IMG/VR virus record: IMGVR_UViG_3300023180_000283
Location: 1 to 29,632 of that record
DNA length: 29,632 bases
DNA from: a virus
Reading direction: 5' to 3' (one strand)
The notes under the pieces are model-generated. The model saw nothing but the letters and a program-made list of their open reading frames with translations. It had not been told where the DNA came from and did no database searches. Shown piece after piece: positions 1 through 29,632 of this stretch (positions within the stretch are counted from its first letter, which is position 1; every line of letters starts with the position of its first letter). The position numbers and the translations under genes are program-made.

Positions 1-1
1 C

Positions 2-46
2 TGGACTACAGAAACTCTTGCCCAGTTGAATGACATAGTGAAATGA
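2..46 (+). CDS. 3' end of an unidentified gene cut by the window edge
   Basis: Only the last 14 codons are present (ending LAQLNDIVK, stop TGA at 44-46). The frame is inferred because its stop overlaps the next start as ATGA, the arrangement used repeatedly in this region. Nothing can be said about function. Confidence 0.5.
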   Translation, partial: WTTETLAQLNDIVK

Positions 47-195
47 CTGACGAACAAATTACAATGCTCCGTCGTCTCATTAAAGATGAGATTGAATGTG
101 CCCAGATTGATGGTATGGAGCATGGTCAATGGGGATGGGCAGAGAAACAATTAGATGAAGGTTGGAAACAGTTTCAAGAGAGTTTCAATGACTGA
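43..195 (+). CDS. Small hypothetical phage protein (50 aa)
   Basis: This 50-residue soluble protein begins MTDEQITMLRRLIKDEIE and ends FQESFND. Its start overlaps the preceding stop (ATGA, 43-46) and its stop lies inside the start region of the next gene, so it sits in a translationally coupled run. It is predicted mostly helical and amphipathic, with several Trp and Gln residues near the middle. I do not recognise a family. Confidence 0.7.
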   Translation: MTDEQITMLRRLIKDEIECAQIDGMEHGQWGWAEKQLDEGWKQFQESFND

Positions 196-430
196 AGACG
201 ACAAGTATGCTCTCAAAGAGTTGCTCCGTGGTGTTGGTGTATTTCTTGGTGCCTCTGCTTTCTTCATCATTATTCTGTTGGTACTAGCAAAAGTTGCTTC
301 AGGTGATAAACCAATCAACTCTGCATCATTTGAGGTGGTTGACAAATACAAAGAGTGTGATATAGTAAGATACGCACCACATCAAGTTGCCGAATACAAG
401 TATTTCCTTTATTGTGAGAATAACAAATGA
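188..430 (+). CDS. Small single-pass membrane protein (80 aa)
   Basis: A charged N-terminus (MTEDDKYALKELLRG) is followed by one hydrophobic segment at about residues 16-36, with a run of Phe/Ile/Leu/Val, then a soluble tail of about 45 residues with two Cys. The topology fits a single-span inner-membrane protein. An in-frame ATG at 155 lies deep inside the upstream gene. The ATG at 188, overlapping the upstream stop by 8 nt, fits the pattern of the run better. Function unknown. Confidence 0.75.
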   Translation: MTEDDKYALKELLRGVGVFLGASAFFIIILLVLAKVASGDKPINSASFEVVDKYKECDIVRYAPHQVAEYKYFLYCENNK

Positions 431-834
431 GTATCCCACATTTCAAAAGCAACCACGACTGGGAAGCATTTACCCAGATCTTTGATAGTCAGTGGCATTG
501 TAAGAGAGCACTGCTGAATCGTGTCAAAAATGATCTATTCCCTGAATATAAGACTTGGGATCAAATTCAACCTAAGACCTTGGAAGTCATCAATGACATC
601 GTACAGAATCTCCTGTATGATGTAGATCGTAAGTTCAAAGAGACGCACCAGGACTATAAGACTGAAGATGATGAACTCTTCATTCCTTATCGTTCATTCA
701 AGGAGAATGTAACAGAAGCACTCAAAGAGGCAATGCCATGTGCTCTCGAAAAACATAACCAGGAAATTCTTGCTAAACTAGAATGCCCTCCTTGTGATAC
801 ACTTGCTTGTGCTGATCACCTGACAGATGAGTGA
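427..834 (+). CDS. Hypothetical phage protein (135 aa)
   Basis: This soluble 135-residue protein begins MSIPHFKSNHDWEAF. It is rich in charged residues and predicted mainly helical, with a Cys-containing C-terminus (ECPPCDTLACADH) whose spacing could bind a metal, though no known ribbon is recognisable. The start overlaps the upstream stop (ATGA at 427-430) and the stop TGA at 832-834 shares its A with the next ATG (TGATG). Function unknown. Confidence 0.75.
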   Translation: MSIPHFKSNHDWEAFTQIFDSQWHCKRALLNRVKNDLFPEYKTWDQIQPKTLEVINDIVQNLLYDVDRKFKETHQDYKTEDDELFIPYRSFKENVTEALKEAMPCALEKHNQEILAKLECPPCDTLACADHLTDE

Positions 835-983
835 TGACTATTAAAGTAACCCAAGATGACGAGAACAAGTTCACAATCGAGTGGGACGCAAACGACCCGC
901 AAGAAAGCATGTTCAACAACTGGAAGGAGGAAGACTTTATCAATGCAATTGAAAACTACCTCAAGACTTTCAAAAAACAATGA
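834..983 (+). CDS. Small hypothetical protein (49 aa)
   Basis: The protein begins MTIKVTQDDENKFTIEWDA, an amphipathic beta-strand pattern, followed by a helical half (NNWKEEDFINAIENYL). The layout suggests a compact alpha/beta mini-fold. I have the impression of similar small proteins in other T4-like cyanophages but know no function. It is coupled on both sides: TGATG at the start and ATGA (980-983) at the stop. Confidence 0.75.
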   Translation: MTIKVTQDDENKFTIEWDANDPQESMFNNWKEEDFINAIENYLKTFKKQ

Positions 984-1129
984 AGTATAAAGTTCAGTAC
1001 CTCAAACCCAAAAAGAAGGGTCTTGCCAAACATGAAGTCGTCTTCTACAATATAGAAGACGCAATGAGGTGGGAATCCTACGTTAAATACGAACTAAACG
1101 CACAAGAACTTCAAATCGTACCATTCTAA
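980..1129 (+). CDS. Small hypothetical protein (49 aa)
   Basis: A basic N-terminal half (MKYKVQYLKPKKKGLAKHEV) is followed by an amphipathic helix and a short strand (ELQIVPF). The start overlaps the previous stop as ATGA. The length and the beta-beta-alpha-beta impression match many phage mini-proteins, but no family is recognised. Confidence 0.7.
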   Translation: MKYKVQYLKPKKKGLAKHEVVFYNIEDAMRWESYVKYELNAQELQIVPF

Positions 1130-1130
1130 T

Positions 1131-1286
1131 ATGCGACCAGAAACACGAGAAGCAATGGAAAAGTTATTCACTGCAAAGTGGAATCTTCCTAAAGCTGCAC
1201 AACATTGCGGTCTATCTAACAAAGAAATGAAGATTACATTCAACGAGTATTGTAATTTCCATCCCGTAACTTATAAACCTGAATAG
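1131..1286 (+). CDS. Small hypothetical protein with HTH-like region (51 aa)
   Basis: The protein begins MRPETREAMEKLFTAKW. Residues 19-41 (LPKAAQHCGLSNKEMKITF) read like a helix-turn-helix: a helix, the turn C-G-L-S, then a second helix. A DNA-binding role is therefore possible but unproven. It is the last gene of the coupled run and ends 11 nt before the tRNA cluster. The stop is followed by a short T run that is not a convincing terminator. Confidence 0.7.
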   Translation: MRPETREAMEKLFTAKWNLPKAAQHCGLSNKEMKITFNEYCNFHPVTYKPE

Positions 1287-1296
1287 GTTTTTTTAT

Positions 1297-1368
1297 GGGA
1301 CTGTCGCCTATTGGTTAAGGCCCACTGCTTATAACGGTGTGAACGGAGTTCAATTCTCCGCAGTCCTA
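1297..1368 (+). tRNA. tRNA-Ile (anticodon UAU)
   Basis: The acceptor arm GGGACTG (1297-1303) pairs with CAGTCCT (1361-1367) with one terminal G-T. The D-stem is GCC/GGC, the anticodon stem CACTG/CGGTG encloses loop CTTATAA with anticodon TAT, and the T-arm is CGGAG/CTCCG around TTCAATT. The discriminator is A1368 and CCA is encoded at 1369-1371, unlike the neighbouring tRNAs. It reads AUA, a codon favoured by AT-rich phage genes. Confidence 0.9.
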
Positions 1369-1371
1369 CCA

Positions 1372-1444
1372 GCTCCTTTAGCAATCTGGTGAATGCAGCG
1401 AACTCATAATTCGCCTGAGGCGTGTTCGATCCACGCAAGGAGCA
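1372..1444 (+). tRNA. tRNA with CAU anticodon (elongator Met or lysidine-type Ile2)
   Basis: The acceptor arm GCTCCTT (1372-1378) pairs perfectly with AAGGAGC (1437-1443). The D-stem is GCA/TGC, the anticodon stem GCGAA/TTCGC encloses loop CTCATAA with anticodon CAT, and the T-arm is GCGTG/CACGC around TTCGATC. The paired 1-72 position argues against an initiator tRNA. Whether it is charged with Met or, after lysidine modification, with Ile cannot be settled by eye. CCA is not fully encoded. Confidence 0.88.
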
Positions 1445-1449
1445 CCTAA

Positions 1450-1533
1450 GGGACGGTGGCGGAAGTGGTAGACGCACCAGACTTAAAATCTGTTGGGAGT
1501 ATTCCCGTGGGGGTTCAAGTCCCCCTCGTCCTA
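1450..1533 (+). tRNA. tRNA-Leu (anticodon UAA)
   Basis: The acceptor arm GGGACGG (1450-1456) pairs with TCGTCCT (1526-1532) including G-T ends. The anticodon loop is CTTAAAA (anticodon TAA). A long variable arm (GGGA/TCCC hairpin) marks it as class II. The T-arm is GGGGG/CCCCC around TTCAAGT. The 84-nt length suits tRNA-Leu. It reads UUA, abundant in the fibre gene. CCA is not encoded. Confidence 0.9.
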
Positions 1534-1540
1534 CTAAATA
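1533..1540 (+). promoter_or_regulatory. Late-promoter-like octamer upstream of cpeT
   Basis: ACTAAATA matches the T4 late consensus TATAAATA at 6 of 8 positions. It abuts the tRNA-Leu gene and ends one base before the ATG at 1542. If it is active, transcription would begin after that ATG and translation would start at the in-frame ATG at 1560. Confidence 0.35.
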
Positions 1541-1541
1541 A

Positions 1542-2039
1542 ATGAAATTATTTTTGAAAATGACTATCAAATCTAAATTTATTTCTTATTTTGAAGGTTA
1601 TTTTAACAATCAACGTCAGGCATTTAATATGCCTAGAGAATTTGCTATGATTGAAATCAATCATACAAAATTAGATAAAAACACATTCAGAATAACTCAA
1701 AAGTATATAAAGAGTAAAGATCCATATAGAATTGCTATTGTAGAAATTAGTCAAAAAAATGGTAAAATACTTCTAAAATCATATGACAATTCTGAAGATA
1801 GACAATATAAAAAAGGATGTGATATAATATTTGAGTATGATGAAAGACTAGATAGATTCCATGGACAAAACGTTTGTAAAAAATGTTATGTTGAAAAAAG
1901 TGGAATTAACTCATATTTAATGACTGAAGCTTTCTTAAGTAAAGATAGATATAAAGTAGTGGATAAGGGTTATGATCTAGAAACCCATAAACAAATATGG
2001 GGATCTTATAATGGATTTTTTGACTTTGATCGGAAATAA
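1542..2039 (+). CDS. cpeT: CpeT-like phycobiliprotein lyase
   Basis: CpeT/CpcT proteins attach or chaperone bilin chromophores on phycoerythrin or phycocyanin beta subunits. Cyanophage copies are host-derived auxiliary metabolic genes thought to act on the host antenna. The 165-residue length and motif order fit: YFEGYFNNQRQAFNMPREFA (19-35), then IxINHTKL (38-44), PYRIAIVEI (61-69), KGCDIIFEYD (91-100), a Cys-rich HGQNVCKKCYVEKSG stretch (107-121), SYLMTEAFLS (124-133) and VVDKGYDLETHKQIWGSYNGFF (139-160). The gene is flanked by tRNA-Leu and tRNA-Thr. An in-frame ATG at 1560 (MTIKSK) is an alternative start and is preferred if the octamer at 1533 is the promoter. Family call confident; lyase activity of phage copies is inferred. 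Confidence 0.9.
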   Translation: MKLFLKMTIKSKFISYFEGYFNNQRQAFNMPREFAMIEINHTKLDKNTFRITQKYIKSKDPYRIAIVEISQKNGKILLKSYDNSEDRQYKKGCDIIFEYDERLDRFHGQNVCKKCYVEKSGINSYLMTEAFLSKDRYKVVDKGYDLETHKQIWGSYNGFFDFDRK

Positions 2040-2053
2040 TCCGATCTTCCTAT

Positions 2054-2127
2054 GCCACTTTAGCTCAGCTGGATAGAGCAACGGTTTTGTAAACCGTAGG
2101 TCGTCGGTTCAAGTCCGACAAGTGGCT
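2054..2127 (+). tRNA. tRNA-Thr (anticodon UGU)
   Basis: The acceptor arm GCCACTT (2054-2060) pairs with AAGTGGC (2120-2126). The D-arm is AGCTCAGCTGGATAGAGC. The anticodon stem ACGGT/ACCGT encloses loop TTTGTAA (anticodon TGT). The T-arm is GTCGG/CCGAC around TTCAAGT. The discriminator is T2127 and CCA is not encoded. cpeT separates it from the other three tRNAs. Confidence 0.92.
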
Positions 2128-2137
2128 TAAATAAATA
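2126..2137 (+). promoter_or_regulatory. Late-promoter-like AT-rich octamers
   Basis: Two overlapping matches to the T4 late consensus TATAAATA occur directly after tRNA-Thr: CTTAAATA (2126-2133, 6/8) and AATAAATA (2130-2137, 7/8). They lie 12-16 nt before the ATG at 2149, which would leave a very short leader. Confidence 0.35.
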
Positions 2138-2148
2138 AAAATAAAACC

Positions 2149-2316
2149 ATGATCATCAATCTCTGGCATAACAAAGACATGGATCAATGGAGGTGGACTT
2201 TAACAGATCCACAAACAATGGACCAACATGCTGGTGGTCAAAGTGATCTAAGAACCGCAATGAAGGATGTTGCGAACACGGTAGAATATGTTTTAGACCA
2301 CCGGAAAAATGAATGA
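2149..2316 (+). CDS. Small hypothetical protein (55 aa)
   Basis: The protein begins MIINLWHNKDMDQWRWTLTD, a Trp-rich strand pattern, followed by a Gly/Gln turn and the helix DLRTAMKDVANTVEYVLDH. I associate this pattern with a small protein family recurrent in T4-like cyanophages, but no function is known to me. It overlaps the next gene by 8 nt (2309-2316). Confidence 0.75.
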   Translation: MIINLWHNKDMDQWRWTLTDPQTMDQHAGGQSDLRTAMKDVANTVEYVLDHRKNE

Positions 2317-2857
2317 ATCGGATTTATATTATAAAAAACTAAAAAATAAATCTACAGTATTGTATGATCTTTGCAACTCTGCAATAAAAAATCTAACAGA
2401 AGAAGATCGTAAAAAGTTAAAAAATCGTGCTGACTTTAAAGTAATAAAGGTCAATAAAGAAACTTTTTTGCAAGAACCAATATTGAAGAAACTTAATGAT
2501 CATTTTGAGATAAGTTTCGCAGCAATTTTTGTACTAGAAAAAAATATTGGATGTAACTTTCATGTTGATGAGCCAAGAAATGTTGCTATAAACATGTTAT
2601 TGTCTTCTGGTTTAAGTCATAGTATCTTCAAGAAAAAGAAAGAACTTGATAACTCTTATCAGTATGAATTTGAGGAGTTAATATTTGAAGAAAAAGTTTT
2701 TTATTTGTATAATGTTTCAGAAGAACATTGTGTTCTAAATTTTGATAAACCAAGATTTATGTTTTCAATTAAATTCAAAAATGGTAAATTAACTTACGAA
2801 GAACTTTTTAACTGGTGCAAAGAAAATAATATGTTTGAATCCACACATAATGAGTAA
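2309..2857 (+). CDS. 2OG-Fe(II) oxygenase-like protein (double-stranded beta-helix)
   Basis: The C-terminal half carries what looks like the iron and 2-oxoglutarate site of prolyl/aspartyl-hydroxylase-type enzymes. There is H85-x-D87 in NFHVDEPRNVAINMLLS, a distal H140 in FYLYNVSEEHCVLNFDK, and R149 in PRFMFSIKF, in the order and spacing usual for this fold. The N-terminal 60 residues are helical and Lys-rich. The length (182 aa) suits the small phage and cyanobacterial members. The substrate cannot be read from sequence; protein or nucleic-acid hydroxylation are both possible. It overlaps the previous gene and lies just upstream of the Mom-like gene, which may be functionally relevant or chance. 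The call rests on motifs only. Confidence 0.6.
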   Translation: MNESDLYYKKLKNKSTVLYDLCNSAIKNLTEEDRKKLKNRADFKVIKVNKETFLQEPILKKLNDHFEISFAAIFVLEKNIGCNFHVDEPRNVAINMLLSSGLSHSIFKKKKELDNSYQYEFEELIFEEKVFYLYNVSEEHCVLNFDKPRFMFSIKFKNGKLTYEELFNWCKENNMFESTHNE

Positions 2858-2867
2858 TTATACTTAA

Positions 2868-3479
2868 ATGAAGAGTGATTTTTATATAGATAGAGTTAGT
2901 AAAGAAGAAGTAAAAGATCTCCTTTACACTCATCACTATCTAAAAGATGAGTCCAAAGATTTCAAATCTGGGTATAATTATGGACTTTTCAGGCATACTG
3001 AGTGGGAATGCCCTCTTAGGATTGGCAGGTGTCTTGCTGTTTGTATTTTTACTGGGCTCCCAGTTCCAGAAATTGCCGTAGGTGCATTTGGTTTACAACG
3101 TGATGAACAAGAGGGTTTATTTGAACTCTCTCGTCTATGCGTAGATCCAGAAGTGCAGAAAGAAGAATATAATATTACCTCGTGGTTTGTGAGTAAATGT
3201 ATTAAGAGGTTTAGAAGAGATGCCCCAGTTCGTGCTATTCTTAGTTATGCTGACGCTAGTCACCACACTGGAACCATATACAGAGCTTGTAATTTCAAGT
3301 ACTATGGGTTAACTGACCCTAAAAAAGATTTCTATTACGCAGATGGAACCAAACATTCTAGAGGTAGTGTCAGCGGCATTGACGGTGAGTGGAGGGATCG
3401 CTCTCGTAAACATCGCTATCTTATGGTTTTTCAAAAGGAGTTAAAGGAAAGACTTGCCTGGGAAGAAGTAAAGTGGTAA
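2868..3479 (+). CDS. Mom-like DNA modification protein (GNAT-related fold)
   Basis: Phage Mu Mom modifies adenine in phage DNA (acetamido/carbamoylmethyl type) to resist restriction and is related to the GNAT acyltransferase fold. This 203-residue protein has the features I associate with Mom-like proteins: a core strand AVCIFTGLPVPEIAVGAFG (57-75), the conserved block FELSRLCVDPE (86-96), an amphipathic helix WFVSKCIKRFRRDAP (106-120), and ILSYADASHHTGTIYRACNF (124-143), where S-Y-A-D and the following H/G/Y residues are the most diagnostic. The C-terminus carries the basic, aromatic segment DRSRKHRYLMVF. It lies 10 nt after the oxygenase gene and 55 nt before a terminator. An ordinary GNAT acyltransferase is the main alternative. 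Confidence 0.75.
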   Translation: MKSDFYIDRVSKEEVKDLLYTHHYLKDESKDFKSGYNYGLFRHTEWECPLRIGRCLAVCIFTGLPVPEIAVGAFGLQRDEQEGLFELSRLCVDPEVQKEEYNITSWFVSKCIKRFRRDAPVRAILSYADASHHTGTIYRACNFKYYGLTDPKKDFYYADGTKHSRGSVSGIDGEWRDRSRKHRYLMVFQKELKERLAWEEVKW

Positions 3480-3534
3480 TATAATAACTGGTGATACTAA
3501 AAACCACAGACAAATCCCTTCCGTGTGAACTTCT

Positions 3535-3560
3535 AAACCTCCCCATTCGGGAGGTTTTTT
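3535..3560 (+). terminator. Rho-independent terminator after the Mom-like gene
   Basis: A 9-bp perfect stem, AAACCTCCC (3535-3543) with GGGAGGTTT (3549-3557), has a 5-nt loop (CATTC) and runs into six T residues. It separates the modification region from the fibre transcription unit. Confidence 0.92.
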
Positions 3561-3564
3561 AGTG

Positions 3565-3572
3565 TCTAAATA
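3565..3572 (+). promoter_or_regulatory. Late-type promoter of the tail-fibre gene
   Basis: TCTAAATA matches the T4 late consensus TATAAATA at 7 of 8 positions. It lies just after the terminator and 34 nt before the fibre ATG. A Shine-Dalgarno TAGGA (3595-3599) follows at correct spacing. The position and the structural nature of the gene make late expression likely. Confidence 0.65.
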
Positions 3573-3606
3573 TAAAAAGAATAGATTTGTCACGTAGGAC
3601 AGCAAA

Positions 3607-6600
3607 ATGCCCCTAAGTAGATTAGAGAATTTCCTAAAGAATGCAGAAGGTAATATTCTTTACGTAAATCCCTCAGATTTTGATGCGACTGATAGCATTG
3701 AAAATAGAGGTAATTCGTTAACGAGACCTTTCAAAACTATCCAAAGAGCAATACTTGAGTCAGCAAGATTCTCATACTTGGTTGGAAAGAATAATGATAA
3801 AATCGATAACACAACTATATTAGTTTATCCTGGTGTCCATTATATTGATAATAGACCTGGACACTCTATTACTAATCAGGGAAATACCGCAGAATTTAAA
3901 CGCTTTGTTGATGGATCTTGGACAACTGTTGGCGCACAACTAACAGAATTTACAGAGAATTCTAATTTTGATATCTTTGATGAAGATAACGATTTAAGAA
4001 AATATAACTCAGTATACGGTGGTGTAATATTACCTAGAGGTACTTCTCTTGTTGGTTTGGATCTTAGAAAGACTAAGATTCGTCCAATGTATGTACCTGA
4101 TCCACTCAATGATGATATAGATCCTACTTCTGTCTTTAGAGTAACTGGTACATGTTACTTCACTGCATTTAGTATATTTGACGCAGACCTACTTAAAGCT
4201 GCATATAAAGATTCAACAGAAAGAAAAGTAGTTCCAAACTTTTCACACCATAAACTAACAGTATTTGAATATGCTGATGGTGTTAATAAGGTAAAATTAG
4301 ATGCAGAACAAACAGATCTAACTGATCTGGATATGTACTACTACAAAGTAACCCATGCTTATGGGGATACTTCTGGAAGAGGATTGCCTAGTTTCCCAAT
4401 CAATAATGATTCAGACTTTGAGCCATCTATTGATGAATACAGAATCGTTGGAGATTTGCGTCCAGATCCCATTGGAATTACCAGTATTAAGGCTGGTGAC
4501 GGTGTAATTCCGACTCAAACAGTAACTGTAACCACTTTAACTCCACACGGATTGTTTAAGGATACTCCTGTGTTTGTTAGTGGTATTACAACAAGCATTA
4601 ATGAATATAACGGATCTTTCTTAGTTCAAGATATTCTTAGTGATAATGAATTTACTTATATTTCACCAAATACACCTGTTGAAGCTTTACCAACTCCTGT
4701 TCAAATATTAAATGCATCCGCAAACGTAGAGTCTGATAGTGTTTCTTCAGCATCACCATATGTATTCTCATGTTCATTGAGATCTGTATATGGTATGAAC
4801 GGCATGTTTGCCGATGGTTCTAAGGCAACTGGATTTAAGTCAATGTTGACTGCCCAGTTCACTGGTATTTCTCTACAAAAAGACGATAATGCCTTTATTT
4901 TATATGACAAAACAACTGGAATCTATGATGATAATTTAACTGTTAATGATTCTGAAAAACCACTTCATACCAATTCCAAGTCAGTATATAAACCAGACTG
5001 GGAAAACGTACACATTAAAGCAACAAATAACTCCATTATTCAGTGTGTTTCTGTTTTTGCGATCGGTTATGCTAGACATTTCGTTGCAGAAACTGGTGGT
5101 GACATGTCAATCACCAACTCTAACTCTAACTTCGGTGCAGTATCACTAGAATCTGTTGGATTTAGACCAGAATCTTTTGACAGAGATGATGTCGGTTATA
5201 TTACTCATGTTATTCCACCAAGAGAATTAGTAAACAGAGAAAGTAACGTAAGTTGGCTATCTTTAGATGTAAACAAGATCATTTCTGTTGCTACCACCGA
5301 AAGACTTTATATCTCAGGATATACAAGTCTAGACGTTCCACCACCATCACAGGTTGATTCTTATAGAGTTGGTGCTAGGGATCAAGAACACTTAAATCTT
5401 TCAGTTATTATTGGTGCTCAACAAAACAGCTACAAAGCACCAATTCTTATGCAGACTCCAAGTGGCATAGGAACTTCAGCGAAAAAAGTATCACAAGTTG
5501 GAAGAACTGTAGGTATTAACAGTATTACTTCAAATATCTTCACTCTAACAGCTGATCATAATTTCTTCAATGGAGAAAAAGTAAGAATTGAAAGTGATAA
5601 TGGAAATTTCCCAGAAAATTTATCAAACGAAAAAATATATTATGCATATACAACAGGTTTGGCTGCAAATGAAATTAAACTATCTTCCACATTAAATGAT
5701 GCAAATTCTGGAAATACAATCAGTGGTATTTCCAATGAGGGTGGAATAATAAAAGTTATCAGTTATGTTTCCGACAAACTTCCTGGAGAAGTTGGTCATC
5801 CTATTCAATATGATACTTCTGTAAATAACTGGTATATTCAGAGTAGTGATGATGAATCAAAGAACACCATTTATTCTGGTATTGTATCTATTGGGGCTGC
5901 TTTATTAGGAAATCAAACTGGATCAACCTTTATTACTAGAAGAATTGATAATAGAGGATTAGATGATAGAATCTACAAATTCCGTTATGTTATTCCAAAA
6001 GAATTTGTAAATGCTCGTCCACCAACAGATGGATTTGTTATCCAAGAAACCAAATCTGTAGGAATTTCTAGTGCATCAATATTATCATTCCCATTAACTG
6101 ATACAACGGAACTAAGAAATCCAAAAGTAATTACAAGAGCAGTTTATGCAGCTGGTTCAGTATTTTATGACACAGAACTCCCACACCATTTAGTAGTAGG
6201 TGACACTGTAAAAATATCAAATATTCAGAGTGTCAATCAATCAAACTTTGAATATAATGGATCTTTCGTTATTTCTGAAGTAGTAACACCAAGACAATTT
6301 GGCGTTTATAATTTTGCTGGAGATCCTGGTTTATTCTTAAGCCAAGTAAACCAAAGAACAACTCAACAACAGATTGAAGCTCTACCAACGGTACAAAAAG
6401 AAAAATCGAAAGATAGTTTATACATCTATAGATCACAAGAGGTAAAACCACTAATTCCTGGAGCTGGCGGTCAGGATGGAATTTACACTATCACTGTTCT
6501 CTCAGGTAGTGTAAAACCAGACTCATCAATCGGATTTGGATTAAGTGATAGAAACTTTAATCAAGATGTAAGAAATCTTTATCCACAAATTGATAGGGAT

Positions 6601-9600
6601 AATTACGACTCAGATCCACTACCAACCATAAGTTATGCTGAACTATCTCCTAGTGGTCTAGTCAACACTAACGACAAACGTCATTCACTCACTAAAGAAG
6701 CTCTAGACGTTTATTTTGAAAATAATAGAGTAGGTCTTGCAGTCACTGGAGCATTTGTAAGTGGAACTGGAAATACCACACTTACACTATACACTGATAC
6801 ATTCCACAATCTAAACTCCATCAAGTCCGTATCAATAACAGTAGATGGTGCTGGATATAATAATTCTGCTGGAGTTACAAGTACAATCTATTCTGCTGAG
6901 TTAATTAATAATTCTATTGATGGTAAAAATGCTTCGGGAAGAGTAGTTGTTTCTGCTGCTAATACTGTTCAGTCCATTCAAATAATTGACCCTGGTTCTG
7001 CATATGGTATAGGCAATACTATGGAAGTTTCTGCTCTTCCAGCAGGAAATCCCACATCATTTGCAGTAGTTACTGTTAATGAAATTAACAATAATGTAGG
7101 AGATACTATTGATCTGAGTGGATTTGCAGATCCAGTAATGAATGGAACATTTAAGATCACAAATATTCCTTCTGCAAATCAAATTGCTCTAGAGATTGAA
7201 GGTGGACTACCATCAACTGAATTTTTAGAAAGAAATGATGAAAGAACACCTATTGCATATATTGGATCCAAAGGAGTTCAAGTAGTAAACATTGATGTTA
7301 CTGAGGAACTCGGTATATCAACAGTAACTACCGCAAGTGCTCACGGTATGTTACCTGGAAACAGTTTTGTACTAACTGGAACTGGAAGTACATACTTCTC
7401 TGGTAAGTTCTTGGTTGATGAAAATGTTGGACTAACTACATTTGCATTCTTCTCTGGAATTAGTACATTTACTGAGACATATAGCTCATCTGGTGTTCAG
7501 GTACAGAAGTCATCTATTGCTGCTAATGGAAGAGCTTTAGGATCTGGAGAAGAAAACTTAGGTGGAAGAGGAACATATTTGTATGCTGGTTTTACTACAT
7601 CATTGTCATCTGCAATATCTTCAACCGATACGACTATTACATTAACAAGTGCTGATGGATTTAGAAAAGGTGATTATGTTGAAATTAATTCCGAAATACT
7701 TCGTCTTTCTACAGAGTCAACTTTAGATTCGTTTGATGTATTAAGGGGTCAATTCTCTACTGTTGCCTCAGCTAACGCATCTGGAACATTAGTAAGAAAG
7801 ATTAGAGTTCTTCCTGTAGAGATTCGTCGTCCATCTATTCTTCGTGCATCTGGACATACATTTGAATATCTAGGATTTGGTCCTGGTAACTATTCAACTG
7901 GATTGCCAGTAAAACAAGATAGAATCCTAAGTGATAAAGAAATCTTAGTTGCACAGGCTAGAGAACAGGATGGAGGAACTGTCGTCTACACTGGTATGAA
8001 TGACAAGGGTGAATTTTACTCTGGTGCAACTAGAATCAATGCACAAACAGGTGAAGAAGAGACTATTGAAGCACCTATTGTTTCCTTCTTTGGTGATGAT
8101 CTATTAGCTGGTGCAGATAAAAGGAACAGTGGAACATTTGACGACTTGGTTGTTAAAGAAAGAATCACTGTTGAGGGTGGAGAAAATAACAATCAAACAT
8201 CCCAATTCTATGGTCCAACTAACTTCTCCCAGAAAGTAACTGTTTCCGCTGATGATGGTTTAGAAACTAGAGATCTTTACATTAAAGGTGTTGCTTCTCA
8301 ACCAAAACTATTGACAGTTGGTATTGCCACTCCAACAGATGCTAAGAAAACTGGTGATATTTCGTTCCTGGCTAACCCCGATCCCGGACGTTTCATAGGA
8401 CATGTTTATGCTGATGGTGATTGGCGTCGTTGGGGAATGATTTCCAACGATAAAAATAGAAACTATCTAAAACTTGATCAAATTGCTGTAGGACAAAGCC
8501 AGGGAATTTACAATTTTAGTGATGCTGTAGAAGTAAATGGTACAGTCAAAGTTAAGAACCTTTATGTTGGTGGTGCTGTTACATTCGCTGGTTCTCAGGC
8601 AATCGGTAGTGCAGCATTCGATACGTTAGATGTTAATAAGACTCTAACATATAAAGGTATTGGAACAAACTATACCGTAATTAGTGAAAATGCTAATGCG
8701 ATTGCACAATTCCAGAACGTAGAAGTTACTGGATATGCAGTTACCATTACCAACCCAACAATAACGATTGAAAATTCGTTCAATTCCACATACACAGGCG
8801 TATCTACAATCGCTGGAATCTTAGATGTTGGTAACTTAAGAACACCTCCCGCTGGTATTATCACTTCTGCAAACTTAGAAGTGACTGACGATGCAAACTT
8901 TAATAACATTTCGGTATCAGGACAAGCTTACATAACCTCAGGGATTATGACTGCAATTCTCACCGAATATATCGGTGGAACTGGAGGTGTTGGGGTCGGT
9001 GAAACTGTTGCAACTGCTTGTTTTAATGTTGGAGTCGTAACATCAATCACTGGTACTGCGTGTACTATTACTACAATAAATGGTACTAATGCCTTCATTG
9101 GTGGAATTAGAGCTACATCAGCACTTTCAACTCCTTTAGCTGCAGTTAATACTGGTATTATTACCAACTTCAAGAGCACAACTGGAGACATTGTAAATCT
9201 ATTCTCTAATGTTGGTATTGTAACTACTCTTGATGCAAGTAATTGGGTTGGTGCTGAAACTCTCTATGCAAATACAGGATTTACAACAACTATTCTAAAT
9301 TCTGGTTGGGTAGGAAGTAATCAAATTTATGCTAACAGTGGCATTATTACCACATTAAATGGTGGTGGAACTCCCGGAACTCAAGGAACTATAAGATACC
9401 TTGATGGTCAATTTGGTGGAAGTTTGTCACTGACAGGTTCATCAACTGGTGATGGTGTTTATTCCAACATTGGTATTATTACGCAACTTGGTAATGCTTC
9501 AACACTTCAATTTATTCATTGTGGTGATGGCGGAGGAGGAAATCCTGCGGGTGTTGTAACTGCTGCTAGATTTGTTTCTGCAATTCCTACAGGTACTGCA

Positions 9601-10143
9601 CCAATTAGTGTTGCATCTTCTACTACTGTAAACAATCTAAACAGTCAATTTGTTGGTACATTTAGTCATCTAAGACTTGTAAAACTATCTAATGATGAAT
9701 GGAATACTTCTGATGATGGTCAGAACAGAATTCAATTCGCAGCCTCTGCAAGAACTTTATTTGATGCACCACAGACAACAGGTGGTTATGAATTTAGAAT
9801 CAACAATAATGCTCTGGTAGTTATTGATAACACTGGTGCTATTACTGTTACATCTGACGAAAGACTGAAAGAAAATATCACTACCATTGAAGGAGGTTTA
9901 GATAAAGTCTCAAATCTTCGTGGTGTTGAATATGATCTCAAGGCAACTGGAACTCATCACTTAGGCGTAATTGCACAAGAAGTTGAACAAGTTTTACCCG
10001 AACTTGTAAGTACAAATGATGACGGAATTAAGTCAGTTGCTTATCAAAACTTGACCGCTGTTCTTATTGAAGCAGTTAAAGAATTGAAAGGCGAAATATC
10101 CGAACTTCGTGCAGAATTAGATCAACTAAAGGGTAATAAATAA
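3607..10143 (+). CDS. Giant tail-fibre/adhesin protein with self-cleaving S74 chaperone (2178 aa)
   Basis: The N-terminus (MPLSRLENFLKNAEGNIL, then GNSLTRPFKTIQRA at about residues 36-49) resembles virion fibre proteins of T4-like cyanophages whose opening part looks beta-helical. The long middle holds at least five spaced copies of a His-Gly/Asn turn followed by a short strand pair (H314, H651, H860/861, H1067, H1246), as in repeated beta modules. Residues 1848-1960 contain about 20-residue repeats of the type Y-x-N-x-G-I-(I/V)-T-T-L (starting near 1848, 1867, 1887, 1908, 1952), typical of trimeric fibre shafts. The last 96 residues are an intramolecular chaperone/peptidase S74 domain: ITVTSDERLKENI with candidate catalytic Ser2083, then HHLGVIAQEVEQVLPEL and a terminal coiled coil. 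Self-cleavage before Ser2083 after trimerisation is expected from the family. Receptor binding is inferred. Confidence 0.9.
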   Translation: MPLSRLENFLKNAEGNILYVNPSDFDATDSIENRGNSLTRPFKTIQRAILESARFSYLVGKNNDKIDNTTILVYPGVHYIDNRPGHSITNQGNTAEFKRFVDGSWTTVGAQLTEFTENSNFDIFDEDNDLRKYNSVYGGVILPRGTSLVGLDLRKTKIRPMYVPDPLNDDIDPTSVFRVTGTCYFTAFSIFDADLLKAAYKDSTERKVVPNFSHHKLTVFEYADGVNKVKLDAEQTDLTDLDMYYYKVTHAYGDTSGRGLPSFPINNDSDFEPSIDEYRIVGDLRPDPIGITSIKAGDGVIPTQTVTVTTLTPHGLFKDTPVFVSGITTSINEYNGSFLVQDILSDNEFTYISPNTPVEALPTPVQILNASANVESDSVSSASPYVFSCSLRSVYGMNGMFADGSKATGFKSMLTAQFTGISLQKDDNAFILYDKTTGIYDDNLTVNDSEKPLHTNSKSVYKPDWENVHIKATNNSIIQCVSVFAIGYARHFVAETGGDMSITNSNSNFGAVSLESVGFRPESFDRDDVGYITHVIPPRELVNRESNVSWLSLDVNKIISVATTERLYISGYTSLDVPPPSQVDSYRVGARDQEHLNLSVIIGAQQNSYKAPILMQTPSGIGTSAKKVSQVGRTVGINSITSNIFTLTADHNFFNGEKVRIESDNGNFPENLSNEKIYYAYTTGLAANEIKLSSTLNDANSGNTISGISNEGGIIKVISYVSDKLPGEVGHPIQYDTSVNNWYIQSSDDESKNTIYSGIVSIGAALLGNQTGSTFITRRIDNRGLDDRIYKFRYVIPKEFVNARPPTDGFVIQETKSVGISSASILSFPLTDTTELRNPKVITRAVYAAGSVFYDTELPHHLVVGDTVKISNIQSVNQSNFEYNGSFVISEVVTPRQFGVYNFAGDPGLFLSQVNQRTTQQQIEALPTVQKEKSKDSLYIYRSQEVKPLIPGAGGQDGIYTITVLSGSVKPDSSIGFGLSDRNFNQDVRNLYPQIDRDNYDSDPLPTISYAELSPSGLVNTNDKRHSLTKEALDVYFENNRVGLAVTGAFVSGTGNTTLTLYTDTFHNLNSIKSVSITVDGAGYNNSAGVTSTIYSAELINNSIDGKNASGRVVVSAANTVQSIQIIDPGSAYGIGNTMEVSALPAGNPTSFAVVTVNEINNNVGDTIDLSGFADPVMNGTFKITNIPSANQIALEIEGGLPSTEFLERNDERTPIAYIGSKGVQVVNIDVTEELGISTVTTASAHGMLPGNSFVLTGTGSTYFSGKFLVDENVGLTTFAFFSGISTFTETYSSSGVQVQKSSIAANGRALGSGEENLGGRGTYLYAGFTTSLSSAISSTDTTITLTSADGFRKGDYVEINSEILRLSTESTLDSFDVLRGQFSTVASANASGTLVRKIRVLPVEIRRPSILRASGHTFEYLGFGPGNYSTGLPVKQDRILSDKEILVAQAREQDGGTVVYTGMNDKGEFYSGATRINAQTGEEETIEAPIVSFFGDDLLAGADKRNSGTFDDLVVKERITVEGGENNNQTSQFYGPTNFSQKVTVSADDGLETRDLYIKGVASQPKLLTVGIATPTDAKKTGDISFLANPDPGRFIGHVYADGDWRRWGMISNDKNRNYLKLDQIAVGQSQGIYNFSDAVEVNGTVKVKNLYVGGAVTFAGSQAIGSAAFDTLDVNKTLTYKGIGTNYTVISENANAIAQFQNVEVTGYAVTITNPTITIENSFNSTYTGVSTIAGILDVGNLRTPPAGIITSANLEVTDDANFNNISVSGQAYITSGIMTAILTEYIGGTGGVGVGETVATACFNVGVVTSITGTACTITTINGTNAFIGGIRATSALSTPLAAVNTGIITNFKSTTGDIVNLFSNVGIVTTLDASNWVGAETLYANTGFTTTILNSGWVGSNQIYANSGIITTLNGGGTPGTQGTIRYLDGQFGGSLSLTGSSTGDGVYSNIGIITQLGNASTLQFIHCGDGGGGNPAGVVTAARFVSAIPTGTAPISVASSTTVNNLNSQFVGTFSHLRLVKLSNDEWNTSDDGQNRIQFAASARTLFDAPQTTGGYEFRINNNALVVIDNTGAITVTSDERLKENITTIEGGLDKVSNLRGVEYDLKATGTHHLGVIAQEVEQVLPELVSTNDDGIKSVAYQNLTAVLIEAVKELKGEISELRAELDQLKGNK

Positions 10144-10172
10144 TAGAGTATGAGTTAAATTGAAACTTACTT

Positions 10173-10370
10173 ATGTCTGAAGAAAATACACAAGAAACTG
10201 TGCAAACAACCCAAAGTGTTGATGAAATGATTGCTAGTGTCACTAAACAATTAGAAGATCTTAGAGATGAACTTCTTGAAAGTGAAAAGAATTTCAATTT
10301 TAAGAAAGAACAATTTGTAAGACTTCAAGGAGCATTAGAAGCTTTTCAAGCAGTTAAAGCCAATTCTTGA
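10173..10370 (+). CDS. Small coiled-coil protein following the fibre gene (65 aa)
   Basis: The protein begins MSEENTQETVQTTQSVDEM, an acidic flexible start. Residues 18-60 form a continuous amphipathic helix (IASVTKQLEDLRDELLESEK onward) with heptad spacing of Ile/Leu/Phe. It starts 29 nt after the fibre stop and shares its transcript, so a role as fibre assembly factor or small structural protein is plausible but only inferred from position. A strong terminator follows. Confidence 0.75.
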   Translation: MSEENTQETVQTTQSVDEMIASVTKQLEDLRDELLESEKNFNFKKEQFVRLQGALEAFQAVKANS

Positions 10371-10398
10371 AACTCCACAGAGTTATTATAAAGATCTT

Positions 10399-10436
10399 TA
10401 GGGGGCTTTGTCAATGTTGACAATTCCCCCTTTTTT
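10399..10436 (+). terminator. Rho-independent terminator of the fibre operon
   Basis: A two-tier hairpin is visible. The outer stem AGGGGG (10400-10405) pairs with CCCCCT (10426-10431); the inner stem TTGTCAA (10408-10414) pairs with TTGACAA (10417-10423); a 2x2 mismatch lies between. It is followed by a run of T to 10436. Confidence 0.9.
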
Positions 10437-10453
10437 ATTCTAAAATAATTACA

Positions 10454-10777
10454 ATGACTGATCCTAAGTTTGAGTACAAGTTTGAACATCAATGGGGTGG
10501 TGAAGAAACTTGGTACACTAAGTCCAAAATGTGGGCTCGCAACCAAAAATATCCATTTAATCAAATATATCTTAGTCTAATTGAATGGCTTTGGAAAAAA
10601 TGGATTGACGGTAAAGTTATGTTAGAAATGTCAGATGTTGATAAACAATCTGAGGAAATAGTTTCTACTTGGGAAAGTGAAGATGGAGATCAGTGGAATA
10701 AACGTGAAATAAAGTCAGAACCTTCTGAAGTGGAAGGACTAGATAATATAAGCATTTCTTTTGAAAATGAACGATAA
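10454..10777 (+). CDS. Hypothetical protein (107 aa)
   Basis: The protein begins MTDPKFEYKFEHQWGGEETW and has a Trp-rich central helix (IYLSLIEWLWKKWIDGKVML, about 39-58) that might associate with membrane or protein. The C-terminal 50 residues are acidic and low-complexity. No family is recognised. It is the first gene after the fibre terminator and overlaps the next gene by 11 nt. It may be a small virion-associated or chaperone protein, but nothing in the sequence shows this. Confidence 0.7.
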   Translation: MTDPKFEYKFEHQWGGEETWYTKSKMWARNQKYPFNQIYLSLIEWLWKKWIDGKVMLEMSDVDKQSEEIVSTWESEDGDQWNKREIKSEPSEVEGLDNISISFENER

Positions 10778-11042
10778 AGTACCGGATTTTATAGATCCCA
10801 AACAGTATCCAAACTTTTGGGAACAGATGAATAATTTTAAAGAATTTGCAAAATCTGTAGGACAGAATGCTGCCGAAGGAAATGGTATTCTTGTTTCTGA
10901 AGATAAAGTTAGAACTAGAGAAGAAATATGTCAGTCTTGTTCTCAATTTAATAGAGAAAGTAAAAAGTGTTATGTTTGTGGATGTTTTATGCAAGTAAAA
11001 TGGAAGTTTAAAGCTTCTTCTTGTCCAATATCAATGTGGTAA
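10767..11042 (+). CDS. Small protein with Cys-rich zinc-binding C-terminus (91 aa)
   Basis: An acidic/aromatic N-terminal helix region precedes a Cys-rich module at residues 55-86: C55-x2-C58-x9-C68-x2-C71-x-C73-x12-C86, within EEICQSCSQF, KKCYVCGCFM and SSCPISMW. Four of these could ligate one zinc as a ribbon. I have seen comparable C-terminal modules in cyanophage small proteins of unknown function. The TTG at 10761 was rejected in favour of ATG at 10767, which overlaps the upstream stop. DNA, RNA or protein binding is possible. Confidence 0.75.
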   Translation: MNDKVPDFIDPKQYPNFWEQMNNFKEFAKSVGQNAAEGNGILVSEDKVRTREEICQSCSQFNRESKKCYVCGCFMQVKWKFKASSCPISMW

Positions 11043-11045
11043 CAC

Positions 11046-11072
11046 TTGACATAGAACTAAATATGTGATAAT
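11046..11072 (+). promoter_or_regulatory. Sigma70-like promoter with overlapping late-type octamer
   Basis: TTGACA (11046-11051) is followed after 15 nt by GATAAT (11067-11072), a somewhat short-spaced host-type promoter. The octamer ACTAAATA (11056-11063, 6/8 match to TATAAATA) lies inside it, 32 nt before the ATG at 11096. Either or both could drive the secreted-protein gene. Confidence 0.5.
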
Positions 11073-11095
11073 TTAGAATCAAATACCATAAATTG

Positions 11096-11485
11096 ATGAA
11101 AAACGCAATTATCGCTGGTCTTTTGTTTGGTATGGCTCATGGAATGACTGTACCTGTTCAAGCTCAACAGGTAAATGAGTTTGAAACATGTACTAGACAT
11201 CGTGAAGTTTATACTCCAGGCCACTATGATGGTAATGGAAACTATATCAGAGGTAGATTAACTACTAATTCATATAAAGTTCCTTGTAGTGGTGATGTTG
11301 TTAATTACGTTCCAAATACAAGACCAGAACCTACTAGACGTAGACCCCAATGTGATCCAGCTCATACAACTTTAGGAGCACTTTTAGGTGGTGGAGTTGG
11401 TGCAGCACTTTCTAGGGGTGATGGACGTTATTGGGCTATTCCCGTAGGTGCTGCTGTTGGTGGTGGAATGTTTGGATGTACATAG
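11096..11485 (+). CDS. Secreted/periplasmic glycine-zipper protein (129 aa)
   Basis: A cleavable signal peptide is visible: MKNAIIAGLLFGMAHGMTVP, then V-Q-A with likely cleavage after A23. The mature part has four Cys residues and a Pro/Arg linker (NTRPEPTRRRPQCDP). The C-terminal 39 residues are Gly/Ala-rich (LGALLGGGVGAALS, then IPVGAAVGGGMFGC), a glycine-zipper pair of the type seen in small outer-membrane or membrane-perturbing proteins. It probably acts in the host envelope, possibly in lysis, superinfection exclusion or virion-associated envelope contact. ATG at 11096 is chosen over the adjacent TTG. The last 10 nt overlap the next gene. Confidence 0.75.
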   Translation: MKNAIIAGLLFGMAHGMTVPVQAQQVNEFETCTRHREVYTPGHYDGNGNYIRGRLTTNSYKVPCSGDVVNYVPNTRPEPTRRRPQCDPAHTTLGALLGGGVGAALSRGDGRYWAIPVGAAVGGGMFGCT

Positions 11486-12261
11486 GAATATATGGTGATA
11501 GTTTTGCTGTCAACTATTCTGGTTGGCCCAGATATTTGGAAAAGTATTTCGATAATGCAAAAATAAAGATATTTGCTGTTGGTGGGACCAGTACAAATTA
11601 TTCGTATATGAAATTTTTAGAAACACATCATAAACATGATGTTGTTATCTTCATATGGTCATCAGATAAAAGAAATACTTTAATAACAAAAGATTTTGAC
11701 AAAAATAGATATAAAGTTCATGCAACTGCTAACACAAGTCATGAATTCAATTTTCGTGATAAACATGAACTACTCTCTCAATTAAAAATAGAACAAGAAG
11801 ATATTCCGGAGTTTGATATAAAGAATGTAGATGTAACTTGGACATCTCACGAACTTTATAGTATTAAAAAACATCCAACAAAAAATATTTTACATGAAAT
11901 TGCGATGAGGGATAGTGTAATTCTAAAACGCCCAGATTCTATAAACATAGAGGCATTTTCTTGTAGAGAATTTGAATCTTACGGTATGTCTAACATACCA
12001 TTTACTGATTTGTGTCAACTACTGGTTAAATTGAATGTTAATATAAAATTTGAGGAAACTAATTATAGAGATGATTGTCAATTAAGACCCAATCATTTAA
12101 CACCAAAACAGAACGAACAATTTGCAAATTATCTTTATCAACATATGACAAAAAAAGATTTTGATATTCATAGAACATTTTCAGATCCTAGAAAATATTA
12201 TATGATGTCAGAGACTCTTGAAGAATCTGGATTTCATTTAGAGAATTTCGAAAAATTATGA
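11476..12261 (+). CDS. SGNH-hydrolase-like protein (261 aa)
   Basis: The start MYIGIYGDSFAVNYSGW carries SGNH block I, with Gly7-Asp8-Ser9 as candidate nucleophile region after a short strand. A second strand ends in VGGTSTNYS (about 35-43, block II-like Gly). VVIFIWSSDKRN (56-67) occupies the block III position. RPNHLTPKQNEQFANYL (204-220) resembles the block V catalytic His (H207), although the usual Asp three residues before it is Arg204. Family members are esterases or acetylhydrolases acting on glycans and lipids. Here envelope polysaccharide deacetylation is a guess. The ATG at 11476 lies inside the upstream gene, in-frame with a longer TTG frame that encodes an implausible Cys/Trp run. 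Confidence 0.65.
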   Translation: MYIGIYGDSFAVNYSGWPRYLEKYFDNAKIKIFAVGGTSTNYSYMKFLETHHKHDVVIFIWSSDKRNTLITKDFDKNRYKVHATANTSHEFNFRDKHELLSQLKIEQEDIPEFDIKNVDVTWTSHELYSIKKHPTKNILHEIAMRDSVILKRPDSINIEAFSCREFESYGMSNIPFTDLCQLLVKLNVNIKFEETNYRDDCQLRPNHLTPKQNEQFANYLYQHMTKKDFDIHRTFSDPRKYYMMSETLEESGFHLENFEKL

Positions 12262-12428
12262 GAAAGAATAGACCACAAGTAACCGAGTTTTATACAGTTG
12301 GATACATGCTCGATAATGAAGAAAAATGGGCATGCTATTTTAACTTTAATTGTGCTCAAGAAGCTATGATGAAGATGATACGGAATGGCGTCAACGTAAC
12401 AGGAATGGAGACACGTTCCCTCGTGTGA
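12258..12428 (+). CDS. Small hypothetical protein (56 aa)
   Basis: The protein begins MRKNRPQVTEFYTVGYMLDN and continues with an aromatic strand (WACYFNF) and a Met-rich helix. It is coupled to the SGNH-like gene by ATGA (12258-12261). Its stop codon lies in the opening of the first promoter cassette. Function unknown. Confidence 0.65.
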   Translation: MRKNRPQVTEFYTVGYMLDNEEKWACYFNFNCAQEAMMKMIRNGVNVTGMETRSLV

Positions 12429-12505
12429 CACTCTCCGAACAGGCCACAGGACGTGCCAGAGGTCGCCAGGCGATGGTATCTTAGCCATGTAATCAACCAA
12501 GACAC
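12426..12505 (+). promoter_or_regulatory. Promoter cassette 1 (repeat family)
   Basis: First member of the intergenic cassette family. The upstream stop TGA sits in GTGTGACAC, followed by AGGCCACAGGAC. The promoter is GTGCCA (12453-12458), an 18-nt spacer, and TATCTT (12477-12482), then the leader AGCCATG and a start codon 24 nt after the -10. The block GCCAGAGGTCGCCAG is shared exactly with the cassette at 21410. Confidence 0.7.
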
Positions 12506-12889
12506 ATGGCGACTCGTTCTCGCATCGGTATTCAACTCAAGAATGGCTCTGTTCTTTCGGTGTACTGTCACTGGGACGGCTATCCTGAGTGGAATGGTAA
12601 GAAACTCAAGGAACACTTTAACACTCGTCAGAAAGCTGCAGAGTTGATTGATGGTGGTGACATCAGTTCTCTGTGGACTGATAAAGATTGGTATGGAAAA
12701 GAACAGGAGTGGGGTACTCTTTACTACGAAGGTCGTGGTGATGTTAATGTTGAGCCCAATCTTGATAACTCCTTCCAAGCTTTCATCAGTGGTGTGAATG
12801 ATTCTTGGGCGGATTATGCATACCTCTTTGCCGATGGCGAGTGGAGATGTTATACTCCTAAGGGCAATGAAGAACAAATCCCTGTTTGA
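12506..12889 (+). CDS. Conserved hypothetical phage protein (127 aa)
   Basis: The protein begins MATRSRIGIQLKNGSVLSVY and continues with CHWDGYPEWNGKKLKEHFN (21-39), a pattern I recognise from conserved phage and cyanobacterial proteins of unknown function. The C-terminal half, DSWADYAYLFADGEWRCYTP (99-118), is a beta meander with many aromatics. Residues C21-H22-W23-D24 and the D/W-rich C-terminus are probably the functional site, but no activity is established to my knowledge. It is driven by promoter cassette 1. Confidence 0.8.
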   Translation: MATRSRIGIQLKNGSVLSVYCHWDGYPEWNGKKLKEHFNTRQKAAELIDGGDISSLWTDKDWYGKEQEWGTLYYEGRGDVNVEPNLDNSFQAFISGVNDSWADYAYLFADGEWRCYTPKGNEEQIPV

Positions 12890-12890
12890 T

Positions 12891-13028
12891 ATGGAAAACC
12901 TCATTCAAGTTAAGTATTATTTTAGGGAACATCCCAACACTACCCTTTCGGTGTTCCTTAAGACTGAGGAACAGGTTCAGGCTTTCAAAGCTAAACATCC
13001 AAATTATGTCTATGTGGAGAGTAAATAA
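12891..13028 (+). CDS. Small hypothetical protein (45 aa)
   Basis: MENLIQVKYYFREHPNTTLS is followed by VFLKTEEQVQAFKAKHPNYV, a strand-strand-helix-strand mini-fold. The ATG lies one base after the upstream stop. A longer in-frame extension from 12798 overlaps the upstream gene and is not credible. Function unknown. Confidence 0.65.
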   Translation: MENLIQVKYYFREHPNTTLSVFLKTEEQVQAFKAKHPNYVYVESK

Positions 13029-13048
13029 CTCTACGATGTAAGGATTTT

Positions 13049-13669
13049 ATGTTCATTAAGAATGATAAACCAACAAAAATAATTGGGTTTCAGGATTCAT
13101 CTATAGCCCAACAATACTTTGAAGTCTTCAACAAAGAGGGGTTGGAAAATGTTTCTATAATCACTCCCGAAGACTTCTTTTCTTTATCCGATAAAAATAG
13201 TAATCAGTACATAGTTGCTTTTTACATTGATATGGATCTGAGAAAAAATGTTTGTGACCTACTAGATGAACTTGGACTAGATTGCCTAACTTACATAGAT
13301 GATACTGTCTACATGTTTTCTTCCTCAAAAATAGGAAAAGGATGTTTTATAGGTCATCTATGTGAAATTTGTTGGAATGCTTCTGTCGGAGATCATTGTT
13401 ATTTTGACAATCAATCTGGCATTGGTCATGATGTCATTCTAGGTAGAAATAGTATTATTAGTTCAAAATGTTATGTTGGAGGTAGAACTAAAATAGGAGA
13501 GAATTGTAAGTTCTACCTAAATGGTTCAGTTCTTAACAACATAACTATCTGTAACAATGTAACTTTGTGTGCTCTAAGTAGTATAACCAAAGATGTAACA
13601 ATTCCTGGCACTTATGCTGGAAGAAAAGCGAGACTTATTGATGGTTCTACTACCGATCAGAACCACTAA
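13049..13669 (+). CDS. Hexapeptide-repeat acyltransferase, PglD/NeuD-like (206 aa)
   Basis: The N-terminal 85 residues form a Rossmann-like domain as in the PglD/NeuD sugar O- or N-acetyltransferases. Residues 93-195 form a left-handed beta-helix with hexapeptide repeats: SKIGKGCFIGHLCEI, ASVGDHCYFDNQSGIGHDVI, LGRNSIISSKCYVGGRTKIG, ENCKFYLNGSVLNN. GHDVILG (126-132) contains the likely catalytic or CoA-proximal His127. Members acetylate nucleotide sugars or sialic acids for surface glycans. In a phage this could alter host surface polysaccharide or decorate phage components. A Shine-Dalgarno (TAAGGA, 13039-13044) precedes the start. The Lys/Asn/Ile-rich composition is more AT-rich than that of the flanking genes, which may indicate separate acquisition. 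Confidence 0.75.
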   Translation: MFIKNDKPTKIIGFQDSSIAQQYFEVFNKEGLENVSIITPEDFFSLSDKNSNQYIVAFYIDMDLRKNVCDLLDELGLDCLTYIDDTVYMFSSSKIGKGCFIGHLCEICWNASVGDHCYFDNQSGIGHDVILGRNSIISSKCYVGGRTKIGENCKFYLNGSVLNNITICNNVTLCALSSITKDVTIPGTYAGRKARLIDGSTTDQNH

Positions 13670-13680
13670 TCATTAAACTC

Positions 13681-13710
13681 TTGCCTTTGACTCACTAACC
13701 ACGTTATCTT
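13681..13710 (+). promoter_or_regulatory. Sigma70-like promoter TTGCCT-N18-TATCTT
   Basis: TTGCCT (13681-13686) and TATCTT (13705-13710) are separated by 18 nt and followed by GGCC. The same -10 and the NTGCC-type -35 occur in the cassette family, but the upstream stem-loop is absent. Confidence 0.65.
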
Positions 13711-13722
13711 GGCCTTGTTCAA

Positions 13723-13881
13723 ATGACACGACACATGAACAACGATTTTGACACTGAGTACAACGACTTTGATGAACTTTACGAGTCGATGATGGAAACT
13801 AATCCAGAAGATTGGCTTCCTTCTACTGGTATTCGAGAGGAGTTTGATGTTGAAACTCTTGCAATGTTGAAGTCATTCTGA
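13723..13881 (+). CDS. Small acidic hypothetical protein (52 aa)
   Basis: MTRHMNNDFDTEYNDFDELY is followed by ESMMETNPEDWLPSTGIREE. The protein is strongly acidic with a Pro/Trp-containing centre and may be largely extended. It has its own promoter 13 nt upstream of the ATG. No family is recognised. Confidence 0.7.
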   Translation: MTRHMNNDFDTEYNDFDELYESMMETNPEDWLPSTGIREEFDVETLAMLKSF

Positions 13882-13991
13882 TAGAATAATCTACAGGAGT
13901 GAAGCCGCCTTAAAGATCTTCAACTCCAGATATGCTTTTAGCAGTTAAAGTCTGGACCCCAAAACACATTTTGCTTCTAGCAATTATTACT

Positions 13992-15008
13992 ATGAAAAAG
14001 ACTTACTTCCTTCAAGTTCCTCAAACTTGCGAAGATCCCGCATGGAATGATATTATTTTTAAGATTCCAGCTCCAGAACAAGCCGATGGTATGCGGTTTG
14101 TTGAACGAAAGATTTTGATGACTTCTACTCCTAATAAGAAGAACAAACGAGGAGAAACTCAGAATCTTGCACGTCAAGCTGGTACTGGTAAAAGAGACGA
14201 AACCCTTCTAGGTAGTTTTGAAAAGGGTATCGACATCCGTGAAATGCCTCCGAAACTTATCAACGAAGACGGTTATCTGTCTCTCTATGGCGGTTACGGT
14301 CGTGCAGCAATCTTCGATGAACTTGGTTACTCTGCGTGGGTATATGACATCTATGAGTATGACCAATCTACCCGCAATGGTCTCCAGACAAATGATCTTG
14401 AAGTTCTAGAAGATGCTGCAATCAGTGATAACGGATCTGCAAAATCTAAACCCGCAGAAAAGTCTGATTATGTTGGCATTCTGATTCGTCGAATTAAGGA
14501 TCATGGGTGGAATCGTGACCAGATGCAGGAATGGTTCAACAGTATTGAACATTGTCTGACTAAACGACAGGTCGCAGAATACATCTCTTCTGCTATTCTC
14601 AAAGAACACGCAGAAGGTCGGATTGAATGGTTCAAAGAACATGAAATCAATCAGATTGTTGCAAACCATGATCCCAGTCTTATCATCCTGAATACGACTG
14701 ACGCAGAAAAAGGTAACAACCAACGCTTCATTCGTACTGCACGATCTATGATGCGTTCTTATGTCAATAGTGGTGGAGTTACTCAAGGTTATTGTCTCTG
14801 GAACAGTCAAGCTTCCAGTCATGAAGGTATTGACGATGCACACATTGCTGCAGAAAACATCATGAATGAATTTGTTGATGAATGTATGGAATTTGCAGCT
14901 GCAATCAACTATTTCAAGACCAAACCCTGCAAACCACAAAAAGTAGTCTTCCAGAAGATTGGTACAGATAATCTTGTGGGTTCAGTTGTAGACTATCCTG
15001 CACTTTAA
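13992..15008 (+). CDS. ParB-like (ParB/sulfiredoxin-fold) protein (338 aa)
   Basis: Residues about 80-120 carry a ParB-N-like motif: IDIREMPPKLI, then GYLSLYGGYGRAAIFDELGY and SAWVYDIYEYD. The central G-G-Y-G-R (100-104) corresponds to the G-x-H/G-R phosphate-binding box that binds DNA or nucleotide in this fold. The next 220 residues are mainly helical, with KRQVAEYISSAILKEHAEGR near the middle, and may be a DNA-binding region. ParB-fold phage proteins act variously as nucleases, NTPases or regulators; which applies here is unknown. ATG at 13992 is preferred over 13932, whose extra 20 residues are hydrophobic and atypical. The stop overlaps the next start (TAATG). Confidence 0.6.
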   Translation: MKKTYFLQVPQTCEDPAWNDIIFKIPAPEQADGMRFVERKILMTSTPNKKNKRGETQNLARQAGTGKRDETLLGSFEKGIDIREMPPKLINEDGYLSLYGGYGRAAIFDELGYSAWVYDIYEYDQSTRNGLQTNDLEVLEDAAISDNGSAKSKPAEKSDYVGILIRRIKDHGWNRDQMQEWFNSIEHCLTKRQVAEYISSAILKEHAEGRIEWFKEHEINQIVANHDPSLIILNTTDAEKGNNQRFIRTARSMMRSYVNSGGVTQGYCLWNSQASSHEGIDDAHIAAENIMNEFVDECMEFAAAINYFKTKPCKPQKVVFQKIGTDNLVGSVVDYPAL

Positions 15009-15496
15009 TGAAGACAGTTGTAAGACACTCTTACAAAGATGGAGAAATCTCAGAGACTAGAACTCTGGGATTTCTTCCCTTTAGTTATGATCCCACGGTC
15101 ATACAGTCGATTAGTTATGTTATATCTAATCACTTAACTCCGGATCTATTAACTAAAAAATATAGAGAGGAGAATGTAACAAACTCAATGTTTGGTCATT
15201 GTTATCATTCTACTCAAGCTTTATTTTATCTCATGGATACTGATAAATTAGTTCCAATGAGTGGAATTGACTACAGAAATGATACTCACTGGTGGCTTCA
15301 AGACAATAAAACTATCTACGATGTAACTGCTAATCAATATTATTCCGTTGGTCAAGTTCCCCCCTACGATGTAGGCAAAAAGACACAATGGTATGGTTGG
15401 AAACAAAGACCACACCAAAGATCTTTGAACTTAATGATGAAAGTTCTAGATTCTACATGGATAAAGTATACTTATACAATCAATAAAATTTCCTAA
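15008..15496 (+). CDS. Putative Cys-His-Asp enzyme (papain/transglutaminase-like pattern, 162 aa)
   Basis: Three conserved-looking islands stand out: FGHCYHSTQALFYLM (62-76, candidate nucleophile Cys65 at the start of a helix), NDTHWWLQDNKTIYDVTANQ (91-110, candidate His94 in a strand and Asp105), and a Trp/Arg-rich tail. A helix-borne Cys followed by His and Asp on consecutive strands is the order of papain/NlpC/transglutaminase-fold enzymes. I infer the fold from this order only. The role in infection (protein processing or amide chemistry) is unknown. It is coupled to the ParB-like gene. Confidence 0.5.
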   Translation: MKTVVRHSYKDGEISETRTLGFLPFSYDPTVIQSISYVISNHLTPDLLTKKYREENVTNSMFGHCYHSTQALFYLMDTDKLVPMSGIDYRNDTHWWLQDNKTIYDVTANQYYSVGQVPPYDVGKKTQWYGWKQRPHQRSLNLMMKVLDSTWIKYTYTINKIS

Positions 15497-15501
15497 TCCA
15501 A

Positions 15502-15536
15502 AACCCCTTGCCCCTTGTGGGGTGGGGGTGTATTCT
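15502..15536 (+). promoter_or_regulatory. GC-rich hairpin overlapping promoter TTGCCC-N17-TATTCT
   Basis: TTGCCC (15508-15513), a 17-nt spacer and TATTCT (15531-15536) form a sigma70-like promoter for the helicase gene. The same DNA holds a strong hairpin (CCCC/GGGG around TTGT, extended through G-T pairs to a second CCC/GGG tier) with no U tract after it. The hairpin may slow read-through or modulate the promoter. Confidence 0.6.
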
Positions 15537-15557
15537 AGCTGTATCGAAACGAGGTTA

Positions 15558-16745
15558 ATGCAACTCCGTCCTAACCAAATCCGTGCATTGGATGCAATGC
15601 TTGCATACGATAAAGGTCAAATCATTGTACCTACTGGTGGTGGGAAGACTCCTACCATGTTCTTTGATATTATCCGTAACTGCAAATATATTGACAACGG
15701 AATGACTACCGTTGTTGTAGCACCCCGCATCCTTCTTGCTGAACAACTCTCCGCAGAGTTTCTGGAGTTTATTGATACTAAGTACACTCATGTGATGCAT
15801 GTCCACAGTGGTGAGACTCATCACTTCTCTACTACTAATCCCGAGAAGATTGCACTGTTCGCTAACACTGCTCGCAGTGCAGGTGAGAACGTTCTGATCT
15901 TCACTACCTACAATTCTCTTGATCGTATTCGTCAAGCTGACATTGAGGTGAACAACATTTACTTTGACGAAGCCCACAACAGTGTTAAACGTAACTTCTT
16001 CGGTCCTACTGAGTATTTCAGTCATGAATCTGATCGTTGTTTTTTCTTTACCGCGACTCCTAAACATTCTCTCACGATCAACAAACCAGGGATGAATATG
16101 CCCGAGGTTTATGGTAATGTTATCTGCAACATTCCTGCACCTGAGTTGGTTGAACAGGGTTACATTCTTCCTCCTAAAGTTGTTGTCAAACAACTCGGAA
16201 TGGTTCAGGATAAGTTCAAGATCTGGTCGCGTGATAGTGACTTTCTGATCGAGTCGATTGATGACCAAAATGTAGACAAGATTCTGGTCTGTGCTAGAAC
16301 TACCAAACAGATCATGGGTCTGTTGAGTGACTCTGACTTCTGCAAAGATGTCGCGTCTCGTGGTTACTCTTGGATGACGATTACCTCCAAGACTGGTGCA
16401 ATTATTGATGGTCAAAAGGTGAACCGTGAGGTATTCTTTGACACTCTAAATGCATGGGGTAAAGATCCTAACAAGAAGTTTGTGGTTCTTCACCACTCCA
16501 TCCTGTCCGAAGGTATCAACGTCAACGGACTGGAAAGTGTCATCTTCCTCCGCAACATGGATTACATCGGTATCAGTCAATCTATCGGACGTGTTATCCG
16601 TCTGGGTGGCAAGTCTAAGACCTTTGGATTAGTCTGCATCCCTGTTTATGACTCTGTGGGTATCTCCACCTCTAAAAAGGTTCAGGCAGTTGTAGACACG
16701 GTGTTTAATCAAGGTCAACCTGCTATCTCCGAGATTCGCAGGTAA
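15558..16745 (+). CDS. SF2 DEAH-type DNA helicase/ATPase (395 aa)
   Basis: Both RecA-like lobes of a superfamily 2 helicase are present: MQLRPNQIRALDAML (Q-motif-like), Walker A VPTGGGKTPTMF (24-35), motif Ia VVVAPRILLAEQL, motif II YFDEAHN (135-141), motif III FFTATP (163-168), motif V-like LSEGINVNGLESVIFLRN (316-333) and motif VI SQSIGRVIRLGG (340-351). The compact form resembles UvsW and type I/III restriction helicase cores. In T4-like phages such enzymes remodel branched DNA during recombination-dependent replication. Whether this is the uvsW orthologue or an additional helicase cannot be told here. ATG 15558, preceded by ACGAGG, is chosen over an upstream extension spanning the promoter. 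Confidence 0.85.
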   Translation: MQLRPNQIRALDAMLAYDKGQIIVPTGGGKTPTMFFDIIRNCKYIDNGMTTVVVAPRILLAEQLSAEFLEFIDTKYTHVMHVHSGETHHFSTTNPEKIALFANTARSAGENVLIFTTYNSLDRIRQADIEVNNIYFDEAHNSVKRNFFGPTEYFSHESDRCFFFTATPKHSLTINKPGMNMPEVYGNVICNIPAPELVEQGYILPPKVVVKQLGMVQDKFKIWSRDSDFLIESIDDQNVDKILVCARTTKQIMGLLSDSDFCKDVASRGYSWMTITSKTGAIIDGQKVNREVFFDTLNAWGKDPNKKFVVLHHSILSEGINVNGLESVIFLRNMDYIGISQSIGRVIRLGGKSKTFGLVCIPVYDSVGISTSKKVQAVVDTVFNQGQPAISEIRR

Positions 16746-16776
16746 ATATACATAGTAATGTTCATTTTCTTCTAAC

Positions 16777-17814
16777 ATGAAAACAAAACCCTTACAAAAT
16801 TATGATTCAAGTGTTGGGCTTGAAGTGTATGATATTGATTGGAAATGTGAAGAAGAATTGCTGGAACTTGGAAGACTATGTTCCTCTCAGTGCATTGTAT
16901 ATCTAAATGAAGATATTTCTGTTAATGATCTATTTGACACAATGAGTTTGTGGGGTGAGCCTAGTAGGGCTTTCACTCATGAGTATATTTGCGATAAGAA
17001 ACTTACAGGTAGACATTGGAGAGAAATCCTTACTAATCTCGGTTACATTAGTAATGCAGCTGGTGACTATTTGAGTAAGGCAGTCGCTTACGTTAGTTAC
17101 AAACAAGAAGAAAAAGGTCGCCCCGCAGGTATGTTTCAAAACGGGGAATTGAATTGGCATTGCGATCAATGTGCCTTTGAAGATGGTCAACGAGTCATCG
17201 GACTTAAAAGTGTCAGTGATACTGAAAACAGCCAAACTCAGTTTCTTTGTACTCATGATGCCTATGAATCTTTAAGTTCTGAGATGAAAAGTCTTGTAAA
17301 AGAATTGGTCGTAAAACATAAATGGATTGACAACGAAATGGCGCCAATTCTAAACGACGTTCAGGCTAATCTTTTACGTTACAATATGGTTCCTCTTGAC
17401 GGAATGGAAACGTCTCTGTATAGTGAGACTGCATCTGGTCTCCCAGGAATGAAGATTCCAAGCTGTTCCTTTGATGGTTTCGTCGGAATGACTAGAGAGG
17501 AAAGTGATAAGGTATTAAATGAACTTAAAAATGTTGTTTTTAAGGACAAATACGTTTATACACAAAACTGGCAAGATGGTCAAGTTGTATTCATGGATCA
17601 AGAAATTACCATGCACAAGAGACCAACAAACATTGAGTCGGGTAATAAGAGAACCATGGCTAGATCTATCTTCTATGTGAATAAACTCTATGACAGTCTA
17701 AAGTCTCAAAAATCAACAAAAGTAAGATACAATGGATCATTCTATGATACTGAAGATTTTGTAAAATTTGTAGATGAGGATCGTAAAAAACGATTTTCAC
17801 TGTCACGAACCTGA
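16777..17814 (+). CDS. TauD/TfdA-like 2-oxoglutarate dioxygenase (345 aa)
   Basis: The metal-binding facial triad is visible: H128-x-D130 in LNWHCDQCAFEDG, and the distal H280 in VFMDQEITMHKRP. The 2OG-anchoring Arg is R292 or R296 in NKRTMARSIFYV. The N-terminal strand GLEVYDIDW, the helix around 24-36 and the TQNWQDGQVVFMD jelly-roll strand fit the TauD/gamma-butyrobetaine hydroxylase group. These enzymes hydroxylate small molecules. The substrate is unknown, but an auxiliary metabolic role in the host (sulfonate, amino-acid or cofactor chemistry) or nucleotide/protein modification is possible. It has no overlap with neighbours, and GGTAAATA at its 5' side is a weak late-type octamer. Confidence 0.8.
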   Translation: MKTKPLQNYDSSVGLEVYDIDWKCEEELLELGRLCSSQCIVYLNEDISVNDLFDTMSLWGEPSRAFTHEYICDKKLTGRHWREILTNLGYISNAAGDYLSKAVAYVSYKQEEKGRPAGMFQNGELNWHCDQCAFEDGQRVIGLKSVSDTENSQTQFLCTHDAYESLSSEMKSLVKELVVKHKWIDNEMAPILNDVQANLLRYNMVPLDGMETSLYSETASGLPGMKIPSCSFDGFVGMTREESDKVLNELKNVVFKDKYVYTQNWQDGQVVFMDQEITMHKRPTNIESGNKRTMARSIFYVNKLYDSLKSQKSTKVRYNGSFYDTEDFVKFVDEDRKKRFSLSRT

Positions 17815-17846
17815 ACTGACCTTTTGATCACTTACCAATTTTAATC

Positions 17847-18392
17847 ATGAAAGACTGGACTATCTACTGCGAGAAAACTTACAACAACCTGAGAGCAAAC
17901 CGCCACAACTGGGGTAGATCTTCAGAGTGGGATCGAGCTATTACTCGTGACTTTTATCTTGGTGTATTTGACTGCGGCAATCCTAATCCAAGTGGGCTGA
18001 TTAGTGAGAATGCTTATGTTAACAAGATGAACAAAGGTAAAACTACTCACGATCATTGCCTTTCTCCGCAGTTCATTGGTCGGATGATTATGGATAATCA
18101 AGACATCTATCTCGATGATTATGAGAAGTTCAAAGAGATTTTCTGGTCTGCATGTAGGACGATCATTGTTACACAGAAGGAGAATGAATCTCTCTCATTC
18201 CTTACAACCAATGACCAAGATGGTTACAGGATTCTTGTATCGACAGATAAGAAATATCAACACTTAGGTATCAAACTTTATGAGAGGGAAGAGGGCAGAA
18301 TCCATTGGAAGTATGCTCGACCCATCCACAACAATATCATTGAAGTTCCTCAAGAACTGTTAGAATACGAAAAGAATTACTTGGTTGCATGA
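17847..18392 (+). CDS. Conserved-looking hypothetical protein (181 aa)
   Basis: MKDWTIYCEKTYNNLRANRH is followed by the Trp/Arg-rich NWGRSSEWDRA, then FDCGNPNP (41-48), and THDHCLSPQFIGRMIMDN (68-85). The D69-H70-C71 island with a preceding Lys/Asn-rich segment and following helix faintly resembles an HNH core, but the second half of that motif is not identifiable. The C-terminal half is a beta-rich region (YRILVSTDKKYQHLGIKLYE). Function unknown. It overlaps the next gene by 4 nt (ATGA). Confidence 0.7.
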   Translation: MKDWTIYCEKTYNNLRANRHNWGRSSEWDRAITRDFYLGVFDCGNPNPSGLISENAYVNKMNKGKTTHDHCLSPQFIGRMIMDNQDIYLDDYEKFKEIFWSACRTIIVTQKENESLSFLTTNDQDGYRILVSTDKKYQHLGIKLYEREEGRIHWKYARPIHNNIIEVPQELLEYEKNYLVA

Positions 18393-18811
18393 TTTTTCCT
18401 AACGAAACTATTCTAGATCCTGATAACGGACCCAGTGGGTTTGCTACACCAGACTTCACCATGGCTGCCGTTCCAGTGATAGGATCTAATGAGTATTGCA
18501 TTATTGCTTTCGGTACGCAACATGAGTATTGTAAAGATCGTAAGACTGCCGAGATTAAATTAGAACAACTCTGGAAGGCGACACGAAAATCGGCAAAGGG
18601 TACTAAGACACCTGCCAAACAAAAATCACAAAAAAACAAAAGTTCGCTCAAATTAAAACCCAGTGATGGCAAGGGTTCTGGTGTTACCGCTCGGGATCAA
18701 AAGGAGAAAGCTGCACCTAAACAGACCAAAAAGATCCCGAACGGGAAGACTAGGACACCTAAGAAACCGTACACTCTTCACCCGAATCCGCTCCTGGATG
18801 CATTATCTTAG
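18389..18811 (+). CDS. Hypothetical protein with long basic tail (140 aa)
   Basis: The N-terminal 65 residues look folded (MIFPNETILDPDNGPSGFAT, then EYCIIAFGTQHEYCKDRKTA). Residues 66-130 are a disordered Lys/Thr/Ser/Pro-rich tail with many KxxK steps, likely to bind nucleic acid or an acidic partner non-specifically. It is coupled to the upstream gene by ATGA. A TATCTTAGC promoter-like motif lies over its last codons. No family is recognised. Confidence 0.65.
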   Translation: MIFPNETILDPDNGPSGFATPDFTMAAVPVIGSNEYCIIAFGTQHEYCKDRKTAEIKLEQLWKATRKSAKGTKTPAKQKSQKNKSSLKLKPSDGKGSGVTARDQKEKAAPKQTKKIPNGKTRTPKKPYTLHPNPLLDALS

Positions 18812-18822
18812 CTAAGTTGAGG
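18804..18822 (+). promoter_or_regulatory. Cassette-type -10 and leader inside the end of a gene
   Basis: TATCTT (18804-18809) followed by AGC and GTTGAGG matches the -10 plus leader of the cassette family, but the upstream stem-loop and -35 box are not recognisable. GAGG (18819-18822) sits 6 nt before the next ATG and serves as Shine-Dalgarno. Confidence 0.4.
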
Positions 18823-18828
18823 TTAAAC

Positions 18829-19044
18829 ATGACTGCTACTAAAACCAAACGAGTTTGTGTAACTCCGTTGTCTAGCAAAGCTAAGAATCGCTTTGCTAAC
18901 ATTATGGATCTTTTTCACACTTGTACTGTAGAACAAGAACGAAACATTGATGGAATTGATCACATGTTCCTCGTTTCTTTGAATCGTCAATACTGTTTCT
19001 GGGTTCCCAAAAAAGGTAACGACCACTGGAAAGTTGAGAAGTGA
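18829..19044 (+). CDS. Small hypothetical protein (71 aa)
   Basis: MTATKTKRVCVTPLSSKAKN is followed by an amphipathic helix (RFANIMDLFHTC) and paired strands (HMFLVSLNRQYCFWVPKKGN). The fold impression is alpha plus beta, slightly basic. The Shine-Dalgarno GAGG sits 6 nt upstream. The stop overlaps the next start as GTGA. Function unknown. Confidence 0.7.
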   Translation: MTATKTKRVCVTPLSSKAKNRFANIMDLFHTCTVEQERNIDGIDHMFLVSLNRQYCFWVPKKGNDHWKVEK

Positions 19045-19358
19045 ATAATGTCCCCGAAGAAATCTTACGAGAGATACAATCAAGATTCTCGCACATTCCT
19101 CCGACAGGATATAGATACGAAACGCTTCCTTTTAAGCGTGACATGTATTCTATCTGGACTGTATATGATCGTGGGTTTAGTTACAATGGTAATAGTCCAT
19201 CTTACTGCATCTGGGGATTCTACGATGCAAAGAAACGATGCTTTAAAGCTCCCATCAATGCCACCAAACCAGGCGATACGGTAGAATTAGAGGATACAAC
19301 TCCATACACAGCTATGCCTCTTAATCTTAATCCTTTGGAAATGTGTTTCGCAAAATGA
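19041..19358 (+). CDS. Hypothetical protein, GTG start (105 aa)
   Basis: The protein begins (V/M)NNVPEEILREIQSRFSHIP and continues as a beta-rich aromatic protein (YETLPFKRDMYSIWTVYDRG, then SPSYCIWGFYDAKKRC). GTG at 19041 is chosen because it overlaps the upstream stop as GTGA, the same coupling geometry as the ATGA junctions, and no ATG follows for over 100 nt in frame. The opening amphipathic helix supports this start. No known function. Confidence 0.75.
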   Translation: MNNVPEEILREIQSRFSHIPPTGYRYETLPFKRDMYSIWTVYDRGFSYNGNSPSYCIWGFYDAKKRCFKAPINATKPGDTVELEDTTPYTAMPLNLNPLEMCFAK

Positions 19359-19738
19359 ATTACACAATCAGATGGTCTGCGCCTAAACAAGGTACGGTAA
19401 GTACCGAAATTGATGCTATCAATTCTTTCGCAGCTCGTGAACAATTTAATTCTCTCTATTCCGAAATAGATGGTATAAGTGTAATCAGTGTAACTCCAAC
19501 TTTCAAAAGTGAAGAACTTCACAGACTTCAATCTGAATCAGTAACTGAACGTGAAGTTAGTGGCTATGATCGTGATATAAGCTTCGGTATTTTGATGTTC
19601 GGATCATTTGGAGCTTTAATCTTAATTGCATATGGAGCTTTTACTGCTCCAGGTGGTATCATAACAATGATAATCGGAGGCGGACTGGGATTTTTAACCT
19701 ATAAGTTTGCTGATGCATTGGCAACAAAAGGATGGTAA
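19355..19738 (+). CDS. Two-span membrane protein (127 aa)
   Basis: A cytoplasmic alpha/beta N-terminus (MNYTIRWSAPKQGTVSTEID, with a helix at 20-37) is followed by two hydrophobic segments at about 76-97 and 100-120, Gly-rich in the second (GGIITMIIGGGLGFLTY). The topology suggests a helical hairpin in the inner membrane. It is coupled to the upstream gene (ATGA at 19355). Function unknown; modification of the host membrane is a guess. Confidence 0.75.
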   Translation: MNYTIRWSAPKQGTVSTEIDAINSFAAREQFNSLYSEIDGISVISVTPTFKSEELHRLQSESVTEREVSGYDRDISFGILMFGSFGALILIAYGAFTAPGGIITMIIGGGLGFLTYKFADALATKGW

Positions 19739-19742
19739 ATAC

Positions 19743-19771
19743 TTGACAAATACAAACAAAACATTTACACT
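19743..19771 (+). promoter_or_regulatory. Sigma70-like promoter TTGACA-N17-TACACT
   Basis: A consensus -35 box TTGACA (19743-19748) and -10 TACACT (19766-19771) have ideal 17-nt spacing, 23 nt upstream of the next ATG. It is the best canonical host-type promoter in the window and implies early expression of the downstream pair. Confidence 0.75.
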
Positions 19772-19794
19772 TTAGAAGTAATTTACAAACAACA

Positions 19795-20040
19795 ATGGCA
19801 CAAAAGTTTTTCTATGTCGTGGATCATTATGTTCCCTTCCCCAGTAGCGAATACGGTGGAATCTGGAACGTGATTGCTGAAGACGATGAAGATTGTTTTG
19901 AGTTGATCGTTGCTCAAGATGACGGTAACTTCAATCAACCTCACTACAATAAACTTCGAGAGAATATCGAGAAGTCTTATACCTATGCTCTCGCAGAAGA
20001 AAATCTAGATTCTTGCATTGTTGCCGAGTTTACTACATGA
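19795..20040 (+). CDS. Small acidic hypothetical protein (81 aa)
   Basis: MAQKFFYVVDHYVPFPSSEY begins a beta-alpha-beta protein with the strand GGIWNVIAEDDEDCFELIV followed by an acidic helical C-terminus. It is driven by the TTGACA/TACACT promoter and coupled by ATGA to the next gene. I recognise no family. Confidence 0.7.
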   Translation: MAQKFFYVVDHYVPFPSSEYGGIWNVIAEDDEDCFELIVAQDDGNFNQPHYNKLRENIEKSYTYALAEENLDSCIVAEFTT

Positions 20041-20228
20041 GCAATCCATTAAATGTAGACTTTTGTCCTCATGAGTGTAATACTCTATACAAAGCTTTGA
20101 GGTATTATCAAATAAACAAGTCAGTTCTTGGTTCTAAAGAGTATCAACAAATTGATCTTATGTTACAGAAACTCCAACCACATTACACTAATAGTGTAAT
20201 AGAACCTGCCTATCAATCTGATAGATAA
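20037..20228 (+). CDS. Small hypothetical protein (63 aa)
   Basis: MSNPLNVDFCPHECNTLYKA is followed by a helical region ending SVIEPAYQSDR. C10, H12 and C14 could touch a metal but are too few for a clear site. ATG at 20037 overlaps the upstream stop; the longer frame from 20013 is discarded. Function unknown. Confidence 0.65.
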   Translation: MSNPLNVDFCPHECNTLYKALRYYQINKSVLGSKEYQQIDLMLQKLQPHYTNSVIEPAYQSDR

Positions 20229-20242
20229 ATTAGAGTTTTTGG

Positions 20243-20419
20243 ATGACAATGGAGTTCAATCATCAACAATTAGATCCAAATCAATTACAACGAGTTCATA
20301 AACAGAAGATGGAAGCTGTAAAGTTGCTTATGACAGAGATCATAGACAATCCATCAACAATTCATATGGATGATTTGAAACAAGTTATAGACTATCTTGA
20401 TAAAGATAGTGACAGTTGA
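20243..20419 (+). CDS. Small helical hypothetical protein (58 aa)
   Basis: MTMEFNHQQLDPNQLQRVHK continues with two amphipathic helices (KMEAVKLLMTEIID and MDDLKQVIDYLD) joined by NPSTIH. The ATG at 20249 is an alternative start. The stop TGA (20417-20419) lies in the loop of the next cassette stem. Function unknown. Confidence 0.6.
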   Translation: MTMEFNHQQLDPNQLQRVHKQKMEAVKLLMTEIIDNPSTIHMDDLKQVIDYLDKDSDS

Positions 20420-20471
20420 AAATGCTGCACACTCTCCTTGACAGGGGAGTTTTTTCGTGTATTATGGCCAT
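20411..20471 (+). promoter_or_regulatory. Promoter cassette 2, fused to a terminator
   Basis: It opens like other cassettes: GACAGTTGAAAATGCTGCAC with a CAG/CTG stem around the stop codon. The promoter is TTGACA (20438-20443), a 16-nt spacer, TATTAT (20460-20465), then GGCCATATG, the family leader. The -35 box lies in the loop of the intrinsic terminator at 20431-20455, so termination of the upstream transcript and initiation of the next share the same bases. Confidence 0.7.
20431..20455 (+). terminator. Rho-independent terminator overlapping a -35 box
   Basis: ACTCTCC (20431-20437) pairs with GGGGAGT (20444-20450) with one T-G pair. The loop is TTGACA, and the hairpin runs into a T tract to 20455. 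Confidence 0.8.
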
Positions 20472-21413
20472 ATGAAAAAGAACACTCACCTAGAACATCC
20501 TGAGGATTCTCTACTTGAGGGTCGGGAAAGTTTCCGTCAGATGCTTAACTTTCTGTGGGAACGTAATAATACTTTATCCGTCAAGTATGATGGTGCTCCC
20601 GCTGTAGTTTGGGGTATCAATCCTGAGAACGGTAAGTTCTTTGTGGGTACGAAAAGTGTATTCAATAAAGTAAAAGTTAAGATAAACTATACTCACGCAG
20701 ATATTGAAACTAATCACGGACATATTCAAAATGTAGCATCCATTCTGCACATGTGTTTTGAATGTCTTCCTAGATTGCAGGGAATCTATCAAGGTGACTT
20801 CATAGGTTGGGGTGGTTCGAATACATTTACTCCGAATACAATTACTTACAAGATGACTCAGGAGATTCACCCTGAATCTATAGTCTTTGCTGCACACACT
20901 CATTATGTTGGTGAGACCATAAAAGATGCGGAGGTTCGCTTCAGTTTCCCTTGGGATGTTACTCCTCCTGAAGTATATTCTGAACGTCCAAAAGAGAAAC
21001 CTTTTCAACAAACTAAGACTCATTTCTTGAACACTAATGCAACCATTACCTCCCGTCATCGTCGGATTGATTACCTTCTTGGTCTTGCAGATTTGGTTAG
21101 CAATTTTGTTAGATTACCTGAAGGAAAAGAAGGACAAGAACTGAAAAAGTCCATCAATCATTGTATTCGTTTAGAGAAAGATTTGTCTTGTGCAGGTATG
21201 GGTAAGAGATTAACTTTCCTCTATAAACTTATCATCCACATCAAACATTTGTTGATGGAAGGTATGTCTGCTGAAGAGGACATTGAGTGTTACTTTGCTG
21301 GTGAAGAATGTGATCATGAGGGTTACGTTATGACCAATGAGTTTGGCACATTCAAACTCATCAATCGTCGGGAGTTTAGTTTTAGAAACTTCACCGCACA
21401 GAAGTCCTGGTGA
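20472..21413 (+). CDS. Ligase-like nucleotidyltransferase (KxDG motif) (313 aa)
   Basis: The motifs of the covalent nucleotidyltransferase superfamily (DNA/RNA ligases and capping enzymes) appear in order. Motif I is SVKYDGAPAVVWG (36-48), with K38 as candidate adenylated lysine. VGTKSVFNK follows, then motif III-like GIYQGDFIGWGG (104-115), motif IV EGYVM (283-287) and motif V FKLINRREFSF (294-304). About 100 helical residues (about 190-280) are inserted before motif IV, which is unusual. Such enzymes seal or repair DNA or RNA ends; the substrate here is unknown, and a tRNA/RNA repair role would fit the phage tRNA genes. ATG 20472 is used; the GTG at 20457 lies over the promoter. Confidence 0.7.
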   Translation: MKKNTHLEHPEDSLLEGRESFRQMLNFLWERNNTLSVKYDGAPAVVWGINPENGKFFVGTKSVFNKVKVKINYTHADIETNHGHIQNVASILHMCFECLPRLQGIYQGDFIGWGGSNTFTPNTITYKMTQEIHPESIVFAAHTHYVGETIKDAEVRFSFPWDVTPPEVYSERPKEKPFQQTKTHFLNTNATITSRHRRIDYLLGLADLVSNFVRLPEGKEGQELKKSINHCIRLEKDLSCAGMGKRLTFLYKLIIHIKHLLMEGMSAEEDIECYFAGEECDHEGYVMTNEFGTFKLINRREFSFRNFTAQKSW

Positions 21414-21489
21414 CGGTTCACAGACTGGCCACAGATCCTGCCAGAGGTCGCCAGATACGATACATTAGCCATGTTGAGTTCACTAATCC
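21410..21489 (+). promoter_or_regulatory. Promoter cassette 3 (repeat family)
   Basis: The stop TGA of the ligase-like gene lies in the stem GTGA/TCAC (21410-21413 with 21418-21421). The promoter is CTGCCA (21438-21443), a 17-nt spacer, and TACATT (21461-21466), followed by the leader AGCCATGTTGAG. The spacer block GAGGTCGCCAG is identical to cassette 1. Confidence 0.7.
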
Positions 21490-21735
21490 ATGACTCGTAC
21501 TCTCGAACAGCTTCGCATACAAGTTGAAAAACTCATCAAACAACAGGGTAAAACTGCTCCTGTAGCTGCATGGATCTATACTAAAGAAGATGTCATAGAT
21601 TATCCAGATGAAGAAACAAATGTAACTGAAGAAATTGCAAACAAAGTGATTGACAGTCTGGATAATTATGACCACATTTATACTGTGATCTTTGATTGTA
21701 TTGATGATGAGCTTAGAGAACTGAAAGTCCTGTGA
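21490..21735 (+). CDS. Small acidic hypothetical protein (81 aa)
   Basis: MTRTLEQLRIQVEKLIKQQG is an amphipathic helix followed by VAAWIYTKEDVIDYPDEETN and a second helical part ending ELRELKVL. The protein is acidic overall. The start is the first ATG after the cassette leader. No family is recognised. Confidence 0.7.
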   Translation: MTRTLEQLRIQVEKLIKQQGKTAPVAAWIYTKEDVIDYPDEETNVTEEIANKVIDSLDNYDHIYTVIFDCIDDELRELKVL

Positions 21736-21812
21736 CAGTCTTCGGGCTGCACACTATTCTCCCCATAGGTGTCTAGATCTTGGTATCTTGGCTATGTTGA
21801 GAGGTTTCCCCA
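21733..21812 (+). promoter_or_regulatory. Promoter cassette 4 (repeat family)
   Basis: The stop TGA begins the motif TGACAGTCTTCGGGCTGCAC, with CAG/CTG closing an 8-nt loop. The promoter is TCCCCA (21760-21765), an 18-nt spacer, and TATCTT (21784-21789), then the leader GGCTATGTTGAGAG before the ATG at 21813. Confidence 0.75.
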
Positions 21813-22025
21813 ATGACTTTCACTGACGCACTGATTGCATCTGGTTATGTTCTCGATGAGGACAACTTTGATGAGGGTTGTTATGTCAAAACCGATGCAG
21901 ATAACTTCATCCACATCTATCAAACTGGTGAGGATGAAGGTGAGTGGAATTACGTCAAAATGACTGAGGATTTTGATGTTATTTCTGAGGTAACTTTCGA
22001 TCCTGATTCTAACTTCATCGTCTGA
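21813..22025 (+). CDS. Small acidic hypothetical protein (70 aa)
   Basis: MTFTDALIASGYVLDEDNFD is followed by alternating strands with the acidic turn GEDEGEWNYVKM. It is highly acidic with few basic residues, so DNA mimicry or binding to a basic host protein is conceivable, though untested. It follows cassette 4. Function unknown. Confidence 0.7.
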   Translation: MTFTDALIASGYVLDEDNFDEGCYVKTDADNFIHIYQTGEDEGEWNYVKMTEDFDVISEVTFDPDSNFIV

Positions 22026-22052
22026 TTCTTTTCATCCTTACTCTTAAAAACA

Positions 22053-22319
22053 ATGTCTGATTACATGGTCAAGATGGGTGCGAAACCCGAAACTTACGAA
22101 GATCATTGTCATAATACAATGAGTAAAATGTTGTCGGTAATTCGCTACCTTATGAAAGGTGAGAATGATCGTGCAAAGTATTGGTTTGAAGAGTTTGTTC
22201 TTCCTGGACTTGAAGAAGTGTATAAAGATCAAGATCCTAAGTATGGTGTAAGTTCCTTCTCTATGTTATACCGTGAAGGTAACTTTGACTGGGATCTAAT
22301 CTGTTCCTCTCCTCTCTGA
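22053..22319 (+). CDS. Hypothetical helical protein (88 aa)
   Basis: MSDYMVKMGAKPETYEDHCH is followed by long amphipathic helices (SKMLSVIRYLMKGEN and AKYWFEEFVLPGLEEVY). The C-terminal SMLYREGNFDWDLI is aromatic. It starts 27 nt after the previous gene with no recognisable promoter, so it is probably co-transcribed. Function unknown. Confidence 0.7.
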   Translation: MSDYMVKMGAKPETYEDHCHNTMSKMLSVIRYLMKGENDRAKYWFEEFVLPGLEEVYKDQDPKYGVSSFSMLYREGNFDWDLICSSPL

Positions 22320-22326
22320 AATTATC

Positions 22327-22722
22327 ATGAACAATTCCAAAGTTGAACACTACAGTGTCATGTTGTGTGACGCACTCTACATGTCCATGAAAAGTTGGAC
22401 TCTTAATCTACATCAATCCGCGATAGATCGTGGTACTGATAGTGTAACTTATCATCAAGAAAAGATCTTTGAGATCTATAACAATGGTGTGAGTGATGAG
22501 TATTATCTTGATGAAGGCCGTAAGTATTACAAACTGATCCATAAGAATGGTTCATCTCGTTCGGTGCATTGTTTCATTGATAAGAGCAATGGAGATGTCT
22601 ACAAGTCTGCATCTTGGAAGTCTCCAGCTAAGGGTGTGAGGTACAATCTCCTGGACGATACTTCTCGGGAATTGTGCTATTCTAACTGTGATCCTTTCGG
22701 TAGTTATTTGTATCAACGATGA
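22327..22722 (+). CDS. Conserved hypothetical phage protein (131 aa)
   Basis: The C-terminal half is the recognisable part: DEGRKYYKLIHKNGSSRSVH (residues 62-81), then CFIDKSNGDVYKSASWKSPA and KGVRYNLLDD. I have seen this combination in many phage accessory proteins without assigned function. The pattern of paired strands with a GD-Y-K-A-W turn suggests a compact beta domain. The N-terminus is helical. The stop overlaps the next gene as ATGA. Confidence 0.8.
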   Translation: MNNSKVEHYSVMLCDALYMSMKSWTLNLHQSAIDRGTDSVTYHQEKIFEIYNNGVSDEYYLDEGRKYYKLIHKNGSSRSVHCFIDKSNGDVYKSASWKSPAKGVRYNLLDDTSRELCYSNCDPFGSYLYQR

Positions 22723-22922
22723 TCGTATCCAAAGAGCAACTTATTGACGCACTTTACAATGAGTATGTTTTTCTTTGTCATGATGATTTCGATCCAGATG
22801 AGGATGCAACTCCTGAAGAATACCTAGAAATGTTGAAAGAAATGAGTTATGATGAGTTGATTGAAGAAACAGCAACGGACGACACTTTTCACCTTGATGA
22901 GTTTATGGAGGCCTGGGGATGA
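22719..22922 (+). CDS. Very acidic small protein (67 aa)
   Basis: I count 22 Asp/Glu against 2 Lys and no Arg in 67 residues (core CHDDFDPDEDATPEEYLEML). Such a charge is typical of DNA-mimic or inhibitor proteins of phages, though it also occurs in unrelated small proteins. It is predicted helical. It is coupled upstream (ATGA 22719) and downstream (ATGA 22919). Confidence 0.7.
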   Translation: MIVSKEQLIDALYNEYVFLCHDDFDPDEDATPEEYLEMLKEMSYDELIEETATDDTFHLDEFMEAWG

Positions 22923-23071
22923 CTGAACAAACTAAACTTATTCTTGCACAAATGCAAGTGGAAAACCTGCTCGAACTCCTGAAAGATAATCCCTACGAGA
23001 ATTATATGTGTGGGAAACTTTACGGGATTAAGTATGAACTAGAACGGCAGTTAAAACTACAGAAATTGTGA
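22919..23071 (+). CDS. Small helical hypothetical protein (50 aa)
   Basis: MTEQTKLILAQMQVENLLEL and a second helix (KLYGIKYELERQLKLQKL) flank NPYENYMCG, giving a helical hairpin. The start is coupled to the acidic protein by ATGA. The stop opens promoter cassette 5. Function unknown. Confidence 0.65.
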   Translation: MTEQTKLILAQMQVENLLELLKDNPYENYMCGKLYGIKYELERQLKLQKL

Positions 23072-23131
23072 CGGTCTGCGGGCTGTCCACCATTTCCGCC
23101 GAAGGGGGCTGATCCTTGGTATCTTAGCCAT
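23069..23131 (+). promoter_or_regulatory. Promoter cassette 5 (repeat family)
   Basis: The stop TGA leads into stem GACGG (23070-23074)/CTGTC (23083-23087) with an 8-nt loop. The promoter is CCGCCG (23096-23101), an 18-nt spacer with an internal hairpin (AAGG/CCTT plus CC/GG), and TATCTT (23120-23125), then AGCCATATGG. The stretch GGGGGCTGATCCTTGGTATC is shared exactly with cassette 7. Confidence 0.8.
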
Positions 23132-23353
23132 ATGGAAAACAACGCAACCGAAATGATCTTTCACTACAATGCTGGTCGCGGGAAGCAAGGTAAGCTTCAC
23201 CTCCTTCCTTCTATGTCTCTCCTAAAGCCTGAGTACATTTGTGTTGCTGAGGTTGAAGGAAATACGATGGTTGTGAGCAACCCTCGTCCTCTGGATAAAG
23301 CCCTTGTTTGGGCACAACAATGGTGCGGTACTTTCTGTCTCCTCCCTGTTTGA
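23132..23353 (+). CDS. Small hypothetical protein (73 aa)
   Basis: The protein begins MENNATEMIFHYNAGRGKQG and continues with strands (YICVAEVEGNTMVVSNPR) and the helix DKALVWAQQWCGTF. The ATG at 23132 coincides with the predicted transcription start. In most other cassettes the gene begins 22-29 nt after the -10, which here points to the in-frame ATG at 23153. The first eight residues closely match those of the unrelated gene at 27190, suggesting they belong to the cassette leader. Function unknown. Confidence 0.65.
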   Translation: MENNATEMIFHYNAGRGKQGKLHLLPSMSLLKPEYICVAEVEGNTMVVSNPRPLDKALVWAQQWCGTFCLLPV

Positions 23354-23358
23354 AACTC

Positions 23359-23565
23359 ATGCAATTCCAAGTTACTGACATCGCCTTTGATTTTAGTGAT
23401 GATGCTTATGATGAATCCATCACAGATGAATACAAAGAAGAACTCCGTGAAGGTGTATTTGGTACAGTCTGGGAAGCAGATGATGAGGATGATCTAGTTG
23501 AAGAGATCACATGTGCCACAGGTTGGTGCATCAAGTCCATTGATTACCGTCACATTCTTAACTGA
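23359..23565 (+). CDS. Small acidic hypothetical protein (68 aa)
   Basis: MQFQVTDIAFDFSDDAYDES, then KEELREGVFGTVWEADDEDD and ATGWCIKSIDYRHI, give a beta-alpha-beta-beta pattern with a very acidic centre. The ATG lies 5 nt after the upstream stop within GAAACTCATG, a junction also seen before 27534 and similar before 28393. The longer frame from 23308 overlaps the upstream gene and is rejected. Function unknown. Confidence 0.7.
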   Translation: MQFQVTDIAFDFSDDAYDESITDEYKEELREGVFGTVWEADDEDDLVEEITCATGWCIKSIDYRHILN

Positions 23566-23570
23566 AACTC

Positions 23571-23759
23571 ATGAACACTGGTTACACTTTGAACCGAGTT
23601 GAGTTCACTAAAGACGAGGAAACTTGCATCCTTAAGTTTCTTCGTGATGCACAAGAATGTGGGTATCCTAGTGCTAACGAACCATGGTATCCAGTTATTA
23701 ACAACATCATGAGAAAGTATTACGATTCAGACATCAAGGAGGCTCAAGTCGCATGGTAA
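23571..23759 (+). CDS. Small hypothetical protein (62 aa)
   Basis: MNTGYTLNRVEFTKDEETCI is followed by helices (LKFLRDAQECG and VINNIMRKYY). It starts 5 nt after the upstream stop and overlaps the next gene by 7 nt. No family is recognised. Confidence 0.65.
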   Translation: MNTGYTLNRVEFTKDEETCILKFLRDAQECGYPSANEPWYPVINNIMRKYYDSDIKEAQVAW

Positions 23760-23941
23760 TTAAAACACCGAGAGAATATCTGATCCAAAATGTAGAAGAC
23801 GCCATCAACGTTTGCTACACTGCTCCAGAGAATCCTGACGAGGGTTATCCCTTTGCTGCAGGCTATGCACGTTCGTGTTTGCAAACTGTACTGGAGTATT
23901 TGCTTAAAGAACAAGAGGCCGGTCAGACGGCTGTCCACTAA
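23753..23941 (+). CDS. Small hypothetical protein (62 aa)
   Basis: MVIKTPREYLIQNVEDAINV continues with YPFAAGYARSCLQTVLEYLL, mainly helical. Its last codons overlap the stem of promoter cassette 6, so the stem-loop has invaded or constrained the C-terminus. Function unknown. Confidence 0.65.
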   Translation: MVIKTPREYLIQNVEDAINVCYTAPENPDEGYPFAAGYARSCLQTVLEYLLKEQEAGQTAVH

Positions 23942-23997
23942 ACCCGCCAAACCCAGCCAGATCCTGTATCTTGGCCATGTTGAGAGATTTCACCGCA
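23917..23997 (+). promoter_or_regulatory. Promoter cassette 6 (repeat family)
   Basis: The stem GCCG (23918-23921)/CGGC (23928-23931) is followed by TGTCCACTAAAC. The promoter is CCGCCA (23944-23949), a 17-nt spacer, and TATCTT (23967-23972), then GGCCATGTTGAGAG. Unlike most members, it starts inside the upstream coding sequence. Confidence 0.75.
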
Positions 23998-24249
23998 ATG
24001 CAACTAACTTCCAAAGATGCCAACATGGTTGTTGACTTCTATCCCGTAAAGTTTGCCGATGGTGACATCAGCACTCGCTACATTCTGAAGATTGTTACTT
24101 TCATGGGTCAATCTCAGTCTAAGCGTTATATTCTGAAGCGTGATTTCCAACGTGAGGTAGATTCTCGCGTTGAGGGTTATGGTTACGAAGTGACCGACAT
24201 TCACACCGATCCGCAACTCTTTAACTCTGGACTTGCTTGCTGCTGCTGA
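23998..24249 (+). CDS. Small hypothetical protein ending in Cys run (83 aa)
   Basis: MQLTSKDANMVVDFYPVKFA, then TRYILKIVTFMGQSQSKRYI and a Gly/Tyr segment (VEGYGYEVTDIH), form a beta-rich domain. The C-terminus is GLACCC. ATG 23998 is chosen because the in-frame ATG at 23977 belongs to the conserved leader GCCATGTTGAGAG, which is clearly untranslated in sister cassettes. Function unknown. Confidence 0.65.
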   Translation: MQLTSKDANMVVDFYPVKFADGDISTRYILKIVTFMGQSQSKRYILKRDFQREVDSRVEGYGYEVTDIHTDPQLFNSGLACCC

Positions 24250-24283
24250 TCCTTTCCCCATCTAATCTCTGACATTTGCTACC

Positions 24284-24562
24284 ATGAGAACCGATTACCT
24301 TGCTATCGCTTTCGGACCATCTGACACTCCTGGATTGTATTGGAATAACAAGTTCTGGGCTGATGGTGATAAATATGCTGCAATTAAGTTTGGTCGTGAA
24401 CAACTCTCTAAACCAGGAACTTTCGGTTACGTTGTAATCGAAGAGAATGAAGATTCTTGGAAGATTGTTGATGAACTGGGAGCTCCTGAGAATGCTGTTA
24501 GCGTAGGTGCTCACGGTTACACTTACTTTGTTGAACCAGCTAAAAAACTTCAACTTATCTAA
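24284..24562 (+). CDS. Hypothetical protein (92 aa)
   Basis: MRTDYLAIAFGPSDTPGLYW, then KFWADGDKYAAIKFGREQLS and TFGYVVIEENEDSWKIVDEL, form an alternating alpha/beta protein whose second strand-helix unit repeats the first in outline. It lies 34 nt after the previous gene without a recognisable promoter. Function unknown. Confidence 0.7.
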   Translation: MRTDYLAIAFGPSDTPGLYWNNKFWADGDKYAAIKFGREQLSKPGTFGYVVIEENEDSWKIVDELGAPENAVSVGAHGYTYFVEPAKKLQLI

Positions 24563-24565
24563 CCT

Positions 24566-24712
24566 ATGACAAAATACGACGCAAATTACTATCACATCCT
24601 TCGCAAATATGACCAGGATGATGATGGCGACTGGGATGATATTGTCTCCCCTGATGATTACGATGAGATCCTAGATCGTAAGCGGTTTGAGCAATCAAAT
24701 CGGGACTGGTAG
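24566..24712 (+). CDS. Small acidic protein (48 aa)
   Basis: MTKYDANYYHILRKYDQDDD is followed by GDWDDIVSPDDYDEILDRKR. Aspartates dominate the centre, with a basic C-terminus. The stop TAG abuts the stem of cassette 7. Function unknown. Confidence 0.65.
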   Translation: MTKYDANYYHILRKYDQDDDGDWDDIVSPDDYDEILDRKRFEQSNRDW

Positions 24713-24792
24713 GCCAATTCACTGGCTGCACACTAAAACCGCCAAAGGGGGCTGATCCTTGGTATCTTAGCCATGTTGAGACAAACGACCCG
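24712..24792 (+). promoter_or_regulatory. Promoter cassette 7 (repeat family)
   Basis: The stem GGCCA (24712-24716)/TGGCT (24723-24727) precedes GCACACTAAAA. The promoter is CCGCCA (24739-24744), an 18-nt spacer that folds on itself (CCAA-AGG/CCT-TGG with one bulge), and TATCTT (24763-24768), then AGCCATGTTGAG. It is the sibling of cassette 5. Confidence 0.8.
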
Positions 24793-25011
24793 ATGATTAA
24801 CCACTCTCTGACCTACCTAACTGGCCGTCCCGTTGCTGAAGTCCGAGCAGACTTAGCTCGTGTCCTTGCTCAACCTGAAACCCGTGCAACTAATGCACTT
24901 AAGTTCTACTACAGCTTCATGGATGCGAAGATGAATGAGAAAGCTCTCAATCGCTTCAGCGAGTTCATGGATGTAATTGAGTACAACAGCGAACCCTACG
25001 AGCTTTACTGA
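24793..25011 (+). CDS. Small helical hypothetical protein (72 aa)
   Basis: MINHSLTYLTGRPVAEVRAD is followed by helices around NALKFYYSFMDAKMNEKALN and RFSEFMDVIEYN. The leader ATG at 24773 is out of frame here and hits a stop after seven codons, so 24793 is the real start. Function unknown. Confidence 0.7.
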   Translation: MINHSLTYLTGRPVAEVRADLARVLAQPETRATNALKFYYSFMDAKMNEKALNRFSEFMDVIEYNSEPYELY

Positions 25012-25012
25012 A

Positions 25013-25075
25013 ATGACTACTGTTATCCTTGGTTCTTTGATTATTCTTTGGTTCTTCACTCCGCTTAACAAATGA
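25013..25075 (+). CDS. 20-residue membrane mini-protein
   Basis: MTTVILGSLIILWFFTPLNK is one hydrophobic helix with a short basic end. It starts 1 nt after the upstream stop and overlaps the next gene as ATGA (25072-25075), the coupling geometry used by real genes here. It could be a membrane micro-peptide or only a translational bridge. Confidence 0.45.
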   Translation: MTTVILGSLIILWFFTPLNK

Positions 25076-25245
25076 CTAAAACTGTTCGGATTCAAGTAGA
25101 AACCAACGACGGATGCCGTACCATTTGGTATGAGCAATCTCGTGCAAAGGATGCTTGTACTAAGGTGCATGATCGTGTGATGGAGCAACTTGCTGGACTG
25201 AATCTTAAGCGAGTTGAAGTTAGTCTCTCTCCTGCAACTGTTTGA
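25072..25245 (+). CDS. Small hypothetical protein (57 aa)
   Basis: MTKTVRIQVETNDGCRTIWY is a beta hairpin pattern followed by a helix (SRAKDACTKVHDRVMEQLAG) and a strand (KRVEVSLSP), suggesting a beta-beta-alpha-beta fold with slightly basic charge. It is coupled upstream by ATGA. Function unknown. Confidence 0.65.
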   Translation: MTKTVRIQVETNDGCRTIWYEQSRAKDACTKVHDRVMEQLAGLNLKRVEVSLSPATV

Positions 25246-25279
25246 ATCAAAGTCTCCACATTCTCTGATTATTCTTGAC

Positions 25280-25474
25280 ATGAACACCAACACTCTTGAG
25301 TTGCTCATTGCTGACTGTTTTGAGTACATCAATGACAACGACTCCAAAGCTGGTGCGTATTGGTGTAATCAACTCTTCACTAAGCAAGGTGACATCAAAC
25401 GACATATGATTAACGAGACTACGCTACAACGTCTCGAAAACATTGCTTCTGAGTATGCCTTTGCCGAAATCTGA
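25280..25474 (+). CDS. Small hypothetical protein (64 aa)
   Basis: MNTNTLELLIADCFEYINDN, then GAYWCNQLFTKQGDIKRHMI and a helical end (LQRLENIASEYAFAEI), look all-helical. ATG 25280 is the first after the upstream gene; the frame extending back to 25214 overlaps it. Function unknown. Confidence 0.65.
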   Translation: MNTNTLELLIADCFEYINDNDSKAGAYWCNQLFTKQGDIKRHMINETTLQRLENIASEYAFAEI

Positions 25475-25511
25475 CTCAACTAATCAACACAAACACAACA
25501 CACACAAAACA

Positions 25512-25838
25512 ATGGAACTGACCAAAGCTTTTCCTCCTGCTGATGACCTGATTGTGAAGCTGCAGGAGATTGACTATCACAAACAACTGAATAGCTACAT
25601 GGACAAAGTTGATACGATTGTGGTATGGATTGCCGCAATCGCTACTGTTCTCTGGGAGAAGTTTCAGACCGTGAAGATTACCACTCCTGAAGCTATCTCG
25701 CAATACTTCTACTTCAACTTTAACATGCGTTATGCTCCTGGTGATGAGATTGTCGGTCTGAGTGTAGGCAATCGTTACATCGGTTTGTATAGCGATTCGA
25801 TCAACTGGGGTGTGCTCGACGAGAACGGCTGCCTCTGA
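25512..25838 (+). CDS. Hypothetical protein with hydrophobic segment (108 aa)
   Basis: MELTKAFPPADDLIVKLQEI begins a helical part. A hydrophobic stretch at about 33-46 (TIVVWIAAIATVLW) could be membrane-embedded or buried. The C-terminal half is beta-rich (MRYAPGDEIVGLSVGNRYIG). The leader 25485-25511 is an A/C-only-type track of ACACAA steps lacking G, probably unstructured and favourable to ribosome entry. Function unknown. Confidence 0.7.
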   Translation: MELTKAFPPADDLIVKLQEIDYHKQLNSYMDKVDTIVVWIAAIATVLWEKFQTVKITTPEAISQYFYFNFNMRYAPGDEIVGLSVGNRYIGLYSDSINWGVLDENGCL

Positions 25839-25864
25839 TTCGAGCGAACAATTCTTTTTCTGTG

Positions 25865-26005
25865 ATTCTGGCCGCATTGGATGGATCAACCTACCTGGCA
25901 GCCAGAATTGCAGGAAATTCCGGTTTTCTGTCTAGTGGCCACGATGCATCTTAGCGAGACGAGACTGAGACTGAGCAGGATACCACGAGACTAGGGCAAT
26001 TCTGG
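25865..26005 (+). other. Spacer with mutually exclusive complementary segments
   Basis: Within the 289-bp gap between genes, ATTCTGGC (25865-25872) pairs perfectly with GCCAGAAT (25901-25908). GCCAGAATTGC (25901-25911) is also complementary over 10 nt to GCAATTCTGG (25996-26005). The segments could form alternative hairpins. GTGGCCAC (25935-25942) is a further palindrome, and CATCTTAGCG (25947) resembles a degenerate cassette -10. Confidence 0.4.
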
Positions 26006-26008
26006 GGG

Positions 26009-26127
26009 TGGCCCAATCGGCCAGCTGCACACCGATCTCGCCAAAGGGGCTTGTTAGCCCCTATATTGGCCACATGAGGGGGAGGGAACGACCCCGACCC
26101 ACTCAAAACCTTTTCTCTTCTCAAACC
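26009..26127 (+). promoter_or_regulatory. Promoter cassette 8 (repeat family) with hairpin spacer
   Basis: The stem TGGCC (26009-26013)/GGCCA (26019-26023) precedes GCTGCACACC. The promoter is TCGCCA (26038-26043), an 18-nt spacer, and TATATT (26062-26067). The spacer contains the perfect hairpin AGGGGCT-tgtt-AGCCCCT, flanked by GCCAA/TTGGC. The leader GGCCACATG is followed by an unusually long purine-rich 5' region before the ATG at 26128. Confidence 0.75.
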
Positions 26128-26445
26128 ATGCGTAAGATCGAACAGCAAATGAACAGCGCAATCGCTGATCAAAAGAACTGGTCCAACGCTAACACTCGCG
26201 TCTACAGCTCTTCGGGTGTTTCTTCTGTTTATCTCCACGACAATTTGATTGCTGAAGTTGGTGAAAACTTCATTCAGTTGTTTGATGGTGGTTGGCAGTC
26301 TGCTACTACTAAGTCCCGTCTGAATGCTATTCTGGATGCAAACGGATTGCCTGGTGAGCGTGTGTTTCAGAAGGATTATGCCTGGTTTGTTCGCTTAACT
26401 GACGGAACCACGATTCCCTTCTTCTCTGGTATGCGTCTGAACTGA
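26128..26445 (+). CDS. Conserved hypothetical phage protein (105 aa)
   Basis: MRKIEQQMNSAIADQKNWSN, then TRVYSSSGVSSVYLHDNLIA and FIQLFDGGWQSATTKSRLNA, form a pattern I have met in cyanophage accessory proteins of unknown function. The protein is alpha/beta with a conserved Trp-rich core, and ends RLTDGTTIPFFSGMRLN. The frame reaches back to 26008 across the cassette, but that part is regulatory. The stop shares its A with the next ATG (TGATG). Confidence 0.8.
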   Translation: MRKIEQQMNSAIADQKNWSNANTRVYSSSGVSSVYLHDNLIAEVGENFIQLFDGGWQSATTKSRLNAILDANGLPGERVFQKDYAWFVRLTDGTTIPFFSGMRLN

Positions 26446-26603
26446 TGGCTAGACGTAAGACGCTAACATTCAAGTCCCCCGACAAGATGAAAACAATCGG
26501 TGCGATCTTCATTGTAGCGTTCCTGGTATTTCCTCAGGTTCGCTACACTACGGGATCAATTCTTCACTCTACTGCTAACTTCATTCAATCCACAGCTGAC
26601 TGA
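26445..26603 (+). CDS. Small single-span membrane protein (52 aa)
   Basis: A basic start MARRKTLTFKSPDKMKTIGA is followed by the hydrophobic segment IFIVAFLVFP (21-30, extendable to about 17-31) and a polar C-terminus. The positive-inside rule places the N-terminus in the cytoplasm. It is coupled to the upstream gene by TGATG. Function unknown. Confidence 0.65.
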   Translation: MARRKTLTFKSPDKMKTIGAIFIVAFLVFPQVRYTTGSILHSTANFIQSTAD

Positions 26604-26608
26604 TTACG

Positions 26609-26749
26609 ATGAAAACTTACAAGGTTACTTTCACTGTCGTTTGTGACGGTCATCCTCGCAAATGGGTTCCTGATGCTATCTGGGAAAACCTGAATGCTGG
26701 TGATGGCGAAGATGTCCTAGAGTACAGCTATGAAGAGGTTGAAGAATGA
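26609..26749 (+). CDS. Small acidic hypothetical protein (46 aa)
   Basis: MKTYKVTFTVVCDGHPRKWV is a strand pair, followed by a short helix (PDAIWENLNAGDGE) and an acidic strand (VLEYSYEEVEE). It is coupled to the next gene by ATGA (26746-26749). Function unknown. Confidence 0.65.
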   Translation: MKTYKVTFTVVCDGHPRKWVPDAIWENLNAGDGEDVLEYSYEEVEE

Positions 26750-26907
26750 AACACGGTAACACAGTTCGCATCATTGACCATCTCGGCTTGTTCCCTGAGA
26801 CTAGAGGAAAAGCCCGATACATTACGGTCAAAACTTATGCTCATGCAATGGAGATTGTTGATGAGCAAAACAAACTCGGCAACTCTGCAGCTATTGTTTT
26901 CTGGTGA
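26746..26907 (+). CDS. Small hypothetical protein (53 aa)
   Basis: MKHGNTVRIIDHLGLFPETR, then KARYITVKTYAHAMEIVDEQ and a final strand (SAAIVFW), form a beta-alpha-beta mini-protein. Both ends are coupled: ATGA at the start, and TGATG at 26905-26909. Function unknown. Confidence 0.65.
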   Translation: MKHGNTVRIIDHLGLFPETRGKARYITVKTYAHAMEIVDEQNKLGNSAAIVFW

Positions 26908-27119
26908 TGACAACCTCTAACTTTTTCAACGATTACGAGAACACTAACATCGACATGTTGACTAACACTGTGGAAACCGAACATTACGAACTCGATCTAG
27001 ATGACTTTCTGCAATTTGAGATGATTGCTGCTATGATGGAAGTCACGGTTGATTATCTTCTGGATGAGTTTTTCGTGGATGGACAGCTGAACCTAGAGGA
27101 TGTGCCCTGGGAAGCTTAA
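26907..27119 (+). CDS. Acidic helical protein (70 aa)
   Basis: MTTSNFFNDYENTNIDMLTN is followed by HYELDLDDFLQFEMIAAMME and DYLLDEFFVDGQ. I see no Lys or Arg at all, an extreme charge typical of DNA-mimic candidates, though no known inhibitor is recognised. ATG 26907 (TGATG junction) is preferred to the GTG at 26904. Confidence 0.65.
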   Translation: MTTSNFFNDYENTNIDMLTNTVETEHYELDLDDFLQFEMIAAMMEVTVDYLLDEFFVDGQLNLEDVPWEA

Positions 27120-27126
27120 GGAAATC

Positions 27127-27189
27127 GGACAGTCTTCTGGCTGTCCACTATTTCCGCCAAACGGGTCCGTTAGCCCCTATATTGGCCAC
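27127..27189 (+). promoter_or_regulatory. Promoter cassette 9 (repeat family)
   Basis: The perfect stem GGACAG (27127-27132)/CTGTCC (27141-27146) has an 8-nt loop. The promoter is CCGCCA (27154-27159), an 18-nt spacer, and TATATT (27178-27183), then GGCCACATGG. The spacer carries AACGG-GT-CCGTT, and GCCAA/TTGGC flank it as in cassette 8. Confidence 0.8.
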
Positions 27190-27528
27190 ATGGAAAACAA
27201 AGCAACTCAAATGTCTCTCTTCTCTCAAGGTTGGAAAGCAGAACAATACTGGGGCAGCGAGTTGACTGCTACTCACATGCGTTCAGCTTCTGTCTATCGT
27301 TTCATCGAGAATAACGACATCTCGATTAAGCACACTGCCGTTCGTAAGGATAGCGAATGGGTTGATCAGTTTGTTGTTTATCATCGCACTGTCACTGCTT
27401 ATCACGAGAGTGGAAATGTTCTCTCTACTGAGAACAATCCTGTCGAGACTTTTGATAACTGGTTGGATGCATATTACTGTGGTGTGGTATGTGTCAACAA
27501 CCTGAACATGGATCTCATCGCTAACTGA
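27190..27528 (+). CDS. Hypothetical protein (112 aa)
   Basis: MENKATQMSLFSQGWKAEQY continues as an alpha/beta protein (SVYRFIENNDISIKHTAVRK, then DQFVVYHRTVTAYHESGNVL and DNWLDAYYCGVVCVNN). As at 23132, the ATG falls on the predicted transcription start and the first eight codons belong to the conserved leader, so translation may instead begin at the in-frame ATG 27211. Function unknown. Confidence 0.7.
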   Translation: MENKATQMSLFSQGWKAEQYWGSELTATHMRSASVYRFIENNDISIKHTAVRKDSEWVDQFVVYHRTVTAYHESGNVLSTENNPVETFDNWLDAYYCGVVCVNNLNMDLIAN

Positions 27529-27533
27529 AACTC

Positions 27534-27668
27534 ATGCGAATTGTAATTGTATTTGCTACAATTTTCTGTGGCATTTCTCTTGGTTCTCAAGCGATTGCTA
27601 ACGTGAGTTCGATGACAGAAACTCGAACTTCCCAACTGTGTCAAATTGACTCCACTTTCTGCAACTAA
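27534..27668 (+). CDS. Small secreted or membrane-anchored protein (44 aa)
   Basis: MRIVIVFATIFCGISLGSQA is a signal-peptide-like or membrane-anchor segment. Cleavage is plausible after S-Q-A (20) or I-A-N. The remaining 24 residues contain two Cys (LCQIDSTFCN) that could form a disulfide outside the cytoplasm. The start lies 5 nt after the upstream stop. Function unknown; a periplasmic peptide is inferred. Confidence 0.6.
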   Translation: MRIVIVFATIFCGISLGSQAIANVSSMTETRTSQLCQIDSTFCN

Positions 27669-27683
27669 CTAACACAAACTAAC

Positions 27684-27857
27684 ATGAATCGTTCTGAACT
27701 TCAAGATAACATGATCCAGCAAATCCTGGAGGATATGGACATCAAAACTATGATGGCAATTCTTTATGATCAGATGGATGAGAATTATGATAAGTATTCT
27801 GATGAAGAATTGATCACTGAAGTTAAAGAATACTACCCCGAATTGTTGGAAGACTGA
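27684..27857 (+). CDS. Small acidic helical protein (57 aa)
   Basis: MNRSELQDNMIQQILEDMDI and MMAILYDQMDENYDKYSDEE form an acidic, Met-rich helical protein ending YYPELLED. It begins 15 nt after the previous stop behind an ACACAA-rich leader like that at 25485. No family is recognised. Confidence 0.65.
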   Translation: MNRSELQDNMIQQILEDMDIKTMMAILYDQMDENYDKYSDEELITEVKEYYPELLED

Positions 27858-27893
27858 ACCAAACTCAATTCAAGTTCTTTACATTTTTGACTG

Positions 27894-28157
27894 ATGCCTT
27901 TCTTTAATGCTTTTGGAAATACTTCCTCGAAAGAACAATCGGAGGAGATGCCATTTTTCATTCCGATGAGCGATTGGAATCGTGGCACTTATCGTGAATT
28001 GTTAGCAATTCTGAGTGAAGTTCCTGAACAAATGTTAGATCAAACTGTAACGATCCGCGATGAAGAAAATGATGAGTATTATCCTGCAAAAAGTGTAGGT
28101 TGGACTGGTCCTGGTTGTGATACATTAGGGAACCAACATATGTACGTTTCGATCTAA
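27894..28157 (+). CDS. Hypothetical protein (87 aa)
   Basis: An unstructured start (MPFFNAFGNTSSKEQSEEMP) precedes a helix (YRELLAILSEVPEQMLD) and a beta part (QTVTIRDEENDEYYPAKSVG, then GPGCDTLGNQHMYVSI). The pattern of a helix followed by strands and a Pro/Gly-rich loop looks like a folded domain. Function unknown. Confidence 0.7.
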   Translation: MPFFNAFGNTSSKEQSEEMPFFIPMSDWNRGTYRELLAILSEVPEQMLDQTVTIRDEENDEYYPAKSVGWTGPGCDTLGNQHMYVSI

Positions 28158-28218
28158 ACATTATAGAATGGGATGCGCTATAAAGACACCCAACATCTTC
28201 AACACTAATCAACAACAA

Positions 28219-28344
28219 ATGATCACCACCCGCAAAGAGTTTTTCATTCAAGTTCTGGATCAATTTGCTGAAACTGGAAACGACCTTTTGCAGATTCTTG
28301 ATGACATCGAATCTGGTGAAGTTCAGTGTTTTATTGCTGAATAA
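28219..28344 (+). CDS. Small helical protein, paralogue-like (41 aa)
   Basis: MITTRKEFFIQVLDQFAETG is followed by NDLLQILDDIESGEVQCF. The core A-x-T-G-x-x-x-L-Q-x-L-D-x-I is shared with the protein at 28393, suggesting duplication. It is preceded by an ACACAA-type leader and begins 61 nt after the previous stop. Function unknown. Confidence 0.6.
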   Translation: MITTRKEFFIQVLDQFAETGNDLLQILDDIESGEVQCFIAE

Positions 28345-28392
28345 TTCACTGACTTTCGGATCACATTTAACGCGCTCATTTTTCCTAAACTC

Positions 28393-28551
28393 ATGAACAT
28401 TCAAACTGCAATCAAACAACTCGAAGGTGCTCAAACTGGTCATGAAATGCTACAAGTTCTCGATGCAATCGCAGGGGGTTATGAGTACATCGAAAGTCCG
28501 ATGATTGCACAAGTCCTCGGAGTGCCTACCCTAGACGAAATTAAGTTCTGA
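28393..28551 (+). CDS. Small helical protein, paralogue-like (52 aa)
   Basis: MNIQTAIKQLEGAQTGHEML and QVLDAIAGGYEYIESPMIAQ resemble the protein at 28219 in the A-x-T-G...L-Q-x-L-D-x-I core. The tail VLGVPTLDEIKF is different. Its last codons contain the -35 of the next promoter. Function unknown. Confidence 0.65.
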   Translation: MNIQTAIKQLEGAQTGHEMLQVLDAIAGGYEYIESPMIAQVLGVPTLDEIKF

Positions 28552-28587
28552 TAGTATAATCGAGGGGGACGATAATTCCCCCCATAA
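28532..28587 (+). promoter_or_regulatory. Promoter TAGACG-N17-TATAAT followed by 5' leader hairpin
   Basis: A consensus -10 TATAAT (28555-28560) lies 17 nt after TAGACG (28532-28537). The expected leader begins within or near a hairpin GGGGG (28564-28568)/CCCCC (28578-28582). The next ATG is at 28589. The hairpin at the extreme 5' end could stabilise the mRNA. Confidence 0.6.
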
Positions 28588-28588
28588 A

Positions 28589-28768
28589 ATGAAACTTACT
28601 ACACAAACAAAAGTGAACTTTATCAGTGGAAATTGGGTGAACAATCTTACACCCGAAGAACAAGATCATTACTATAATGAAGTCGTAAAGTATTTCACTG
28701 AAGAGGTAGCAAGAAATGTGTTAGAAAAGTATAGTCAACCCATTGCCTATAAGTACAGAAACGTATAA
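28589..28768 (+). CDS. Small hypothetical protein (59 aa)
   Basis: MKLTTQTKVNFISGNWVNNL is followed by TPEEQDHYYNEVVKYFTEEV and a helix ending YKYRNV. It is mainly helical after a short strand. It has its own TATAAT promoter. No family is recognised. Confidence 0.65.
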   Translation: MKLTTQTKVNFISGNWVNNLTPEEQDHYYNEVVKYFTEEVARNVLEKYSQPIAYKYRNV

Positions 28769-28808
28769 AATATCATAGTAGTTTCTTACACACAAAGGAC
28801 ACACACTC

Positions 28809-28994
28809 ATGCAAACAATCAACAACAAAGTTACACGGTACAGGGTTACTCTAGACTTCACAGTTGATGCATCTAACTGTGTAAGTCCTAAGGAATGGAA
28901 TTGGTCTGAACTTCTTGAACTTAAGGGTAATGAAAGAGTCAAAGAGGTTTATGTAGAGAACCTCGGAGAATACAACTCTAAGGGTAAGAAATGA
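28809..28994 (+). CDS. Small hypothetical protein (61 aa)
   Basis: MQTINNKVTRYRVTLDFTVD, then SPKEWNWSELLELKGNERVK and EVYVENLGEY, give a beta-alpha-beta layout similar in outline to the protein at 26609. A Shine-Dalgarno AAAGGA (28794-28799) lies 9 nt before the ATG. The stop overlaps the next start (ATGA at 28991). Confidence 0.7.
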   Translation: MQTINNKVTRYRVTLDFTVDASNCVSPKEWNWSELLELKGNERVKEVYVENLGEYNSKGKK

Positions 28995-29107
28995 TGGAAC
29001 AAGAAGAGTTCGATTTCTATCAAGAATTACAAGAACAATTAGAGGATGATTCGCTCTACTATGATGATGAATCTAAGGGGGTTGAAGTAGAGTTTTATGA
29101 CCCCTAG
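28991..29107 (+). CDS. Very acidic mini-protein (38 aa)
   Basis: MMEQEEFDFYQELQEQLEDD and SLYYDDESKGVEVEFYDP contain one Lys and no Arg against more than a dozen Asp/Glu. It is coupled to the upstream gene by ATGA. The stop is followed by a T-rich stretch; GGGGTT/GACCCC could form a weak terminator over its end. Function unknown. Confidence 0.55.
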   Translation: MMEQEEFDFYQELQEQLEDDSLYYDDESKGVEVEFYDP

Positions 29108-29315
29108 TTTATTTTTTAACCATTAAAAAAATGGCTAAAAAAATATAGCTGGGTGAAAGCTTTGGAGAGTGATGTGATCAACTTAGAGTCTTATTAAATG
29201 CTCTGAGACCTTGTTATCTTAGCGGGCACGCTATCACATCCTCGCGTTTTTGGCAATAAACCCCCCGCACAAGTCTCTGAATCCCACACATAAGATTTCT
29301 GAGAACTTCTGGGAG

Positions 29316-29345
29316 TTGCCATAGCGTACTGATACAGTGTAAAAT
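29316..29345 (+). promoter_or_regulatory. Promoter candidate TTGCCA-N18-TAAAAT in gene-free region
   Basis: TTGCCA (29316-29321) and TAAAAT (29340-29345) have 18-nt spacing. Transcription would start near 29352 with no coding start until 29513, directly ahead of the nested inverted repeats. Confidence 0.5.
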
Positions 29346-29433
29346 GACTCTGTGGAGTTTCATGAGTAAGCTTAAAGATCTATGAGCTACTTAAAGGCTC
29401 ATACCATAAAACTCTGAGATCGGAGAGAATTAT

Positions 29434-29512
29434 GGACAGTTGCATAAGCTGCACAGTGTTTATGCCGAGCCCCCTGAAATCTGGTATCTTAGCCATGTTG
29501 AGAGAAACACAC
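29434..29512 (+). promoter_or_regulatory. Promoter cassette 10 (repeat family)
   Basis: It opens GGACAGTTGCATAAGCTGCAC with CAG/CTG around a 9-nt loop, closely matching the opening of cassette 2. The -35 is poorly defined (ATGCCG, 29462-29467, 17-nt spacer); the -10 is TATCTT (29485-29490), followed by AGCCATGTTGAGAG and the ATG at 29513. Confidence 0.75.
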
Positions 29513-29632
29513 ATGAGCAACACCGAAACCACTCAAGCTACCTACAACGGCTGGACTAACTACGAAACCTGGAATGCTGCTCTGTGGATTGGAAATGATG
29601 AGTTTCTGTACAACACTGCAAAAGCTTGTGTT
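29513..29632 (+). CDS. Conserved hypothetical phage protein, 5' part only (40 aa present)
   Basis: The protein begins MSNTETTQATYNGWTNYETW and continues NAALWIGNDEFLYNTAK before the window ends. The NGWTNYETW...ALWI-x-N-D signature is a recurring phage and cyanobacterial motif of unknown function. The start follows cassette 10. An in-frame ATG at 29432 would translate the cassette and is rejected. Confidence 0.8.
   Translation, partial: MSNTETTQATYNGWTNYETWNAALWIGNDEFLYNTAKACV

Follow-up and report, generated by a model that had tools for sequence, protein, structure and literature searches.

A Mom-family DNA-modification gene carried as optional cargo beside the tail-fibre gene of a T4-like cyanophage

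Introduction

Mom of phage Mu places a bulky group on DNA adenines, by which the phage evades bacterial restriction, and most of what is known of Mom-type adenine modification comes from this phage. The enzyme is described as transferring an acyl group from acyl-CoA to N6 of adenine (PMC7824862). Among the chemistries listed for GNAT enzymes are an iron radical-mediated mechanism and, with reference to Karambelkar 2020, the transfer of methylcarbamoyl (PMC8072286), and the donor, chemistry and mechanism are debated for Mu Mom itself (PMC7824862, PMC8072286).

Here we analyse a related gene in the window, by which we mean the whole stretch of DNA studied, 29,632 nucleotides of the IMG/VR virus record IMGVR_UViG_3300023180_000283. 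Homology to Mu Mom makes it highly probable that the gene encodes a Mom enzyme of a T4-like cyanophage, which would modify N6 of adenine in the phage DNA and block host restriction.

Results and Discussion

Identification of a Mom-family protein

A reading made from the sequence alone (the sequence-only reading) had proposed a Mom-like gene at the following position.

2868-3479, + strand: Mom-family DNA-modification gene, 203 aa, ATG start, with PF25680, phrog_1384 and 8bv8 fold matches

This proposal was borne out by two family profiles, by the invariant residues and by the top fold match. Using hmmscan against Pfam, the ORF matched PF25680 'Mom protein family' with an E-value of 1.3e-21 and a score of 77.6 bits, compared with a curated cut-off of 27.1, and the match spans residues 4-199, i.e. 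the full length. A profile search gave phrog_1384 'Mom-like DNA modification protein' at E = 2.9e-29, and the sole match of the family profile among solved sequences was 8bv8, 'Methylcarbamoylase mom' (6e-59). When phage records were searched by tblastn with the window Mom, 144 records were found at E<=1e-5, the top match being Roseobacter phage CRP-212 (51% identity), followed by Mom-annotated genes of Bacillus, Listeria, Corynebacterium, Vibrio and Enterococcus phages. PADLOC gave no result. Two blocks on which the sequence-only reading had relied, SRLCVDPE (residues 88-95, nt 3129-3152) and SYADASHHTGTIYRACNF (residues 126-143, nt 3243-3296), are indeed present and coincide with the alignment columns that are best conserved among Mom proteins. 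ORF 2868-3479 encodes a full-length, intact Mom-family protein.

Predicted structure and Mom-specific residues

An AlphaFold2 model of the window Mom, computed with 26 sequences, had a pLDDT of 89.7 and a pTM of 0.85. In a Foldseek search of the PDB with this model the Mu Mom crystal structure 8bv8 came first (E = 2.4e-10, TM 0.70), and the next entries were ordinary GNATs (E = 5.8e-6, TM about 0.5), so that the E-value of 8bv8 was better than that of every ordinary GNAT by more than four orders of magnitude. Resemblance to ordinary GNATs combined with absence of a Mom-specific site had been set beforehand as the outcome that speaks against Mom; the comparison favoured Mom instead, with 8bv8 as the best match and the residues present. 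The predicted fold is thus the GNAT variant specific to Mom, and it resembles 8bv8 more closely than other GNATs.

Residues were compared in an alignment of the window Mom, Mu Mom, the CRP-212 and S-SSM7 proteins, seven more phage Moms and three close relatives from viral contigs. The invariant columns (n = 14) are H23, Y24, E86, L87, R89, S126, A128, D129, G135, Y138, A140, N142, G147 and H163. All Mom-specific elements, i.e. HY, ELxR, the essential serine, SYAD and YxAxN, were found in the window Mom. The corresponding codons are as follows.

2934-2939, + strand: codons of H23-Y24, two residues that do not vary in the Mom alignment, the Y being lost in Hef Mom-fold domains
3123-3134, + strand: codons of E86-L-S-R89 (ELxR motif), with E, L and R invariant
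3180-3182, + strand: codon of S105, equivalent to S124 of Mu Mom by the 8bv8 profile, fold and residue matches
3243-3296, + strand: SYADASHHTGTIYRACNF block, residues 126-143, the family-signature core in the Mom alignment and in 139 relatives

S105 is nearly invariant in the alignment and pairs with Mu S124 in the numbering of the 241-aa annotation. Since the PDB title of 8bv8 describes an 'inactive mutant S124A' of Mu Mom, the essential serine is conserved in the window Mom. It is a serine in 139/139 distinct relatives; the other key Mom residues showed no variation in these relatives where covered, and none of the 139 had an internal stop within the match.

These residues also bear on the idea that the ORF encodes a Mom-fold DNA-binding domain devoid of modification activity, as in Hef, which is carried in a mobile element. 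Two Hef homing-endonuclease Mom-fold domains examined as a control lack equivalents of S105, Y24, H133 and N142, whereas the window Mom has all four. The ORF moreover stands alone with no fused nuclease domain, and the Mom residues are invariant across the 139 relatives. Against this, weak matches to the endonuclease families phrog_559 and phrog_3339 were obtained over residues 70-165, the viral-structure matches of the window Mom include such endonucleases, and mom is an optional insert, as described below. On balance we regard a Hef-like binding domain as extremely improbable.

Relatives and selection

Relatives of the window Mom are encoded by at least 589 viral-contig stretches, and this branch of the family is common in environmental cyanophages. 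Only three MAG matches were found in the genome contigs searched, and therefore no clear cellular reservoir is seen for it. Comparison of mom with ten relatives gave dN/dS values of 0.06-0.18, with some dS values saturated, which indicates that the gene is under purifying selection. As a separate observation, contig G007 (locus L188) has two PF25680 genes, at 65600-66193 and 137108-137704, the second with a TGA within the match.

Phage context and insertion site

The sequence-only reading had assigned the DNA to a cyanophage, and the neighbouring genes agree with this. The UvsW-helicase and tail-fibre neighbours match Synechococcus/Prochlorococcus phages almost exclusively, for a third mom neighbour such phages account for 456 of 469 matching records, and another ORF of the window matches Pfam Kyano_Gp96. 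Judged by these matches, the window is a fragment of a T4-like, Kyanoviridae-type cyanophage. The following features surround mom.

2054-2127, + strand: tRNA-Thr (tgt) found by ARAGORN, bordering the insertion site on the left; flank kept in S-SCSM2R
2149-2316, + strand: small ORF of 55 aa read from the sequence, bordering the optional insert on the left
3538-3560, + strand: terminator-like hairpin CCTCCCCATTCGGGAGG followed by T6, 3' of mom, read from the sequence, inside the right flank 3473-3620
3607-10143, + strand: large tail-fibre gene, right neighbour, with cyanophage tail-fibre matches and a C-terminal Peptidase_S74 chaperone

The closest isolate, S-SCSM2R, retains the window flanks 2053-2289 (71% identical) and 3473-3620 (80% identical), and has about 68 bp in place of mom and the ORF at 2309-2857 that precedes it. 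As both flanks are there and the insert is missing, these two genes are optional cargo, lodged between the tRNA-Thr/small-ORF block and the tail-fibre gene. Among the nearest 80 mom loci, 75 show a large tail-fibre homologue downstream, in most cases as the gene that follows mom; conversely, mom is found upstream of the fibre in 20/80 nearest fibre loci.

A second mom clade (66-70% identity) is located after a gp32-like gene and faces baseplate-like genes, the neighbours being identified by eye, and a second insertion site for mom exists. In S-SSM7 a divergent mom adjoins psbA and four tRNA genes. These positions matter for the suggestion that the protein is a GNAT acting on a protein, a tRNA or a metabolite, for example on the tail fibre or tRNA encoded nearby. 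The fold is that of a GNAT, and mom often adjoins the tail-fibre gene and lies near tRNA genes; however, structure and residues match Mom specifically, and since the second clade sits away from the fibre, adjacency to it is not required. The idea that mom modifies the tail fibre or a tRNA on account of its position next to them was set aside in view of this different location, and we consider another substrate in general very unlikely.

Several other features of the region were observed. A CpeT/CpcT phycobiliprotein-lyase-family gene lies between tRNA genes at 1542-2039 of the window (PF06206, E = 2.8e-22), with homologues at several related fibre loci. Window ORF 11431-12261 had no Pfam match, and two tandem homologues of it occur upstream of mom in a relative (L005:2170-3644). 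A 53-nt direct repeat at 26024-26076 and 27140-27192 (79% identity, the GTTAGCCCCTATATTGGCCACATG end being the same in both copies) may represent a leader or regulatory element common to the two small genes that it precedes.

The upstream open reading frame

The gene preceding mom had been called 2OG oxygenase-like in the sequence-only reading, from which a two-step base modification pathway was proposed.

2309-2857, + strand: upstream ORF, 182 aa, possible 2OG-Fe(II) oxygenase, with an H85xD87...H140...R149 motif invariant in 4 homologues

The ORF proved to be real, and so did its linkage to mom. A single-sequence scan of viral contigs with this ORF detected no relatives, while an alignment-based scan detected four contigs with mom adjoining in every one; each homologue found immediately precedes mom, and the short junction between the two is conserved. 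The dN/dS of the ORF is about 0.09-0.17. The assignment to a family did not hold. Searches of Pfam, phrog and other family libraries gave no 2OG family match, no relative was found among solved sequences, and the profile of the ORF showed no similarity to cyanophage PF13640 (2OG oxygenase) proteins. A low-confidence model (pLDDT 49) gave no significant fold match and no jelly-roll match. The spacing of H85xD87, H140 and R149 would suit a 2OG-Fe(II) oxygenase, but the four homologues in which the motif is invariant are all close relatives, and a motif of this type arises in 4.2% of shuffles of the ORF. Identity as a 2OG-Fe(II) oxygenase is possible but unproven.

In a two-step scheme such an oxygenase would oxidise the base or the Mom-added group, or would prepare the donor, and so give a new hypermodified adenine. 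The constant junction with mom, the plausibly spaced invariant motif and the dN/dS speak for this scheme, whereas the lack of detectable 2OG homology or a jelly-roll match, the frequency of the motif in shuffled sequences and the presence of a homologue in only 3/80 nearest mom loci speak against it. The pathway is possible, with no support beyond gene adjacency; we treat it as unsupported and attach a very low probability to it. It would be just as surprising if Mom followed by the HxD...H...R protein produced an oxidised, previously unknown adenine hypermodification in a subset of cyanophages. Because most relatives have no such upstream ORF, the window Mom most likely works by itself, as Mu Mom does.

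The window does contain a gene of the 2OG superfamily, of the TauD/TfdA dioxygenase family, at 16777-17814 (PF02668, E = 1.5e-15). It was rejected as a partner of Mom because it does not belong to the mom insert and is separated from mom by 13 kb.

Proposed function and significance

By analogy with Mu, the window Mom would add a small acyl-derived group at N6 of adenines in the phage DNA; in Mu this group is methylcarbamoyl, also called carbamoylmethyl. Host restriction endonucleases would then no longer cut the modified DNA. The chemistry, target motif, timing and anti-restriction role we infer from the Mu system, and the bulky modification that the sequence-only reading had envisaged on this phage's adenines is expected from homology only.

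The literature searched, with incomplete coverage, contains no joint mention of Mom-like proteins and cyanophages, and the relative in the cultured cyanophage S-SSM7 is annotated 'hypothetical protein'; this branch of a known enzyme family therefore appears to be new and undescribed in cyanophages. If the enzyme is active, anti-restriction hypermodification of adenine may be common among viruses of picocyanobacteria, and in S-SSM7 a related mom gene is directly testable in a cultured phage.

Comparison with known systems

Mu Mom (8bv8; PF25680/phrog_1384) shares with the window Mom the fold, a full-length alignment, HY, ELxR, the essential Ser, SYAD/SFAD and YxAxN. The identity is only about 21%, so the added group and the target could differ. 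Compared with Mu Mom, the window protein has an extended loop in the region of residues 45-56 and 2-3 extra residues inserted ahead of N102. Its gene adjoins a tail fibre in a lytic-type phage, unlike Mu mom, and no gene for a Com regulator as in Mu was seen by eye.

The closest isolate relative is the Mom-MazG protein of roseophage CRP-212 (L082:4995-5927), with 51-55% identity and the same residues, which unlike the window Mom has a C-terminal MazG domain (PF03819, 4.1e-9) and a different gene neighbourhood. In CRP-212 the full Mom domain and the MazG domain (nucleotide pyrophosphohydrolase) are encoded in a single open frame, whose Mom part is hidden in the public annotation by a late gene start. 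SSSM7_282 of the cultured Synechococcus phage S-SSM7 (Kyanoviridae) shares the Mom residues at 26% identity, and its site by psbA and the tRNA cluster is away from the fibre site.

The C-terminal Mom-fold domains of Hef-type homing endonucleases have the fold region, E-L-x-R and S-x-x-D in common with the window Mom, but they are fused to an endonuclease and have neither the essential Ser nor the Y of HY nor the N of AxN. A cyanophage protein that also hypermodifies DNA is CmoX, from Synechococcus phage S-B43, but it acts at cytosine C5 with carboxy-SAM and is an enzyme unrelated to Mom (PMC12783734).
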